DNA from: Hymenobacter sedentarius
GTDB lineage: Bacteria; Bacteroidota; Bacteroidia; Cytophagales; Hymenobacteraceae
Assembly: GCF_001507645.1 (NCBI RefSeq)
Contig: NZ_CP013909.1
Coordinates: 2,542,001-2,606,000 of the forward strand
Direction: 5' to 3'
Length of the DNA: 64,000 nucleotides
Every line of letters begins with the position of its first letter. Positions within the stretch are counted from its first letter, which is position 1. Shown one piece after another: positions 1-64,000 of the stretch. The position numbers and the translations under genes are program-made. The notes below the pieces were generated by a model that had not been told where the DNA came from, searched no databases, and worked only from the letters and a program-made list of their open reading frames with translations.

Positions 1-464
1 CGCTTGCTGGCCTGCAGGGAGGCTATCATTTCCGGCTGAATGTCGACGGCCAGCACCTGCCCCTTGGGCACCTTTTTGGCCAGCTGGAACGAGAAAAAGC
101 CCGTGCCGGCCCCAATGTCGGCCACCACGTCGGTGGGCTTCAGCTTCAGCTCCCGTATCAGGATGTCGGTGCCTTCTTCCTGGCGGCGGCCGCTGCGCTC
201 CAGCCAATCGGCGCCCTCGTGGCCCATTACGTGGGCTATCTGGCGGCCCATGTAGTAGGTGCCGATGCCGTTGGGGTCGCGCGGGGAGGCCACCTCGTAG
301 CCGGTGGTATCGGCTAGCACAGCCGCTTGCATGCGCTTTTCAGCAACGAGCGAGGGACGCGTTTCGGCGGGAATTTGCGTGCAGCCCCATACCAGCAAGC
401 CAAGGCTGCCGCATGCGCCAACTACACTCAAAGTCCGGTGCCAGACTGGGAAATAGAACTTCAT
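1..464 (-). CDS. Class I SAM-dependent methyltransferase with lipoprotein-like N-terminus (3' end cut off)
   Basis: The gene reads leftward and leaves the window, so only the first 154 residues are visible. A Rossmann methyltransferase motif I (VADIGAGTGFFSF) lies near residue 115, followed by an acidic post-I strand (LAVDIQPEM), as in class I methyltransferases that bind S-adenosylmethionine. The start is an ATG at 462-464. Its N-terminus has a hydrophobic stretch ending LVWGC near residue 28, which resembles a lipoprotein signal. That would place the enzyme outside the cytoplasm, which is odd for a SAM-dependent protein. The substrate cannot be told from this fragment. The fold call is firm; the export call is inference from about 28 residues. 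Confidence 0.8.
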   Translation of the reverse strand, partial: MKFYFPVWHRTLSVVGACGSLGLLVWGCTQIPAETRPSLVAEKRMQAAVLADTTGYEVASPRDPNGIGTYYMGRQIAHVMGHEGADWLERSGRRQEEGTDILIRELKLKPTDVVADIGAGTGFFSFQLAKKVPKGQVLAVDIQPEMIASLQASK

Positions 465-621
465 ACAATCCGCAAGTAAGCACATTCGGGGTAGTCAACA
501 GCTACATGAGCCAGAGCGTTCAGCCCAAGTTTATTCCGGCGACTGCCCGGGGCGGCACGTTGCTTAAAATCAATACCTGATTGCTACAATAAGAAAATAG
601 CTGGGGACTACCACCTGCATG

Positions 622-629
622 TACATTTG
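622..629 (+). promoter_or_regulatory. Possible Bacteroidota -7 box
   Basis: TACATTTG matches the TAnnTTTG consensus 43 bases before the ATG at 673. No TTG-type -33 element stands at the usual 19-21 base spacing, so this is only a partial promoter match. Confidence 0.35.
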
Positions 630-672
630 ACCGTAGAACGAGCATTTCCTCTTTCTCTTACCCTCATTACCC

Positions 673-1293
673 ATGAAAAACACTTTTCCTCCCTTCGCCA
701 AAATTATTGCCGTGGCCGCCTGCGCCCTGACCCTGGGTAGCTGCAGCCGTGCCGAGTACGCCATGCTGCCCAAAGGCGGCTCGTACCACGGCGTAAACCG
801 CGCCGCTACGCCAGTACCTGCCCAGCCAGAAGCAACCGCCGCCGTAACGCCTGCCGCCACGCCCGAAGCAGCAGCCACGGTAACGGTAGCCGCCACGCCT
901 GCGCCCGCGGCGGCCCCCGCCACCGCCGCTGCACCCGCTCCCAAGGCCGAAGCAGCCGCCAAAAAAGTAGCCGTAGCCCCAGCGGCTGCCGTAGCCACCC
1001 AAACGAATCAGGCCGTGGCCACCACTACTCCCAAGCTCAACGCCATGCAGCGTTTGGCTTTGAATAAAGTGACGCGCAGGATGGATAAGCTCATGCAGCA
1101 CTCGGCTACCGCGCGCCAGCACGACAACACGGCTTCGACTACCAAGACCAGCGCCATCAGCGGCAACCTCCGCACCGGCATTATTCTCGTGCTAATTGGT
1201 CTGATTGTCGGCATCTTTAGCCCTCTGATTGGTACCATCATTGCCCTCATCGGTGTGATATTCCTCGTCCTCTGGCTGCTGGATAACTTGTAG
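673..1293 (+). CDS. Small Ala/Pro-rich lipoprotein with C-terminal hydrophobic hairpin
   Basis: This 206-residue protein starts with a lipoprotein signal; the hydrophobic run ends LTLGSC, so Cys24 would be lipidated. Residues about 45-120 are a low-complexity Ala/Pro/Thr/Val linker. The last 40 residues form two closely spaced hydrophobic segments rich in Gly and Ile (about 168-203), suggesting a membrane hairpin. I do not recognise the family. The composition fits an envelope-anchored protein with a flexible spacer. It stands alone between the divergent methyltransferase gene and the convergent priA, and shares the terminator after it with priA. Confidence 0.7.
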   Translation: MKNTFPPFAKIIAVAACALTLGSCSRAEYAMLPKGGSYHGVNRAATPVPAQPEATAAVTPAATPEAAATVTVAATPAPAAAPATAAAPAPKAEAAAKKVAVAPAAAVATQTNQAVATTTPKLNAMQRLALNKVTRRMDKLMQHSATARQHDNTASTTKTSAISGNLRTGIILVLIGLIVGIFSPLIGTIIALIGVIFLVLWLLDNL

Positions 1294-1307
1294 GCCCATC
1301 ATTTTAA

Positions 1308-1359
1308 CCCCACAGAAAAAGGCCCGACTACTCGTGTAGTCGGGCCTTTTTCTGTGGGG
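1308..1359. terminator. Bidirectional intrinsic terminator, perfect 24-bp stem
   Basis: Bases 1308-1331 and 1336-1359 are perfect reverse complements around a TCGT loop. An A5/T5 tract inside each arm supplies a U-run in both directions. It separates the convergent lipoprotein gene and priA and can end both transcripts. Confidence 0.9.
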
Positions 1360-1371
1360 CTAAAACAGAGT

Positions 1372-3972
1372 TTACATGGGGTCCACGTCAGCCACTAGGC
1401 GGGCTTGCTTGAACTCCTTCTGGTCCTTCACCACGTCCATGGCAGCGCAAATCTGCTCTTTGGCCCATTTCAGGGCAGTGTGGGCGCGGTCTAGCTTGAT
1501 GGTGATTTCCTGCAGGTAGAAGTTGCGGATGCGGAAGATATAGGGCGCCTCGGGCCCCAGCACGGCGGCGCGGCCCAGGCGGTCTACCAGCTCCTGCGTG
1601 AGCAAAATGGCCGCCTGCTCGCCCAGGCCCTGCTCCACGTGCTTCACCGTCATCTTAATCACGCGCATGAAGGGCGGGTAGCCGTGCTCGTGGCGCTGCA
1701 CGATTTCGTAGTTGTAAAACTCCACGTAATCGTTGCGAATCACCTTGTCGAAAATCACCTGCGTGGGGTCCGAGGTCTGGATAAGTACCTTGCCTTTCTT
1801 GCCCTTGCGGCCGGCCCGGCCGCTTACCTGCACAAACATCTGGTAGGCCCGCTCGTGGGCCCGGAAGTCGGGGTAGTGAATGATGCTGTCGGCGTTGATA
1901 ATGCCCACCAGGCTCACGTTGGCGAAGTCGAGGCCCTTGGTCACCATCTGGGTGCCCACCAGCACGTTGGTGGCCTGCTTTTCGAAATCGGCGATGATTT
2001 GCTGGTAGCTGTTTTTGGCGCGCGTCGTGTCCAGGTCCATGCGCTGGATGTTGGCCTGGGGCAGCATGATTTTCAGGTCGTCTTCAATCTTCTCGGTGCC
2101 AAAGCCCTGGGTTTTCACGGCACGGGAGCCGCAGGCGGGGCACTGCGTCACCATGGAGTCGTGGTAGCCGCAGTAGTGGCAGCGCAGCTCGTGGCTGTGC
2201 TTGTGGTAGCTCAGGCTCACGGCGCAGTTGGTGCATTTGGGTATCCAGCCGCAGTCCTGGCAGGCTACCACGGGCGCGTAGCCGCGCCGGTTCTGGAACA
2301 GAATTACCTGCTCCTGCCGGCCCAGCGTGCGCTCCACTTCGCCCAGCAGTTCGGCGGTGAAGTGGTTGTGCATGGTCTTTTTCTCGCGGGCCTTGCGGGT
2401 ATCTACCAGCTCAATATCGGGCATGCCAGCTTCGCCAAAGCGTTTGGTGAGCGACACCAGCCCGTAGCGCCCTTGCTTGGCTTGGTAGTAGGTTTCTACG
2501 GCCGGCGTAGCCGAGCCCAGCAGGGTTTTGGCACCCTGGAAGTTGGCCATCATCAGGGCGACTTCGCGGGCGTTGTAGCGCGGGGCGGGCTCATACTGCT
2601 TGTAAGAAGACTCGTGCTCCTCGTCTACAATGATGAGTGCGAGGTTATCGAATGGCAGAAACACCGCCGAGCGCACGCCCACCACCACCTGAAAACGGCC
2701 AGAGAGCACCCCGTTCCACACTTCCACCCGCTCGTTGTCGGAGAACTTGGAGTGGTACACGCCCAATCTTGAGCCAAACACACGCAGCAGCCGGCCCACA
2801 ATCTGGGCCGTGAGGGCAATTTCGGGCAGCAGGTACAGCACTTGCCCACCGCCGTCCAGCGCCTTGCGAATGAGGTCGATGTAAATCTCGGTTTTACCGG
2901 CGCCGGTCACGCCGTGAAGCAGCGCAATGTCTTTTTCCCCAAAGTGGGCCATGATTTCATCCCGCGCCGTGGTCTGGGCCTCGGTCAGGGTGAAGTGGAG
3001 CTGGGCCGTGGGCTCGTCCTCCAGCGGAAAGCGCGACACAATGACATCGAACTGCTCCAGTACGCCGTTTTTGATGAGCGTGTTCACCGCCGAGGCCGAG
3101 AGGTGCGGACTGCTGGTGAGCGCCGCTTTCTCAATCCCGTTCTGATTGGAGTGCTCGTTTTGATATACCGGCACGCGCTGCAGGTACTTCATCAGCACAT
3201 CCAGCTGCTTGGGCTTGCTGGACAGGCTGTTGAAAAGCTGCTCAATCGATGCCTCCGAGACGAAATGGTGGGCCAAGCGCACTTTCTTTACCACTTTGGG
3301 CGCGTACTTGTCGGCGGTGTGCTCGAAGAGGAAGATGACGTCCTTGTGCATCAGGGACTTTATCACCTTATGAAAGGATGTGATGCCCAACAGGTCGCCG
3401 ACTTCGGTAAAGGTCAGGGCCTTGCCTTCTTCGGTGCTACCCAGCGCGTACACAATCAGTTCTTCCTGCGGGGTGAGCGGGTACTCGTTTTCCTCGCGCG
3501 AAAAGGCCGGGTGGAGCTGAATGCGCGACTCGGAGCTAAGCTTGAGCGCCGAGGGCAGGGCTGCGTTTATCACCTCGCCGATGGTGCACATGTAGTAGTC
3601 GGCCATCCAGCGGAACAGCTTGAGCTGGGGCTGGGTCACCACGGGCGCATCGTCGATGAATTCGAGGATGTACTTGGCCTGGTAGTTGGCCGGTGGGGTT
3701 TCGTGCACGGCCGCAACAATGCAGCTAAGCGTCTTTTTGGCCCCGAACTGCACAATCACCCGCCCCCCAATCACCACGTTGTCGTTGAGCTCAAACGGCA
3801 CCCGGTAAGTGTAGAGCCGGGGCAGCGGCAACGGCAGAATAACGTCGGCAAACAGCGTAACCCGGTCGGCTGCGGGGGCAGCGGCGGGGGAAATAAAATC
3901 GAGAGCGAGACTCAAAACAGCAATAGGGTAGGGGCGGATAGTAAAGATAGCACGACGGTAGCGCCGGCCCAT
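1372..3972 (-). CDS. priA: Primosomal protein N', replication-restart helicase PriA
   Basis: PriA is a 3'-5' superfamily 2 helicase that recognises stalled forks and reloads the replicative helicase. The N-terminal DNA-binding part begins around VTLFADVILPLPLPRLYTYR. The Walker A motif GVTGAGKTE lies near residue 355 and is followed by the DEEH box (VDEEHESSYKQ). A zinc-binding region with paired CxxC motifs (CQDCGW, CTNC, CHYC, CPAC) sits at about 568-612. The C-terminal helicase half includes GTQMVTKGLDF. At 866 residues it is slightly long because about 37 residues precede the conserved start. The ATG at 3972 is the only upstream Met, and an internal TTG near residue 20 is an alternative start. 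The gene lies 9 bases after the DUF255 gene, so the two are probably cotranscribed. Confidence 0.95.
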   Translation of the reverse strand: MGRRYRRAIFTIRPYPIAVLSLALDFISPAAAPAADRVTLFADVILPLPLPRLYTYRVPFELNDNVVIGGRVIVQFGAKKTLSCIVAAVHETPPANYQAKYILEFIDDAPVVTQPQLKLFRWMADYYMCTIGEVINAALPSALKLSSESRIQLHPAFSREENEYPLTPQEELIVYALGSTEEGKALTFTEVGDLLGITSFHKVIKSLMHKDVIFLFEHTADKYAPKVVKKVRLAHHFVSEASIEQLFNSLSSKPKQLDVLMKYLQRVPVYQNEHSNQNGIEKAALTSSPHLSASAVNTLIKNGVLEQFDVIVSRFPLEDEPTAQLHFTLTEAQTTARDEIMAHFGEKDIALLHGVTGAGKTEIYIDLIRKALDGGGQVLYLLPEIALTAQIVGRLLRVFGSRLGVYHSKFSDNERVEVWNGVLSGRFQVVVGVRSAVFLPFDNLALIIVDEEHESSYKQYEPAPRYNAREVALMMANFQGAKTLLGSATPAVETYYQAKQGRYGLVSLTKRFGEAGMPDIELVDTRKAREKKTMHNHFTAELLGEVERTLGRQEQVILFQNRRGYAPVVACQDCGWIPKCTNCAVSLSYHKHSHELRCHYCGYHDSMVTQCPACGSRAVKTQGFGTEKIEDDLKIMLPQANIQRMDLDTTRAKNSYQQIIADFEKQATNVLVGTQMVTKGLDFANVSLVGIINADSIIHYPDFRAHERAYQMFVQVSGRAGRKGKKGKVLIQTSDPTQVIFDKVIRNDYVEFYNYEIVQRHEHGYPPFMRVIKMTVKHVEQGLGEQAAILLTQELVDRLGRAAVLGPEAPYIFRIRNFYLQEITIKLDRAHTALKWAKEQICAAMDVVKDQKEFKQARLVADVDPM

Positions 3973-3981
3973 GCCCCGGCC

Positions 3982-6081
3982 CTACAAAGCAGCCAGGGCC
4001 TCGGCCACGCTATATAGCGGTGCCAAACAGGCCTGATTCCGGCAGATGTGCACGGCCGTGCGGCCTTCCGGCACGGGGTTCAGGAGCTTAAGCAGCGGCA
4101 GCTCCGAGCTTTTCTTGGTGCCGGCCAGCACGGTATCAAACAAAAAACGCCGGCTAAGTTCTCGGCGAAAACTTTCGACCTTGGGCCCGATGATGGCCAG
4201 CTCGGCGCCGGGCCGCAACAGCGACGCGTACAGCGAGGCCCAATTGGTGAGGTGCTGCGGTTCCTTTACTACCAGGTGCCGCACCCGGGCCAGCATATCG
4301 GCCGCCAGGTCAGTGTAGCGCGCTTTTTCCAGGTGGCGGCCCAGGCGGCGCAGGTTGTGCGCCATCACCGAGTTGGACGCGGGAATTACGTTGTCGAACA
4401 GCTCCTTTTTGCGTGCAATGAGCGGGTCGGCGCTGCTATCGGTGTAGAAAAACTGCGTTTCGCTTGGGTCAAAGAAGTTCTCGAGCACATACTCCGTAAG
4501 GGTTTCGGCCTCGCGCAGCCACGTTTCCGTGAAAGTCACCTCATACAGGCTAATGTAGGCTTGAATGACCAGGGCATAATCTTCCAGGAAGCCGTTGATG
4601 CTGGCCCGGCCATTTTTGCAGGTGCGATACAAACGCTGGCCATCGCGCAGATTGGCTTGAATGAAGCGGGCGTTGCGCTCGGCCACCACCAGAAACTCCG
4701 GCTCGGCAAACGCCCGGTAGGCATCAGTCAGCCCCTGGAGCATGAGGGCGTTCCAACCGGTGAGGATTTTGTCGTCGAGGCCCGGTCGCACACGGGTAGC
4801 GCGCACCGCCATGATTTTCTGCTTCCAGCCGGCTACCAGCTCCGCCACAACGGCCGGGGCTAGCTCGTGAACGGCCGCAAACGCCTCGTCGCTTTGGCGG
4901 CGGTGCAGGATGTTGCGCCCGTGCTCCCAATTACCCTGGGCCGTGCAATTGTAGTAATCGGAAAACAGGGGCTCTTCGTCGCCGATAATTTCGCGCAATT
5001 CGTCCTTGGTGAACACGTAGAATTTGCCTTCTTCGCCTTCGCTGTCGGCATCCAGCGACGAATAAAAGCCCCCGTCGGCGTTGGTCAGCTCCAACCGGAC
5101 AAATTCGATGGTATCGTACACCACTTCCCGGAAAAGTTCCTCCTGCGTCACCTGAAAGGCTTCGCTGTATAGGCTGATGAGTTGCCCGTTGTCGTAAAGC
5201 ATTTTCTCGAAATGCGGCGCCAGCCATTCGGCATCCACCGAGTAGCGCGCAAACCCGCCGTGAACCTGGTCGTAAATGCCGCCCCAGGCCATTTCGCGCA
5301 GGGTGAGCACCGTTTGGTCCAGTAGCACCTTGCTGCCGCTGATGGCGTGGGCGCGCAGCAAAAAACGCCAGATGCTGGGCATCGGAAACTTGGGCGCCCG
5401 GTTCATGCCGCCCCGCTCCCGGTCAAACTTCACGCCCAGGTTGTAAATCAGCAGCTTGAACTCCTCATCCGAAACGCCCGCCGGCCCCGTTTGCGGAGCC
5501 ACACCGATGGCTTGCAGCGCGTCAAGGTTATCAGCAGGCTTGCCCGCGCCCTGATTTTGCGTCCCGTATTTCTGCAGCTCGCTGGTGCCAATGACCTCCA
5601 TAAACCGCTCGGCCGACTGCTCCAGTTCGCTGCGGTGCTCGCCGGCGTAGGCCTGGCCGATATTCTCCAGCAGCTTTACCCAATTCCCCTTGGGAAAATA
5701 CGTGCCACCATAAAATGGCTTGGCGTCGGCGGTCAGGAACACGTTGAGCGGCCAGCCGCCCTGCAGGCCCATGGCGTGCAGGGCATCCATGTAAATCTGG
5801 TCCACGTCGGGCCGCTCCTCCCGGTCTACCTTGATGCACACGAAATGCTGGTTCATCACCGCCGCCACGGCTTGGTTTTCAAACGATTCGCGCTCCATCA
5901 CGTGGCACCAGTGGCAGGCGGCGTACCCGATGCTTACTAAAATTGGCTTTTGTTCGGCCTTGGCTCGGCTCAACGCCTCCGCGCCCCACGGGTACCAGTC
6001 CACGGGGTTGTGGGCGTGCTGCTGCAGGTAGGGGCTGGTTTCCTCAGCGAGGCGGTTGGTCGGGTGTGAAGCGTGGGCCAT
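3982..6081 (-). CDS. Thioredoxin-fold DUF255 protein (YyaL / SPATA20 family)
   Basis: The protein has 699 residues, normal for this family. The N-terminal third is the DsbH-like thioredoxin domain with NPVDWYPWG and the redox-type motif CHWC at Cys56-Cys59. The family signature [12 protein letters not shown] and the FYGGTYFP block follow. The rest is the alpha/alpha six-hairpin barrel shared with sugar epimerases, including [12 protein letters not shown] and [13 protein letters not shown]. The biochemical role of the family is not established; a combined redox and carbohydrate-related function is only inferred from the folds. The start is the ATG at 6079-6081. The gene lies immediately upstream of priA. 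Confidence 0.92.
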
Positions 6082-6150
6082 AGCAGCAAGATAGGAAAGG
6101 TATTAAAACGCCAAACCCGGCTACGGGGCCGGGTTTGGTTTCGAAAATGG

Positions 6151-8658
6151 TTAGGCGGGCTTTACAGGCTTCCTGGGCACCCGGGGGTTGGGCGCGGCTG
6201 GTGTAGGCGCTGCAGCTTTCGGCCCGGCCGCCTTCGGCTTTGCAGCTGGCTTGCGCTTGGGCGCCGGAACTGGGGCTTCGGCTGGTACGGCCGTGGAGGG
6301 ATCCGTGGGCACCGGCTCAGGTTTTGGCTTTACGGGTCTGGCCTTGGCCACAGCGGCCTTTTTGGGTGCTGCCGGTTTCTTCGCAGCAGGAGCTTTTTTC
6401 TTCGGCTCGATTTGCTCAATCAAGGAGGCCGAAGAGCCGGTCATGCGGCCGGCGGCTACCTGGGTACGCAGGTCCAGCGCGTCTGGAACTGGCACAACCG
6501 GAGTATCAACGGCCGGCTTTTCAGCCCGGGCTCCGCTGACCGCCCGCTTAGGGCGGTTGGAACGCCGCGGAGGTGCTTGAGCCGGGGTTGTTTCGGCAGC
6601 AGCCTCGTTTGTATCCGGCGCGACGACTGGAGTTGCGGCTATTTCCGGGGCGGCGTTGGGCTGGCTTATATGCTTGTTGCGCTCAGCCTCGTTGCCTGCC
6701 GTTGGCTCAATTTGCTCAGCAGTACTAGATAGTTGTTCAATACTGCCCAGCTTGGACTCCGGATTTAGCTCAGCTGGAGCGGCGGCAGCGGTAGTTGCAT
6801 CCTCCGCTGTGCCGCTTTGCATCGGCGCCTTTCGGCCTCTGTTTCGGCTGTTGCGCGACTTAGCTGGCGCGGCATTGGGCGCTTCGCCAATAATCGCTGG
6901 TGCTGCAATCGGTAACTCAACCGGCGTCGGGATGGGCGCTTCAGCGTCGATGTTTGCTGGCGTTTCAGTAGTAGCCGGAGCTTCAGCCGGAGCAGCATAC
7001 AGTTCCGCCCGCGATATGCGACTCGATTCATTATTGCGCCCCCCACGCTTCACCGGGACCGATTTGGTGATGACCGAGGATTTTTTGCCTTCTGGCCGCA
7101 GGTTGCGGCTTTCTAGCTGCGCATCCGGCATTGGTGCGTTCAGCTCAACTTCGGCCGGAGCAGTGGGCTCCTGGCCAGGCAGGATTTCGCCGGCGGCAAG
7201 GCGAAGCGCGTTTTTGCGTGCAGTGCGCTTAGCCCCGCCTCTTGAGCGGCGTTTTTTCTTCTTCACGCCATCTTCGGCGCTAATAGTGCCATCCGAGCTC
7301 GCCATGGGCGTAGCGGTAGCGGCTTGCTCCAAAAGATGTTCGGCTGCACCCAGTTGGGTTGGGGCCAGCGACTCCGGAGCATCCCCTTGGTCGTCGGCAA
7401 AGGCCGCCGCACCCTGAAACTGCTCATTCTCAGTCGGGGTTTGCGGTTGTCCTTTGCCTCGCCCATCGCGGCGGCCTCGTTCCGGTCGGCCAGAGCGGGC
7501 CGCCCGTTGCGAACGAAACTCTTCGGGCGACAAGCGGGGCATGCGGGCTTCGGCAGTAGGCACCGCATCTGCTGCCGGAGGCGCTAGTTCGTCTTCAATG
7601 GAAATAGAGCCTTCGCCAATATCAATGCGCTCCTCATCGTCTTCTACAAGTTCTTCCACTTGCGGCAATGCAGACACGGGCAGTGCCGCAAGTTTGGCTC
7701 TCACCTCGCTCAGCTCATCAGTCACGGCCACCTTTCGCAAGCTCAGCTGCTCCAGTTTAGCAAGCGTATTTTCCAGGAACTGGCGGTGCTCAGGCGCACC
7801 AGCATGCAAGGGGCGGTGGCCCAACGACTGCCGCACCGATGCCCATTCCTTGCGAAACCGGCCAAAGTCAACGTCGAAATACGTCCGGGCAAACTTATCC
7901 CAGATATAATCTTCGGCTACTTCCGAGGGATGCAGCATGTCGGCCGAATAAAAGCGGTAGTCCCGCAAATCATCCAGCAATAGCTCGTAAGCCGGAAAAT
8001 ACGCCACTCCCGGTAGTAAGTCGCTCAGAATATGCGTAGCAACCCGCAGCACCGACTTGCTCACCGAATTCAGCGGCAGCGTGTCCTTTAGGTGCCGTAC
8101 GGGGCTCACCGTCAGCACAAATCGTAAATTGGGGTTGATGCGCCGCAAGTAGGCGTGCGTTTCGGCCAAGCCGTTGATGATTTCATCCGGGGTCAGCAGC
8201 TCCTGCACAAACAAGTCGGCAGACTGCTTGTGGCAGTTGTTTACCAACTCACCAGTTTCGCGCAGGCGGTAGGCCCAGGCCGTGCCCAGCGTGAGCAGCA
8301 CCACATCGGCGCTGCGGAGGAAATCGCCCGCGCGCCGCACCAACTCATGAATCTGCTGGAGCAAGTCCACGGGCGAATCGGCCCCGATGCTGCCGTGCAG
8401 GTCGTAGCTCTGCCAGCGGCCGCGCGCTTCCACTACGTGCTGCTGCCAATCGACTTCTTCGCCGGCCGCGGCCCGGAGCAATTTGGCCAGCGCGAGCGGC
8501 TGAAACACGGTGCCAAAGGGGTTCACCAGGGTTTCCACCTTGTTGGCGGCCAGCCGCGTGCCGATGCTGTCGGCAAAGCAGGAGCCCATGGTTAAGACGC
8601 GTGCCGTGCGCGGTAGCTGGTCCGTGGCCGGGGCAATAGAGAGTTCGGTTCTAAACAT
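6151..8658 (-). CDS. GSCFA-domain protein with long low-complexity C-terminal tail
   Basis: The first 330 or so residues carry the GSCFA domain, named for the sequence seen here as MGSCFADSIG. Other SGNH-hydrolase-like blocks follow: LLTLGTAWAYR, TVSPVRHLKD and the His-containing MLHPSEVAEDYIW. Such domains resemble GDSL esterases and are common in Bacteroidota, but their substrate is unknown. About 490 residues then follow, rich in Ala, Pro, Glu, Lys and Arg, with K/A/P repeats at the end like those of histone H1-type proteins. A tail this long is unusual, since typical members are about 320-350 residues. I chose the ATG at 8656-8658 over a TTG three bases earlier. A TATTTTTG box lies only 6 bases upstream. 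Confidence 0.85.
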   Translation of the reverse strand: MFRTELSIAPATDQLPRTARVLTMGSCFADSIGTRLAANKVETLVNPFGTVFQPLALAKLLRAAAGEEVDWQQHVVEARGRWQSYDLHGSIGADSPVDLLQQIHELVRRAGDFLRSADVVLLTLGTAWAYRLRETGELVNNCHKQSADLFVQELLTPDEIINGLAETHAYLRRINPNLRFVLTVSPVRHLKDTLPLNSVSKSVLRVATHILSDLLPGVAYFPAYELLLDDLRDYRFYSADMLHPSEVAEDYIWDKFARTYFDVDFGRFRKEWASVRQSLGHRPLHAGAPEHRQFLENTLAKLEQLSLRKVAVTDELSEVRAKLAALPVSALPQVEELVEDDEERIDIGEGSISIEDELAPPAADAVPTAEARMPRLSPEEFRSQRAARSGRPERGRRDGRGKGQPQTPTENEQFQGAAAFADDQGDAPESLAPTQLGAAEHLLEQAATATPMASSDGTISAEDGVKKKKRRSRGGAKRTARKNALRLAAGEILPGQEPTAPAEVELNAPMPDAQLESRNLRPEGKKSSVITKSVPVKRGGRNNESSRISRAELYAAPAEAPATTETPANIDAEAPIPTPVELPIAAPAIIGEAPNAAPAKSRNSRNRGRKAPMQSGTAEDATTAAAAPAELNPESKLGSIEQLSSTAEQIEPTAGNEAERNKHISQPNAAPEIAATPVVAPDTNEAAAETTPAQAPPRRSNRPKRAVSGARAEKPAVDTPVVPVPDALDLRTQVAAGRMTGSSASLIEQIEPKKKAPAAKKPAAPKKAAVAKARPVKPKPEPVPTDPSTAVPAEAPVPAPKRKPAAKPKAAGPKAAAPTPAAPNPRVPRKPVKPA

Positions 8659-8663
8659 CAAAG

Positions 8664-8671
8664 CAAAAATA
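8664..8671 (-). promoter_or_regulatory. Possible -7 box of the GSCFA gene
   Basis: On the minus strand this reads TATTTTTG, matching TAnnTTTG. It is so close to the ATG that the transcript would have almost no 5' leader. No TTG at -33 was found. Confidence 0.3.
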
Positions 8672-8706
8672 GCCCTAAAGCCGTGTTTGGCCCGAAGGTG
8701 TAATAA

Positions 8707-8734
8707 AAAAGCCCCACCGAAAGGCAGGGCTTTT
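8707..8734 (-). terminator. Intrinsic terminator of the rpsF-rpsR-rplI operon
   Basis: The arms AAAAGCCC (8707-8714) and GGGCTTTT (8727-8734) pair around a small inner CC-GAAA-GG stem. On the minus strand a run of six T follows. It lies 22 bases after the rplI stop. Confidence 0.85.
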
Positions 8735-8755
8735 CTAATTGTGGTTGAGCGAGAA

Positions 8756-9199
8756 CTACTCGGCTACAACGCGGAAGTTAATCGTCTGCTTCACTTCCTT
8801 GTGCAGGTTAGCTGTAGCAGTGTAGTCGCCGGCAGCCGAAGGCTCCTGGTCGAACGACAGACGCTTGCGGTCGATGTCCACACCTTTGGCTTTCAGCGCT
8901 TCGGCCAATTGCAGGGTGGTGACACGGCCGAAAATCTTGCCGCTTTCACCCACTTTGGCGCGAATTTCCAAGAACGCATCCCCGATTTGGTCGGCAATGG
9001 CTTGGGCATCGCCCTTGATTTTGTGGGCTTTGTGAGCCGCCTGGCGCACGTTCTCCGCCGTGATTTTCTTGTTGGTTTTGTCGGCCAGCATGGCCAAACC
9101 CTGCGGCAACAAGAAGTTGCGACCGTAGCCCGATTTCACGGTCACGATGTCGTTCTTGTAGCCGAGGCCCTTAACGTCGTCTTTGAGGATGATTTCCAT
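8756..9199 (-). CDS. rplI: 50S ribosomal protein L9
   Basis: This 147-residue protein has the L9 N-terminal RNA-binding domain. It opens MEIILKDDVKGLGYKND and contains the conserved GYGRNFLLPQGLA, followed by the long connecting helix and the C-terminal domain with GKIFGRVTTLQLAEAL. L9 sits at the base of the L1 stalk on 23S rRNA. It is the last gene of the rpsF-rpsR-rplI operon. It is separated from rpsR by a 93-base spacer filled by a fold-back repeat that ends about 10 bases before the rplI start. Confidence 0.97.
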   Translation of the reverse strand: MEIILKDDVKGLGYKNDIVTVKSGYGRNFLLPQGLAMLADKTNKKITAENVRQAAHKAHKIKGDAQAIADQIGDAFLEIRAKVGESGKIFGRVTTLQLAEALKAKGVDIDRKRLSFDQEPSAAGDYTATANLHKEVKQTINFRVVAE

Positions 9200-9210
9200 G
9201 TCTTATTCAG

Positions 9211-9293
9211 AATTATGAGTTTTGAATTATGAGTGATGAGTTAAGAAATGCCAGAAGTAGCAACTCAAAACTCAAAACTTATAACTCATAATT
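9211..9293. repeat. Imperfect fold-back repeat between rpsR and rplI
   Basis: Two AT-rich arms of about 32 bases (9211-9242 and 9262-9293) are inverted copies with about 26 of 32 matches; the outermost 10 bases (AATTATGAGT) match exactly. The loop is 19 bases. Each arm is built from short GAGTTTTGA and ATTATGAGT units. The right arm touches the rpsR stop codon. Confidence 0.75.
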
Positions 9294-9568
9294 TATTTCA
9301 GGGCGTCAGCTACGTAGGGCATCAAAGCCAAGTGGCGGGCCTTTGCAATGGCCTGGGTCACTTTGCGCTGAAACTTCAGGCTGGTGCCGGTGAGGCGCCG
9401 GGGCAGCACGCGGCCCTGCTCGTTCACGAACTTCAGCAGGAAGTTCGGGTCTTTGTAATCCACGTACTTAATGCCGTTCTTCTTGAAGCGGCAGTATTTC
9501 TTGCGGGTGTCCTGCGGCTTGTTCATAGCCGACCGGTCGTTGTTCCGGTTGAATGCGGGAGTTGCCAT
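9293..9568 (-). CDS. rpsR: 30S ribosomal protein S18
   Basis: This 91-residue protein has the S18 core [18 protein letters not shown], then [17 protein letters not shown] and the ending ALMPYV. S18 binds as a heterodimer with S6 on the platform of the small subunit. It begins 12 bases after rpsF, giving the usual S6-S18-L9 order with no ssb gene between, unlike many other bacteria. Confidence 0.97.
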
Positions 9569-9580
9569 ATTACTACTGGA

Positions 9581-9958
9581 TTATTGGGCTACGCTTTCGG
9601 TTTCTTTTGCAGCCTTTTGCAGGTTCATCTCGCCGTTGCGGCGACGGTTGTTGTACTCCACGGCGTGCTTATCGAGCACGGTGGACAAAAACCGGATGAT
9701 GCGCTCGTCGCGGCGGAACGCCAGCTCAAGCACGTCAACAATGTTACCAGTTCCAGTGTACGACAGGCAGTAGTAGTAGCCTGTGGTCTTTTTCTGAATT
9801 GGGTACGCCAGCTTGCGCAGGCCCCAGGCTTCAGTGGACAAAATGGCGGCGCTATTTTCCTTAAGCACCTGGGTGAACTTCTCGACCGTCTCTTGCACCT
9901 GGCTCTCGTTCAAAACGGGAGTTACGATGAAGACCGTCTCGTAATTTCTTACTTCCAT
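9581..9958 (-). CDS. rpsF: 30S ribosomal protein S6
   Basis: This 125-residue protein starts MEVRNYETVFIVTP at the ATG at 9956-9958. An upstream in-frame extension to 10006 would overlap the promoter region and is unlikely to be used. The family blocks WGLRKLAYPIQKKTTGYYYC and AFRRDERIIRFL are present. S6 pairs with S18 on 16S rRNA. It heads the operon and has a good promoter about 45 bases upstream. Confidence 0.96.
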   Translation of the reverse strand: MEVRNYETVFIVTPVLNESQVQETVEKFTQVLKENSAAILSTEAWGLRKLAYPIQKKTTGYYYCLSYTGTGNIVDVLELAFRRDERIIRFLSTVLDKHAVEYNNRRRNGEMNLQKAAKETESVAQ

Positions 9959-10003
9959 TACGACGGGGTGAAAATTTGGGGGTGAAAAAAATTGATTGGG
10001 GCG

Positions 10004-10034
10004 CAAAGGTACTGACTTTCGGGTACATTGCCAA
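10004..10034 (-). promoter_or_regulatory. Promoter of the rpsF operon
   Basis: On the minus strand the -33 TTG (10034-10032) is followed after 20 bases by TACCTTTG (10011-10004). This matches the Bacteroidota sigma consensus TTTG-N19-21-TAnnTTTG and leaves a leader of about 40 bases. Confidence 0.7.
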
Positions 10035-10406
10035 GGGCCGCGGTTAAATCAGCTAATTATGACCGCCGGCATAACCTTATTATAATGGATGAGGTAGAAA
10101 CAAAGGAGCAGTAGTACAAAGGGGAGGCTGCTGGCCTCATGCACGTTGCCATTTGTAAAGGCAAAACGAGTTGGCTTTGCTAAAAGTCCCTAAATCATCA
10201 ATTTTATGAGAAAGCTTAACAAAAATGTTTATATCAAAATTGTAATTCAAGGGGTTACTCCAACTGATATAAGCTTTGGGTGCGGAAGGCCGAAAGCAAT
10301 ACTTGGAACAGAGTAAGAAAAAGGGCAACTAATTGGGAATAGGGCAGGAGGGCTTAAAATGGCCCGATATGACCAGCCAAGGATGCCCAGAAATTGCATT
10401 TCACTT
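10035..10406. other. AT-rich intergenic stretch between divergent operons
   Basis: Apart from the promoters at its two ends, I see no convincing gene here. Bases around 10180-10330 are clearly more AT-rich than the surrounding DNA. A 63-codon minus-strand frame at 10137-10328 has no recognisable domain and atypical composition. No tRNA-like T-loop or terminator was found. Confidence 0.5.
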
Positions 10407-10437
10407 TTTGCTGCCTACGATTCCTGACCTACATTTG
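10407..10437 (+). promoter_or_regulatory. Promoter of the alternative complex III / oxidase cluster
   Basis: TTTG (10407-10410), a 19-base spacer and TACATTTG (10430-10437) form a full match to the Bacteroidota promoter consensus. The start site would lie near 10441-10444, about 40 bases before actA. It is the best promoter match in the window. Confidence 0.8.
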
Positions 10438-10482
10438 TGGCCTTGAAATGCCCTAGCGTTTCGTTTTACCGTCTATTTTCTT

Positions 10483-11826
10483 ATGAATAGCATTCGACTT
10501 CGTTCGTTACCTCATCTGTTGCTGGCCCTCTTGCTCACGTTTGCCGGCGCCCAACAGGCTGCCGCTCAAGGAGCAAGTGCCACTGGCGATGTGAAAAAAG
10601 AAGGCGTGGTGCCCGGTGCCACTGCTGCTGCTACACCCGCAACCGTTGCCGCTCCGGCTGCCGGAGGTGGCGATGCCGCAGCCATTGCCGCCGGCGATGC
10701 ACTATTTAAGGGCAACTGCGCCCAATGCCACGCCGTGAATGAGCAGGTAGTAGGCCCCGCCCTCGCTGGCATCAGCAAGCGTCGCCCCATCACCTGGCTT
10801 ATTCCTTGGGTGAAAAACTCAAGCAAAGTAGTGGCCAGCGGCGATGAGTACGCGGTAGCCCTCTTCAACAAGTTCAATAAGCAGCAGATGCCATCCTTTG
10901 CCCTGTCGGACAAGGAAATTACTTCCATTATTGCTTACGTTACTTCGGAAGAAGGAAAGGCCTCAACTGTTGCCACGGCTGGTGTTACCGCCGGAAACGC
11001 TGCTGCCACCGACGGCCAAGAAGCTGGCGGCGCCGAAGCTGGTGCCGGCAAGTATGTGGACATCCTCCTCATCGTACTGGTTGTAGTCCTGATAGTGCTG
11101 GTAGTGACGCTGGTTATCATCGGCAACCTGATGAAGGATGTGCTGCGTGGTCGTAAAGACCTCGACGGCCGCGATGTTGAAATCCTGGAGCAGCGCTTCG
11201 ATTGGGGTAAGCTGTACCGCTCGCCTATGCTGCGCGGTATTGTAGGTGTCGTGTTTGCCCTCGTTTTACTTTATGAAGGCGTACAAAGCGTAATGGCTGT
11301 GGGCCTGACCCAGGGCTACCAGCCCACCCAGCCCATTGCTTTCTCGCACAAGCTGCACGCTGGCGAGCACCAGATTAACTGCGCTTACTGCCACACGTCG
11401 GTGTATAAGAGCAAATCGGCTAACATTCCTTCGGCCAACATCTGCATGAACTGCCACTCGCAGATTAAAACGGAGTCGCCCGAAATCAAGAAAATCTACC
11501 GTGCCATCGAGCGGAAGCAACCCATTCAGTGGGTGCGCATTCACAACCTGCCCGACCTGGCTTACTTCAACCACTCACAGCACACGCAGGTAGCGGGCTT
11601 ACAGTGCCAGACCTGTCACGGCCCCATCCAGAACATGGAAGTGGTATACCAGTACTCGGCTCTGACCATGGGCTGGTGCATCAACTGCCACCGCGAGATG
11701 CCCCTCAATACCAAGGACAACAAGTACTACGACAACCTCGTGAAGCTGCACGACACCAAAAACGCCGGCGCACCCTTCACGGTGTCCTCGAATGGTGGCA
11801 CCGAGTGCTCGAAGTGCCACTACTAA
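10483..11826 (+). CDS. actA: Alternative complex III multiheme cytochrome c, ActA, with an extra N-terminal heme domain
   Basis: ActA passes electrons from the quinol-oxidising complex toward cytochrome c or the oxidase. This protein has 447 residues and a signal peptide. Its first CxxCH is at 79-83 (CAQCH), in a class I monoheme domain with a likely Met ligand near 136. Hydrophobic segments follow at about 192-214 and 250-270. A pentaheme module then carries CAYCH (300), CMNCH (321), CQTCH (375), CINCH (399) and CSKCH (442). The five-heme module is what the family normally shows, so the sixth heme is an added domain. The gene heads a six-gene act cluster behind a consensus promoter. A 165-base gap, in which I saw no terminator, separates it from actB. 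Confidence 0.93.
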   Translation: MNSIRLRSLPHLLLALLLTFAGAQQAAAQGASATGDVKKEGVVPGATAAATPATVAAPAAGGGDAAAIAAGDALFKGNCAQCHAVNEQVVGPALAGISKRRPITWLIPWVKNSSKVVASGDEYAVALFNKFNKQQMPSFALSDKEITSIIAYVTSEEGKASTVATAGVTAGNAAATDGQEAGGAEAGAGKYVDILLIVLVVVLIVLVVTLVIIGNLMKDVLRGRKDLDGRDVEILEQRFDWGKLYRSPMLRGIVGVVFALVLLYEGVQSVMAVGLTQGYQPTQPIAFSHKLHAGEHQINCAYCHTSVYKSKSANIPSANICMNCHSQIKTESPEIKKIYRAIERKQPIQWVRIHNLPDLAYFNHSQHTQVAGLQCQTCHGPIQNMEVVYQYSALTMGWCINCHREMPLNTKDNKYYDNLVKLHDTKNAGAPFTVSSNGGTECSKCHY

Positions 11827-11991
11827 TAATAAGTAGACCCGGCATTAGGGCCTTGGGAGTTTAACTCTGCCAAAAGCCTTCACCGCTGCCGTTTTACTAT
11901 CGCTACAAAAAAGATTCCGCTCAAAAATCAAGTACCTCTCGGCTTAGCCGGCCCCACGCCACTAAGACCCTGAGTCCCTAAGTCCCCGAAA

Positions 11992-14900
11992 ATGAAGTAC
12001 TGGAAAGGAATTGAGGAACTGGAAAGCGCCCCGGAGTTCATGCAATCGGCATTTGCCGAATTTATGCCGGTTAAAGAAAGCCACGAGAGCAGCGATGCCA
12101 CCTCGGCTCCCCGCCGCGACTTCCTCAAACTAATGGGTTTTGGTGTGGCTGCGGCCACCTTGGCTTCTTGTGAAACTCCGGTTCGCAAGGCCATTCCGTA
12201 CCTGAACAAGCCCGAAGAGATTGACCCAAGCATCTCCAACTTCTACGCTTCGACCTATTTCACCGGTGCCGACTACAATGCGGTATTGGTGAAAACCCGC
12301 GAAGGCCGGCCAATCAAGCTCGAGGGTAACCCCGAGTCGCCCATCACCCGTGGCGGTTTGTCGGCCCGGGGCCAGGCAGCTGTTCTGAGCCTGTACGATG
12401 GTGGTCGCTTGCAGCACTTTGCCATCAAGTCGGGCAACGAGCACCAGAAAGCAGAGGCTGCGGCGGTTGACCAAGCCATTCGCACGAAGCTGGCGGCTAC
12501 GACCGGCCGCATTGCCATCGTCTCGCCAACCATCATCAGCCCGACTACCAAGAAGGCGATTGCTGAGTTTGCTACGCGCTACCCCAATACCACGCACGTC
12601 ATGTACGACGCGCAATCGGTAACTGGCCTGCTGCAGGCCAACAACGGCATTGTGCCCGGCTACAACTTCAGCCGCGCCAACATCATTGTAAGCCTCGGGG
12701 CTGATTTCCTCGGCACCTGGATTTCGCCCGTTGAGTACAGCCGGGCTTATGCGATGACCCGCAAGATTAACCGGGACAAGCGCAGCATGTCGCGTCATTA
12801 CCAGTTCGAGACGGCAATGACACTCAGCGGTAGCAACGCCGACATCCGCGTGGCCGTGAAGCCATCCGAAATGGGCGCTGTGGCACTTGCGTTGTACAAC
12901 GCTGTAACGGGCGCAGGTGGCGCTTCTTCCTATAAGAACGACAAGTTGGCCCAAGCTGCGGCCGACCTGAAGGCAAACCGTGGGGCCAGCCTCGTGGTGT
13001 CTGGTTCTAACGACCCAGCCGTTCAGTCCTTGGTTACTGCCATCAACCAGGCTTTGGGTAACCTTGGTACCACCGTTGACCTGACCGCTCCGAGCTACGT
13101 GCGTCAAGGCGATGACGCCCGCATGGCAGCTTTGGTAAATGACATGAACAACGGCAGCGTTGGTGCAGTCATTTTCTACAACGCTAACCCAGTCTACAAC
13201 CACCCGCTGGCCGCGAAAGTAAAGTCAGGCATTGCAAAAGTGCCGCTGACCATTTCGTTGAACGACCGGCTAGATGAAACCGGCATTCTCTGCCAGTACG
13301 CGGCTCCGGACAATCACTGGTTGGAGTCGTGGAACGACTTTGAGCCGAAGCGTGGCTTCCTGAGCCTAGCCCAGCCCACCATCACCCCGCTGTTTGCAAC
13401 TCGTCAAGCTCAGGAGAGCTTGCTGCGTTGGGCTGGCAACAACACGACTTACTACAAGTACCTGCGCTCGAGCTGGCGGGCCCTGACCCCCAACGATGCT
13501 GCCTGGGATAAGGTCGTGCACGATGGGGTTGCTACTGGGACGGCTCTGCCACCAGCTCCTGCCATGCTCCATGCTGCCTTGGCTCCAGACGCAGCAGTTG
13601 CCCAGCTTCAGCGCCCTGCCAGCTCAGCTGGCATTGAGCTGGCTCTTTACGAAAAGGTAGGCATCGGCGCCGCTGGTTGCGAAGCCAACAACCCTTTCCT
13701 CCAGGAACTGCCCGACCCCATCTCCAAGGCAACTTGGGGCAACTACGTGGCTGTGCCGCGTAAGATGGCCGTTGAGAACAAGTGGGAGCAAGGCGATGTC
13801 ATCAAAGTGTCAGCAAATGGCTATAGTGTTGAGTTGCCGGTGCTGATTCAGCCTGGTCAGGCCAATGGCACGGTCAGCATAGCCCTGGGCTACGGCCGTA
13901 CCCTGGCTGGCAAGGCTGGAGACCAAGTTGGCGCGAATGCTGCTCCTTTGGCGATGGTTAACGCCAACGGCACCATGTATAACAACGTGGTGACGCTGAC
14001 CAAGACCGAAGCTACGTCTCCCATTGCTCAGACCCAGACTCACCACACCATTATGGACCGCAAGCCGGTGGTGCAGGAGAACACGCTGGCTCAATACATC
14101 AAGAACCCAAAAGAGGTAACCGAGTACGAGAAAATTGCTACGCCTGACGGGTTGGAAAAGCCCAACAAAGTGTCGCTGTGGCAGGACTACTCCTACAACA
14201 ACCACCACTGGGGAATGGCAGTAGACCTCAACTCCTGCATCGGCTGCGGCTCGTGCGTGATTGGGTGCCAGACGGAGAATAACATTGCCGTAGTAGGTAA
14301 GCAGCAGGTTATCAACCGCCGCGAGATGCACTGGATGCGCATTGACCGCTACTACAGCTCGGACCACCACAAGGACGAGTTCGAAACCAAAGGTAAAGTG
14401 GCTACCTACGCTGCTATGGAAGACCCTTCGGACAACCCGCAGGTGATATTCCAGCCGATGATGTGCCAACAGTGCAACCACGCTCCCTGCGAGACGGTAT
14501 GCCCGGTATTGGCTACCACGCACAGCTCGGAAGGCATCAACCAAATGGTGTACAACCGTTGCATTGGTACCCGTTACTGCGCCAACAACTGCCCGTACAA
14601 AGTGCGTCGCTTCAACTGGTTCTCTTACTACTCCAATGAGAAGTTTGAAACCGTTAACGGCCACATGTTTACGGACCTGGGGCGCATGGTCTTGAACCCG
14701 GACGTTACCGTTCGTGCCCGCGGCGTGATGGAGAAGTGCACGTTCTGCATCCAGCGTATCCAGCTTGGCAAGCTCGAAGCCAAAAAGCAGAAGCGTCGCC
14801 CAGTAGATGGTGAGATTGTTTCGGCCTGTGCCCAGTCTTGCCCCACCGAGGCTATTGTATTCGGCGACATGCGCGACCCGAACAGCCGCATCAGCCAGCT

Positions 14901-15027
14901 ACTGCGTCGCGAAGACGGCGAGCGGGCCTTCCACGCGTTGGATTCCATCAACGTGCAGCCCAACGTGACCTACTTGACCAAGATTCGGAACGCGGAATCT
15001 GAGTTCTTTGCTAAAGAAAACGCTTAA
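11992..15027 (+). CDS. actB: Alternative complex III molybdopterin-like / iron-sulfur subunit ActB
   Basis: This 1011-residue protein fuses a molybdopterin-oxidoreductase-like domain, which in this family lacks the cofactor, to a four-cluster ferredoxin domain. Cysteine motifs begin at residue 749 (CIGCGSCVIGC), 825 (CQQCNHAPCETVC), 857 (CIGTRYCANNC) and about 917 to 945 (CTFC, then CAQSC). That fits three 4Fe-4S clusters and one 3Fe-4S cluster. The N-terminus has a Tat-like APRRDFLKLMGFG followed by a lipobox ending LASC. This agrees with the known export and lipid anchoring of ActB in this complex. It hands electrons from the quinol site in the membrane subunits to the hemes of ActA and ActE. 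Confidence 0.95.
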   Translation: MKYWKGIEELESAPEFMQSAFAEFMPVKESHESSDATSAPRRDFLKLMGFGVAAATLASCETPVRKAIPYLNKPEEIDPSISNFYASTYFTGADYNAVLVKTREGRPIKLEGNPESPITRGGLSARGQAAVLSLYDGGRLQHFAIKSGNEHQKAEAAAVDQAIRTKLAATTGRIAIVSPTIISPTTKKAIAEFATRYPNTTHVMYDAQSVTGLLQANNGIVPGYNFSRANIIVSLGADFLGTWISPVEYSRAYAMTRKINRDKRSMSRHYQFETAMTLSGSNADIRVAVKPSEMGAVALALYNAVTGAGGASSYKNDKLAQAAADLKANRGASLVVSGSNDPAVQSLVTAINQALGNLGTTVDLTAPSYVRQGDDARMAALVNDMNNGSVGAVIFYNANPVYNHPLAAKVKSGIAKVPLTISLNDRLDETGILCQYAAPDNHWLESWNDFEPKRGFLSLAQPTITPLFATRQAQESLLRWAGNNTTYYKYLRSSWRALTPNDAAWDKVVHDGVATGTALPPAPAMLHAALAPDAAVAQLQRPASSAGIELALYEKVGIGAAGCEANNPFLQELPDPISKATWGNYVAVPRKMAVENKWEQGDVIKVSANGYSVELPVLIQPGQANGTVSIALGYGRTLAGKAGDQVGANAAPLAMVNANGTMYNNVVTLTKTEATSPIAQTQTHHTIMDRKPVVQENTLAQYIKNPKEVTEYEKIATPDGLEKPNKVSLWQDYSYNNHHWGMAVDLNSCIGCGSCVIGCQTENNIAVVGKQQVINRREMHWMRIDRYYSSDHHKDEFETKGKVATYAAMEDPSDNPQVIFQPMMCQQCNHAPCETVCPVLATTHSSEGINQMVYNRCIGTRYCANNCPYKVRRFNWFSYYSNEKFETVNGHMFTDLGRMVLNPDVTVRARGVMEKCTFCIQRIQLGKLEAKKQKRRPVDGEIVSACAQSCPTEAIVFGDMRDPNSRISQLLRREDGERAFHALDSINVQPNVTYLTKIRNAESEFFAKENA

Positions 15028-15048
15028 TAATCACTAACCTATAAGATT

Positions 15049-16503
15049 ATGCAGCACGTATCAGCCGTACGCGAGCCGCTCGTAACCGGGGGTAAGACGC
15101 TACACGACGTAACGCAAGACATCTGCTATCAGGTAGAGGCCAAACCCAACATCCGTTGGATGGCCGCCTTGAGTGTAGCCTTGTTCTTTCTGGGCGTATT
15201 CTTCTATTCCGTATACCGCACCGTGTGGTACGGGATTGGGGAGTGGGGCCTGAACAAAACCGTAAACTGGGCCTGGGACATTACCAACTTCGTGTGGTGG
15301 GTAGGCATCGGCCACGCTGGTACGCTGATTTCGGCGGTACTGCTGCTGTTCCGCCAGAAATGGCGGTCGTCCATCAACCGGGCTGCAGAAGCCATGACAA
15401 TTTTCGCCGTAATCTGCGCCGCCATGTTCCCAGTTCTGCACATGGGCCGTCCTTGGCTCGCTTACTGGGTATTCCCCTTCCAGAACACGTTCGGTTCGTT
15501 GTGGGTAAACTTTAACTCACCTCTTCTTTGGGACGTGTTCGCCATTTCGACCTACTTTACTGTGTCGTTGGTGTTCTGGTACATAGGTCTGATTCCTGAC
15601 TTTGCTTCCATTCGTGACCGTGCCAAAGGCACTATTGCCAAGTTTAGCTACTCCATGCTCAGCTTCGGCTGGAAAGGTTCTGCCAAAGCTTGGTCGCGCT
15701 ACGAAACCGTCTCGCTGATTCTGGCCGGTGTTTCGACACCGCTGGTACTCTCGGTACACACTATTGTATCGATGGACTTTGCTACCTCGGTTGTACCGGG
15801 CTGGCACACCACCATCTTCCCTCCCTACTTCGTGGCTGGCGCTATCTTCTCGGGCTTTGCCATGGTACTCACGCTGATGTTGATTACCCGCGTAGTATTC
15901 CGCTTGGAAGATTACATTACCCTAGAGCACATTGCTCTCATGAATAAAATCATGATGGTAACAGGCTCTATTGTAGGTGTGGCTTACATCACGGAGTTCT
16001 TTATTGCCTGGTACTCGCAGGTTGAGTTTGAGCAGTACGCCTTTATCAACCGCGCCACGGGTCCTTACTGGTGGGCTTATGCCTCGATGATGACCTGCAA
16101 CGTAATTACCCCCCAGCTGGTGTGGTTCCGTCGGGTTCGCTATAGCATTCCCCTCACGTTCATCCTCTCCATTATCGTTAACATCGGTATGTGGTTCGAG
16201 CGCTTTGTAATCATTGTGACCTCGTTGCACCGCGACTACCTGCCCTCGAGCTGGGCCATGTTCTCGCCATCCATCATCGACATCGGCCTATACTTGGGTA
16301 CGCTGGGTCTTTTCTTCACTTTGTTCCTGCTCTTTGCCAAGTTCTTCCCGGTAATTAACATGGCTGAAGTAAAAACCATCCTGAAGTATACGGTGGACAA
16401 CGGTCCGACTTACAATCCCCAGAAGGCCGCCCACGCTCACGCTCCTCAACCAGCCATCGGGGCTCCGGCTTCGGCACCCATAACTTACAACAAGCATGAC
16501 TAA
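15049..16503 (+). CDS. actC: Alternative complex III membrane subunit ActC (NrfD family)
   Basis: This 484-residue polytopic protein of the NrfD/PsrC type has about ten membrane helices. Characteristic stretches include WWVGIGHAGTLISAVLLLF, FPVLHMGRPWLAYW and VVPGWHTTIFPPYFVAGAI. In alternative complex III this subunit carries the menaquinol-oxidising site next to the iron-sulfur arm of ActB. It starts 21 bases after actB, and its last 8 bases overlap actD, so translation is probably coupled. Confidence 0.95.
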   Translation: MQHVSAVREPLVTGGKTLHDVTQDICYQVEAKPNIRWMAALSVALFFLGVFFYSVYRTVWYGIGEWGLNKTVNWAWDITNFVWWVGIGHAGTLISAVLLLFRQKWRSSINRAAEAMTIFAVICAAMFPVLHMGRPWLAYWVFPFQNTFGSLWVNFNSPLLWDVFAISTYFTVSLVFWYIGLIPDFASIRDRAKGTIAKFSYSMLSFGWKGSAKAWSRYETVSLILAGVSTPLVLSVHTIVSMDFATSVVPGWHTTIFPPYFVAGAIFSGFAMVLTLMLITRVVFRLEDYITLEHIALMNKIMMVTGSIVGVAYITEFFIAWYSQVEFEQYAFINRATGPYWWAYASMMTCNVITPQLVWFRRVRYSIPLTFILSIIVNIGMWFERFVIIVTSLHRDYLPSSWAMFSPSIIDIGLYLGTLGLFFTLFLLFAKFFPVINMAEVKTILKYTVDNGPTYNPQKAAHAHAPQPAIGAPASAPITYNKHD

Positions 16504-17023
16504 GCGCTTTGCCGTCGGCATCTTCGAAGACGAAGACGTGCTGCTGAACGCCGTAGAAAACATTCGCGCCGCTGGCGTGAAGATTTACGATGTGTTCTCG
16601 CCTTATCCCGTTCACGGCATCGACGATGCCCTGGGCATCGAACGCTCGCGTCTGCCTATTGCTGCCTTCTTCTTTGGCATGACGGGCTTGGCCTTCGCGC
16701 TGTGGCTGCAGATTTACATGCTCGGTTTTGACTGGCCAATGATTATTGGTGGCAAGCCGCACATCGCGTTGCCGGCCTTCATCCCGGTTGCATTCGAATT
16801 GACGGTGTTCTTTACCTGTCACGGTATGGCCATCACCTTCTTTACGATTCAGGGGCTTTACCCTCGTCCTAAAGTGCCGGTAATGGATGTTCGGGCTACC
16901 GACGACAAGTTCGTCATGGCTATCGAACTCGATGAAACCAGCTCGCAATTTTCTCGGCTGACCCAGCTGCTGCGCGAAAACGGCGCTTCAGAAGTCAACC
17001 AAAAAGAAATGACCAACAACTAA
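16496..17023 (+). CDS. actD: Alternative complex III subunit ActD (DUF3341)
   Basis: This 175-residue protein begins with a small soluble domain (RFAVGIFEDEDVLLNAVENI). Two membrane helices follow at about 58-80 and 95-120, the second containing FELTVFFTCHGMAITFF. This matches DUF3341, the ActD subunit that packs beside ActC. It overlaps actC by 8 bases at its start and actE by one base at its end (TAATG). Confidence 0.93.
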   Translation: MTKRFAVGIFEDEDVLLNAVENIRAAGVKIYDVFSPYPVHGIDDALGIERSRLPIAAFFFGMTGLAFALWLQIYMLGFDWPMIIGGKPHIALPAFIPVAFELTVFFTCHGMAITFFTIQGLYPRPKVPVMDVRATDDKFVMAIELDETSSQFSRLTQLLRENGASEVNQKEMTNN

Positions 17024-17787
17024 TGACGCATTCGCTGAACCTTAGCTTGCGCGTTTCGGCGCTGCTGCTATCCTTGGGGCTAGCCACGGCTTGCACTTCC
17101 CGGCCAGACGACCCCGGCGTGGAATACGCTCCGGAGATGTATGACCCCATTCCTTATGAGCCGTTGAAGCAAACCAACTTCAACCGAGTGAATGCTTTCG
17201 GTATCAACGAGCGCATGCCTCCCATTGCTACCGTGCCACGCGGCAAGCTCAGCTACTACGACCATATTCCTAAGGATAGTGTCGGCGTTGCTGAGCGCAC
17301 GTTGCGCAATCCTTTCCCCTACACCAAAGCAAACCTGGAGGAGGGAAAAGTGCTTTACACCCGCATTTGCTCGCATTGTCATGGTGAAGCTGGCAACGGG
17401 CAGGGACCGGTTGGCTTAAAATTCAAAGGCGTTCCAAATTATGCTGCGGGCGCCTATAAGACCATGAATGACGGGCATATCTACCACGTCATTCAATGGG
17501 GCCGTAATCGCATGATGCCCCACGGCTCAATCGTGAACCCGGAAGAGCGCTGGAAAATTGCCATGTACGTGCGCGTTTTGCAGCGTGGCGAAGGCCCCGA
17601 TGCTTTGAGCAAACTGGTATTAAAAGGCCCGGCCTCTACTGCTAACGACTCTACTGAAATGACTGACCGGGCCAATCAGGGTCCTGTAGGGCAGGCGCAA
17701 GCCAATAAAGCCTCTGAAACCCCAGGCCAAGGCGGCACCGTTTCCCCCAATGGCTCGGGCGTTACCCACACCCCCGGCAACAAATAA
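17023..17787 (+). CDS. actE: Alternative complex III monoheme cytochrome c lipoprotein ActE
   Basis: This 254-residue protein has a lipobox ending ATAC, so Cys24 is likely lipidated. A single heme site CSHCH at 116-120 is followed by GEAGNGQGP, and MMPHG near 166 is a candidate axial Met. The C-terminal 60 residues are low complexity, rich in Gly, Pro, Asn and Thr. ActE is the peripheral monoheme subunit and probable electron exit of the complex. Its start overlaps the actD stop, and actF begins 3 bases after it. Confidence 0.93.
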   Translation: MTHSLNLSLRVSALLLSLGLATACTSRPDDPGVEYAPEMYDPIPYEPLKQTNFNRVNAFGINERMPPIATVPRGKLSYYDHIPKDSVGVAERTLRNPFPYTKANLEEGKVLYTRICSHCHGEAGNGQGPVGLKFKGVPNYAAGAYKTMNDGHIYHVIQWGRNRMMPHGSIVNPEERWKIAMYVRVLQRGEGPDALSKLVLKGPASTANDSTEMTDRANQGPVGQAQANKASETPGQGGTVSPNGSGVTHTPGNK

Positions 17788-17790
17788 CTT

Positions 17791-19125
17791 ATGGCAACTC
17801 TGACGCACCAAGAAAGCGCCACGGCTGAACGGCTCGTTGTTACGGATGGCGCCCGTAAAACCTTTATTACCATCATTGTTGCTGGCGTGGTGGTGCTTAT
17901 CATTGGCATTCTGGCCTCGCTTTTGGGCTGGGGTGAGGAGCATCATGCAGCTGCCGGAGAAGCAGCTGGCCACCTTGGGGCTTCGGCTGGCCATGGGGCC
18001 GGTGCTTCTCTACACCACGAAGGCAGCCCCGTTTGGCTGAAGCGTTTGCTGGTAAGCCTGTGGCACAGCAATGTCTTCTTCCTGGGCGTATCGACTATTG
18101 GTACCGTGTTCATGGCAATCAACTATGTTGCCTACGCTGGTTGGTCGGTTTTGATTAAGCGAATTTCAGAAGCATTAAGCGCCTGGGTTATTCCTGGTGC
18201 TGCTATTATGCTCGTCGTGTTCCTGTTAGGTCGTCACGATATCTTCCACTGGACCCACGAGGGTATCATGGATAAGGGCAACCCCAACTATGATGCGATT
18301 ATTGCTGGTAAAAGCGGGTTCCTCAATCTGCCGTTCTACCTCATCCGTACCATCATTTACCTTGCCATCTGGGCTTATTTTAGCTACAAGTTGCGTCAGC
18401 TCTCGCTAGCCGAAGACCAGTTGGGCGGCACCGTTTGGTTTCACAAGAGCATCAATGCTTCGGCACTTTTCTTAGTCCTGTACGCCGTAACTTCTTCTAT
18501 GTCGGCTTGGGACTGGGTTATGTCGGTTGACACGCACTGGTTCAGCACGATGTTCGGTTGGTATGTATTTGCCTCGTGGTGGGTATCGGGCATTGCCGCC
18601 ATTGCCCTAACAGCCATCTACTTGAAACAAGCAGGCTACTTGAGAGCAATAACATCAAACCACTTGCATGACTTGGGCAAATTGATGTTCGGTTTTAGCA
18701 TTTTCTGGACCTATGTATGGTTCGCACAGTTCATGCTGATTTGGTATGCCAACTTGCCTGAGGAAGCAGTGTACTACAACCAGCGCCTCGGGGGCTTCGA
18801 AGGTCGCTATACTGGCATGTTCTTCTTCAACATTGTCATCAACTTTGTCTTCCCGTTCCTCGGGCTGATGACGCGGGATGCCAAGCGCCAGATGATTATC
18901 ATGAAAATTGTTTGCATTGCCATCCTAATTGGCCACTGGTCAGACTTTTATTTGATGTTAATGCCGGGCACTTTGAAGGGGGAAAACGGGTTTCTAATTG
19001 AGATTGGCGTCGCTGCCATTTTCCTGGGCGCTTTCTTGATTCTTTTCACGCGGCGTTTAGCTTCTGCCTCGCTTGTTCCGGTTAATCATCCTTTCCTGGA
19101 CGAGAGCATTCACCACACTACCTAA
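17791..19125 (+). CDS. actF: Alternative complex III membrane subunit ActF
   Basis: This 444-residue polytopic protein is the second NrfD-like subunit of alternative complex III and has about ten membrane helices. A His-rich extramembrane loop lies near residues 48-80 (EEHHAAAGEAAGHLG, then ASLHHEGSPVW). Conserved-looking stretches include SSMSAWDWVMSVDTHWFS and MLIWYANLPEEAVYY. ActF lies at the far side of the membrane domain and is thought to take part in proton movement; that role comes from published work on the family, not from this sequence. It is the last act gene and is followed by a small inverted repeat and then ctaC. Confidence 0.93.
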   Translation: MATLTHQESATAERLVVTDGARKTFITIIVAGVVVLIIGILASLLGWGEEHHAAAGEAAGHLGASAGHGAGASLHHEGSPVWLKRLLVSLWHSNVFFLGVSTIGTVFMAINYVAYAGWSVLIKRISEALSAWVIPGAAIMLVVFLLGRHDIFHWTHEGIMDKGNPNYDAIIAGKSGFLNLPFYLIRTIIYLAIWAYFSYKLRQLSLAEDQLGGTVWFHKSINASALFLVLYAVTSSMSAWDWVMSVDTHWFSTMFGWYVFASWWVSGIAAIALTAIYLKQAGYLRAITSNHLHDLGKLMFGFSIFWTYVWFAQFMLIWYANLPEEAVYYNQRLGGFEGRYTGMFFFNIVINFVFPFLGLMTRDAKRQMIIMKIVCIAILIGHWSDFYLMLMPGTLKGENGFLIEIGVAAIFLGAFLILFTRRLASASLVPVNHPFLDESIHHTT

Positions 19126-19138
19126 GATTCTAGAATGA

Positions 19139-19181
19139 AGTAGTGAGAATAAAGCCTATCAATAGGCTATTTCTCGCTACT
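19139..19181. repeat. Short inverted repeat between actF and ctaC
   Basis: Arms 19139-19159 and 19162-19181 pair with a CA loop, one mismatch and a small bulge (AGTAGTGAG against CTCGCTACT, and GCCTAT against ATAGGC). No T-run follows, so it is not a classic terminator. AT-rich TACTCATTACTTAG sequence continues to the ctaC start. Confidence 0.7.
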
Positions 19182-19211
19182 CATTACTTAGTACTTAATA
19201 CTAAAAACTCA

Positions 19212-20285
19212 ATGACGGCTCTTACTATTTTGTTGGTGTTGGTGTTGCTCCTGGTCGTATTCGGCCTGTTGTTTCGCTTACAGATTCTGACTTCTATTTT
19301 TTCGGGCACTTTTACTCGGGATATTGGCATGAGCAATAGCGTTAACGCTATCCTGATGTTGGTGTTTTTGGTGGTAGGTGGTGCTTGGTTTGCCTATTCA
19401 TTTGTTGAAAATTTCAACAAGATGAACCCGCCCATTGCTTCGGTGCATGGCCACCAGATGGAGCGGATGTTTTGGATTACTATGGCGGTAATCGGAGTAG
19501 CCTTTGCTATCACGCAGACGCTGCTTTTTGTTTACTCCTACAAGTATCAGCATAAAGACGGCCGTCGCGCTTACTTCTTTGCGCACAATAACAAGATTGA
19601 GGTAATCTGGACCGTGATTCCTGCTATTGTAATGGCAGCGCTGATTTTCGCTGGCTGGAAAGCTTGGACTCGCATCACTGGCCCTGCTCCTAAGAATTCG
19701 GTGGTCGTTGAAGTGATGGGCAAGCAGTTTAACTGGTTGGTTCGTTACCCCGGCCGCGACATGAAACTGGGCGTAGTCAATTACCGCATGATTGACGCCG
19801 TTAATGAGTTTGGTTTTGACTTGAGCGATAAGTCTGCTCTTGACGACTTCACGACCAATGAAATTCACGTGCCTAAAGGCGTACCGGTGCTGATTAAGAT
19901 TCGTTCGCGCGATGTACTGCATGCCGTGTATATGCCGCAATTCCGCGTGCAGATGTACGCTGTGCCAGGCATGCCAACCCGTTTCTGGTTTACGCCTACT
20001 ACCACGACGGATGAGATGCGCGCCCGCTTGGGTAACCCCAAGTTTAACTATGAACTGGCTTGCAACCAGGTATGCGGCGGTAGCCACTTCGCAATGAAGG
20101 CAACCATCATTGTAGATGAGCCGGATGATTACCAGAACTGGTATGCTGCGCAGCAGTCTTTCTCGCAAAAAAACCCCGAAGTGCTGGCGGCATTGAAACA
20201 GAAACCAAAATCGCTGGTTTCGCAATCAGTTGAGCCTACCGAAGCCAAAGAAGTAGCACCTGCACCCTTGGCTGCTTCTTACTAA
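19212..20285 (+). CDS. ctaC: Cytochrome c oxidase subunit II
   Basis: Subunit II carries the CuA centre that receives electrons from cytochrome c. The protein has about 357 residues from the ATG at 19212. An in-frame GTG at 19143 lies inside the upstream repeat and is unlikely to be used. Three hydrophobic segments are visible (about 3-22, 44-64 and 85-107). The cupredoxin domain has ligands in the CNQVCGGSHFAM block near the C-terminus and an upstream HAVYMPQFRVQ. The order actF-ctaC-ctaD matches clusters where alternative complex III and the oxidase work as a supercomplex. Confidence 0.95.
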   Translation: MTALTILLVLVLLLVVFGLLFRLQILTSIFSGTFTRDIGMSNSVNAILMLVFLVVGGAWFAYSFVENFNKMNPPIASVHGHQMERMFWITMAVIGVAFAITQTLLFVYSYKYQHKDGRRAYFFAHNNKIEVIWTVIPAIVMAALIFAGWKAWTRITGPAPKNSVVVEVMGKQFNWLVRYPGRDMKLGVVNYRMIDAVNEFGFDLSDKSALDDFTTNEIHVPKGVPVLIKIRSRDVLHAVYMPQFRVQMYAVPGMPTRFWFTPTTTTDEMRARLGNPKFNYELACNQVCGGSHFAMKATIIVDEPDDYQNWYAAQQSFSQKNPEVLAALKQKPKSLVSQSVEPTEAKEVAPAPLAASY

Positions 20286-20311
20286 TCACTCTACACTAAC
20301 GGTATCCCTAT

Positions 20312-22198
20312 ATGTCAGACATGGCAGCCAAACCCAATTTTTCGCCAGGCGTGCAAGCGCAAGGCGGTATTGGTACCGCACCGGTGCCCGCCACGGAGCA
20401 TGGCGACCACCTGCACCACGATGACCACGAGCACCATGACCAACACTGGCTGTGGAAATACGTGTTCAGCCAAGACCACAAGCAGATTGCCAAGCAGTTC
20501 CTGATTACGGGTATGTTCTGGGCCATCTTGGGTGGCACATTGTCTAGCTTGTTTCGTTTGCAGTTGGGCTGGCCCGAAGGCTCAATGGAGTGGCTGACCC
20601 CTTTCTTGGGCAAGTGGATTCAAGCGGGCAAACTTAATCCGGAGTTCTACCTGGCCCTAGTAACGATGCACGGCACCATCATGGTGTTCTTTGTGCTCAC
20701 TGCCGGCCTTAGCGGTACGTTCTCCAACTTCCTGATTCCGCTACAGGTGGGCGCCCGCGACATGGCCTCGGGCTTTATGAATATGCTCTCGTACTGGTTC
20801 TTCTTCCTGTCGAGTGTTATCATGTTCTCCTCTCTATTTATTGAGACTGGTCCGGCTTCAGCTGGTTGGACAATTTATCCGCCTTTGAGCGCCTTGCCCC
20901 AGGCAATTCCTGGCTCCGGAGCTGGCATGACTCTTTGGTTGGTCAGCATGGCATTTTTCATTGTTTCGCAGCTTTTGGGCGGTGTAAACTACGTGACTAC
21001 GGTAATCAACATGCGTACCCGCGGCATGAGCATGAGCAAGCTGCCGCTAACCATCTGGGCTTTCTTCCTGACGGCTATTCTGGGTATCCTGTCTTTCCCG
21101 GTATTGTTCTCAGCAGCCTTGCTGTTGATATTTGACCGTTCGTTTGGTACTTCGTTCTTCCTCTCTGATATCTACATCGCTGGGCAGGCATTGAGCAACC
21201 AAGGCGGTTCGCCGGTATTGTTCCAGCACTTGTTCTGGTTCCTGGGCCACCCCGAGGTATATATCGTAATCATGCCGGCTATGGGTATGGTGTCGGAAGT
21301 ACTGGCTACGAATGCACGTAAGCCCATCTTCGGCTACCGCGCCATGATTGGCTCACTGATTGGTATTTCGTTGCTTTCGTTCGTAGTGTGGGCTCACCAC
21401 ATGTTCGTGACGGGCATGAACCCATTCCTTGGTTCGGTCTTCATGTTCCTGACCCTGATTATCGCCGTTCCATCGGGTGTTAAAGTGTTTAACTGGCTGG
21501 CCACGTTGTGGCGCGGTAACATCCGCTTTACGGCTGCAATGCTATTCGCTATTGGCTTCGTGTCGCTGTTTATCTCGGGTGGTTTGACGGGTATCATTCT
21601 CGGCAACGCAACGCTGGATATTCAGATGCACAACACCTACTTTGTGGTAGCCCACTTCCACTTGGTAATGGGTAGCTCGGCATTCTTCGGCTTGTTTGCC
21701 GGCGTGTACCACTGGTTCCCCAAGATGTTTGGTCGCATGATGGACGAGAAGTTGGGTTACATCCACTTCTGGTTGACGTTCGTGGGTGTATACCTCGTAT
21801 TTATGCCGATGCACTATGTTGGCATCGCCGGCTTCCCCCGTCGTTACTACGCTTGGACTGGCTTTGATGCCTTCTCGCAATTCGCTGATATGAACAAGTT
21901 CATCTCGATTGCAGCTATCATTGCCTTCTTGGGTCAGTTTATCTTCATCTTTAACTTCTTTTACAGCATCTTCCGCGGCCGTCGCGCTACCCAGAACCCC
22001 TGGAACTCGACTACGCTGGAATGGACAGCACCTATCGAGCCTGGCCACGGCAACTGGCCCGGCGAGATTCCTGCGGTGTACCGCTGGCCCTACGACTACA
22101 GCAAGCCTGGTGCAGAGCTGGATTTCATCCCGCAGAACGTGCCTTATTCGCAAACGCAGTCATCGAACCTGCCCTACGAGCAGGACATGGCCGAGTAG
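20312..22198 (+). CDS. ctaD: Cytochrome c oxidase subunit I
   Basis: This is the heme-copper catalytic subunit, 628 residues. The CuB and crosslink motif appears as WFLGHPEVYIVIMP, the paired His as VWAHHMFVTGM, and the heme ligands as HNTYFVVAHFHLVMG. The HPEVY tyrosine marks an A-type oxidase. The first 45 residues precede the first helix and are strikingly His- and Asp-rich (HGDHLHHDDHEHHDQHW), which could bind metal. It follows ctaC by 26 bases and ends in a strong terminator 22 bases later. Confidence 0.97.
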   Translation: MSDMAAKPNFSPGVQAQGGIGTAPVPATEHGDHLHHDDHEHHDQHWLWKYVFSQDHKQIAKQFLITGMFWAILGGTLSSLFRLQLGWPEGSMEWLTPFLGKWIQAGKLNPEFYLALVTMHGTIMVFFVLTAGLSGTFSNFLIPLQVGARDMASGFMNMLSYWFFFLSSVIMFSSLFIETGPASAGWTIYPPLSALPQAIPGSGAGMTLWLVSMAFFIVSQLLGGVNYVTTVINMRTRGMSMSKLPLTIWAFFLTAILGILSFPVLFSAALLLIFDRSFGTSFFLSDIYIAGQALSNQGGSPVLFQHLFWFLGHPEVYIVIMPAMGMVSEVLATNARKPIFGYRAMIGSLIGISLLSFVVWAHHMFVTGMNPFLGSVFMFLTLIIAVPSGVKVFNWLATLWRGNIRFTAAMLFAIGFVSLFISGGLTGIILGNATLDIQMHNTYFVVAHFHLVMGSSAFFGLFAGVYHWFPKMFGRMMDEKLGYIHFWLTFVGVYLVFMPMHYVGIAGFPRRYYAWTGFDAFSQFADMNKFISIAAIIAFLGQFIFIFNFFYSIFRGRRATQNPWNSTTLEWTAPIEPGHGNWPGEIPAVYRWPYDYSKPGAELDFIPQNVPYSQTQSSNLPYEQDMAE

Positions 22199-22220
22199 AT
22201 TGATAGATTCACAGCGTCCG

Positions 22221-22251
22221 AAAACGGGCCGCCTGACCGGCGGCCCGTTTT
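22221..22251 (+). terminator. Intrinsic terminator after ctaD
   Basis: A perfect 13-bp stem (22221-22233 with 22239-22251) with a TGACC loop is followed by TTTTTG. It splits the cluster into an act-ctaC-ctaD part and a heme A / small-subunit part, or allows partial read-through. Confidence 0.88.
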
Positions 22252-22319
22252 TGTTTAGTCAAACTCAACTGAACAATAGAGTGACTGACCGGGACAAATA
22301 GGCCGAAAAGAGTGTTTAA

Positions 22320-23471
22320 ATGGCAATGAATAGTTTACTAATAAGCCCTGCAGCACGACGTTTCCGCCTTGTAGGAATTTTGACGGTAATAGCCGTATAC
22401 CTCCTGATTCTAGTTGGTGGTATTGTGCGCAGCACCGGGAGCGGAATGGGCTGTCCCGATTGGCCCAAGTGCTTTGGTAGCTGGGTTCCGCCAACGGAAG
22501 CCAGCCAGTTGCCTGCCAACTATAAGGAGATATACACTGCACAGCGAGTAGCGAAGAACCAGAAGCTGGCGCGTACCCTTCAGCGGATGGGTTTTGCCCA
22601 AGTGGCTGGCAGCATCTTCGCCCACCCCACGCAATACATCGAAACGGACTTTAATCCCGTGAAAACGTGGATTGAGTATGTGAACCGATTGCTGGGCGCA
22701 TTGATTGGTGTATTCGTGTTCCTGACCGTAGTATTTGCCTTACCCTACTGGCGGCGTGAGCGGACCATTTTTTGGTTGGCCTGTGCTTCGTTTTTGCTGA
22801 CTGGCGTGCAGGGTTATTTGGGCTCCCTTGTGGTTTCTACCAACTTGCTGCCGGTGATGGTGACCGTTCACATGGCCTTGGCGCTGGTGATTGTGGCTTT
22901 GCTGCTGTATGCGGTAGACCGGGCCCAATCGCGCATTGAAAACCGAGCTCAATTGTCGCCGAATTATATAGAAGAGAATTCAGCTCAATATTACCTGAAA
23001 AAGCCCAGCGCCGGCCTGCAGTGGAGTATATGGGCTGCGCTTCTGCTTACGTTCTGGCAGATTATGCTGGGTACGCAAGTGCGGGAACAGGTCGACATCG
23101 TTTCGGCTGCGGCAGGCTACCTGGGCCGGGAGGGCTGGGTGGAAAAGTTGGGCAGTGTATTCAGCATTCACCGGACGGTTTCAGCGCTGGTATTGCTCCT
23201 GAATGTTTACGTCGGGTATGAGTTGTGGCAATTGCGAAAGCCGCGCATGCGGCAGTTGGTGATGGCAACCTTGGGGATTATTGGGCTGGAAATTCTTGCG
23301 GGTATCGTCCTGGCGTCGTATGCGCTGCCGGCTTCGGTGCAGCCGGTGCACCTCACGCTGGCCACGGTTTTGTTTGGCGTTCAGTTTCTGACGCTATTAG
23401 CAGTAGCTCGGGGGCGAAAAACCCAGGAAACAGTTGCTTCCTCGGATGCCTCCCGGCACGTTGTTGCGTAA
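22320..23471 (+). CDS. ctaA: Heme A synthase (COX15/CtaA)
   Basis: CtaA oxidises the C8 methyl of heme O to make heme A for the oxidase. The protein has 383 residues and about eight membrane helices in two similar halves. The first half has GGIVRSTGSGMGCPDWPKCF, with the cysteine pair typical of many bacterial members. The His residues expected in the helices occur in EYVNRLLGALIG, VTVHMALALV, SIHRTVSALV and QPVHLTLATV. The gene lies 121 bases after ctaD and 68 bases before ctaB. Confidence 0.95.
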   Translation: MAMNSLLISPAARRFRLVGILTVIAVYLLILVGGIVRSTGSGMGCPDWPKCFGSWVPPTEASQLPANYKEIYTAQRVAKNQKLARTLQRMGFAQVAGSIFAHPTQYIETDFNPVKTWIEYVNRLLGALIGVFVFLTVVFALPYWRRERTIFWLACASFLLTGVQGYLGSLVVSTNLLPVMVTVHMALALVIVALLLYAVDRAQSRIENRAQLSPNYIEENSAQYYLKKPSAGLQWSIWAALLLTFWQIMLGTQVREQVDIVSAAAGYLGREGWVEKLGSVFSIHRTVSALVLLLNVYVGYELWQLRKPRMRQLVMATLGIIGLEILAGIVLASYALPASVQPVHLTLATVLFGVQFLTLLAVARGRKTQETVASSDASRHVVA

Positions 23472-23476
23472 CTTTG
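23469..23476 (+). promoter_or_regulatory. Possible -7 box upstream of ctaB
   Basis: TAACTTTG matches TAnnTTTG and overlaps the ctaA stop codon, 64 bases before ctaB. No TTG lies at the expected distance upstream, so an internal promoter is only possible. Confidence 0.3.
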
Positions 23477-23539
23477 CGGCCCCGTTTGGGCAAGGCTGGA
23501 TTGCTTAGGCCCCAAACGACGAAATTATCACCCGTATTA

Positions 23540-24391
23540 ATGACTAAGGCCCGCGCCTATTTTCAGCTGCTCAAGTTCCGGCTTTCGCTCACGGTCGCGT
23601 TTTCCAGCGCCATTGGGTATATGCTGGGGGCGCATGAGTTCAGTTGGAGCAGGGCCTTGCTCGTGATGCTGGGGGGGCTGCTCGTAACAGGTTCCGCCAA
23701 CATTATCAACCAAATCCACGAGCGGGAGCTCGACAAGCTGATGACGCGCACCGCCAAGCGGCCGCTACCGCTGGGCATCCTTTCCTCAGCCGAGGCCTGG
23801 ACGTTCTGCGTGGGGCTGGGCGTGGCGGGGCTGGGCTTGCTTGCCTATTGCTTCAATCCGCTCACGGCAGCCCTTTCGCTGCTGTCGCTCATTCTCTACG
23901 GCTTCATTTATACGCCGCTCAAAACGATTTCGCCCATTTGTGTGGCGGTGGGGGCAATTCCTGGAGGCTTGCCGCCTTTGATTGGGTGGGTGGCCGCGAC
24001 GGGGTACATCGGGGTAGAGGCGTGGGTGCTCTTCGGCATACAGTTTATGTGGCAGTTTCCCCATTTTTGGGCCATTGCTTGGGTAGCAGATGAGGACTAT
24101 AAGCGTGCGGGCTTCAAAATGCTGCCTTCGCCGGGCAACCGCGACATGCGCACGGCGTTTCAGATAATGACCTACACGCTGCTGCTGATTCCGCTCAGCC
24201 TTTTGCCGCTGGAGTTCAACATATCGGGCCGCATTTCTGCGCTGGTGGCGGTAGTGTGCGGCGTGTTGTTTTTGCTGCTCACGGTGCAACTCATGCGCAC
24301 ACAGTCGCGCAAGGCAGCGCTGCGCATCATGTTTGCCTCTTTTTTGTATTTGCCCATCGTGCAAATTGCGCTGGTGCTGGACAAAATATAG
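23540..24391 (+). CDS. ctaB: Protoheme IX farnesyltransferase (heme O synthase)
   Basis: CtaB attaches a farnesyl group to heme B to make heme O, the substrate of CtaA. The protein has 283 residues from the ATG at 23540. The open frame extends upstream into ctaA but shows no homology there. The UbiA-type prenyltransferase signature is present as INQIHERELDKLMTRTAKRPLP, and the second conserved region as VADEDYKRAGFKMLP. About eight or nine membrane helices are visible. Confidence 0.95.
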   Translation: MTKARAYFQLLKFRLSLTVAFSSAIGYMLGAHEFSWSRALLVMLGGLLVTGSANIINQIHERELDKLMTRTAKRPLPLGILSSAEAWTFCVGLGVAGLGLLAYCFNPLTAALSLLSLILYGFIYTPLKTISPICVAVGAIPGGLPPLIGWVAATGYIGVEAWVLFGIQFMWQFPHFWAIAWVADEDYKRAGFKMLPSPGNRDMRTAFQIMTYTLLLIPLSLLPLEFNISGRISALVAVVCGVLFLLLTVQLMRTQSRKAALRIMFASFLYLPIVQIALVLDKI

Positions 24392-24484
24392 CTGTTCGTT
24401 GTTGTAAATGAGGGCTCGCTGCGGTGAGCAATTACCCGGTTTTATCAATAATCTGCGTCGGCGCGAGCGGGCGTTTCTCTCATT

Positions 24485-25072
24485 ATGAATCCATCGGACA
24501 CTTTATCAGAAAAAGAAGTTGGGCTTGGTTGGCACCCCAAGCGCGTGCTACTCGTACTGCTCATTTTTAGCATTGTCATGATGTTTGCGGCCTTTACCAG
24601 CGGCTACATTGTGCGGCGCGACGAGGGCAACTGGCGCGAGTTTGACCTGCCAGCCTCACTACTATTTAACTCCATTATTATTGCCTTGAGCAGCGCCAGC
24701 ATGCAGTGGGCCTACTTTTCGGCCCGGAAAAATGAAATTAGCCGGGTGAAAACCGGCCTGGGCATTACCCTGGCGTTGGGGCTGGCCTTCTTAATCGGCC
24801 AGTACATCAGCTTCGGCGATTTGGTGGCCGGCAACACTTACTTTGGCGGTGCCGATGCCAATCCTTCGGGTTCTTTCGTATACGTTTTGATGGGCGTCCA
24901 CGCTTTTCACTTGGTTACGGGCCTTATTTTTCTGGCCGTCGTGCTGAAGCGGGTCCTTAATTATCAGGTGCATTCGCGTGCGATGCTCTCCATTGGCAAT
25001 GCTACCTTATACTGGCACTTCCTGGGCGGGCTTTGGCTGTACCTGTATTTGTTCTTACTTTTGAACCACTAA
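24485..25072 (+). CDS. Cytochrome c oxidase subunit III-type protein, first copy
   Basis: This 195-residue protein has about five membrane helices. The N-terminal region has FTSGYIVRRDEGNWREFDLP and the C-terminal region HAFHLVTGLIFLAVVLKRV and LYWHFLGGLWLYLYLFLLL, both typical of the subunit III superfamily. Bacteroidota oxidase clusters often have two such adjacent genes. This shorter one may correspond to the first helices plus a divergent remainder, or be a separate assembly-type paralog. It lies 93 bases after ctaB and 22 bases before the second copy. Confidence 0.88.
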   Translation: MNPSDTLSEKEVGLGWHPKRVLLVLLIFSIVMMFAAFTSGYIVRRDEGNWREFDLPASLLFNSIIIALSSASMQWAYFSARKNEISRVKTGLGITLALGLAFLIGQYISFGDLVAGNTYFGGADANPSGSFVYVLMGVHAFHLVTGLIFLAVVLKRVLNYQVHSRAMLSIGNATLYWHFLGGLWLYLYLFLLLNH

Positions 25073-25094
25073 AACTGACGTTACGCTGTCCGCT

Positions 25095-25868
25095 ATGGCC
25101 CAACCGACCACTTTGCAGCCGCCCGCTGCTTCCGCTACCCAAGACGCCCCACGCACCGGCAACTGGGACGGCGGCAACGAACCTTTCAAGGCGAGCTACG
25201 GCAAGCTGATGATGTGGTTCTTCCTGCTTTCTGACGCATTCACCTTTGCTGCTTTCCTCACTACCTATGGCATGATTCGCCATAAGCACGAGGTATTTAC
25301 CGGCGAGGCCAAGGACTTTGTCTTCAATTCGCGCTGGTGGCCCATTCCGGACCACGTGTTCAATGCCTTCCCTGGCATGGGCCATGCCAACGTGCCCCTG
25401 GGCTTTGTGGCCCTGATGACAATGATTCTGATTCTGAGCTCGGTGACGATGGTACTGGCCGTAGAGGCCGGCCACCGCATGGATAAGAATGATGTGCAGA
25501 AGTGGTTGCTGTGGACCATCCTTTTTGGCAGCACTTTCCTGCTCAGCCAGGCGTGGGAGTGGAGCCACTTCATTCACGGCACCGAGGCCGGCACGCGCAT
25601 GGCCGATGGTACGGTTTTTCACGGCGCTAACCTATCTGTAAACCAGTACGGTCCAGTGCTTTTTGCCGACCTGTTTTTCTTCATCACCGGTTTCCACGGC
25701 ACCCACGTTTTTTCAGGCGTCTGCCTGCTGATTTGGTGCTTTATCGCCACTACCAACGGCACCTTCCACAAGCGCGGCCACTACGAGATGATTGAGAAAA
25801 TCGGCTTGTACTGGCACTTTGTAGACCTGGTGTGGGTGTTTGTGTTTACGTTCTTCTACCTCGTTTAA
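25095..25868 (+). CDS. ctaE: Cytochrome c oxidase subunit III
   Basis: This 257-residue protein carries the conserved subunit III features. These include WFFLLSDAFTFAAFLTTYG, the middle QAWEWSHFIHGTEAGTRMADG, and the C-terminal FHGTHVFSGVCLLIW with LYWHFVDLVWVFVFTFFY. Subunit III stabilises subunit I and influences proton uptake. It is separated from subunit IV by 97 bases that contain an inverted repeat. Confidence 0.93.
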   Translation: MAQPTTLQPPAASATQDAPRTGNWDGGNEPFKASYGKLMMWFFLLSDAFTFAAFLTTYGMIRHKHEVFTGEAKDFVFNSRWWPIPDHVFNAFPGMGHANVPLGFVALMTMILILSSVTMVLAVEAGHRMDKNDVQKWLLWTILFGSTFLLSQAWEWSHFIHGTEAGTRMADGTVFHGANLSVNQYGPVLFADLFFFITGFHGTHVFSGVCLLIWCFIATTNGTFHKRGHYEMIEKIGLYWHFVDLVWVFVFTFFYLV

Positions 25869-25870
25869 AA

Positions 25871-25946
25871 AGTGAATGGGCGAACGGGCCGCGGAGTGAA
25901 TAGCAATATCCTCGGGCCCTGTTCTCTGCAATCTCACTCATTCACT
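25871..25946. repeat. Inverted repeat between ctaE and subunit IV
   Basis: AGTGAATG (25871-25878) pairs with CATTCACT (25939-25946). Inside, a second pair of GGGCC-containing tracts can also fold (25885-25890 and 25914-25919). The right side reads CTCACTCATTCACTC, similar in style to the repeats at 9211 and 19139. Confidence 0.55.
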
Positions 25947-25965
25947 CTTTCATTTTTCACAGATT

Positions 25966-26307
25966 ATGGCTGCTCACGCAACTACTGAAGAAACCCACAC
26001 CGGGGAAATTGCCAAGCCGAATACCGCTTGGATTTGGCGAGTTTTTGGCATTCTGGTTGGCATCACGGCCGTTGAGTTCGTGTTTGTGTTCCTGATGCAC
26101 CCGAGCACGCTGCGCAACAGCATTTTCATTATCCTCACCATCTTCAAGGCTTTCTTCATCGTTGGAGAATTTATGCACTTGAAGCACGAGACGAAAGGCC
26201 TGATTTGGACCATTCTCGTACCGGTGGCTTTGCTGATTTGGCTGCTGGTAGCCCTGATTACGGAAGGCTCGTTCATCGGCGAAGTCCTGCAAAACATGTT
26301 CAAATAG
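25966..26307 (+). CDS. Cytochrome c oxidase subunit IV (prokaryotic type)
   Basis: This 113-residue protein has three membrane helices (about 23-45, 50-70 and 80-100). GEFMHLKHETKGLIW lies between the second and third, matching the prokaryotic COX4 family found in caa3 and related oxidases. It contributes to oxidase stability rather than catalysis. The next gene starts 3 bases later. Confidence 0.9.
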   Translation: MAAHATTEETHTGEIAKPNTAWIWRVFGILVGITAVEFVFVFLMHPSTLRNSIFIILTIFKAFFIVGEFMHLKHETKGLIWTILVPVALLIWLLVALITEGSFIGEVLQNMFK

Positions 26308-26310
26308 CGC

Positions 26311-26985
26311 ATGCGGCCCCGCCAAACGCTGTTGCTGGGGCTGCTGCTGTTGTTGCCTGTACTGGCTTTTCTGTTCCTTTTTCGCTTCGGCACCAACCGT
26401 TACGCGCTGCCTACTTACTTGCCTGACCGCGTGGATTCCACGCAGGTTGGCGGTAAGTGGCAGCGCGATACTGTTTTCCACCAAATTGAGCCGTTTCAAC
26501 TGGTGGCCTCTTCGGGCCGGGTGGTAAGCAGCCAGGAACTGGGCAAAGGACTTTACATCGCCCAGTTCTTTGCGGACAACGCAGCCAGTGCCCAAGTGGC
26601 CCGCCAGCTGCTGCGCGTGCAGGAGAAGTTCCGGCACGAGCCGCGCGTGAAGTTGGTAACATTCGTGTTGAACCGCGATGCAACCAATACCGCCCGTCTC
26701 TCGAAGCTGGCGGAGCAATACGGCACTATTGCCGGCAAGTGGTTTTTTCTCGCCGGCTCGCCCGACACACTCAAGCGCCTCACACTGCGAGAGTTTCGGC
26801 TCACGGCTGACCCCAAGCGCATGCCCGGGGCTGTGTACGCGGCCAACATCCCCGCGGGTCGGCTGTTATTGATTGACAATCAGCGCCGGGTGCGCGGTAT
26901 CTATGATGGCACCGACGGCCGCGAAATAGACCGATTACTGACGGAAGTTACCGTGCAGCTTTACGATTATGAACACCCCCACTAA
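26311..26985 (+). CDS. SCO1/SenC-like thioredoxin-fold protein lacking all cysteines
   Basis: This 224-residue protein has one N-terminal membrane anchor and a thioredoxin-like domain. It sits where Bacteroidota clusters usually encode the SCO copper chaperone that loads CuA. The segment aligned with the SCO CxxxC site reads LYIAQFFADNAASAQVARQLL. There is no cysteine in the whole protein, so copper binding in the usual way is impossible. Other SCO-like traits remain, such as VKLVTFVLNRDATNTARLSKLAEQYG, GKWFFLAGSPDTLKRL and LLLIDNQRRVRGIYDGTD. It overlaps the DUF420 gene by 17 bases. I am fairly sure of the fold and unsure of the role. Confidence 0.8.
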   Translation: MRPRQTLLLGLLLLLPVLAFLFLFRFGTNRYALPTYLPDRVDSTQVGGKWQRDTVFHQIEPFQLVASSGRVVSSQELGKGLYIAQFFADNAASAQVARQLLRVQEKFRHEPRVKLVTFVLNRDATNTARLSKLAEQYGTIAGKWFFLAGSPDTLKRLTLREFRLTADPKRMPGAVYAANIPAGRLLLIDNQRRVRGIYDGTDGREIDRLLTEVTVQLYDYEHPH

Positions 26986-27538
26986 CCAATTGCACCCGCC
27001 AGTGCTGGCTCCCGGCGACTACACGCGCTACAAAATCATCCTCGGTACGCTGGGAGTAGTGGTACCGCTTTTGGTGGCGGTGCTGTTTTCGTTTCCTGAC
27101 TTGTTCCGCATACCCGGGGCAGAGGTGAAGTTTCTGCCCGCGGTAAATGCGGTCCTGAACTCGCTGACGGCTATTTGCTTGCTGGCAGGCTATTATTTCA
27201 TTCGCCAAAAGCAGGTACTGCGCCACCGCGCCATGATGGGCACCGCCTTCGCCTTGGGAGGCTTGTTTCTGCTTTCGTACGTGGCCTACCACTCGCAAGT
27301 GGCCAGCACCCACTTTGGCGGCGTAGGCGCCGTGCGCTACGCTTACTTTTTCCTACTGCTGACCCATATCAGCCTAGCGGTGGTGACGGTGGCCTTGGTG
27401 TTGTTTACGCTGTATTTTGCCCTTACCGGGCAATACACCAAGCACAAGGCCATTGCGCGCTGGACCTTCCCCATCTGGCTGTATGTTTCCGTGACGGGCG
27501 TTATCGTTTATTTCATGATTTCGCCGTATTATACCTAA
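26969..27538 (+). CDS. DUF420 membrane protein
   Basis: This 189-residue protein has about five membrane helices and conserved His-containing stretches such as VLRHRAMMGTAFALGGLFLL and THISLAVVTVALVLFTLYF, with KHKAIARWTFPIWLYVSVTGV near the end. DUF420 proteins (CtaM/YozB-like) are linked to oxidase assembly, and CtaM is needed for heme-copper oxidase function in Firmicutes. Its position directly after the SCO-like gene, with a 17-base overlap, supports an assembly role here. Confidence 0.88.
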   Translation: MNTPTNQLHPPVLAPGDYTRYKIILGTLGVVVPLLVAVLFSFPDLFRIPGAEVKFLPAVNAVLNSLTAICLLAGYYFIRQKQVLRHRAMMGTAFALGGLFLLSYVAYHSQVASTHFGGVGAVRYAYFFLLLTHISLAVVTVALVLFTLYFALTGQYTKHKAIARWTFPIWLYVSVTGVIVYFMISPYYT

Positions 27539-27607
27539 GCTTATTTCGTAGCGGCAACGCCCATTACTTATTGGAAACTTTGCCTCAATCCTGGTGTTCA
27601 CTTATTT

Positions 27608-27862
27608 ATGAAAAAGACCTTTTTTGCTTCAACCTTCGCTCTGTTGCTGGGCGTTTTATTGAGCCTGGCTCCCCTGACGGCTGGGGCGCAGTGCGTGATG
27701 TGTAAGTCGCAGGTAGAATCGGCGCGGCAAGAGCGTGACGACTACGATGTGTCGGGCCTCAACAAAGGAATTGTGTACATGATGACGGTACCCTACATCC
27801 TGATGGGCGCGGTGGGCTATTTCTGGTACCGGCGCACGCACCCCAAAGCGGCCAAGAAGTAA
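27608..27862 (+). CDS. Small membrane protein with a CVMC motif
   Basis: This 84-residue protein has a signal-like N-terminus ending TAGAQ, then CVMCKSQVESARQERDD and one membrane helix at about 55-75. The CxxC directly after the predicted cleavage site would face the periplasm. I do not know a named function. Given its place in the oxidase cluster it could handle copper or thiols, but that is inference. Its stop codon directly abuts the GTG start of the DUF983 gene. Confidence 0.75.
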   Translation: MKKTFFASTFALLLGVLLSLAPLTAGAQCVMCKSQVESARQERDDYDVSGLNKGIVYMMTVPYILMGAVGYFWYRRTHPKAAKK

Positions 27863-28231
27863 GTGGCCACGCCTGCATCCTCACTGCTGGCGTTGCTGGC
27901 ATTGCGGTGCCCGCGCTGTCATCAAGGCAAGTTGTTTACGCATTCGGCGTTGAACCTTAGCAAGTTCGATGAAATGCCGGATGCGTGCCCTGTTTGCGGG
28001 CAGGCATTTGAGCCGGAGGTGGGATTTTATTGGGGAGCCATGTACATCAGCTACGGCTTTTCAACTTTTATCGTAGCCATTGTGGGCGTGCTGCTGTACT
28101 TTTTGGGCCACGACCCCGACGTGTGGGTGTATGTGGTGGCCGTGGCTGCTGCCGTGCTGGCGTTTACGCCGTTGATGTTTCGCTACGCCCGGGCGGTTAT
28201 GCTCTATGCTTTTGGCGGGACCAATTTTTGA
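27863..28231 (+). CDS. DUF983 membrane protein with zinc-ribbon-like cysteines
   Basis: This 122-residue protein begins with two cysteine pairs (LRCPRCHQGKLF and ACPVCGQAFEPEVGFYWGAMY) and then has two membrane helices. This pattern defines DUF983, often found near terminal oxidase genes in Bacteroidota and Alphaproteobacteria. The GTG start follows the previous stop with no gap, suggesting coupled translation. The function is unknown; the cysteines probably bind zinc. Confidence 0.87.
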   Translation: MATPASSLLALLALRCPRCHQGKLFTHSALNLSKFDEMPDACPVCGQAFEPEVGFYWGAMYISYGFSTFIVAIVGVLLYFLGHDPDVWVYVVAVAAAVLAFTPLMFRYARAVMLYAFGGTNF

Positions 28232-28285
28232 ACCTCGTTATTCTAAAGCGTAACGCACCAGGCAACGGCTTGGACCAAGAAAATG

Positions 28286-28310
28286 ATGCCGCCCCGGGGT
28301 GGCATTTTTT
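28286..28310 (+). terminator. Intrinsic terminator closing the oxidase cluster
   Basis: ATGCCGCCCC (28286-28295) pairs with GGGGTGGCAT (28296-28305), allowing one G-U pair, and is followed by TTTTT. It lies 55 bases after the DUF983 stop. Confidence 0.8.
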
Positions 28311-28494
28311 GTTGGGCTTGGATTTTGTAGGGCGTGCTAAGGCGGAGGGAGTGCTTCGCTCGTTCAATTATTGGGCAAGCGAAATAATCCGCCGTTTCTT
28401 CGGTTTTAATTTGGTGCCTTTCCGGGGCCTATGCCCCCTGGACATTGGTTGGGCTGGATTTTTTCTGCATTCTTCTCACAACCCTCGCAAATCT

Positions 28495-31400
28495 GTGGTT
28501 CAACTTCCTGAGTGGCGGCGTTTGCCCTGGCTGTTGTTGCTTGCGGCGGCGCTGTGTTTTGTGGGAGGCTACCTGGCCAGCCGCTATGCGCTGGCGCCGG
28601 GAGTGGTGCAGCGCACCGACATCGCGCGCCTGCAGCAGGTGGTGCTCCAGGCCGAGTTCACGGCCCGCCGCGAGACCGATTCGGTGGCGGCCGAGCTGCC
28701 ACGCGGCAACTACAGCTTCCAAAAGCTGCTGGCGCAAACCACCTACCCCACCTGCGTGCTGGAAAACGGCGAGCTGCGCTACTGGTCCGACGCTACCCTG
28801 CGGCCCGAAGCTGAAGTCAGCAGCCTGGTCGAACGGCTAATCGAGACGCCGGTGGGGCATTTCCTACTGCTGCCGCGCCTTGCGGGCCGTTTCCTGATAC
28901 TTACGTATCTGCCGCTGGAGCGGCACTACGGCATCAGTAACCGCTACCTGCGGGAGGGGGGGGAGCAAGCGCTGTTCCGGGGGCTGGACCTACAGGTAGT
29001 CGCCGACAGCACCGCCAGCAACGGCGCCCAGTTTCGGGCGGCCGACGGCCACTATGTCTTTTCCATAAAGCGGCTGCAGCCCAATCCGCTCACGGGGCAG
29101 TACGTGCCGCTGGCGTTGCTGGGCCTGGGCAGCTTGCTGTACGCCGCGGGGTGGCTGCTGCTGGCGCTGCGCTTGTGGCGGGCCGGGCAGCGGGGAGCTG
29201 CCGTTGCGGCGGTGGTGCTGCCGCTCGCGGTGTTGCGTTTTGTGTTGCTGAATCTGGGCCTGCCGTATTCATTTATTGAATTGCCCTTGTTTGACCCGCG
29301 GGTGTACGCGGCGTCGTGGTGGGCGCCATCGTTGGGCGACTTGCTGCTGGATGCGCTGCTGGTCCTGCTGGTGGCGGCTGGGGGCATGGTGCTGTGGCGT
29401 AGCCAGCGGGTGCTGGAGCGGGTGCGCGCTCCGCGTGCGCTTGAGGGGCAGGCATTAGCGGCAGTTCTTCTAAGCGCAGGATTCGGCTTGTGGCTGGTGC
29501 TGCTGTTCGAATATTACACCACGGCGTTTGGCAGCCCTCAGCTTAGCCTGGACGTGACCCGTAACCTCCAGATATCGGGCTTTTGGGTGGTGCTGGCCCT
29601 GTCGGTCACGCTGCATACCGCGGCGTGGCTGGTGGGCTTTTTTGGGCTGACGCAATTGGCGGGAGCGCTGTTGCAGCACGTGCCCCGGCGGGTGCTGCTA
29701 CTGGGTCCGGGCCTGGCGGCCGTGCCAGTGCTGGGCGTGGGGCTGGTTTTTGGGCTGCCGTGGGTATTGCTGGTGGGGGTGTTGCTCCTGTTTGCGTGCT
29801 TGGTACGCGCGGCGGGGATGCGCGCCAAGCCCACCACCGGCAGCTACCAAGCCTCGGTGCTGATTGTACTGCTCCTGGCGCTGGCCTCGGCTACCGGTGC
29901 GCTGGCACTGTACTCACACTTCGAGAGCCAGCTATTGGTAGACAAGCAGCGCCTTGCCAACAACCTGCTTATTGACAATGATTTGCAGGGCGAATACCTG
30001 CTGGGCGAGCGGATGCGGGAAATTGCCCGCGACCCGTTTGTTCGGCGGTCGTTGACGGCGGCGTTCGGGAGGCCGGAAACCGTGCGCCAGCGCATTGCGC
30101 GCCAGTACCTAAGCGACTATTTCGACAAATACGAGAGTAACATCATTCTCTACGACGAAGCAGGACAGCCGCTGGGCATGCCCCCGGGTACGCCCAGCTT
30201 TGTGGAGGCGCGCGCGGCTCTGGAGCGCGTTGCCACGCCCACCGACCAGCGCGGTGTGTACCTCGTGCACTCGGGCAACCCCTTCAGCACACGGCGCTAC
30301 GTGGCCCAAATCATGGTGCCCGGCACACGGGTTAGCGGGTTTGGCCCGGCCCTGGGCGCGGTGCGCGTGGAGCTCACCCTTAAAAAGCTCACTTCCTACA
30401 GCGTACTGCCCGAGCTGCTGGTGGACCAAAAGTTCTTTCAGCCCAGCCTGGCCACCGACCTGAGCTACGCGGGTTACACCAGGGGGCGGCTGGTGTACAG
30501 CGAAGGCGACTTCGATTACGCCAACCACTTGCCCGTGGGCTTGCTGGCCGAACCGCGCCTCTACCAAGGGGGCGTGACCCGCCACGGCTTCCACCACTAT
30601 GCCGTGCACGGCTCCATGGACCGCACGGTGGTGGTGACCTCGGCCACGTATTCGCCGGGCGACTGGCTGGCCAATTTCTCCTTCCAGTTTCTGCTCTCCA
30701 CGTTTTTCTGGCTGCTGGTGGGCGGCTTGGTTTTGCTGCTGCGGGGGCGCGCCGCCATGCGGCTCCGGCTCAATTTCAGTGCCCGCATCCAGCTGCTGCT
30801 GAACGTGGGCATTGTGGTGCCGCTGCTAGTGGTGAGCATTGCCACGGCCAGCCAGCTCATTGCTTCTTACCAGCGCGACCTGGCCCGCACCTACGAGCGG
30901 CGCGGGCAGCTGGCCCTGGAAAGCCTGCGCCGCCAGCGCCACCTGCTCTCGGACAGCACGGCCCGCCCCACGCTGGCCGCCCTGGCCAAAAACGTGGCCG
31001 CGCTCACCGAAACCGACCTCAACCTCTACGATGTGCACGGCGAGCTGCTGGCCAGTAGCCAGCCCTTGATTTTTGAGGCCGGCCTGCTAGGACCCTTACT
31101 CAACCCGCAGGCTGTGGTGTCCTTGCGCGAACAGAACCACCCACGGGCCTTGCTCACCGAGAAGGCAGGCTCACTGTCGTTCAACGCCTTATACTTGCCA
31201 GTGCGGGCCGGGGTGGGCGAGGAAGTGGTAGCCGATTTGGGCGGCCACGTCATCGGCCCCCAGCGCCAAAGCCGGGCTCCCAAGCCTGCGGCGCCTGCTA
31301 GGGCGGTTTCGCCGCTGCAGACCGATTTGGATGGAGCTGCGGCCGACGATACAGCCCTGCCCACCGGCCCCATTCTGGGCTACATCGGCATTCCCTTCTT

Positions 31401-32376
31401 CGATTCGGAGAAAGAGCTGAATACCAAGCTCACGGAGCTGTTCACGACCATTCTCAACATCTTCACACTGATGTTTCTGCTGTTTCTGGGGCTAGCGTTT
31501 GTGGCCGCGCGCCACCTCACGGCGCCCCTCAAGCTCATCACCGAAAAGCTGACCCAAACCACCCTCACCGGCCAAAACGAGTTTTTGGACTACCGCAGTT
31601 CCGACGATGAAATTGGGCTGTTGGTGCGCGAGTACAACACCATGCTCACCAAGCTGGAAGCCAGCAAGCGCGAGCTGGCCGCCCAGGAAAAAGAAGCCGC
31701 CTGGCGCGAAATGGCCCGGCAGGTAGCCCACGAAATCAAGAACCCGCTCACGCCCATGAAGCTGAGCCTGCAGTACTTGCAGAAAGCCATTGCCGAGCGC
31801 CGGCCCAATGCCGAGGAGCTCATCGGCCGGATATCGCAAACACTAATCACGCAGATTGACGTGCTCACCGACATTGCCACGTCCTTCAGCACCTTCACCA
31901 ATCTGCCCGCCATGCGCCCCGAGCGGCTCGACGTGGCCGCCGTGCTGCGCCGCTGCGCCGCCCTGCACCAGCCCGACACCAACGACGGTGCCCTGGACCT
32001 GCACCTGCCACCGGACGCCGAAAGCGGCCACTACGTGGTGTTTGCCGATGAAAACCTGCTAGTGCGCACCTTCAACAACCTGCTGATAAACGCCCGCCAG
32101 GCGGTGCCCGAGGGCCGCGAGCCCCACATTGGGGTGTCGCTCACGGCGGCCGAGGCGGGCACGGTGCGCGTGGCCATTTGTGATAACGGCGCGGGCATTC
32201 CCGAGGACGTGCGCGAAAAGGTGTTCGTGCCGAACTTCACGACCAAGGAAACCGGGTCGGGCATTGGGCTGGCGGTGGCCAAGCGCGGGATTGAGAGTGC
32301 CGGGGGGCGCGTTTGGTTTGAAACGAAAGTGGGGGAGGGCACCGTGTTTTATATTGAATTGCCGCTGGCTGGGTAA
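28495..32376 (+). CDS. Large NtrY-like membrane sensor histidine kinase
   Basis: This protein has 1293 residues from a GTG at 28495; the frame is open further upstream but overlaps DUF983. The first 850 or so residues are mostly sensory, with many membrane helices (dense between about 200 and 480) and a second periplasmic region. A HAMP-like linker follows the last helix (HLTAPLKLITEKL). The kinase core has the H-box VAHEIKNPLTP with phospho-acceptor His1079, an N-box NLLINARQAV, a G1 box CDNGAGIP and a G2 box GSGIGLAVAKRGIE. This arrangement resembles NtrY. No response regulator gene is adjacent. The next gene, 79 bases on, encodes an outer-membrane protein. Confidence 0.9.
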   Translation: MVQLPEWRRLPWLLLLAAALCFVGGYLASRYALAPGVVQRTDIARLQQVVLQAEFTARRETDSVAAELPRGNYSFQKLLAQTTYPTCVLENGELRYWSDATLRPEAEVSSLVERLIETPVGHFLLLPRLAGRFLILTYLPLERHYGISNRYLREGGEQALFRGLDLQVVADSTASNGAQFRAADGHYVFSIKRLQPNPLTGQYVPLALLGLGSLLYAAGWLLLALRLWRAGQRGAAVAAVVLPLAVLRFVLLNLGLPYSFIELPLFDPRVYAASWWAPSLGDLLLDALLVLLVAAGGMVLWRSQRVLERVRAPRALEGQALAAVLLSAGFGLWLVLLFEYYTTAFGSPQLSLDVTRNLQISGFWVVLALSVTLHTAAWLVGFFGLTQLAGALLQHVPRRVLLLGPGLAAVPVLGVGLVFGLPWVLLVGVLLLFACLVRAAGMRAKPTTGSYQASVLIVLLLALASATGALALYSHFESQLLVDKQRLANNLLIDNDLQGEYLLGERMREIARDPFVRRSLTAAFGRPETVRQRIARQYLSDYFDKYESNIILYDEAGQPLGMPPGTPSFVEARAALERVATPTDQRGVYLVHSGNPFSTRRYVAQIMVPGTRVSGFGPALGAVRVELTLKKLTSYSVLPELLVDQKFFQPSLATDLSYAGYTRGRLVYSEGDFDYANHLPVGLLAEPRLYQGGVTRHGFHHYAVHGSMDRTVVVTSATYSPGDWLANFSFQFLLSTFFWLLVGGLVLLLRGRAAMRLRLNFSARIQLLLNVGIVVPLLVVSIATASQLIASYQRDLARTYERRGQLALESLRRQRHLLSDSTARPTLAALAKNVAALTETDLNLYDVHGELLASSQPLIFEAGLLGPLLNPQAVVSLREQNHPRALLTEKAGSLSFNALYLPVRAGVGEEVVADLGGHVIGPQRQSRAPKPAAPARAVSPLQTDLDGAAADDTALPTGPILGYIGIPFFDSEKELNTKLTELFTTILNIFTLMFLLFLGLAFVAARHLTAPLKLITEKLTQTTLTGQNEFLDYRSSDDEIGLLVREYNTMLTKLEASKRELAAQEKEAAWREMARQVAHEIKNPLTPMKLSLQYLQKAIAERRPNAEELIGRISQTLITQIDVLTDIATSFSTFTNLPAMRPERLDVAAVLRRCAALHQPDTNDGALDLHLPPDAESGHYVVFADENLLVRTFNNLLINARQAVPEGREPHIGVSLTAAEAGTVRVAICDNGAGIPEDVREKVFVPNFTTKETGSGIGLAVAKRGIESAGGRVWFETKVGEGTVFYIELPLAG

Positions 32377-32455
32377 GGCCGCGGGCGGGGCGGCCCGCGC
32401 AACGGCACGAAACCGCCCGCCCCCGTCGTTACCTGCCAACCCCGACCTTTACTGC

Positions 32456-35400
32456 ATGACCCGCCGTTTACGCTTGTGCTTCCCCTTTGCGGGCCTGCTC
32501 GTGGCGGTGCTGTTATTGTTGAGCAACGGGGCCGAGGCGCAGGTGCGGCCTGTTACGTCCGGCGAGGCCCCACCGCCCAGCACCCGCCGCTGCCGCTACG
32601 TGGCGCTCGCGCCGGGCCGCGACACCACCAGCTTTTCCCTTCCGGATACGCTCACGGTGGTGCCGTCTTCGGTGGTGGCAGGCGGCCGGGCAGTGGCGTA
32701 CGACGCCCGCAGCGACCAGTACCGCTGGATTCGACCGGCGCCCCGCGACAGCAGCGGCGCGCCGCTGTCCGACTCGCTGCTGGTTTGCTACCGGGTGCTG
32801 CCGCTGCGCCTCTCGGCGGCCCGCTTCCGCCGGCCCCTCAGCATGATGGACACGCTGAGCTTTCGGCGGGAGGCCATGCGGTTTGAAGATTTCTCGGTGA
32901 AAGAGCAGATTCTGAGCACGCCGGGCATCAACAAAACCGGCAACCTGGCCCGCGGCATCAGCTTTGGCAACACCCAAAACGTCTTCGTCAATTCGGCCCT
33001 CAACCTGCAGCTGGAAGGCAAGCTGGCCGAAAACATCAACCTCACGGCCGCAATCAGCGACCAGAACGTGCCGTTCCAGCCCGAGGGCAACACCCAGCAG
33101 CTGCAGCAGTTCGACAAAATCTACATCGCCCTCACCAACCCCAACTGGAACCTGACGGCCGGCGACGTGGTGCTGCGCAACAAGCCCGACTACTTCCTGC
33201 GCTACTACAAAAACATTCAGGGCGCGGCGGCCGAGGCCAATTTCGGGCCGCCCATTGTGGGGCTAGCCGGGCTGGGCGCCGCGCCGGGCGTAGCCAATGC
33301 GGTGTACCTGAACGGACAGGCCGGGCAGGTGCCCAGTGGCCAGCTCAACGGCCCCTCGCCGGAGACGCTCAACCCGCCGGCCATCAGCCAGCCCCAGCTC
33401 ACTGACCCCAACCGCCAGGAGCCGAGTGGGGCCGGCGCGCCGCTGCCACTCGGCGACCGGGCGCCTGCCACGGGCGCTACGGTTAGCAGCTCGGGGGTGC
33501 GCAAGGGGCTGGTGTGGCAGTCGTCCACTTCGGCGGCGGGCGGCGTAGCCAAGGGCAAATTCGCGAGCACCGACGTGCCGCCCATCGAAAACGTGCAGGG
33601 CCCGTACCGGCTCAACGGGCCCAACGGCGAGCAGTTCATCATCGTGCTGGCCAACTCGGAGCGGGTGTACCTCGACGGCCGCCTGCAAACCCGGGGCTTC
33701 GACGCCGACTATACCATCGATTACAACCTGGCTGAAGTCACGTTTACGCCGCGCCACCTCATCACCCGCAACTCGCGGATTAAGATTGATTTCGAGTATT
33801 CGGACCTCAACTATTCCCGCTCCCTGCTGGCCGCCAGCCACTACCAGCAAGTGGGCCGCCTGAGCATGCGCGGCAATTTCTACCAGGAAGCCGACAACCC
33901 CAACAACGCGCCCAACCTCAGCCTGACCGACTCTTCCCGGGCCCAACTGCAGCGGGCCGGCAACGTGGCCTTCGCCGTGACGCCGGGGGGCGAGCCGGTG
34001 GCCTACACCCGCACGCAGGTGCTCTACCGCCGCGACACGGCCACTGGCCGGTACCGGCGCGCCGTGGGGGCCGATACGCTGGGCACGGTGTATTCGGTGC
34101 GCTTCACCGACGTGGGGCAAGGCAACGGCGACTACCGCCTCACCACCACCGACGTGAGCGCCAACGGCCGCGTGTACGAATTCGCGGGGGCGGGCCAGGG
34201 CCGCTACCAGCCGGTGCGCCGCATTCCCACGCCGCTGCTCAAGCAGATGGTGTCCGGCGGCATCAGCTACCGGGTCGACAGCAGCACGACGGTGTTTTTC
34301 GACGCCGCCCACTCGCGCCTCGACCGCAACCGCTTCTCTTCCGAAAGCGACCAGGACGGGGCCATGCGCATGGGCTACGTGGTGCAAGACCGTCAGCTGC
34401 CCGCTGCCCTGGCCGGGGGCCTGCTCCGCAATTACCGGCTGCGCTCTACCCTCGACTACGAGTACACCGGCAAGCATTTCTCGCCGATAGACCGCTACCG
34501 CGACATCGAGTTTGACCGCAACTGGAGCGCCACCAATACCCTGCAAAGCACCGCCAACGGCCGAACCGCCCGCGAAGACAATATCTTCAACTTCAGCGTG
34601 GGCGTGGCCAAGGACGTGAACAACAACGTGAATTACCGGCTCAGTCGGCGCTTCCGGCCGGGCGAGGTGAGCGGGCTGCAGCACTGGCTGGACGCGGCCC
34701 AGAAAGTGGGCAACTTGGAGCTGCGCGGCACCCTGTTTGTGCTCAACTCGGATGCCGGCCGCTTCCATTCCGACTGGGCGCGGGGCGAGGCCACGGGCCG
34801 CTTCGTGGGCAGCAAAATAGTGCCCGGCTACGCCTACCGCTTCGATAAAAACCGCGTCAGCTCCGCCTTCACCGATACCATTCGCTCGGCCAACTACTTC
34901 GACGAGCACAACGTGTTTATCCAGAGCCGCGACTCGGCCCGCACTCAGTTTCGCCTCGACTACAGCTACCGCCGCGACCAAACCCCCAACCGCGAGCAAA
35001 CGGCCCTGCAGCAGCGCGGCACTGCCCAAACCTGGCAGGGCACGCTGGCCTCGCGCCTGGGCAAAACGCAGGACCTGCGCGTGCTGGCCACCTACCGCGA
35101 CTTGGATTCGCTGGGCCTGGCCCGCAACCGCACGGTGCTGGGGCAGGTGTTTTACAACGCCAGCCTGCTGCAAAACCAGATTCGCTCGGAGTTGAGCTAC
35201 AGCGTGGCCACCGGCCGGGAGCTCAAGCGCGACTTCTCCTATCTGGCCGTGCCCGCCGGCCAGGGCACGCACTACTACGGCGGCGATGCCAATGGCAACG
35301 GCCAGCAGGAAAAGGATGAGTTTTTTGAAGCCCAAACGCCGGATGCGCAGTACCGCACCTACATCAAGGTGTATTTGCCCACTTCGGACTACATCACCGC

Positions 35401-36256
35401 CTTCACCAACCGGCTCAGCTACCGACTCACCACGGCGGCGCCGCGCGGCTGGCGCGAAGCCGGCGGCTGGCGCGGCATGCTGGCGCGCTTTGCCACGCTC
35501 AGCAGCGTCACCGTCGACCGCCGCACCACCGACCCCTCGCTGCTCTCGCGCCTCAGCCCCTTCAGCTACGACAAGGAGGATGCCCAACTGCTGGCCTTCA
35601 ACCAACTGATGCGCAACACGCTCTACTTCAACCGGTCCAATCCCATTTTTGGGGCCGAGCTCACCGTGCAGCAAACCCAGCAAAAAACGCTGCTCGCCCA
35701 GGGCTTCGACCGCCGCAACCTGAGCACCCAGAGCCTGCTGGTGCGCCGCACGCTGGCCACCTCGTTCACGGGCCGCCTCACCGGCACCCGCGACATTCGC
35801 GAAGCCACCAGCGACTACCTGCTCAGCCGCAACTACCGCCTGCTGATTTTCACTGTTCAGCCCGAAATCAGCTACCAGCCCACGCCCGCGCTGCGCCTCA
35901 CCGGCACCTACCTGCACACCCAAAAGCAGAACACCCTGGCCGGCAAAGACGCGGAGCTGCACCCCGGCATCTTCGACGAGCTGGGCCTGGAAACCCGCCT
36001 GAGCCAGGTAAACAAGCGCACCATCACGGCCGCCACCCGCTACACCCGCGTGCAGTTCGACGGCACCAATCCCAATTCGGTGGTAGCCGTCGAAATCCTC
36101 AACGCCCTGCGGCCCGGCAGCAACTTCACGTGGAACCTGAACGTGGAGCAGCGCCTAAGCAACGGCCTGAATATCACCGTGGCCTACGATGGCCGCAAAG
36201 CCAACGGCCTGCGAACTGTGCATACCGGCCGCATGCAGGTAGCCGTGCTGTTCTAG
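32456..36256 (+). CDS. Large outer-membrane protein with SprA-like motif
   Basis: This protein has 1266 residues from the ATG at 32456, with a signal peptide ending GAEAQ. Near residue 160 it has GNLARGISFGNTQNVFVNS, then LQLEGKLAENINLTAAISD and FQPEGNTQQLQQFDKIYIAL. A very similar series occurs in SprA/Sov, the type IX secretion translocon barrel. A Pro/Gly-rich insertion lies near 285-350. The remainder is rich in alternating, aromatic-ended strands typical of a large beta-barrel. It is about half the length of true SprA, so I regard it as a related Bacteroidota barrel of unknown function. It converges with the lipoprotein gene 21 bases away. Confidence 0.72.
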   Translation: MTRRLRLCFPFAGLLVAVLLLLSNGAEAQVRPVTSGEAPPPSTRRCRYVALAPGRDTTSFSLPDTLTVVPSSVVAGGRAVAYDARSDQYRWIRPAPRDSSGAPLSDSLLVCYRVLPLRLSAARFRRPLSMMDTLSFRREAMRFEDFSVKEQILSTPGINKTGNLARGISFGNTQNVFVNSALNLQLEGKLAENINLTAAISDQNVPFQPEGNTQQLQQFDKIYIALTNPNWNLTAGDVVLRNKPDYFLRYYKNIQGAAAEANFGPPIVGLAGLGAAPGVANAVYLNGQAGQVPSGQLNGPSPETLNPPAISQPQLTDPNRQEPSGAGAPLPLGDRAPATGATVSSSGVRKGLVWQSSTSAAGGVAKGKFASTDVPPIENVQGPYRLNGPNGEQFIIVLANSERVYLDGRLQTRGFDADYTIDYNLAEVTFTPRHLITRNSRIKIDFEYSDLNYSRSLLAASHYQQVGRLSMRGNFYQEADNPNNAPNLSLTDSSRAQLQRAGNVAFAVTPGGEPVAYTRTQVLYRRDTATGRYRRAVGADTLGTVYSVRFTDVGQGNGDYRLTTTDVSANGRVYEFAGAGQGRYQPVRRIPTPLLKQMVSGGISYRVDSSTTVFFDAAHSRLDRNRFSSESDQDGAMRMGYVVQDRQLPAALAGGLLRNYRLRSTLDYEYTGKHFSPIDRYRDIEFDRNWSATNTLQSTANGRTAREDNIFNFSVGVAKDVNNNVNYRLSRRFRPGEVSGLQHWLDAAQKVGNLELRGTLFVLNSDAGRFHSDWARGEATGRFVGSKIVPGYAYRFDKNRVSSAFTDTIRSANYFDEHNVFIQSRDSARTQFRLDYSYRRDQTPNREQTALQQRGTAQTWQGTLASRLGKTQDLRVLATYRDLDSLGLARNRTVLGQVFYNASLLQNQIRSELSYSVATGRELKRDFSYLAVPAGQGTHYYGGDANGNGQQEKDEFFEAQTPDAQYRTYIKVYLPTSDYITAFTNRLSYRLTTAAPRGWREAGGWRGMLARFATLSSVTVDRRTTDPSLLSRLSPFSYDKEDAQLLAFNQLMRNTLYFNRSNPIFGAELTVQQTQQKTLLAQGFDRRNLSTQSLLVRRTLATSFTGRLTGTRDIREATSDYLLSRNYRLLIFTVQPEISYQPTPALRLTGTYLHTQKQNTLAGKDAELHPGIFDELGLETRLSQVNKRTITAATRYTRVQFDGTNPNSVVAVEILNALRPGSNFTWNLNVEQRLSNGLNITVAYDGRKANGLRTVHTGRMQVAVLF

Positions 36257-36277
36257 GCCCGGCCGCGCGGCGCAGCC

Positions 36278-37207
36278 CTAGCGCCGCTCCAGCGTGAACA
36301 GCAGCCGGCCCCGCACCAATTCGGGCAGGGTGTAGTCGTCTTCGGTGCCGGCCACGAGCCGCGGCTCCACCATGAAGGCGGCGTACAGCAGCAGCGTGTT
36401 GGCCCGGCGGCTATAGCCCAGGAGCCGGCGGTGCGTGGTTTGCGGGTCGAGCACAAGGTGGTCAATCTCGGTGCCGGGCCCGCCGCTGAAGTCTGTATTG
36501 ACGGTGTAGCTCCGGAACCCTTTGAGGCCTTTTACGCGCCCGTTGGCTTCAAACTGCATGCTCACCGGCCGCCCCAGGGAATCTACGCCGGTGTAGTTGC
36601 CGGCCAGCAGCAGCTGGTTGACGGCCAGATTGGCCGCGCCCAGCGTGCCGAGCCGGGCCCCCGCCACGCGCCGAAAAGCAGTGCGGGCCAAGACCTTCCG
36701 GCTGTTGCTGTAGGTGGTGAGCTCCAGGGTGGTGTCGCGGGTCGCGACGCGGTAGCTGAGCTCGGCAAAGCTGCCCGGGGCATCGTAGTCGCGGAAGTTG
36801 GTGGGCAGGGCACTGGCTTGCTGGCCGGGCCGAAAGTAAATCGTCAGGTTGCCGCCTTCGTGGTTGCCCAGGCCCACGTCGGCCACGAGGCTATCGGCGT
36901 TTCGCATGGCCGGGTTGATATGGATTTCGGAAACCTCGCCCGCCGCATCGGCCGCCTTGAGCGGCGACTTGGTCTTCTGCACCGCGGCCAGGTAGGCCGT
37001 CGAAACCCAGGCGCCCTTCAGGATGGGGCCGAAGCGCTGCGCTAAAATATCGGCCTGGGTGGCGGTGGGCGTGAGGCCGGCCTCCTGCAAAGGCTTTTTG
37101 GCAGTGCCGCTGGTAGACTGCTCGTCGGTTTTAGAGGACTGGCAGGCATTCCAGAGGGGCAGCGCAAGCAGCAGGCTGACCCAGTAGGCAAGGCGCGGGC
37201 GCTTCAT
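36278..37207 (-). CDS. Uncharacterised lipoprotein
   Basis: This protein has about 309 residues from the ATG at 37205-37207. A lipoprotein signal ends LWNAC (Cys about 22), followed by a Ser/Thr/Lys linker. The body has beta-rich segments such as VSEIHINPAMRNADSL, FRDYDAPGSFAELSYRVATRD and GNYTGVDSLGRPVSMQFEANG. No domain was recognised. The ATG 36 bases upstream is less likely because the lipoprotein signal begins at the second Met (MKRPRLAYW). Confidence 0.75.
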   Translation of the reverse strand: MKRPRLAYWVSLLLALPLWNACQSSKTDEQSTSGTAKKPLQEAGLTPTATQADILAQRFGPILKGAWVSTAYLAAVQKTKSPLKAADAAGEVSEIHINPAMRNADSLVADVGLGNHEGGNLTIYFRPGQQASALPTNFRDYDAPGSFAELSYRVATRDTTLELTTYSNSRKVLARTAFRRVAGARLGTLGAANLAVNQLLLAGNYTGVDSLGRPVSMQFEANGRVKGLKGFRSYTVNTDFSGGPGTEIDHLVLDPQTTHRRLLGYSRRANTLLLYAAFMVEPRLVAGTEDDYTLPELVRGRLLFTLERR

Positions 37208-37406
37208 AGGGATAGAAGTTAAAAGGTCAGAAAGCCAACGCAACTCATGGCCGGAATCTTATGCCGGCGGTGCGCTCGCCACAGAAATACAGCCGTCATT
37301 TCTGGCTCAATTAAGGCCTGGAAAATCAGTGCTGTATACGTTAGCTGCCGGGGTTCGGCGATGGTGGCGCTGCTGGGCCGGGGGCTGGCGCCGCGCGCCG
37401 GAGCTG

Positions 37407-38021
37407 CTACCGAGCCGTGGAGAAAGCCGGTTTGGCCGCCCGTTTGGCCAAGCCGGCCGTCAGTTCCCGCTGCTTGAAGCACAGCGGCAGGTAAGCTCCC
37501 GAGCGGAAGGCATGCACCGTGATTTCGGCGCAGGCGCGGGCGTCGGAAAGAGCATCGTGGTGGTTGAGCGGAATGCCAAAATGCGCCGCCACGTGGTCGA
37601 GCTTGTGGCGCTCGAGCTGCGGCCACACCACTTTGCTCAGCTTCACCGAGCACAGGCAGTGGAAGGCGGGGATGGGCAGGTCGTAGTCGCGCAGGGTATG
37701 CTCGAGCACGCTCACGTCGAAGGCCGAATTGTGGGCCACTACGGGCTGGCGGTGCAAGTAGGGCAGCAGCTCGTGCCACACGTCGGCCAGGGTGGGGGCG
37801 TCGTGTAAATCGGTTTCGGCAATGCCGTGCACCTGGTAGTTGCGCCAGTCGACGCGCAACTCGCGGGGTCGCAGCAGCGTTTGGTAGGTCTCCACAATCT
37901 GGCCGTTGCGCACCCGCACCACGCCCACAGCGCAGGCGCTGGCGCGGCGCTCGTTGGCGGTTTCAAAGTCGATGGCCGTAAAGTTGAGGCCCGCCAGGGC
38001 GTGGGTAATTTCTGCTTGCAT
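37407..38021 (-). CDS. DnaQ-like 3'-5' exonuclease (DEDDh)
   Basis: This 204-residue protein has Exo I as FTAIDFETANERRASACAVG, Exo II as VAHNSAFDVSVLEHTL and Exo III as HHDALSDARACAEITVHAF. That gives the D-E-D-D-h metal and base residues of the epsilon/RNase T family. It is a stand-alone exonuclease without the polymerase-binding C-terminus of the replicative proofreading subunit. It could act in DNA repair or RNA trimming; the sequence alone does not decide. Confidence 0.9.
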   Translation of the reverse strand: MQAEITHALAGLNFTAIDFETANERRASACAVGVVRVRNGQIVETYQTLLRPRELRVDWRNYQVHGIAETDLHDAPTLADVWHELLPYLHRQPVVAHNSAFDVSVLEHTLRDYDLPIPAFHCLCSVKLSKVVWPQLERHKLDHVAAHFGIPLNHHDALSDARACAEITVHAFRSGAYLPLCFKQRELTAGLAKRAAKPAFSTAR

Positions 38022-38071
38022 ATTGCCGCAAGTTAATCACCCGGGCAGCTTTCGGCTGGGGCCGCCGGCGT

Positions 38072-39568
38072 TTATTCCTTGGCTAAAACTGCCGGCGCCG
38101 TGGGGCTGCAGCACACATCCGGCACCTCGAAATAGCGCTCCATCACGCCGTTAATGTTGCCTTCGCAGCCTTGCGTCAGGTCAATATCAAACTCAATAAA
38201 AGTGCTGAACTGCCGCAGCGGAATGAGCACGTGCCCGTAGGGCAGGCGCAGCGGCGGCAGTGCCACGGCCGGCTGCCGGGCCCGCTGAGCAGCCCGCAGC
38301 ATGCCAAACCGGGCCTGCATTTGGGCATCAAACGAGGCGGCGCTGGTGAGCAACTCCCGCCAGGCCTCGGGCACGTGCCCCAAGCCAAACAAGCCCGCCA
38401 GCAGCAGCACGAGCAAGCCGCCGTGCCGAAAAACCCGCGGCAGCCGCACAGTAGCATCGGGCAGCTGCTGAGCCACGGCCCAGGCCAGGGCGGCCACCGA
38501 AATCAGCATCACCAGCAAGATTTCATTTTGTGCCCGCATCAGCGGCGCGCCCACAATGAGGTAGCGAAAGAGCAGGAAGCCCATGCCATTCAAAACCGCA
38601 AAGGCCAACAGCGCAGCCCACCACTGCTGGCGCGACAGCCGCCAGGAAACGGCCCCCGACGCCCGGTGCCGGTAGCCCAGCCACAGGCCCGCCAGCGCGG
38701 CGGCCACCAGGCTGGGGCCTATCATGGGGCTCACGATGAAAAGCCCAGTCGAATACAAGGTGCGGGGGCCCAGCACCAGCCAGCGGTAGGCATGCAGCGG
38801 GTCGGCCGGGGCCATCGCGACGGCGCGCACCCAGTTGCCGGGCGCTACCACGGCCACGGCCGCCGACAGGCCACCTACTGCCAGCCACAGCCACAGTTTG
38901 GGGCGGCTGGCCGCGGGCAGCGCGTAGGCCAGCAGGACCAGCACCGGCACGGCTTGCACCAGCGTTAGCTCGTTGCCCACTAGGGCCAGAACCAGCGGCA
39001 CGCAAGCCAGCAGGGCCGTGCGCCATTGGCCGGAAGCAGGTCCCCAGCCCACTCGCAAGGCCAGAGCGGTAAAATTGAGCAAGCCAATAAGCGGAATCTG
39101 GTAAGCCACGGCCCCGCAGAACCAGTACAGAAAAGAGAAAGGCGCGGGCGCTGCGTTGCAAAACAAAGCCAGCAGCAGCCCCGCTGCCCAAAAAGCTGAG
39201 CTCCAGGAGAACGAAACCCGTAGCGCAGTAAGCAGCAGGGCGCGCAGGAAATGCGCGATGCTGGCCCACTGCGCCACAAACAGCACAGCCGCCACCAGTT
39301 TTACGCCCCCCAGCCAGCCGTAGCTCACAGGGTTGAGCACGGTCATGAAAATCGTGGAAGTGAAGCGGCCAGTCCAGGTCTGGAACAGCCAGCTTTGCAC
39401 GCCCCACATGCCGTGAGCCCGGGCCCAGTAGGCATTGCGGAAATCATCAAAGAAAGGCTGGGTAAACGCCGTGAGCAGCAGAAACGGCGCCAGCGCCAGC
39501 AGCAAGCTCAGCCGCAGCAAGAGCAGGCGCAAGGGCGGAATTTTAGTCAAAGCAGGAGCTTGATACAT
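38072..39568 (-). CDS. Polytopic membrane protein, DUF6056-like
   Basis: This 498-residue protein has about eleven hydrophobic segments. Near the N-terminus it carries FFDDFRNAYWARAHGMWG, a acidic DD motif after the first helix as in GT-C glycosyltransferase-like membrane proteins. The last 60 residues are soluble. This resembles the DUF6056 group, which is often linked to surface polysaccharide or lipid glycosylation; that link is inference. It starts 11 bases after the GH20 hexosaminidase gene and so probably belongs to the same transcript. Confidence 0.7.
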   Translation of the reverse strand: MYQAPALTKIPPLRLLLLRLSLLLALAPFLLLTAFTQPFFDDFRNAYWARAHGMWGVQSWLFQTWTGRFTSTIFMTVLNPVSYGWLGGVKLVAAVLFVAQWASIAHFLRALLLTALRVSFSWSSAFWAAGLLLALFCNAAPAPFSFLYWFCGAVAYQIPLIGLLNFTALALRVGWGPASGQWRTALLACVPLVLALVGNELTLVQAVPVLVLLAYALPAASRPKLWLWLAVGGLSAAVAVVAPGNWVRAVAMAPADPLHAYRWLVLGPRTLYSTGLFIVSPMIGPSLVAAALAGLWLGYRHRASGAVSWRLSRQQWWAALLAFAVLNGMGFLLFRYLIVGAPLMRAQNEILLVMLISVAALAWAVAQQLPDATVRLPRVFRHGGLLVLLLAGLFGLGHVPEAWRELLTSAASFDAQMQARFGMLRAAQRARQPAVALPPLRLPYGHVLIPLRQFSTFIEFDIDLTQGCEGNINGVMERYFEVPDVCCSPTAPAVLAKE

Positions 39569-39579
39569 CGGGCCGAAAC

Positions 39580-41628
39580 TCAGACGCCGGCCAGCCGGCG
39601 CGCCGCTTTCACAATGGCCAGCTCGGCCTGGCCTGCGGGCGCCTGGGCGGCATCAAGCGTGGTGCGGGCGGTGGCCAGCCACGCTGCCGAGGGCGCCTGG
39701 CCGGCTTGCAGCTGGGTGAGCCGCTCGAGCAGTAGTTTGGCGACGGCTGCGAGCCGCGTCGACAGCGGGCCGTATTCGCGCAGCGCCGGGTTGAGCACCA
39801 GCATCATTTGCAGGCGGGTGTCGTTGGTTTGCCAAAGCAGCAGCTGGGCCCGCAGCGCCGCCAGCTGTCGTACCGAAACTGAGGGCCGGGGTGGGGCCGC
39901 GTTGCGCATCAGCATGCTATCTACCAGCACGCCAAAGCGCCGTGCCACTTCCGATTCGGCCGGAGCAGCGTCTACCAGGCGGTTTAGGGGCGTTTGGGGC
40001 GTGTAAATCATGCCCTGAAAATGGCGCTTGTATTCCTTTACCGGTTCCAGCACCTCGGCCAGCGTGCGCAGCGGGCCCACGTTGGAATAGCCCGCCATGC
40101 GGAGGAGCAGCTGTTCGGGGGCGCGGCGGTGGCGCAGGCCCAGGGCATCGAGCTCCAGCGATACCAGGTTGAGCCGACGGTACATGTCGGCCACGTCCTG
40201 GGTGGCGGCCTGGGGCGACCACAGCCGCTCGGCCACGGCCGCGGCGCGCGGCCAAATGCGCGAATCCACAATCACCGAATCGGCGAATTCGTCCCACATG
40301 GCTGCTTCGCCCCCCAGCACCAGCTTCTGTTGCGCCGGCGTGAGGGTGCTGTTGGCCGGCAGCGGGTCGGGGAGGTAGTGCGAGGCGGCGCTGTAGTTGA
40401 GGTCGAGGTAGTAGCCTTCCGAGAGCAGCGCGGGGTGGCCTTGCTTCACGGCATCTTCGAGCCACTTTTTCCCGCGCCAGCTCTGGATTACAATTTCCTT
40501 GGGCAGGTCGGGACCCAGGATTTCATCCCAGCCCACCATGATTTTGCCGTGTTTCTGGAGCATGGCCAGCACGCGGCGGTTGAAGTAGGTTTGGAGCTGG
40601 TGCTTGTCCACGGTTTTGCCGTCGGCTTTCACCATGCCGTGCTCGCGCATAAACGCTGAGATGCGCGGGCTGCGCCGCCAGTACCGCCCGTCGTTCTCGT
40701 CGCCGCCCACGTGGAAATACGGGTCCGGAAACAGCGCCGTCATCTCCGTAAACAGCGAATCGAGCAGCGTATAAGTGGTTTCCCGGGTGGGGTCGATGGC
40801 AATGTTGGACGTGCGGAAGCTGCGGTACACGCCGTAAGTGGAGTCGTTGGAGGCCAGCCGCGGGTAAGATGCAATCCAGCTGGTGGCGTGGCTGGGCACG
40901 TCGAACTCGGGCAGCACCCGAATGCCCCGGGCGGCGGCGTAGGCCAGCACGTCTTTCACCTCTTCTTGCGTGTAGTAGCCGTCGGCGCCGCCCACTTGGT
41001 GCAGGCGCGGCAGCACCTTGCTCTCCACCCGGAAGCCCTGGTCATCAGTTAAGTGCCAGTGCAGCACGTTGAGCTTCACGGCCGCCATGCCGTCGATGTT
41101 GCGCTTAATCACGGGCACCGGCAGGAAGTGCCGCGCCGCATCCATGAGCAGGCCGCGCCAGGCAAACCGCGGCTGGTCCTGAATGTCGACCTCGGGCAGG
41201 TAGCGCTGCCGCTTTTCGGTAACGGGCAGCTGCTCCAGCGTGGCCAGGGCCCGCAGCACGCCCAAGCTGGTGGGCGCGTCGATGCTCACGCCCACGGGCG
41301 TCACGCGCAGGCTGTAGCGCTCCTCGTCAAACTTCTCGGGCAGGCCGGTGCGGCCGTAGCGTATCTGCAGCACCGGCCCGGTGGCCGGCTGGGCGGGGCC
41401 CTGCAGGCGGGTGAGCAGGCGGCGGGCGGCGGCGGCCACGGCTGGGTCGGCCGTGGGGCTGAGCTGCAACTTAAGGGGTGTTTTCAGGTTCAGGCGGCCC
41501 TTGCCCCAGTGCATTTCGGCGGGCGCGGGCATCAGGTGGTGCGGCGCCTGCGCTTGAGCTGGATTGTAGCTCAAGATGCTCAGCAGCAGTCCTAAAAAAC
41601 CGGCGTACGCCAGTGTCAGTCTCCTCAT
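39580..41628 (-). CDS. Beta-N-acetylhexosaminidase, glycoside hydrolase family 20
   Basis: This protein has 682 residues with a signal peptide ending AQAQA. An N-terminal GH20b-like domain spans about 30-150 and the catalytic TIM barrel about 155-510. The barrel has LNVLHWHLTDDQGFRVESK and the catalytic pair Asp310-Glu311 in FHVGGDEND. It removes terminal N-acetylglucosamine or N-acetylgalactosamine by substrate-assisted catalysis, here in the periplasm or outside. Its start overlaps the DUF58 stop by 4 bases, an unexpected coupling to a MoxR-type cluster. Confidence 0.93.
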   Translation of the reverse strand: MRRLTLAYAGFLGLLLSILSYNPAQAQAPHHLMPAPAEMHWGKGRLNLKTPLKLQLSPTADPAVAAAARRLLTRLQGPAQPATGPVLQIRYGRTGLPEKFDEERYSLRVTPVGVSIDAPTSLGVLRALATLEQLPVTEKRQRYLPEVDIQDQPRFAWRGLLMDAARHFLPVPVIKRNIDGMAAVKLNVLHWHLTDDQGFRVESKVLPRLHQVGGADGYYTQEEVKDVLAYAAARGIRVLPEFDVPSHATSWIASYPRLASNDSTYGVYRSFRTSNIAIDPTRETTYTLLDSLFTEMTALFPDPYFHVGGDENDGRYWRRSPRISAFMREHGMVKADGKTVDKHQLQTYFNRRVLAMLQKHGKIMVGWDEILGPDLPKEIVIQSWRGKKWLEDAVKQGHPALLSEGYYLDLNYSAASHYLPDPLPANSTLTPAQQKLVLGGEAAMWDEFADSVIVDSRIWPRAAAVAERLWSPQAATQDVADMYRRLNLVSLELDALGLRHRRAPEQLLLRMAGYSNVGPLRTLAEVLEPVKEYKRHFQGMIYTPQTPLNRLVDAAPAESEVARRFGVLVDSMLMRNAAPPRPSVSVRQLAALRAQLLLWQTNDTRLQMMLVLNPALREYGPLSTRLAAVAKLLLERLTQLQAGQAPSAAWLATARTTLDAAQAPAGQAELAIVKAARRLAGV

Positions 41629-42974
41629 ATCAATCCCCGGGCTTTGAATTCCAGGTATTTGTTGATGGTGTTTACGGTTAAATCCTGGGGCGCAGTCAAT
41701 AGCGAATGAATACCGTAGCGCTGCAGCTCCAGCACAATCTGCCGCTTTTCCTGGGCAAATTTTTCGGCAATGGTCTGGTTGTATACGTCTTCGGTGGTGT
41801 CGGCTGGGGCGTCGAGGTAGGCCCGCAGCTCGGTGTTTTCAAAAAAGATTACCAGCAGCAGGTGGTTTTTGGCCAGGCGGCGCAGGTAGGGCAGCTGCCG
41901 CTGCATGCCGTGCAGTGTCTCAAAGTTGGTGAACAAAATCAGTAAGCTCCGCTGCTTGATGCGGGCCCGCACCGTGGCGTAGAGCAGCTCGAAGTCGGTT
42001 TCGAGGTACTTGGTTTTTTGTCGGTACAGGATTTCGAGCAGCTTGAGCAGGTGGCCAGGGCGGCGGTCGGCCGCCAGGGTGGCCCCGGGCTGGTTGGAGA
42101 AGGTGAGCAGGCCAGCCTTGTCGTGCTTGAGCAAGGCAATGTTGCTAACCACCAGCGTGGCGTTGATGGCGTAGTCGAGCAGGCTCAGGCCGTCGAAGGG
42201 CATGCGCATCACGCGGCCTTTGTCGATGAGGCAGTACACTTGCTGGGCGCGCTCGTCCTGGAAGTGGTTCACCACCAGCTCGTCGGTGGCGCCGGTGCCG
42301 GCCCGTCGGGCCGTGGCCTTCCAGTTGATGCTGCGCGGGTCGTCGCCGGGCACGTAGGGCCGCACCTGCTCAAATTCCAGGCTGTGCCCCACGCGCCGGA
42401 TGCGCTTCACACCCACCTCGGTGAGGCGGTTGTGGATGGCGAGCAGCTCGTATTGCCGCATTTGCAGAAATGACGGGTACACCGGCACTTTCCGGCCCTG
42501 GTCGTAGCGAAACCGTCGCCGCACCAGCCCCAGCGGCGAGGCCGCGTAGATATTCACCGCCCCGAAGTGGTATTCGCCCCGCTTAGTGGGCCGCAATTGG
42601 TAGTTGATTATCTGGGTTTCGCCGGCGCCTATACGCGCCTGAAACAGCACATCGCGCCGCTGAAACTGATGCGGAATCTCATCGATGGTTTCGGTGGAAA
42701 TGGGAAACCGGTAGTGGTTTTCGAGGTAAATCTGAATGTCGTTTTCGGAACCGTTGGCTAGCTTGTCGCCCATCACGCGGCGGGCAAACACCGGCGCGGT
42801 CTTGTTGCGGCCCGGCGCGTAGAGTAGCAGCACATCGAGCAGCGTCAGCAGCACCAGCAGGCCCAGGGCAATGCGCATGGGCCCCAGCAGCCAGGGCAGA
42901 AAAAACGCCACCACTAAGCCCACCACCAGGCCCGCGATTAGAATGAAAAACCTCTTGGTCAGGAATACGGACAT
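41625..42974 (-). CDS. DUF58 protein partnered with MoxR
   Basis: This 449-residue protein has two N-terminal membrane helices (about 9-50). The DUF58 signature lies in the middle as GHSLEFEQVRPYVPGDDPRSIN, followed by a von Willebrand A-like region. DUF58 proteins are nearly always encoded next to a MoxR ATPase, which is thought to remodel them or their targets. It ends within the GH20 start. Confidence 0.92.
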   Translation of the reverse strand: MSVFLTKRFFILIAGLVVGLVVAFFLPWLLGPMRIALGLLVLLTLLDVLLLYAPGRNKTAPVFARRVMGDKLANGSENDIQIYLENHYRFPISTETIDEIPHQFQRRDVLFQARIGAGETQIINYQLRPTKRGEYHFGAVNIYAASPLGLVRRRFRYDQGRKVPVYPSFLQMRQYELLAIHNRLTEVGVKRIRRVGHSLEFEQVRPYVPGDDPRSINWKATARRAGTGATDELVVNHFQDERAQQVYCLIDKGRVMRMPFDGLSLLDYAINATLVVSNIALLKHDKAGLLTFSNQPGATLAADRRPGHLLKLLEILYRQKTKYLETDFELLYATVRARIKQRSLLILFTNFETLHGMQRQLPYLRRLAKNHLLLVIFFENTELRAYLDAPADTTEDVYNQTIAEKFAQEKRQIVLELQRYGIHSLLTAPQDLTVNTINKYLEFKARGLI

Positions 42975-43089
42975 GTCGCGCGACGTTTCGCGAAGTTTAA
43001 AAGGGAAGTCTCGCGAAGTCTAAAAGGCCTACCAACATCGACCATCGACTTGGCGAGACTTTATTTCAAACTTGGCTACAATTTGCGCG

Positions 43090-44130
43090 CTAGCGGGGTA
43101 CCTCGATTTGCTGCATAATCTGCTTCACCACGTCATCGGGCGTGCTGCCTTCCATCTCGCGTTCGGGGGTTAGCATGATGCGGTGGCGCAGCACGCTAGG
43201 TGCTAGAAACTGCACGTCTTCGGGCGTCACAAAGTCGCGGCCGCGCAGGGCGGCCAGGGCTTTGGCGCCGTTGAGCAAGGCCAGTGAGGCACGGGGCGAC
43301 GCACCCAGGTACAGCGATTTGTGGGCGCGCGTTTGGCCCACCAGCTTGGCGATATACTCCAGAATGTTGGGCTCGACGCGCTGCTGCCGTATCTGCTGGC
43401 GCAGGGCGTGCAAGTCTGCGGCTGAAAGGATGGGCTGCACGGCTTCCAGATTGGTGCTGCCCAGGCCGGCGTGGTGGCCGCTGAGAATCTGCACTTCCTC
43501 GGCTAGGGTGGGGTAGCCCACGTGCAGCTTAAACAGAAAGCGGTCGAGCTGGGCTTCGGGCAGGCGATAGGTGCCTTCCTGCTCCACGGGGTTTTGGGTG
43601 GCCAGCACCAGGAAGGGCTCGGCCATGGGGTAGGAGGTGCCGTCCTGGGTCACGGTGCGCTCCTCCATCACCTCAAACAGGGCCGATTGCGTTTTGGCGG
43701 GCGCGCGGTTGATTTCGTCAATCAGCACCACGCTGGCGAAAATGGGGCCGGGCCGAAACTCAAAGTCGGACTTGTTCTGCCGGTAAACCGAGGTGCCCAG
43801 CACGTCCGAGGGCATCAAATCGGGTGTGAACTGGATGCGGCTGAACGGTACTTCCAGCGTGCGAGCCAGCAGCTTCGCCATGAGGGTCTTGGCTACGCCG
43901 GGCACGCCTTCCAGCAGCACGTGGCCATCGGCCAGCACGGCGGTGAGCAGCAGCTCCAGGAGTTCGGTTTGGCCCACGATGATTTTGCCGATTTCCTGCC
44001 GAATAGCGTCGGTTTGGGCCGTGAGGCGGGCAAAGTCGGTGCGCGGTGCGAAGGTCGCTTCGGGGGCGGCGGGTGTTTCTAGCGCGTCGATGACTGGAGT
44101 GGGGGAGAAGTCCGGGGTTTCGTTTTCCAT
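43090..44130 (-). CDS. MoxR-family AAA+ ATPase
   Basis: This protein has about 346 residues from the ATG at 44128-44130. An in-frame start at 44196 would run into the preceding gene. Walker A is GVPGVAKT at 75-82 and Walker B is VVLIDEINRAPAKTQ from about 134. Sensor 1 lies in LVLATQNPVEQEGTYRLPEA. The C-terminal lid has YLGASPRASLALLNGAKALA. MoxR proteins act as chaperone-like ATPases that mature partner complexes. The neighbours (DUF58, DUF4350, DUF4129) match the common Bacteroidota arrangement. Confidence 0.94.
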   Translation of the reverse strand: MENETPDFSPTPVIDALETPAAPEATFAPRTDFARLTAQTDAIRQEIGKIIVGQTELLELLLTAVLADGHVLLEGVPGVAKTLMAKLLARTLEVPFSRIQFTPDLMPSDVLGTSVYRQNKSDFEFRPGPIFASVVLIDEINRAPAKTQSALFEVMEERTVTQDGTSYPMAEPFLVLATQNPVEQEGTYRLPEAQLDRFLFKLHVGYPTLAEEVQILSGHHAGLGSTNLEAVQPILSAADLHALRQQIRQQRVEPNILEYIAKLVGQTRAHKSLYLGASPRASLALLNGAKALAALRGRDFVTPEDVQFLAPSVLRHRIMLTPEREMEGSTPDDVVKQIMQQIEVPR

Positions 44131-44134
44131 GGAG

Positions 44135-44398
44135 CTATAAAGTGCTGGCGTAGCCAATAAACGTCTGGGCGGTTTCCTCGTCGGCGCAGGCGGCAAGAAG
44201 CAGCTGATGAATTTTTTGAGCGTATTCTTTCGAGACTAAATTTCTGGAGACGAGCACCAAGTCCTGCAGCAACGACACATATTTGCCCCAGTTGAGGTCG
44301 GCTAGCAGCGCTTTCTCGCGGGCTGAGGCGGCTCGTGCGAAAAGGTCATCGTCCCAGTTGCAGTTTATCAGGACCATCAGCTTTTCAACGGTGAGCAT
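44135..44398 (-). CDS. Small hypothetical helical protein
   Basis: This 87-residue soluble protein is predicted to be mostly helical, with WDDDLFARAASAREKALLADL and VSKEYAQKIHQLLLAACADEE. No domain was recognised. It lies 4 bases upstream of moxR and 146 bases after the DUF4350 gene, so it is probably translated with moxR. The reading frame is free of stops, and its composition agrees with the neighbours. Confidence 0.6.
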   Translation of the reverse strand: MLTVEKLMVLINCNWDDDLFARAASAREKALLADLNWGKYVSLLQDLVLVSRNLVSKEYAQKIHQLLLAACADEETAQTFIGYASTL

Positions 44399-44544
44399 GC
44401 GACGGAAGGCAGTGGGGAAAGGAAAAAAGCAAATCGGAAAGGTGAAAGAAGCTTAAAAATTGGCCTGGAGTAGGCTTCAGGTGGCTTTACTGGAATAATA
44501 CAATTTGCTAAAAAGGGTCATTCTACGTTCAGTGCAATATTGAG

Positions 44545-45927
44545 CTAACGGTTGGCTTCGCGGCGAAAATCACTTAATGCTTTGCTCAATACCAGTAGTT
44601 GGTGGTCGGTCATGCGGGGCGCGGTGCGGGCAAAATTGACGAGTCTAAGCAACTCGTCTACCCGGGGGCGGGGCACTCCAGCCTTCTGGCTTAGCCGCTC
44701 GCGGAAGTCGGGGTCGCCAAAATCGGGGCTGGTTTCCTGGAAGCGAGTGCGCAGGTAGTCCAGAAACAGCCCAACTTTTTTCTCGGCAATGAGGGCATGG
44801 CTGCTGCCCTGGCGGTAGAGGCCGGCCACGGTGCGCGTGAAGAGCAATGTGGTATTGGGCAGCGGCTTCAGCGTCGGGATGATGCGCTGGCGGCGCCGGG
44901 CTGCCACCAGCACAAAGAGCAAGGCGCCCACAAGCGTGAGGTAATAAGCCTGGCGCAGAGCATCGTGGGCAAACACCACACGCAGCAGCGACTGCTCGCT
45001 GGCGGGCCCTTGCTTCTGATACTCATCCCACCAGGTGCGGCGGGCCGGCAGGTACGCCAGCGCCGCTGCCGCAAAAGCCGCCGAGCGCGGCCGCAGCAGG
45101 TAGTAGTTGGTAAAAGCCAGGGGCGCGCTGCAGAGGTAAAAATGGCCGCGGCCGTAATTGAGCCGAATAAATACTGCCCGGCCTTGCGCATCCGTGGCCA
45201 GGGTGCGCCCCACTCGGCCCGAATCAACCACAAAGTGCTGCGCCCAGGCGCCGGGCAGGCGAATTTGGGCGTGCCGCAAGGCCGGGTTGGTGAAGCGCAG
45301 GTCGATGGAATCGGCCACGGGCAAGCCGGCCGAGCCCTTACGGGTAGGCAGCAGGGTTTCGACGGCAGAAAAGCCCAGCGTATCGCGAAGAAAGGGGGCC
45401 TGTTCGCTAAAGTCTTCGGCGGCAATAAACACGTCGTTGCCCAGGGAGGCAAAAGCCAGCAAGGCCCGCGTATCCGCCCTGTCGATTCTAAACTCCTGGC
45501 TTATAAAAAGGTAATTGGCCTTTGCCTTCTTGACAGGTGCCAAGGCTACCCATTTGCTATTAGAATGAAGGGCACTAGTATCGTCTTTTGGTATAGGTTG
45601 GGCTGCAACCGATTCAGTGGATGAAGATGCGTTGTGCTCACCTTGAGTCACCGTCGCTGAATCTGCAGAAGCGTCTATTGGACCGGGCTCGTCGGTTCCG
45701 GTGAGCTGATTGTACACAGGCAGGCGCACGGCCTCGATGGAGTCGGTGCCGAGCAAGCGGGGGAGCTGGTCGTAGAGCACGAAGGCGCCGTAAGGAATCT
45801 TGTCCTTGTTGGTGTAGGTCGGCGTCCAGTTCAGGGGCTTGGGCCGGTTGTATTCCAGCACCACATAGCCCACAAACAGCAGCACAATGCCCAACAGATA
45901 CAGCCGAAAGGTGGTGAGCTGGCGCAT
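44545..45927 (-). CDS. DUF4350 domain protein
   Basis: This 460-residue protein has an N-terminal membrane helix (about 8-24) and the opening YNRPKPLNWTPTYTNKDKIPYG. A periplasmic region with YLFISQEFRIDRADTRALLAFA resembles the DUF4350 glutamine-amidotransferase-like fold. A second helix lies near 330-350, and a helical tail ends with LLRLVNFARTAPRMTDHQLL. DUF4350 proteins accompany DUF4129, MoxR and DUF58 proteins. Their biochemical role is unknown. Its start overlaps the DUF4129 stop by one base (TGATG). Confidence 0.88.
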   Translation of the reverse strand: MRQLTTFRLYLLGIVLLFVGYVVLEYNRPKPLNWTPTYTNKDKIPYGAFVLYDQLPRLLGTDSIEAVRLPVYNQLTGTDEPGPIDASADSATVTQGEHNASSSTESVAAQPIPKDDTSALHSNSKWVALAPVKKAKANYLFISQEFRIDRADTRALLAFASLGNDVFIAAEDFSEQAPFLRDTLGFSAVETLLPTRKGSAGLPVADSIDLRFTNPALRHAQIRLPGAWAQHFVVDSGRVGRTLATDAQGRAVFIRLNYGRGHFYLCSAPLAFTNYYLLRPRSAAFAAAALAYLPARRTWWDEYQKQGPASEQSLLRVVFAHDALRQAYYLTLVGALLFVLVAARRRQRIIPTLKPLPNTTLLFTRTVAGLYRQGSSHALIAEKKVGLFLDYLRTRFQETSPDFGDPDFRERLSQKAGVPRPRVDELLRLVNFARTAPRMTDHQLLVLSKALSDFRREANR

Positions 45928-46784
45928 CAGGCAGGCAAGATATTAGGAGAAACAACGGCTGGGGGAGCGGTGGCCGCCCGGGTGCCCAGCAACGCCGTTA
46001 CGGCCCGCTGGCCTGCCCGGGCCTGCTGGTAGAGGGCGGCATTCAGGCGCAGCTCGCCGTACCACACGTACTCAAACTGCCGGGTAGCGCCACGAAAAGC
46101 CTCACGCAGGGGGCCTGCGGCCAGCTCCGCCAGGTAGGCGTGGTTGGTTTTGTCGGCTTGCCACTGGATGAGGCCCCGGTCGGTGAGGTGCTTCAATACT
46201 TCCAGGTAGCCCAGGCGCGTGGCCAGGCGGAAGTTGCCGGCTTCCTCGGCTTCGGCAATGCGAGTGGTGAAGTCTACTTCGTGAATGTTTTCGGTGGCGG
46301 TATCGTAGGCCAGCAGCCCGCGCCGAGCCGAGCGGCCAAAGGCCGCCGTAATGTCTACTTGCAGCAGCTTAAGCACCGCGTAGGCGAGCACCGCGAGCAG
46401 CGCCGCATAAAAGCCGTACTTCCAGGCTTGGCTCCAGCTACTCCAGGTGCCGGAGGACGACGGCTTGCCCAGCAGCCGGCTCAACCAGCGCCACACCCGC
46501 GCCCAGAAGGCGTCCCAGGCATCGGTGCTGGCGTCGGGCTCCACGTAGCGAAACTCGCGTTGGGCTCTTAGCTCGCGCAGGCGAGTCGTATTGAGTTGCC
46601 GCACGGGCAGGGCTGTACTGCGGTCTGGGGGTAGGGGCTGGCGGTGACTGGTGGCAGAAGGAACTGCTGGCTGAGGGCTGGCCGTAGCGGGCAAGGCCGC
46701 AGCCAGGCAAAGCGCCAACACCGACCGCCGGACCAGATGGTCCCGTTTGCTTAAGTTATTTAGAATAGCCCCGAATCTGCGCAC
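45927..46784 (-). CDS. DUF4129 domain protein
   Basis: This is a membrane protein of about 285 residues. A signal-like hydrophobic segment (SVLALCLAAALPATA) leads into a Pro/Ser-rich part, then REFRYVEPDASTDAWDAFWARV and a helix near YGFYAALLAVLAYAVLKLL. The cytoplasmic C-terminal DUF4129 region has DFTTRIAEAEEAGNFRLATRLGYLEVLKHL. The start is uncertain. No ATG is available; I took the GTG at 46782-46784, while a TTG at 46854-46856 would add 24 poorly conserved-looking residues next to the palindromic repeat. It belongs with the MoxR, DUF58 and DUF4350 genes downstream. Confidence 0.85.
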   Translation of the reverse strand: MRRFGAILNNLSKRDHLVRRSVLALCLAAALPATASPQPAVPSATSHRQPLPPDRSTALPVRQLNTTRLRELRAQREFRYVEPDASTDAWDAFWARVWRWLSRLLGKPSSSGTWSSWSQAWKYGFYAALLAVLAYAVLKLLQVDITAAFGRSARRGLLAYDTATENIHEVDFTTRIAEAEEAGNFRLATRLGYLEVLKHLTDRGLIQWQADKTNHAYLAELAAGPLREAFRGATRQFEYVWYGELRLNAALYQQARAGQRAVTALLGTRAATAPPAVVSPNILPA

Positions 46785-46865
46785 GCTGTGAGAGTATCTG
46801 AAAATCTGGTTGGATTTTGGAGCTAGTGCTTGGCAGCTTGCGCCTTTCTGGCTCAACTACTCAGT

Positions 46866-46960
46866 CGTCTGTCATTCTGAGCGGAGCGAAGTATCTTCTC
46901 ACGTTCGAACGATTGCTGCAGCCGTGAGAAGGCCCTTCGCTCCGCTCAGGATGACAGACG
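46866..46960. repeat. REP-like palindromic element, GTCATTCTGAGCG family
   Basis: Two 38-base inverted arms (46866-46903 and 46923-46960) match at 34 of 38 positions around a 19-base centre. The core GTCATTCTGAGCGGAGCGAA is a repeat that I recall as widespread in Hymenobacter and other genomes. It lies in the spacer between the membrane-protein gene and DUF4129, where transcripts of the cluster would carry it as a long hairpin. Confidence 0.9.
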
Positions 46961-46981
46961 TTTGGTTTATTGTATCAAGCG

Positions 46982-47959
46982 TTAGTACTCGCCTTCATCA
47001 TCGGGCCGGTAGGTGCTGTTGCTCACGTGGGGCGCCGGCGTTTGGCCCAATGAATCCACGAGCTGGCGCAGGCCGATGCCGTCTTTGCGCTCCACAAGGT
47101 TGAAGTACTGAAACAGCATGGCCACCAAGGGCAGCACGGCCGTGAAAATCCAGCCCAAGGCGTAGATGCTCGTAGCGGCTACACTCAGAATTCCGGAGTC
47201 GAAGCCGGGCAGCTTGAGCATCGTGCGGGCCACCATCAGGCCGTAGAAAGGTATCATGAACAGGTAGTTCACGATGCCAGTAATAAAAGACATTATCATG
47301 TACAGGCCCAGCGAGGACCACCATTTGCCCTTTATCAGGTAAAACGAGCGGCGCAGCGACGCCAGTATACCCTCGTCTTCCAGCCAGATAATGGGGGAAT
47401 ACAGTGTGAGACACACCACCACCCAGAAGGCAGGAAACACAATGAGGAACATAAAGCCCGGTCCTATCAAGGCCAAGCCGCCCATGAGCACGCCCATGCC
47501 CGCCAGCATCAGCAGGCTCAGCACCAGCCAAGCGGCTACCACACGCCCCAGCCGCTTCCACACAAACGCCCACACCTGAGCGGGCTGCACCACTTCCTGC
47601 GGCGGTGTGCTAATGCGCACCCGCACAAAGGCATATACCGTGCTCGAAAGCAAGAGAAATGCAGCCAGAAAACCCACTGTAGCCATTCCCATGCCCAGGA
47701 AAGACGAGTTGCCGAGCATGCTAATGCGCCCTCCATGCCCCGAGCGCCCGGTAATCGGTATCATGCTTAGCATGTTGCTCAAAAACAGCCCCATGCCGAT
47801 GCCTGCCAGTAGCGCGCCCGGCAGCACGAAATACAGCAGGCACTTAAACAGTGGCCTAAATTGGGCCATCACAAACTCGAACGTGGCCCCGACTTTGGCT
47901 CCAAAATCACGCTCCCGCCGAAAATCGGCTTCGCGGGTGTAAGTAAGCTTTGCTTGCAT
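46982..47959 (-). CDS. Polytopic membrane protein of unknown function
   Basis: This protein has about 325 residues from the ATG at 47957-47959, which starts MQAKLTYTREADFRRERDFG. The frame is open upstream, but that part overlaps the SpoIIM-like gene. A soluble N-terminal segment of about 40 residues is followed by about six membrane helices and a short C-terminal tail ending DEGEY. A Gly/Met-rich loop lies after the first helix. It resembles membrane proteins usually encoded beside SpoIIM and RDD proteins in Bacteroidota. No function is known. Confidence 0.75.
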   Translation of the reverse strand: MQAKLTYTREADFRRERDFGAKVGATFEFVMAQFRPLFKCLLYFVLPGALLAGIGMGLFLSNMLSMIPITGRSGHGGRISMLGNSSFLGMGMATVGFLAAFLLLSSTVYAFVRVRISTPPQEVVQPAQVWAFVWKRLGRVVAAWLVLSLLMLAGMGVLMGGLALIGPGFMFLIVFPAFWVVVCLTLYSPIIWLEDEGILASLRRSFYLIKGKWWSSLGLYMIMSFITGIVNYLFMIPFYGLMVARTMLKLPGFDSGILSVAATSIYALGWIFTAVLPLVAMLFQYFNLVERKDGIGLRQLVDSLGQTPAPHVSNSTYRPDDEGEY

Positions 47960-47987
47960 ATCAAAAGGCAGAAAAAAAGAAGCAGGG

Positions 47988-48947
47988 TTAAGCAACCGCT
48001 TTGGCCTCCAGCCGGCGCACCAGCCGAATGGGGTACACAATAAAATACCAACCAATGAAGGCCGCTGAGCTGCCGATAATGGCCAGGCTGGCGGCCACAG
48101 GCATCTCGGTGTGGCGCGTCACGAAGCCTTCCAGAAAGCCGGCCACCACAAAAATGGGCACCAGCCCAATGGCCAGTTTCAGGCCATCGCGCGCCGAGTG
48201 GCGAAAGGCTTCGGCCCGGCCGTAGGTGCCCGGAAACAACAGGCCCCGCGCCATCACAAAGCCCGCAGCGCCCGCCACTATCACGGCCGAGATTTCCAGC
48301 GTGCCGTGAATCCAGATGGTGAGCACCGAGGCGCGCAGCACGTGGTAGTGGTAGAAAAAGTACTGGAAAGAGCCCAGCATCAGCCCGGTGCGAAACAGCT
48401 GCACCAGCGTGCCCACGCCCAGGGTCACGCCCTGTACGAAGATGTTGAGCGCCACGTAGATGTTATTGGCCGTGATGCCCAGAAACATCAGCGTTTCGCC
48501 CTGCTGCTTGTACACGGCCATGGGGTCGCCCTTGCGGATGTTTTCGATGGTCTGGTTTACGTAGGTGTCGCCCATTATCACCCGCACAAAAGTGTCGTCG
48601 TAAGCCGCCGACAGGGCCCCCAGAAACGTGAAGACCGCGAAGAGTAGGGCCGTGACCGCCAGCGTGCGGTGGTGCCGCGCCACCACCAGCGGCAGCTCCA
48701 CGGCCCAAAACCGGGCAAAGCGCCCGCTGCTCTCGCGCTTATTGGCATAGAGGCGCTGGTGCAGCTTGCTGGTAAGGGCGTTGAGGTAGGCGGTGGTAGG
48801 CGAGGTGGGGTAAAACGTTTGGGCGTAGGCCAGGTCGTCGGTGAGGGCCACGAAGCGGGCGGCCAGCTCGTCGGGGCCGGCCGGGGGCTGCCGCTCGTAC
48901 TGCTGCCAGCGCTCCTGGTTCTGACGCAAAAAAACGGCTTCTCGCAT
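47988..48947 (-). CDS. SpoIIM-family membrane protein
   Basis: This 319-residue protein has an N-terminal soluble helical part (MREAVFLRQNQERWQQYER) and about six membrane helices. The family-typical stretch YVALNIFVQGVTLGVGTLVQLF is followed by IWIHGTLEISAVIVAGAAGFVMA. SpoIIM (stage II sporulation protein M) is named from spore-formers, but homologs occur widely in non-sporulating bacteria next to RDD and MoxR genes. It is the first gene of the minus-strand cluster and is divergent from phhA. Confidence 0.88.
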   Translation of the reverse strand: MREAVFLRQNQERWQQYERQPPAGPDELAARFVALTDDLAYAQTFYPTSPTTAYLNALTSKLHQRLYANKRESSGRFARFWAVELPLVVARHHRTLAVTALLFAVFTFLGALSAAYDDTFVRVIMGDTYVNQTIENIRKGDPMAVYKQQGETLMFLGITANNIYVALNIFVQGVTLGVGTLVQLFRTGLMLGSFQYFFYHYHVLRASVLTIWIHGTLEISAVIVAGAAGFVMARGLLFPGTYGRAEAFRHSARDGLKLAIGLVPIFVVAGFLEGFVTRHTEMPVAASLAIIGSSAAFIGWYFIVYPIRLVRRLEAKAVA

Positions 48948-49010
48948 TGCTTGAATTTGAAGGGCTTAAAGATAGCAAGTGGCTGCCAGCGGGCCGCATT
49001 CAGCGGCGCC

Positions 49011-49043
49011 TTGCTTATTAAGCTGCGCTTGGGCTTATCTTTG
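49011..49043 (+). promoter_or_regulatory. Promoter of the phhA leader transcript
   Basis: TTG (49011-49013), a 22-base spacer and TATCTTTG (49036-49043) match the Bacteroidota consensus apart from a slightly long spacer. The -7 box is so close that transcription would begin near 49047-49050, at or next to the ATG of the leader reading frame. Confidence 0.6.
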
Positions 49044-49047
49044 GGCC

Positions 49048-49134
49048 ATGCCCGCACTCTTGGCCCGTCGCTATTACCGCTATTGCTATTGCGCACCCTC
49101 CTGGTGCGAAGCGGCCCTGGCGTGGCGCGGCTAG
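49048..49134 (+). CDS. Tyr-rich leader peptide of phhA
   Basis: This is a 28-codon frame from ATG to TAG. Its centre reads ARRYYRYCYCAPSWC, giving four Tyr, three Cys and two Trp in 28 residues. The Tyr codons are at 49072-49077, 49081-49083 and 49087-49089. They lie just before the first of three RNA segments that can form alternative hairpins. The peptide has no signal or domain and most likely serves only to position a ribosome. Because phenylalanine hydroxylase makes tyrosine, a tyrosine-sensing leader fits the downstream gene. The stop codon is 26 bases before the terminator stem. Confidence 0.7.
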   Translation: MPALLARRYYRYCYCAPSWCEAALAWRG

Positions 49135-49200
49135 TCCCGGCACTCCTCTTGCAAATCTGCAAATGCCTGCTTCCCACCTCGGAGGCAGGTATTTTTATTT
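49092..49200 (+). promoter_or_regulatory. Transcription attenuator controlling phhA
   Basis: Segment 1 (49092-49097, CGCACC) pairs with segment 2 (49103-49108, GGTGCG) around a CTCCT loop. Segment 2 extended to 49103-49116 can instead pair with segment 3 (49165-49178) at 12 of 14 positions, counting one G-U. Segment 3 overlaps the 5' arm of the terminator (49161-49174). The three foldings are mutually exclusive in the classical order 1:2, 2:3, 3:4. A ribosome held at the Tyr codons (49072-49089) would cover segment 1 and free segment 2 to block the terminator. This is read directly from base pairing; the regulatory outcome is inferred. Confidence 0.68.
49161..49200 (+). terminator. Terminator hairpin of the phhA attenuator
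   Basis: Arms 49161-49174 and 49181-49194 form a 14-bp stem with two G-U pairs and a CACCTC loop, followed by TTATTT. It lies before phhA, not after a gene, as expected for an attenuator. Confidence 0.82.
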
Positions 49201-49226
49201 CAGGTCAATTTCACTTTCGCTTTTTT

Positions 49227-50000
49227 ATGACCCACGCCCCCGCCACCGCTGCTTTCGTTGCCCTCGAGCAAGACTACGCCCTCTACACGCCCGCCGACCA
49301 ATGGGTGTGGCAAACATTGTTTGAGCGCCAGATGCAGGTGCTGCCCACCGTGGCGTCGCGCCGGTTTCTCGAGGGCCTACCCCGCGTAGACTTCCAAGCC
49401 ACCAAAATCCCCGACTTTGCCGAGGTGAACCCGCTGCTGGACGCGGCCACGGGCTGGAGCCTGGTGGCCGTGCCCGGCATCGTGGACGACCGTACCTTTT
49501 TTGAGCTGCTGGCGGCCCGCCGCTTCCCGGCCACCACTTGGCTGCGCACGCCAGCACAACTCGACTACCTCGAAGAGCCCGACATGTTCCACGACGTGTT
49601 TGCGCACGTGCCCCTGCTTACCGACCGGTTTTTTGCCGACTTCCTGCAGGCCGTGGGCACCCTGGCCCTTCGCCACCTGCACGATGCCCTGGCCGTGGAG
49701 CTGCTCTCGCGCCTGTACTGGTTCACCGTCGAGTTTGGGCTGATTGCCGAAGGCAGCAGCTTGCGCATTTACGGGGCGGGTATTCTATCCTCGGGCGGCG
49801 AAACGCGGTTTTGCCTGAGTGACGAGCCCGCCCGCCGGCCCTTCGATGTGGTCGACATCCTGGCCACGCCCTATGTAAAAGACCGCATGCAGGACGTGTA
49901 CTTCGTCATCGATTCGTACGAGCAGCTCGCCGCCTCCGTGCCTGCCCTCGAGGCCGAGCTGCTGCGGCTGCTGGCCCTGCAGCCGGCATCCATCGGCTAA
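49227..50000 (+). CDS. phhA: Phenylalanine 4-monooxygenase
   Basis: This enzyme hydroxylates L-phenylalanine to L-tyrosine using tetrahydropterin, O2 and non-heme iron. The protein has 257 residues, the usual size of the bacterial single-domain form without the mammalian regulatory and tetramerisation parts. The iron ligands are His122 and His127 in EPDMFHDVFAHVPLL and Glu169 in LYWFTVEFGLIAEG. IYGAGILSSGGE follows. The ATG at 49227 is chosen because the longer open frame runs through the terminator hairpin. No pterin-recycling dehydratase gene is adjacent. A Tyr-rich leader and attenuator precede it. Confidence 0.95.
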   Translation: MTHAPATAAFVALEQDYALYTPADQWVWQTLFERQMQVLPTVASRRFLEGLPRVDFQATKIPDFAEVNPLLDAATGWSLVAVPGIVDDRTFFELLAARRFPATTWLRTPAQLDYLEEPDMFHDVFAHVPLLTDRFFADFLQAVGTLALRHLHDALAVELLSRLYWFTVEFGLIAEGSSLRIYGAGILSSGGETRFCLSDEPARRPFDVVDILATPYVKDRMQDVYFVIDSYEQLAASVPALEAELLRLLALQPASIG

Positions 50001-50010
50001 GCCCTATTTT

Positions 50011-50040
50011 GCGGGGCTGAAAACATTCTACCCCGCTTTT
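50011..50040 (+). terminator. Weak terminator-like hairpin after phhA
   Basis: GCGGGG (50011-50016) pairs with CCCCGC (50031-50036), followed by TTTT. The loop is 14 bases and the hairpin ends 2 bases before the RDD start, so termination may be partial. Confidence 0.35.
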
Positions 50041-50042
50041 GC

Positions 50043-50777
50043 ATGAGCTCCATCCGCGTCCACACCGCCCAAAACGTCACGCTTGAGTACGAAGTCGCCG
50101 GCCTGGGCGACCGCATCGTGGCCACCATTATCGACTACGTGGTGCTGGGCGCCTGGGCTATTGCTTGCGGATTGATAATCACCATGGTATCCTCTTCAGG
50201 AGGTGGCTTGAACAAGATGAACGTTGGGGTAATTGCCATGCTGTCGCTCATTGGTTTGCCCTACGTTTTCTACAACCTTGTGTGTGAGGTTTTCTTCAAT
50301 GGCCAGAGCATCGGCAAAAAAGCCATAAACATCAAGGTGATGCGCCTCGACGGTACGGCTCCCCGCATCGGCGATTACTTGCTGCGCTGGCTGCTGCGCA
50401 TTGTTGACCTTCAGTTTGCTGGGCTGGTGGCTATTATCACCATTGCGGCCAATGGCCGCGGGCAGCGCCTCGGCGACCTTGCTGCCGGCACCACTGTGGT
50501 AAAGCTGCGCCCAAGCCAGCCGCATACGGCGCCACCCACCGAACTCAGCGCCTTGGCAGGCTACCAGGTAGTCTTTCCAGAGGCCGCCTTGCTCGCCGAC
50601 CACGACGTGGCCCTGGTGCGCCAGCTGCTGCACCAAGCCAGTGCCCGTCAAAACTATCAGTTGCTGAACGAGCTAGCTAATAAAGTAAAGTCCCTGACCG
50701 GCATCCGCACTGACTTGCAGGACGGTCCCTTCCTGCAAACCATTCTGCGCGACCATGCTCACCTGGCCGGGCAGTAG
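50043..50777 (+). CDS. RDD-family membrane protein
   Basis: This 244-residue protein has an N-terminal soluble piece (MSSIRVHTAQNVTLEYEVAG) followed by the RDD signature GLGDRIVATIIDYVVLG in the first helix. Further helices lie at about 55-80 and 115-140, with GQSIGKKAINIKVMRLDG between them. A soluble helical C-terminus of about 90 residues is present. RDD proteins are putative transporters or channels, and some are Na+/H+ antiporters. This gene usually sits beside SpoIIM; here phhA lies between them. Confidence 0.9.
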   Translation: MSSIRVHTAQNVTLEYEVAGLGDRIVATIIDYVVLGAWAIACGLIITMVSSSGGGLNKMNVGVIAMLSLIGLPYVFYNLVCEVFFNGQSIGKKAINIKVMRLDGTAPRIGDYLLRWLLRIVDLQFAGLVAIITIAANGRGQRLGDLAAGTTVVKLRPSQPHTAPPTELSALAGYQVVFPEAALLADHDVALVRQLLHQASARQNYQLLNELANKVKSLTGIRTDLQDGPFLQTILRDHAHLAGQ

Positions 50778-50797
50778 CCTGGTTTTGTTTGAATGAC

Positions 50798-50850
50798 TTT
50801 CCACACAAAAAAGCCTTCCTGAACACTCAGGAAGGCTTTTTGTGTGGAAA
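50798..50850. terminator. Bidirectional terminator between the RDD and DUF4394 genes
   Basis: Arms 50798-50822 and 50827-50850 pair over 24 positions with one bulged A and an ACAC loop. A-runs and T-runs inside the stem serve both directions. Confidence 0.9.
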
Positions 50851-50858
50851 AGGCGCGC

Positions 50859-52847
50859 TTATTCCACTACCAGCTGACGTGCCGCAGCCAGCTGCCCATC
50901 CACTACGAGGCGAGCCATGTACAAGCCCGCTTTCAGGTTGCCGGTTTGCAAAAGCAAGGTTTGGGTGCCCCTCGGCAGCACCGCCGAAACTTGGGTGGCT
51001 ACGCGGCGGCCTGCCGCATCATATACAGCCAACTCCACGCGCCCAGCCCGTGCCAGGGCGAAAGTGAGGCGGGCGCTGCCGTTAGCCGGGTTGGGGTAGA
51101 GGCTGAAGCCGCTGGCCAGGTCGGTGCGCTCGCGCGCGGCGGTGGTTACGCCGGTACCGGCTGCTACCGCAATGTCGCGGGCCGCTATCCCGTTGCCAAT
51201 GGCGCCCACCAGGGTAGTGGCTCCGGTGGTCAGGTTTACGGTGTACAAGCTGGTGTTGGCGCTGGTGCCGGTGTTGGCCACCAGGTACGCCGTGTTGGTG
51301 CCCGCCGCCGGGGAGTAGATGTCCAGGTCTACGTTGGGCGTGGTGGCGTTTGCGGTTATTCCCGTGGCTCCTACCGTGTTCAGGGTGCCGTTGTTGGGTG
51401 GGTTCTGGGTGGTGAGGATGTTCAGGCTCAGGTCGTAGTTGTAGAGCGTAGTGGCGGCGGCAGTGGCTCCTGCCACGCTGTTGGTGTACGCCACCGCGCC
51501 AATGTTGGGGGTAGCGGCACTGTTGGCATCGGTGGTGGCATAGGCCAGCGGGGTGTCGGTGGCGGCGATGGTGCCGTCGGCGGGGTTCAGGCGCACGTTC
51601 GTCCGGTTGCCGCTGGTCACGCGGATGCGGTCCACGGTCGGGTTGAAATCAAAGCCGACCTTGCCCGTGCCCAGCGCCAGGGCAACGGGGGCAGTGTTCA
51701 CGGCCACGGCTGCCCCCGTCAGGGAGTTAAGGGTATACAGCTGATAGGTTTGCGCCGTGGCGTTGTAGCCCAGGGCGTACAACGAGTTGGTCGCCGGGCG
51801 AATATCCATGCCCACCAGCGTCTGAGCAGCATCTACGCCGGTAATGCCCACGGAGGTCCGAATAAGGCCCGGCTGGGCCGTGTCGAAGGTGAGCAGGTTG
51901 GTGCCAGCCAGGGCATACACCAATTGGCCGCTAACGGCTGGCAGCGTGGCCGGCCGGTCGATGGCAAAGGCAATGTCGGTAACCAGCGTGCCAACCGGCC
52001 CAATGGCCCCAACGGCCATCATGCCGGTTCCCATGATGAAATCCAGCGTGTAGAGCTGCGTGGTGGGCGCAGCCGCCGTGCCCGTGGCAATGGTCAGGTA
52101 CGCAGTGTTTGCGCGGGTCGTCGGGTTAAAATAGATGTCGAGGTCGGTGGCCAGGGCCGTTGCTGTGTTCACCATAAGCTGGGCCCGGCTATTGAGCGTG
52201 CCCGCGTTCGGTGGGTCCTGCGTGGTGTAGCGGCTGTTGGCCTCGTCGATATCGTAAAGCACCGTCATGGTGGCCCCAATAAAGGAGTTGCCATAGGCCA
52301 CCGCGCCTACGCCGGGCGTTTGGCCCGCATTGGCATCGGTGGCCGCGTAGGCCAGGTTGGTATCGGTGGCCGCGAGAGCCCCATTATTGGGGTTGAGCCG
52401 GAAGTTGCTGTTGTTATTGCCCGTCACGCGGATGCGGTCGACGGTGGGGTTAAAGTCGAAACCGATGCGGTTCGTGGTGGGGCCTAGGTTCAGGGTAAGG
52501 GCGGCACCCACTGGCGAAAGGGCGCCCGTGGTGGTGTTCAGGGTATAGAGCTGGGCCTGCGTGCCGGTGGGGTTGTAGCCCAGGGCAAACAGCTGCCCGG
52601 TATTTGGCCGGGTGTCGAGCCCCACCAGCGTTTGCCCAACGCCCAGCCCCGTAATGGGCAACGTAGCCGTGAAGGTGCCAGGAGCAGTGGCATCAAACGT
52701 AACCAGCGAAGTAGCTGCCATACCTGCCACCGAGGCCAGACCATAAACCGTTTGGGCCGAAGCGGGCAACATGGCAGCACCAGCTAGGAGAGTACCGAAA
52801 GCCGCCCCTTTCAAGGCCGCTTTCCAAGGAGTAGAAGTAATGAGCAT
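50859..52847 (-). CDS. Secreted protein with two DUF4394 repeats and a type IX sorting tail
   Basis: This protein has about 662 residues with a signal peptide ending PASAQ; the ATG at 52845-52847 is preferred to the TTG just before it. Two similar halves of about 260 residues follow. Both contain GFDFNPTVDRIRVT, an LxALGYN block, a YTLN block and a DTxLAYA block, so the domain was duplicated in tandem. The last 80 or so residues are a type IX secretion C-terminal sorting domain with FSLYPNPANGSARLTFALA and LKAGLYMARLVVDGQ. The function of DUF4394 is unknown; a beta-propeller-like surface protein is plausible. Confidence 0.9.
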   Translation of the reverse strand: MLITSTPWKAALKGAAFGTLLAGAAMLPASAQTVYGLASVAGMAATSLVTFDATAPGTFTATLPITGLGVGQTLVGLDTRPNTGQLFALGYNPTGTQAQLYTLNTTTGALSPVGAALTLNLGPTTNRIGFDFNPTVDRIRVTGNNNSNFRLNPNNGALAATDTNLAYAATDANAGQTPGVGAVAYGNSFIGATMTVLYDIDEANSRYTTQDPPNAGTLNSRAQLMVNTATALATDLDIYFNPTTRANTAYLTIATGTAAAPTTQLYTLDFIMGTGMMAVGAIGPVGTLVTDIAFAIDRPATLPAVSGQLVYALAGTNLLTFDTAQPGLIRTSVGITGVDAAQTLVGMDIRPATNSLYALGYNATAQTYQLYTLNSLTGAAVAVNTAPVALALGTGKVGFDFNPTVDRIRVTSGNRTNVRLNPADGTIAATDTPLAYATTDANSAATPNIGAVAYTNSVAGATAAATTLYNYDLSLNILTTQNPPNNGTLNTVGATGITANATTPNVDLDIYSPAAGTNTAYLVANTGTSANTSLYTVNLTTGATTLVGAIGNGIAARDIAVAAGTGVTTAARERTDLASGFSLYPNPANGSARLTFALARAGRVELAVYDAAGRRVATQVSAVLPRGTQTLLLQTGNLKAGLYMARLVVDGQLAAARQLVVE

Positions 52848-53050
52848 CAACGTAAGGGTTTGGTAAGCTGAGAAATAACATTCAGATATTGAGCTACGGA
52901 ATCTATTTCTCTTTCGGATTTCCCTTTCTCACTATTTAACCTCGTTTTAATCTGGCAGTTGGGCTGGCTGGCCCAAGTCTGGTTGCGGTACCTGAAACCT
53001 CATGAAGGTAGTGGACCAAGGCAGAAGCCAATACGTGGTTCCTAAAACGA

Positions 53051-53085
53051 AAAAGCGGCTTGCCCAATTTGGGCAAGCCGCTTTT
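53051..53085 (-). terminator. Intrinsic terminator of the susC-susD unit
   Basis: Arms 53051-53065 and 53071-53085 form a perfect 15-bp stem, extendable by one A-T pair, with A4/T4 at the ends. It lies 27 bases after the susD stop. The rest of the spacer up to the DUF4394 start shows no gene. Confidence 0.88.
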
Positions 53086-53112
53086 GCAGGGACCGGACTA
53101 GGGGCAGCGCCC

Positions 53113-54618
53113 TTAGTTGCGGGTCATGAGCTTGTTGGTGGCCAGCTCCGTGAAGGGAATGGGCCACACGTAGAGCAGGTCGCTGGGGGCAACCGCCGAA
53201 ACCGAGCCTTTGCCTGGAATGGTGGCGTTGAGGCGCATGAGGTCGATGTTGCGAATGCCCTCGCCTAAAAACTCAATGCGTCGCTCCAACAGGATGGCAT
53301 CAATCAGCCCCGTGGCCGAGCTCAGGCCGGCGGCGGTGTATACCCCAGCCGGATTGGACCGGCCGCGCACGGCATTCAGCAGCAACAGAGCCTGGGGGTC
53401 GACGCCGGGGGTGGTGCGCGCCCGCGCCTCAGCCAGGTTCAGCATTACTTCCGCGTAGCGCATCACCGGCGCTTTGTCGGTGTAGGGATTGGGCGCCCCG
53501 GTCGGGTACTTTTTCAAGTACGACTCAGTGCCCGATACAAGCACAAAGTTGGTGCGGCGGGCATCGGCAGCGGCCCAGGCCGGGTTGCTCAGAATGCCCC
53601 CGGGCCCGGAATTCAGGGAGTATTCGCCATTGCCGCCCCCGCCCTGGGGCAGGTAATAAAAGGCCAGCTGGTTTTGGGTGCCGGGCTGATCCTGGGACGT
53701 AAAGGGGAAAGACAAGATGCTTTCCGTCGTTTCCTGCGGCACCGCAAACACAGCGGCCACCGACGCATTCAGCGCATTGGGCACGCCGGTGGGTGCCACA
53801 AAAGGCCCCGTCGCCGGCACCAGTTTGTTGGCTTCCCGTATCACGTCGTCGTACTTGGCCATGCTCAGGTATACCCGCGTTTTCAGGGCAATGGCCGTGT
53901 TGCGGTGCGCCCGCGTCACGTTCAGGGGGGCAGAGCCGTTGTTGAGCGGCAGGTTTTTCTCGGCAAAGTCCAGGTCGGCCAGAATTTGGGTGTACACCTC
54001 GCCCACCGAGCTGCGCGCCAGGTCGTTGTTTTTGTCGTCCACTTCCCCCTTCAGGCGCAGCGGCAGGCCGGGCTTGCTGCCGTTGCCGTCCACGTAGGGC
54101 CGGGCGTATAGCTGCAGCAAAGAGTAGTAGCACAGGGCCCGCAGCAGCCGCCCTTCGCCCCGGTAGTTATTGGCCTTGTTGGCATAATCGGCGGGAAACA
54201 CCGGCGCTACAAACTTGGAAGCGTTGGCGTCGAGGCCGTCGAGGAACACGTTGATTTGGTTGATGGCCTGATAGGCGGCGCCCCAGGTGTTGATGACGTC
54301 GTTCTGCGACGTTTCGGTGAGCGTGTGGTTCCACACACCCGTTCCGGTAACGCCGTTCGAGCGCAGGTTGATGAAGTCATTGGCCCGGATGTCGTTGTAA
54401 ATCTGGAACCGGCCCCCCAGAAAGGTGCCCGACTTCACGTAGGCATACATGTTGTTGGCCTGCAGCTCGATGCGGGCGGGCGAACTGAACACCACTTTGT
54501 CGGAAAACAGAATTTCGGGCTTCGGGTTCAGCTTGTCGGGCTGGCAGGCGAAGGTGCCCACTGCCAAAAACGACCAGCACACCGCGATGGCCACTTTGTT
54601 GGTTATCGATATGTTCAT
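53113..54618 (-). CDS. SusD/RagB-family nutrient-binding lipoprotein
   Basis: This protein has about 501 residues from the ATG at 54616-54618. The lipoprotein signal ends VGTFAC. The TPR-rich SusD fold is indicated by RALCYYSLLQLYARPYVDG, RTNFVLVSGTESYLKKYPTG and the C-terminal RRIEFLGEGIRNIDLMRLN. SusD caps the SusC barrel on the cell surface and binds the ligand, usually a glycan or peptide. It starts 20 bases after susC. No glycan-degrading enzyme or sigma/anti-sigma gene lies beside the pair, so the substrate is unknown. Confidence 0.94.
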   Translation of the reverse strand: MNISITNKVAIAVCWSFLAVGTFACQPDKLNPKPEILFSDKVVFSSPARIELQANNMYAYVKSGTFLGGRFQIYNDIRANDFINLRSNGVTGTGVWNHTLTETSQNDVINTWGAAYQAINQINVFLDGLDANASKFVAPVFPADYANKANNYRGEGRLLRALCYYSLLQLYARPYVDGNGSKPGLPLRLKGEVDDKNNDLARSSVGEVYTQILADLDFAEKNLPLNNGSAPLNVTRAHRNTAIALKTRVYLSMAKYDDVIREANKLVPATGPFVAPTGVPNALNASVAAVFAVPQETTESILSFPFTSQDQPGTQNQLAFYYLPQGGGGNGEYSLNSGPGGILSNPAWAAADARRTNFVLVSGTESYLKKYPTGAPNPYTDKAPVMRYAEVMLNLAEARARTTPGVDPQALLLLNAVRGRSNPAGVYTAAGLSSATGLIDAILLERRIEFLGEGIRNIDLMRLNATIPGKGSVSAVAPSDLLYVWPIPFTELATNKLMTRN

Positions 54619-54638
54619 GAGGTATTGAAGCAAGAAGG

Positions 54639-57600
54639 TTAGAAGCCAATGTTGAAGCCCACGGTGTAGGTGCGGGCCTGGCCCACCGAGTTGCGGTCGA
54701 CGCCCGCGCCGGTATTGCTAGCTCCGTTGGTAGATATTTCCGGGTCGATGCCCGAGTACTTGGTCAGCAGGGCAGCGTTTTGCACCTGCACATAGATGCG
54801 GGCGTTGGCCACTTTCACGCGGTCCAGCAGGGGCTGAGCAAAGGAATAGCCCAACGAAACCTGCCGCAACCGGGCAAAGTCGCCTTTTTCCACGTTCGAC
54901 GACATCACCAGAGCCGACCCGTTCGAGACGTTGTCGGTGTACACCACCCGCGGCCACTTGGCGTTGGGGTTGCTTTCGGTCCAGCGGTCCATGATGTCGG
55001 TTGCGTTGTTCCAGAAGCGCTGGTCGTGTAGGCCGGATTTCGTGCCATTGTAGATGTAGTTGCCGCCCGAGAACTGCACGAACAGGCCCAGGTCGATGCC
55101 TTTATAACGGAACGTGTTGTCGAAGCCGCCGTAGTAGGTGGGCAACACGGGGCCGTAGTAGACCCCGTCGGTGAGCTGGTTGGGGGCTGCCGTCGGCTTG
55201 CCGTCCGCCACGTTGGTCCAGCCCAGGCCCAGGTGGTTGTACTGAGCCACCGTGCCGTCGGCTTTCTGAATCATGCGCTGCCCATTGGCCGGGTTCACGC
55301 CCAGTGACTTAACGGCCAGGATTTGACCGGCCGAGTTGCCCACCTGGGTAAAATTGGCGGTTTCGAGGCCGCCCGTGGACGTGGGCAGGCGCTGGCCTTC
55401 GGTGGCCAGGGCGAGCACCCGGTTTTTCAGCGTCGTCACGTTGCCGCTCACGGTCCAGGTGAAGGCTTTGTCTTGGAGGACATTGTAGGTAAGGTTGAGC
55501 TCCACGCCGGTATTGCGCATCGCGCCCACGTTGCCCAGGATGGCGTTGCCCGGGATGCCTTTCGAGGGCGCCTGCGGCACGCTCAGAATCAGGCCGTCCA
55601 CGAGGTTGTTGTAATAGGATAAATCGCCCCGCAGGCGGTCCTGCATAAAGCCAAATGAAACCCCCAAGTCGGACTTTTTGCTCACTTCCCACGTCAGGTT
55701 GGGGTTGCCGGCGTTGCTGAAGCCCAGCGTGGAATTAGCCCCGTAGAAACCCGAATCATAGGTTTGCAGCGACACAAAGTCGCCGATGCCCTGGTTGTTG
55801 CCGACTTTGCCGATGCTGCCGGTAAGCTTCAGAAACGAGAACGCCTGGGCAAACGCCGCGTTCTTCCAGAAGCCTTCCTCCGACACGACGTAGCCGAGCG
55901 AGGCGCCGTAAAAGTTGCCGTACTTCTTCGCAAAAGCCGAAAAGCCGTCGCGGCGCACGTTGACGGTGGCCAGGTACTTGCGGTCGAAGTTATAGTTCAG
56001 ACGTCCGAAAAAGGACACCAAGTAGTTGGCGCCCTGGAAGTTGCCCGACGGGGCGATGGTGGTGTAGTTGCCCTGAAAGGTGGTAAAGAAAGGGTCGGCT
56101 ACCCCGGTGCGCGCGGCGCCCCAGCGCTGCACGTTGGTGGTCTGCTGCTCGTTGCCCAGCAAGAGCGAAAAGTTGTGCTTTTCGTTGAAGCTGCGGTCGT
56201 ACTGCGCGGTGTTCTGCCAGTTCGTCCGTTTGTTGGTACGGTAGTAGTTGTCGGCTTCGCCGCCCGGGTTGCTCAGGGTGCCGGCCAGCGAGGTGTAAAA
56301 GGCTTGGTCTTCAAAGGAGATGTTGTTGATGCCATACTGCGTCCGCAGGTTCAGGCCCTTGATGACTTCCCAGTCGGCGTTCACGCTGCCCTGGATTTCG
56401 CTGCCGTCGGAGTTGAAGCGGTTGTTGGCTATGTCCACCACCGGGTTGATGAAGCCAATCACGAAGGGCGAGCCCGTGGCGGGGTTGATGTTGGGCCCGG
56501 CTCCGATGCTGGGGCCGCTGGCGTTCGGGGTGCCGTCGGGGTTGTAGGGCGCCAGGTTGGGCGGCAGCAGGATGGGCACGCGGCCCAGACCGGCTGAGCC
56601 GAAGGAGTTGTCGCCCACCGAGCCTGTGTTGGGCGAGGAGTTGTGCGTGTTGGAGTAGCCCACGCGCATGCCCACGCTGAAGTTGCTGAACACCTTGTGG
56701 TCAACGTTCAAGCGGGCCGAAACGCGCTGGAAGTCGTTGTTCACAATCATGCCCTTCTGGTCGGTGTAGCCCACCGACGAGTAGAACGTGGTTTTCTCCG
56801 TGCCGCCCGAAAAATTCAGGTTGTGCGACTGCGCGAACCCCGTGCGGTAGATGTAGTCGTACCAGCGGGTATCGGCGGCGTTGCCGTTGGCGTCGGCCAG
56901 CTTAAAGCCTTCCACGTTGGTGGCCGGCTGCCCCACCGAGCGCCGGTTGGCGTTTAGGTTGCGCACGGCTTCGTTCTTGATGGTCACGTAGTCCTGCGCG
57001 CCCAGCACGTCGTACAACCGCACGGGCTTCGACCAGCCCACCCAGGTGTCGTAGCTGAGGTGGCTTTGGCCCTTGCGTCCCTTTTTGGTCGTTACCAGGA
57101 TAACGCCGCCGGCGGCGCGCGAGCCGTAAATGGCCGTGGCCGAGGCGTCTTTCAGCACGTCCATGCTTTCGATGTCGGCCGGGTTCAGGTTGCTCAACGG
57201 GTTGTTGGGCACGCTGCCCACCGCCGAGGAGTTGCCGCTGAACGCGGGAATGCCGTCGATGACGATGAGCGGCCCCGAACTCAGGCTAATCGAGTTTACG
57301 CCGCGGATGCGGATAACGGGCGGGTTGTTCAGCACGCCGTTGGGCGTGGTGATGTTCACGCCCGAAGCCCGGCCCTGCAAGGCCTGGTCGAAGCTTTGTA
57401 CCGGCGCCGTGGCGATTTGCTTGCCGCTCACGGAGGCAACGCTGCCCGTCAGGTCGCGGCGTGCCTGCGTGCCGTAGCCCACTACCACCACCTCGTCGAG
57501 GCCGGTGGGGTTCACCTTCAGGGTCACGTTTATGGTCGACTGGTTGCCGATGGCTACTTCCTTGCTGTCGTAGCCAACAAAGGAGAACACCAGCGTCTTG

Positions 57601-57806
57601 GCCACTTCCGAAACCGACAGACTGTATTTGCCATCGACGTCGGTGGAGGTGCCCTGGTTACCGCCCTTCACGATTACGGTCACGCCCGGAATCGAGGCAC
57701 CATCCGAGCCCACCACCGCACCGGAAACCGTCCGGCTCTGGGCTTGCAGGTCGTGGGCCACAAAGGCCAGGACCATTGAAAAAAATAAGAGTAAGATTCT
57801 TCTCAT
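54639..57806 (-). CDS. SusC/RagA-family TonB-dependent outer-membrane transporter
   Basis: This protein has 1055 residues with a signal peptide ending DLQAQ. An N-terminal carboxypeptidase-D-like domain (VSGAVVGSDGASIPGVTVIV) is followed by the TonB box and SusC signature LDEVVVVGYGTQARRDLTGS. A plug domain with ILKD-type sequence (MDVLKDASATAIYGSRAAGG) and a 22-strand barrel complete it. It imports nutrients with energy from TonB. The shorter length and lack of an extra N-terminal signalling domain suggest it is not controlled through an anti-sigma factor. Confidence 0.95.
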   Translation of the reverse strand: MRRILLLFFSMVLAFVAHDLQAQSRTVSGAVVGSDGASIPGVTVIVKGGNQGTSTDVDGKYSLSVSEVAKTLVFSFVGYDSKEVAIGNQSTINVTLKVNPTGLDEVVVVGYGTQARRDLTGSVASVSGKQIATAPVQSFDQALQGRASGVNITTPNGVLNNPPVIRIRGVNSISLSSGPLIVIDGIPAFSGNSSAVGSVPNNPLSNLNPADIESMDVLKDASATAIYGSRAAGGVILVTTKKGRKGQSHLSYDTWVGWSKPVRLYDVLGAQDYVTIKNEAVRNLNANRRSVGQPATNVEGFKLADANGNAADTRWYDYIYRTGFAQSHNLNFSGGTEKTTFYSSVGYTDQKGMIVNNDFQRVSARLNVDHKVFSNFSVGMRVGYSNTHNSSPNTGSVGDNSFGSAGLGRVPILLPPNLAPYNPDGTPNASGPSIGAGPNINPATGSPFVIGFINPVVDIANNRFNSDGSEIQGSVNADWEVIKGLNLRTQYGINNISFEDQAFYTSLAGTLSNPGGEADNYYRTNKRTNWQNTAQYDRSFNEKHNFSLLLGNEQQTTNVQRWGAARTGVADPFFTTFQGNYTTIAPSGNFQGANYLVSFFGRLNYNFDRKYLATVNVRRDGFSAFAKKYGNFYGASLGYVVSEEGFWKNAAFAQAFSFLKLTGSIGKVGNNQGIGDFVSLQTYDSGFYGANSTLGFSNAGNPNLTWEVSKKSDLGVSFGFMQDRLRGDLSYYNNLVDGLILSVPQAPSKGIPGNAILGNVGAMRNTGVELNLTYNVLQDKAFTWTVSGNVTTLKNRVLALATEGQRLPTSTGGLETANFTQVGNSAGQILAVKSLGVNPANGQRMIQKADGTVAQYNHLGLGWTNVADGKPTAAPNQLTDGVYYGPVLPTYYGGFDNTFRYKGIDLGLFVQFSGGNYIYNGTKSGLHDQRFWNNATDIMDRWTESNPNAKWPRVVYTDNVSNGSALVMSSNVEKGDFARLRQVSLGYSFAQPLLDRVKVANARIYVQVQNAALLTKYSGIDPEISTNGASNTGAGVDRNSVGQARTYTVGFNIGF

Positions 57807-58180
57807 GTGGTTGGTTTCTAAGTAAAAGGTGAGTGTGCTTATTTTCGCTAATGTAGCGGCCCTGCTTACACAACCGGGTTATCGTTTAAGAAAAAATAAT
57901 CAACAAAAAACAGCCTTTTTACATAACCTAATGGTAGTGAGTGTACTTGAATGAATGAAAATTCACTGATATTCGAGGAGGTTTTTATAAATGATGGGGT
58001 GAAAAACCTGGCTGGAAACAAGCCGATGGCTGCTAACCCGGCCGTCCTGTTGGTCCAAAGCCGCCTGCTGGCTTTCCCCAATCGTATCCAGCGCGTTGCC
58101 AACAGGGCTATGCTTGGTTTTGGCTATATAAACACCCTCTGGTGCCTCGCGGCACCCTTCGCGGACGGCCTAGAAAGAAC
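57807..58180. other. Upstream region of susC without a gene
   Basis: No protein with homology was seen. An 89-codon plus-strand frame at 57951-58220 runs into the terminator and has no recognisable feature. A small hairpin GGTGCC-TCGC-GGCACC lies at 58141-58156. No TAnnTTTG box was found on the minus strand, so the susC promoter is not identified. Confidence 0.5.
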
Positions 58181-58215
58181 GGGCCCCTCCGCTGATTGCT
58201 CAACCGGAGGGGCCC
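58181..58215 (-). terminator. Probable terminator after the SDR gene
   Basis: GGGCCCCTCCG (58181-58191) pairs perfectly with CGGAGGGGCCC (58205-58215). The T-tract on the minus strand is poor (GTTCTTTC), so efficiency is uncertain. Confidence 0.6.
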
Positions 58216-58281
58216 ATTAATTCAATTACAACACCGGGCGATGGGCCAGTGAAAGACCCACCCATCAACTCTATCCTGGGA

Positions 58282-58995
58282 TTACCACGGCACGGGCTGG
58301 CCCTGCCAGGTCACGAAGCTGCCGTTTTCTTCGGCGTGCAGCTGCTCGGCCAGGCGGATGATGCCGCGGGCCGAGTCGGCCGGCTCCTGGGTGGCGTGGT
58401 CGCCGCCCATGTCGGTGCGCATCCAGCCCGGGTCCACGATAACCGAAATCAGGCCCATGTGGCCGATTTCGGCGGCCAGGCTGCGCATGTACATGTTCAG
58501 GGCGGCCTTGCTGGCGCTGTAGTGGTAGGGGTCTCCGGTGGCTTTCCAGGTCAGGGAGCCCTGGCCCGACGAAATGCTGATGATGCGGCCCTTGCGGCCG
58601 GCGCGCAGCAGCGGCAGCAGCGCCTGCGACACCAGGAGCGGTCCGATGGCATTGACCTGCATGGTTTCGATGGCATCGTCGTGGGTGAGCTGGCCCAGGC
58701 GCTGGTGGGCATCGCCGGAGCCGGCGTGCGGGTACACGCCGGCGTTGTTTATCAGCACGTCGAGGGCGTCGGTGTTGTCGCTCACGGTTTTCACGGCGGC
58801 GGCAATGGAGGCCGCGTCGGTTACGTCGAGGGGTACGAGCACGAGCCGGTCGGAATACTGCTGGTGCAGCTGTTGGAGCTCGGTGGCGGCGTCGGGGTGC
58901 CGGCTGGCGGCAAATACGTGGTCGCCGCGCTCGAGGTACTGGCGGGTAAGTTCGAGGCCCAGGCCCCGGTTGGCTCCGGTGATGAAAACGCGCAT
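58282..58995 (-). CDS. Short-chain dehydrogenase/reductase
   Basis: This 237-residue protein has the nucleotide-binding TGxxxGxG motif at the N-terminus as ITGANRGLGLELT. LINNAGVYP follows, and the active-site YHYSASKAALNMYMRS gives Tyr and Lys of the YxxxK motif; Ser lies in IISISSGQGSL. This fits the classical SDR family, closest in style to the sniffer or C-factor type carbonyl reductases. The substrate is unknown. It is a single-gene unit. Confidence 0.93.
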   Translation of the reverse strand: MRVFITGANRGLGLELTRQYLERGDHVFAASRHPDAATELQQLHQQYSDRLVLVPLDVTDAASIAAAVKTVSDNTDALDVLINNAGVYPHAGSGDAHQRLGQLTHDDAIETMQVNAIGPLLVSQALLPLLRAGRKGRIISISSGQGSLTWKATGDPYHYSASKAALNMYMRSLAAEIGHMGLISVIVDPGWMRTDMGGDHATQEPADSARGIIRLAEQLHAEENGSFVTWQGQPVPW

Positions 58996-59202
58996 ATAGT
59001 TTTAAGGTGGAGTGAGGAAGTGCGTGCGAAAAGGGCCTGCAGTTTACGCAAAAAAGCCCGCCTTGCTATTTTGGCAACAATACCTGCGGGAGCAGATGGA
59101 GTTGAGCTACCTCAACAGACCACGCCGGCAGGGGTTGCCGCCGACGCAGTTCCTCGGGCTACTGATTCTTTCTCAGCTCTTAGCAGGAGCAGATTAGGAC
59201 GG

Positions 59203-59210
59203 TACATTTG
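59203..59210 (+). promoter_or_regulatory. Possible -7 box of the GNAT gene
   Basis: TACATTTG matches TAnnTTTG 28 bases before the ATG at 59238. No clear -33 TTG is present at the right distance. Confidence 0.4.
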
Positions 59211-59237
59211 AGACTCAACCCTGCCTTAGATTTTAAC

Positions 59238-59768
59238 ATGAGCATACAGATTACCACCCTTGCTCCCGAAGAAATTGAGCTGAGCCTGCCGCAGCTGGTG
59301 GAGCTGTTTCAGGATGCCATTGCTTCGGGGGCGGCGCTTGGGTTTTTGTCGCCCCTTACTGACGAGGAGGCCGGCAGCTTCTGGCGCCGCGTTCGGGACG
59401 GGGTGCGGGCGGGGGCGCTGCATCTGTTCGTGGCCCGGGACGAAGCCACCCAACAAGTGCTGGGAACCGTGCAGCTGGCCCTGGCCCCGCAAACCAACGG
59501 CCGCCACCGGGCCGACGTGGCCAAGATGATGGTGCACCGCAGCGCCCGCCGCCAGGGCCTCGGCCGGCAGCTGCTGCAGGCCCTCGAAATCAAAGCAGCC
59601 CAACTGGGCCGCACCACCCTGGTGCTCGATACCCGGCAGGGCGACGTAGCCGAGCAGCTGTATCAATCTCTGCACTACCAGGCAGCCGGCGTGGTGCCCG
59701 AATACGCCCAAAGCGGCGACGGCACCCGGCACGCCACGGTTATCTACTATAAGCTGCTGGCCGCCTAA
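59238..59768 (+). CDS. GNAT-family N-acetyltransferase
   Basis: This protein has about 176 residues from the ATG at 59238. The acetyl-CoA binding motif A reads KMMVHRSARRQGLGRQLLQALE, with the RxxGxG pyrophosphate loop. TLVLDTRQGDVAEQLYQSLHYQ is motif B. This layout resembles small-molecule acetyltransferases. The substrate is unknown. Confidence 0.9.
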   Translation: MSIQITTLAPEEIELSLPQLVELFQDAIASGAALGFLSPLTDEEAGSFWRRVRDGVRAGALHLFVARDEATQQVLGTVQLALAPQTNGRHRADVAKMMVHRSARRQGLGRQLLQALEIKAAQLGRTTLVLDTRQGDVAEQLYQSLHYQAAGVVPEYAQSGDGTRHATVIYYKLLAA

Positions 59769-59771
59769 ACG

Positions 59772-59810
59772 CAAAAAAGAGAGCAGCCCGGTTGGCTGCT
59801 CCCTTTTTTG
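59772..59810. terminator. Bidirectional terminator between convergent genes
   Basis: Arms 59772-59788 and 59794-59810 pair at 16 of 17 positions, with A6 and T6 tracts in the stem and a CGGTT loop. It serves both the GNAT gene and the GNAT-nitrilase gene. Confidence 0.88.
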
Positions 59811-59828
59811 ATAACTGCAAAAACAAAT

Positions 59829-61571
59829 TTAACCAGCGGCAATGGCCTTGCGGCGGCTGCGGGTGATGCGTTCTTCGGTGCCTTGGCTGAGCAGCTCGTC
59901 GTCGCGGTCCGATTTTTTTACCGTCCAGCCCAGCGAGTAGAGGTCTTTGCGGCGGTCGCGCAGATTGCGCACGGCGCCGCTGGTGTTCAGGTCCTTGAGC
60001 AAATCCAGGTCGAGGTCGGCAATCAGCGTCATCTCGGTGTTGGGCGTAGCTTCGGCCACGATGGCGTCGTGCGGGAAGGCGAAGTCCGAAGGGCTAAACA
60101 CGGCGCTCTGCGAGTACTGAATGTCCATGTTTTCGACGCGCGGCAGGTTGCCCACCGAGCCGGTGATGGCCACGTAGCATTCGTTCTCAATGGCCCGGGC
60201 CTGGGCGCAGATGCGCACGCGCTGGTAAGCGTTTTTGGTGTCGGTCCAGAACGGCACGAACAGGATTTTCACGCCTTCGTCGCTCAGCATGCGGGCCAGT
60301 TCCGGGAATTCTACGTCGTAGCACACCAGAATGCCGATTTTGCCGAAGTCCGTGTCGAAGCACTTAAGCTTGTCGCCGCCGCGCATGCCCCAGTAGCTGG
60401 CCTCGTCGGGCGTTACGTGCAGCTTGTACTGCTCGTCCACGGTGCCGTCGCGGCGGCAGAGGTAGGCCACGTTAAACAGCTTGCCGTCCTCGTACACCGG
60501 CATGGAGCCGGCCACGATGTTGATGTTGTAGCTCACGGCCAGCTCCATCATCTTCGCCTTGATGGGCTCGGTGAAGGCGGCCATGGCCCGGATGGCCACC
60601 GCCGGCGAGTCCTCGTTGGTGAGGGCCATGAGCGGGGCGTTGAAAAACTCCGGGAACATTACGCAGTCAGCCTTGTAGCCCGATACCGTGTCTACGAAAA
60701 ACTCCATTTGCTGCAGCAGGTCTTCCAGGCTGCGGGTGGCGCGCATCTGCCACTGCACAATGCCGATGCGCACGTTGCTCTTGGTGTTGCCGATTAGTTT
60801 TTCTTCCTCCTCGTAGTACACGTTTATCCACTCCAACAGTGTGGCAAAGGCCTTCGATTCGGAGTCGTAGGGCAGGTAGCCGCGGATGATTTTACGGACG
60901 TGAAACTCGTTGGAGAGCTGGAAGGTGAGGATGGGGTCGACCACTTCCTTGTTGCGCACCATCTCCACGTACTTGGCCGGGGTCATCTCGTTGGCGTACT
61001 GGGCGTAGCCGGGAATGCGGCCGCCGGCCACCATAGCCCGCAGGTTCAGGTTTTCGCACAGCTCCTTGCGGGCGTCGTAGAGGCGGCGGCCCAGGCGGAG
61101 GCTGCGGTACTCGGGGTCCACGAATACGTCGACGCCGTAGAGCGTGTCGCCGTTGTCGTTGTGGGTGTCAAACTTGCCGTGGCCCGTGATTTTGGCGTAG
61201 GTGTGGCGGTCGCCGAAGTCGCTGTACTGCACGATGATTGCCAGCGCGGCGGCCACCAGGCGGCCGTTGTCCTCGATGCCAATCTGGCCTTCGGGAAACT
61301 TGCGGAGCAGGGCCGCAAACTCGTCGGCGGCCCAGGCGCCTTCCATGTTGGAATACACCTTGTCCATGATTTCCTTCACGGCCTTGAAGTCGGAGCGGCG
61401 CAGCGTGCGGAGCACCAGCTTGTGGGCCGGCACGGCCGTGGGCGTGAGTCGCTCGACTACCGACGGGGTAAGCGCGGGCTTGCCCACTTTTTTGGCATGG
61501 CTGCCGCCAGTGGTGGCTTTGCCATTAGAGGAGGCAGCAGCCGAAGCTTTGCCGTTAGAAGAAGTGGCCAT
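59829..61571 (-). CDS. GNAT acetyltransferase fused to a carbon-nitrogen hydrolase
   Basis: This protein has 580 residues. The first 40 are Ala/Ser/Lys-rich. An acetyltransferase domain follows (LVLRTLRRSDFKAVKEIMDK, FVDPEYRSLRLGRRLYDARKEL). The second half is a nitrilase-superfamily amidase with the Glu-Lys-Cys triad in MFPEFFNAPLM, EQYKLHVTPDEASYWG and ILVCYDVEFPELARML. This two-domain combination is known in several bacteria, but the reaction is not established. It could deacylate and re-acylate an amide metabolite. It stands alone between two terminators. Confidence 0.92.
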   Translation of the reverse strand: MATSSNGKASAAASSNGKATTGGSHAKKVGKPALTPSVVERLTPTAVPAHKLVLRTLRRSDFKAVKEIMDKVYSNMEGAWAADEFAALLRKFPEGQIGIEDNGRLVAAALAIIVQYSDFGDRHTYAKITGHGKFDTHNDNGDTLYGVDVFVDPEYRSLRLGRRLYDARKELCENLNLRAMVAGGRIPGYAQYANEMTPAKYVEMVRNKEVVDPILTFQLSNEFHVRKIIRGYLPYDSESKAFATLLEWINVYYEEEEKLIGNTKSNVRIGIVQWQMRATRSLEDLLQQMEFFVDTVSGYKADCVMFPEFFNAPLMALTNEDSPAVAIRAMAAFTEPIKAKMMELAVSYNINIVAGSMPVYEDGKLFNVAYLCRRDGTVDEQYKLHVTPDEASYWGMRGGDKLKCFDTDFGKIGILVCYDVEFPELARMLSDEGVKILFVPFWTDTKNAYQRVRICAQARAIENECYVAITGSVGNLPRVENMDIQYSQSAVFSPSDFAFPHDAIVAEATPNTEMTLIADLDLDLLKDLNTSGAVRNLRDRRKDLYSLGWTVKKSDRDDELLSQGTEERITRSRRKAIAAG

Positions 61572-61668
61572 ATATAGTTCGAAAACGAAACGACTGGAGA
61601 AATTGGGCTGAAAACCGTGGCAGCGCGGCTATTTAAGAAGCCGGTCCAACAAATTTACCCGTAAAAAA

Positions 61669-61696
61669 ACCCGTTGGCAGAGGTAGCCAACGGGTT
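61669..61696 (-). terminator. Intrinsic terminator after the CoA-transferase gene
   Basis: AACCCGTTGGC (61669-61679) and GCCAACGGGTT (61686-61696) form an 11-bp stem. On the minus strand the stem is followed by seven T. It lies 105 bases after the CoA-transferase stop. Confidence 0.82.
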
Positions 61697-61801
61697 GATA
61701 AACGAAAATCTAGACAGAACGGTGCATTAAGGCCGAAATTACTCCCGCACCACGCCGCGCGGAGTAAAGAAACAGGCGGCAGCCCCGCAGAATTAATTGA
61801 G

Positions 61802-62461
61802 CTAAACGCCCTGCATCTCGGGCACTTCGCCATCGGGCACCACCAACTTTCCAGCCGTAGCGGCTCTAATCTGCTCCACGCTCACGCCGGGGGCGCGCTC
61901 GCGCAGCACAAAGCCGTCGGGCGTCACGTCGAGCACGGCCAGCTCGGTCACGATTTTCTTCACGCAGTGCAGGCCCGTGATGGGCAGCGTGCACTTCGGC
62001 AGCAGCTTACTAGAGCCGTCGCGGGCCACGTGCTGCATGGCCACAATGATGTTCTTGGCAGAGGCCACCAAGTCCATGGCGCCGCCCATGCCTTTCACCA
62101 TCTTGCCGGGGATTTTCCAGTTGGCAATGTCGCCGTTTTCGGATACTTCCATGGCCCCCAAGATGGTCAGGTCCACGTGTTCGCCGCGAATCATGCCAAA
62201 GGAATCGGCCGAGGAGAAGAGGCTGGAGCCGGGCAGCGTGGTCACGGTCTGCTTGCCGGCGTTGATGAGGTCGGGGTCCACCTGGTCTTCGGTGGGGAAG
62301 GGGCCCATGCCAAGCAAGCCGTTTTCGGACTGCAATTCCACGTTGATGCCGGCCGGGATGTAGTTGGCCACCAGCGTGGGAATGCCGATGCCGAGGTTGA
62401 CGTACGAGCCGTCTTTTACTTCCTGGGCTATTCTTTTGGCGATGCCGTGTTTGTCGAGCAT
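61802..62461 (-). CDS. scoB: 3-oxoacid CoA-transferase subunit B
   Basis: This protein has about 219 residues from the ATG at 62459-62461, the usual length. An upstream frame extension to 62497 overlaps a repeat fragment. [17 protein letters not shown] and the catalytic Glu in [14 protein letters not shown] are typical of the beta subunit, and [19 protein letters not shown] follows. The enzyme moves CoA between succinate and acetoacetate in ketone body or short-chain acid use. The A subunit, usually directly upstream, is not in the window. Confidence 0.93.
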
Positions 62462-62493
62462 GAGTTGGGTGGGAATGAAGAATGGAAAAGCAG

Positions 62494-62528
62494 TCATGCC
62501 GAGCGCAGCCGAGGCATCTCGCGTGGGG
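62494..62528. repeat. Single-arm relative of the REP-like palindrome
   Basis: The segment TCATGCCGAGCGCAGCCGAG, continuing to GGGG at 62528, resembles one arm of the palindrome at 46866 (TCATTCTGAGCGGAGCGAAG). No matching second arm lies nearby. It sits just upstream of scoB. Confidence 0.6.
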
Positions 62529-62575
62529 CACTTATTCCTTTGTTGAATAATTGAATTGCCGTGGCGGGCCAGACG

Positions 62576-64000
62576 TTATTTGGCGGCCCCAGCCCCCAAA
62601 GTTGCAGGAGCCGCCGAGGGGACGAACGACTGATATACCGCCTCTTTAAACTTCTTGGCTAAATCGCCGCCGGTGGTGTTGGGGTATTTTTGAGTGTAAA
62701 TCAACGCCACCAGCTTGGCTTTGGGGTCTACCCAGTACGTGGTGCCGAATATCCCGCCCCACTCATACGAGCCTTCCGACAAGCCAAACGGCTGCTTGGC
62801 CGCATTTTGCGCGCTCACGATGCTGAAGCCTAGGCCGAATTTGTTGCCGCCCTGGCTTACCTCACCCATGTTGTTCTGCGTTATCAGGGCCACAGTGGCG
62901 GGTTTCAGCAGACGGTGCCCGTTGTAGGTGCCGTTGTTGAGTATCATTTCCAGGAAGTGGGCATAATCGTCGATGGTGGACGAGAGGCCCGCGCCGCCCG
63001 AGAAGTACGTGCCGCCCGCCGCCTTTGGATAGTTCGGAAACATGCCGTCGCGTGGTTCCATAGGCACAGTAGCTTTATTTGCATCTTCGGTGTAAAGCTC
63101 GGCCAGGCGGGCCCTCTTATCGGCGGGCAGATAAAACCAGGTGTCCTTCATGCCCAGCGGCTCAAACAGGCGTGTGCGCAGGTACTGGTCCAGCGGCTGG
63201 CCCGAGAGTACCTCAATCAGCCGGCCCAGCACGTCCACGCTCAGCCCGTACGTGAACCGCTCGCCCGGCTGGTGCATCAGCGGCAAGGCCCCCAGCGCAT
63301 CCATGGACTTTGCCAGCGAACCAGCCGGCGTGCCAATGCCGCTCGGAATGCGCGCTTTGGCATAAATGGCCTTGGCCTCCGGGCTGCCAATCACTGGGTA
63401 GCTGATACCCGAAGTGTGGGTGAACAGCTGCCGGATGGTGATTTCGCCCTTGGCCGGCACCGTGGTATAGGTCGAGTCCTTCGGGTTGAAAGTTGCCAGC
63501 ACCTTGGGGTTGCGAAAGGCTGGCAAATACTTCGAAATCGGGTCGTCGAGTTGAAACTTGCCCTCATCATACAGCAGCATCAGGCCGATGCTGGTGATGG
63601 CTTTGGTTTGGGAAGCAATGCGGAATATGGCGTCGGTGCGGAGCGGCGTTTGGGCAAACATGTCATCAACGCCGAAGGACTTGCGGTAAACCACCTTGCC
63701 ATCGCGTAGTACCAGAGCAAGGGCACCGGGCACGTGTTTATCGTAGCGGCGTATGGAGCCGTTGGCCGTCGGCTTCGATAATGGGCCGAACGCGCCGCGC
63801 GAGCCCACATTGGCAGTGTACTGGGTAAGCAGCTGGTCGATGCGCTGGGCTTCGGGCGGGTCGACCGTGGCCGGGGCCGAGGTGGCGGGTAGCAGCCTGC
63901 CCACCACTGCCCTGCGGGCCGGTGCTTTCCGGGCCGGCGGCGCTACTTGGGCCGTAACGCTGTAGCCGCTGAGGACTAGCAGTAAGGCGAGAGAAGAAGT
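62576..64000 (-). CDS. Serine hydrolase of the beta-lactamase / class C family (5' end cut off)
   Basis: The visible part has about 474 residues and continues past 64000. The visible N-terminus is the end of a signal peptide (ALLLVLSGYSVTAQ) followed by a Pro/Ala/Arg-rich linker, so the true start lies outside. The catalytic SxxK motif is in RIASQTKAITSIG, the Tyr motif in RFTYGLSVDVLG, and a later segment SYEWGGIFGTTYWVDP matches the third motif region. Such proteins are periplasmic esterases, D-peptidases or beta-lactamase-like enzymes. The exact substrate is unknown. Confidence 0.9.
   Translation of the reverse strand, partial: TSSLALLLVLSGYSVTAQVAPPARKAPARRAVVGRLLPATSAPATVDPPEAQRIDQLLTQYTANVGSRGAFGPLSKPTANGSIRRYDKHVPGALALVLRDGKVVYRKSFGVDDMFAQTPLRTDAIFRIASQTKAITSIGLMLLYDEGKFQLDDPISKYLPAFRNPKVLATFNPKDSTYTTVPAKGEITIRQLFTHTSGISYPVIGSPEAKAIYAKARIPSGIGTPAGSLAKSMDALGALPLMHQPGERFTYGLSVDVLGRLIEVLSGQPLDQYLRTRLFEPLGMKDTWFYLPADKRARLAELYTEDANKATVPMEPRDGMFPNYPKAAGGTYFSGGAGLSSTIDDYAHFLEMILNNGTYNGHRLLKPATVALITQNNMGEVSQGGNKFGLGFSIVSAQNAAKQPFGLSEGSYEWGGIFGTTYWVDPKAKLVALIYTQKYPNTTGGDLAKKFKEAVYQSFVPSAAPATLGAGAAK

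Follow-up and report, generated by a model that had tools for sequence, protein, structure and literature searches.

The phhA locus and its leader

The window that we analyzed, a stretch of 64,000 nucleotides from the Hymenobacter sedentarius genome, contains a gene for phenylalanine 4-monooxygenase (phhA), identified by TIGR01267 (279.6 bits; cut-off, 264.75) and by a match to the PF00351 domain. An initial annotation had read the region ahead of this gene as a tyrosine-sensing attenuator, i.e., a Tyr-rich frame of 28 codons followed by mutually exclusive hairpins and a terminator, and the frame and all of its coordinates proved correct to the base when checked against the sequence. The features of the locus, with the evidence for each, are:

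49036..49043, + strand: TATCTTTG, candidate Bacteroidota -7 promoter box (TAnnTTTG); sequence, box survey, and spacing from PMC6847099
49048..49134, + strand: leader ORF MPALLARRYYRYCYCAPSWCEAALAWRG, 28 codons plus TAG; translation, and orthologous leaders at 27/30 genus loci
49072..49089, + strand: control region with four Tyr codons; sequence, and Tyr columns kept with synonymous exchange
49092..49097, + strand: segment 1 (CGCACC), forming the pre-emptor hairpin with 49103-49108 (GGTGCG); sequence and covariation
49103..49116, + strand: segment 2, the 3' side of hairpin 1:2 and the 5' side of antiterminator 2:3; sequence, pairing and folding
49161..49178, + strand: segment 3, comprising the terminator 5' arm (49161-49174) and the antiterminator partner (49165-49178); sequence, terminator scan and pairing
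49181..49199, + strand: segment 4 (49181-49194), with the T-tract that completes the intrinsic terminator; terminator scan and covariation
49227..50000, + strand: phhA, phenylalanine 4-monooxygenase, 257 aa, the putative regulated gene; TIGR01267 and PF00351

Tyrosine accounts for four of the 28 leader codons (TAT at 49072, TAC at 49075, TAT at 49081 and TAT at 49087), the last of which directly precedes segment 1. The annotated pairings are likewise present at their positions: besides hairpin 1:2, there is a 2:3 duplex in which 12 of 14 positions are paired (one of them as G-U), and a terminator, recovered by the terminator scan, with 14 pairs, a loop of 6 and the tract TTATTTC. When the 170-nt leader was folded, its z-score relative to shuffled versions was -2.58, and only one of 200 shuffles was as low. 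The upstream neighbour is a SpoIIM domain gene (47988-48947) on the strand opposite to phhA; because it points the other way, the terminator does not belong to the end of a plus-strand neighbour. No Rfam leader, T-box or riboswitch family scored above its gathering score in the region 48900-49400, where the sole match was to RF02221 on the minus strand (19.8 bits, gathering 53).

Conservation within and beyond the genus

A protein search of 101 genomes of the genus found window-type phhA in 33 (identity 79-100% in seven of them and 55-61% in the other 26), and 30 of these were returned with their loci (L001-L030). The same leader and terminator occur at 27 of the 30, with the leader ATG 179-221 nt ahead of the start of the protein match. 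A covariance model of the element, built from 22 of these rows, matched 30 of the 101 genomes with E below 1e-20, every match being directly upstream of phhA; because the coordinates of the matches end just before phhA, we assign the element to 30 of the 33 genomes with a window-type gene. The H. sedentarius genome holds a single match, the locus at 49036-49226. Among weaker matches, we rejected five (G009, G050, G065, G057 and G023; 32-37 bits) that have a terminator and no Tyr leader; the other weak matches, among those listed, had E values of 8e-4 and worse.

Most genus loci with a window-type phhA thus keep the element, but the leader is absent from L005, L006 and L007, three of the seven phhA homologues nearest to the window gene. 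The phhA of these three is 79-86% identical to that of the window, and the region upstream of L007 includes a stretch that by eye resembles a transposase end. Tyr-containing frames recovered by a loose scan at L006 and L007 encode different peptides, and both loci are negative in our strict scan, which calls a Tyr-rich frame plus a terminator.

In a codon alignment of the 27 leaders, one Tyr column reads TAT in 27/27 and the next reads TAC in 19 and TAT in 8; two further columns hold Tyr in 24 and 25 leaders, and a fifth in 18. Third codon positions vary most (1545 single-base differences vs. 704 and 478 at the other positions, counted over non-independent row pairs), and a leader motif, RYYxYxYYAP, is well conserved across the genus.

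Elsewhere in the family, matches were found in 42, 8 and 12 genomes of three genera that we denote g3, g5 and g6 (database genus labels, not species names). The best matches fetched, from 42 g3, 8 g5 and 3 g6 genomes, provide 53 loci; this set excludes the second matches in g5, as well as nine g6 genomes whose matches were weak (E 1e-31 to 1e-35). All 53 have a Tyr-rich frame ahead of phhA, called by eye at 20/20 and by the presence of at least four Tyr in eight codons at 33/33. The strict scan is positive at 30/53 (16/20 and 14/33). Those misses that we examined have a hairpin with a T-run that breaks the stem rule, and many g3 loci with a visible Tyr-rich frame and T-run hairpin were missed, as were L002 and L004 of the genus, both of which bear the leader. 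Most leaders in g3 are long, at about 50 codons.

Among named loci (the best 80 of a longer match list), 26 are positive in the strict scan, including Cesiribacter, Marivirga, Roseivirga, Echinicola, Algoriphagus and Chitinophagales MAGs; several of the 26 are Hymenobacter whose genomes were also counted above. Probable duplicate records are L153/L099, L174/L085, L175/L109 and L182/L104. Many loci from Algoriphagus, Belliella and Cecembia are negative in the strict scan or have few Tyr codons. Across the order and beyond, 3/20 loci fetched are positive, one per family in three families (1/6 within the order and 2/14 beyond it). As controls, the strict scan was positive in 3/254 tiles of the window, one of which is the phhA locus itself, in 0/13 regions ahead of D/E-type hydroxylases of the genus and in 2/23 C-type regions. 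The two C-type positives, L128 and L129, are not the conserved leader, and they were left out of the 70-row duplex, codon-usage, promoter and 59-leader tests described below; the 33 g3 loci judged by the rule of four Tyr in eight codons are absent from the folding, promoter and tree tests.

At Algoriphagus loci such as L047, L051, L066 and L068, a terminator accompanies a short frame resembling MNPTPRTYVHHSYHLLQ, in which Tyr occurs only two or three times, situated between the end of a DAHP synthase-like gene (by eye, at L051 and L066) and phhA. Searching the H. sedentarius genome for a Trp-leader pattern gave one match, which was out of frame for Trp and was rejected.

Stem pairing, predicted switch and putative transcript start

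Hairpin 1:2 and terminator 3:4 are supported by covariation. Stem 1:2 occurs in the genus as GCUCC/GGAGC, GCACC/GGUGC and GCUUC/GAAGC, and for both stems together 94.4% of cells are paired, with a covariation score of 0.176 vs. 0.084 in shuffled alignments (0/500 shuffles as high). Changes on both sides of a pair affect five pairs and 16 cells, values reached by 2/500 and 0/500 shuffles, respectively. The annotation had proposed that relatives would show conserved Tyr codons and compensatory changes in all three stems: the codons and these two stems agree with it, but stem 2:3 agrees in its pairing (94.6% of cells) and not in its covariation, which is not clearly above shuffles. In a fixed register, its score is matched by 34/500 shuffles, and the one pair changed on both sides is equalled by 377/500. 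By eye, the window clade forms 2:3 in a slightly shifted register, and direct scores of the 2:3 duplex have z below -2 at 22/70 loci (mean -1.44). Because its covariation does not stand out from shuffles, the case for stem 2:3 comes from its pairing, its position and the folding tests.

To model the switch in the window, the transcript was cut before segment 4 and the RNA was masked as it would be by a ribosome. The predicted probability of 2:3 is 0.00 without masking, 0.64 when masked to 49089, and 0.85 when masked to 49095 or 49101. According to the initial annotation, the Tyr codons sit where a stalled ribosome would cover segment 1; this describes the two 3'-most codons, which are best placed, but applies only in part to the second, since with that codon in the A site the folding model leaves hairpin 1:2 half formed (0.60). 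On the full-length window RNA at equilibrium, the terminator forms in all three states tried, and P(3:4) is 0.90 even when masked, so the switch must be kinetic.

The same behavior is predicted for most leaders. Among 59 distinct leaders masked up to the last Tyr codon, mean antiterminator pairing (terminator 5' arm with spacer) rises from 0.22 to 0.66, a gain of 0.44 vs. 0.17 for dinucleotide-shuffled spacers, and gains over 0.3 occur in 45/59 real leaders vs. 221/885 shuffled-spacer versions. The Wilcoxon p of 6e-8 for real against shuffled spacers overstates the evidence because the leaders are related. Masking raises the pairing in 50 of the 59, lowers it in five and leaves it unchanged in four. 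Four of the 59 (L053, L078, L079 and L168) have no predicted switch; five (L008, L014, L015, L025 and L083) have a small reversed switch because 2:3 forms without a ribosome.

The promoter box, which did not figure in the initial annotation, ends 4 nt ahead of the leader ATG. In Flavobacterium johnsoniae the G of the TAnnTTTG box lies at -5 (PMC6847099), a spacing that would place the start of transcription in the window on the A of the leader ATG (49048). Boxes resembling TAnnTTTG (at least 5/6 letters) are found 4-13 nt (median 5) ahead of the start in 48/59 distinct leaders, and 4-6 nt ahead of the start codon in 42/59, compared with 328/3600 random positions in a control that includes the L128 and L129 regions. 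The three g3 leaders in this survey (L166-L168) have no box at the start. The position of the box suggests that transcription starts at, or a few bases from, the leader AUG; in flavobacteria, leaderless transcripts are the exception, at 5.5% (PMC9723704).

Proposed mechanism, alternative readings and metabolic setting

We consider it very likely that the element upstream of phhA attenuates transcription in a ribosome-mediated manner, with charged tRNA-Tyr as the signal read. The transcript would begin at the leader AUG or a few bases from it. With ample tyrosine, a translating ribosome would pass the Tyr codons and hairpin 1:2 would re-form behind it, leaving segment 3 free to pair with segment 4, such that RNA polymerase would terminate before phhA. 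When charged tRNA-Tyr is scarce, we infer that the ribosome would wait on the Tyr codons, covering segment 1 and leaving segment 2 to pair with segment 3 ahead of the synthesis of segment 4; the polymerase would then continue into phhA, whose product would turn phenylalanine into tyrosine. The gene is thus probably read mainly when tyrosine is short.

There are three rival readings. Queuosine occurs in tRNA-Tyr, -His, -Asn and -Asp, and the leader might read this property of NAY-decoding tRNAs, and not tyrosine charging alone, which would link phhA to pterin/queuosine supply. The leaders do favor TAT over TAC (73:50 in 23 genus leaders vs. 23:177 in phhA itself at L001-L030; in g5, 23:12 in eight leaders vs. 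93:334 in a crude background), and in several Cytophagales lineages His codons are interspersed with Tyr (e.g., YHYHYYH and TYIHHSHYY). However, genus leaders contain 123 Tyr and 3 His codons, one transition is enough to turn a Tyr codon into a His codon, and the preference for TAT, which is slight in the other 28 leaders (95:42 vs. 1065:746), may merely keep the control region unstructured; we regard a queuosine signal as improbable. Still less probable is an arrest peptide, in which the nascent leader chain itself would sense free tyrosine, phenylalanine or another ligand, as in TnaC. Such a model could accommodate the conserved RYYxYxYYAP motif and the conserved non-Tyr motif of the C/D/E-type sister leaders, but ligand-induced arrest on Tyr codons would increase phhA expression under ample tyrosine, peptides outside the genus have little in common except Tyr runs, and synonymous exchange is frequent (1446 synonymous and 1281 non-synonymous single-base codon differences, from non-independent pairs).

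That an ordinary terminator lies behind a frame that is Tyr-rich by chance is scarcely credible. The strict scan is also positive in two other window tiles and in the two C-type regions, but chance is contradicted by conservation: the element is kept in many species with its Tyr columns, promoter box and covariation, and the upstream gene is oriented the other way.

Read as a tRNA-Tyr-charging device, the element is a variant of the trp/his-type attenuator, with a new amino acid sensed, a new target and a probable AUG start. To our knowledge, RNA control by tyrosine is known only through T-boxes. These also read tRNA charging to control transcription, but bind the tRNA directly and without translation, and the phhA locus has no Rfam T-box match. 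Tyrosine genes have been placed under T-boxes (PMC1262725). With the trp, his and pheA attenuators of Proteobacteria, the phhA leader shares repeated codons for the product in a leader ORF, hairpins predicted to be mutually exclusive and an intrinsic terminator (PMC1183508); it differs in its Tyr codons, in a target that is a hydroxylase and not a shikimate-route operon, in its probable start at the AUG, in an ORF that runs through segment 2, and in its Bacteroidota host. The leaderless trpL of Sinorhizobium meliloti is similar in that the 5' end of the attenuator RNA is the leader ATG (PMC7298713), but it uses Trp and acts on trpE(G), and its 5' end is reported there, whereas that of phhA is deduced from the promoter box.

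Leader-peptide systems were described as known only from Proteobacteria and Actinobacteria by 2010, with Firmicutes then added (PMC2965389), and in Acholeplasma, the uORF ahead of aroF contains one Phe codon or more (PMC8632094). Leader-peptide attenuation in Bacteroidota has already been reported in general: there are ‘strong clues’ for it at amino-acid biosynthesis operons of Flavobacterium psychrophilum, of the same phylum, in a paper that mentions neither tyrosine nor phenylalanine in its main text (PMC9723704). The initial annotation knew of no description of such control for this gene in Bacteroidota, and our literature search agrees, in that no Tyr-codon or phhA attenuator was evident from the title or the start of the abstract among the matches listed. 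A translated Tyr-codon leader appears to provide RNA control by tyrosine in the family of the window and in several other Cytophagales families, by means of a compact attenuator; RNA regulation in this phylum has been little studied.

Phenylalanine hydroxylase is often regarded as catabolic, and the leader suggests that in these bacteria phhA serves tyrosine supply. A prephenate dehydrogenase domain (PF02153) was found in 15 of 19 genomes searched, H. sedentarius included, so phhA would be a second route to tyrosine and not the sole one; genome G007 has the attenuator and no PF02153 match.

The genus also possesses hydroxylases of the C, D and E types (36 rows), whose different conserved leader and terminator contain no Tyr run. 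The one of D type in H. sedentarius is:

G000:C1:3833819-3834505: D-type hydroxylase, L031

All 36 fall on one side of a single branch (SH-aLRT 100) in a tree of 176 proteins, made by a quick method and rooted at the midpoint. Their RNAs favor 2:3 even when free of a ribosome (0.70 free vs. 0.88 best masked, at 35 loci), the terminators being taken by a motif rule at 35/36, without L119. One might generalize that Bacteroidota wire phenylalanine hydroxylases to start-at-AUG attenuators with an exchangeable sensor, many reading tRNA-Tyr, some Tyr/His leaders maybe reading queuosine, and one Hymenobacter group (36/36 sampled C/D/E rows) combining another conserved leader (e.g., KCFxLTNIRP) with another signal and the opposite default folding; we think this rather unlikely as a whole. 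Paralogues whose leader differs provide a natural experiment for following shifts in attenuator specificity. At L031 and L117-L151, the C/D/E leaders directly follow a box resembling a promoter (e.g., MMSHQLVKQFCLTNIRPARDGVGLTCRYGS and MRHQHVNITNLMTCPKQGEIGLLLAKRKSKA) and have their own terminator.
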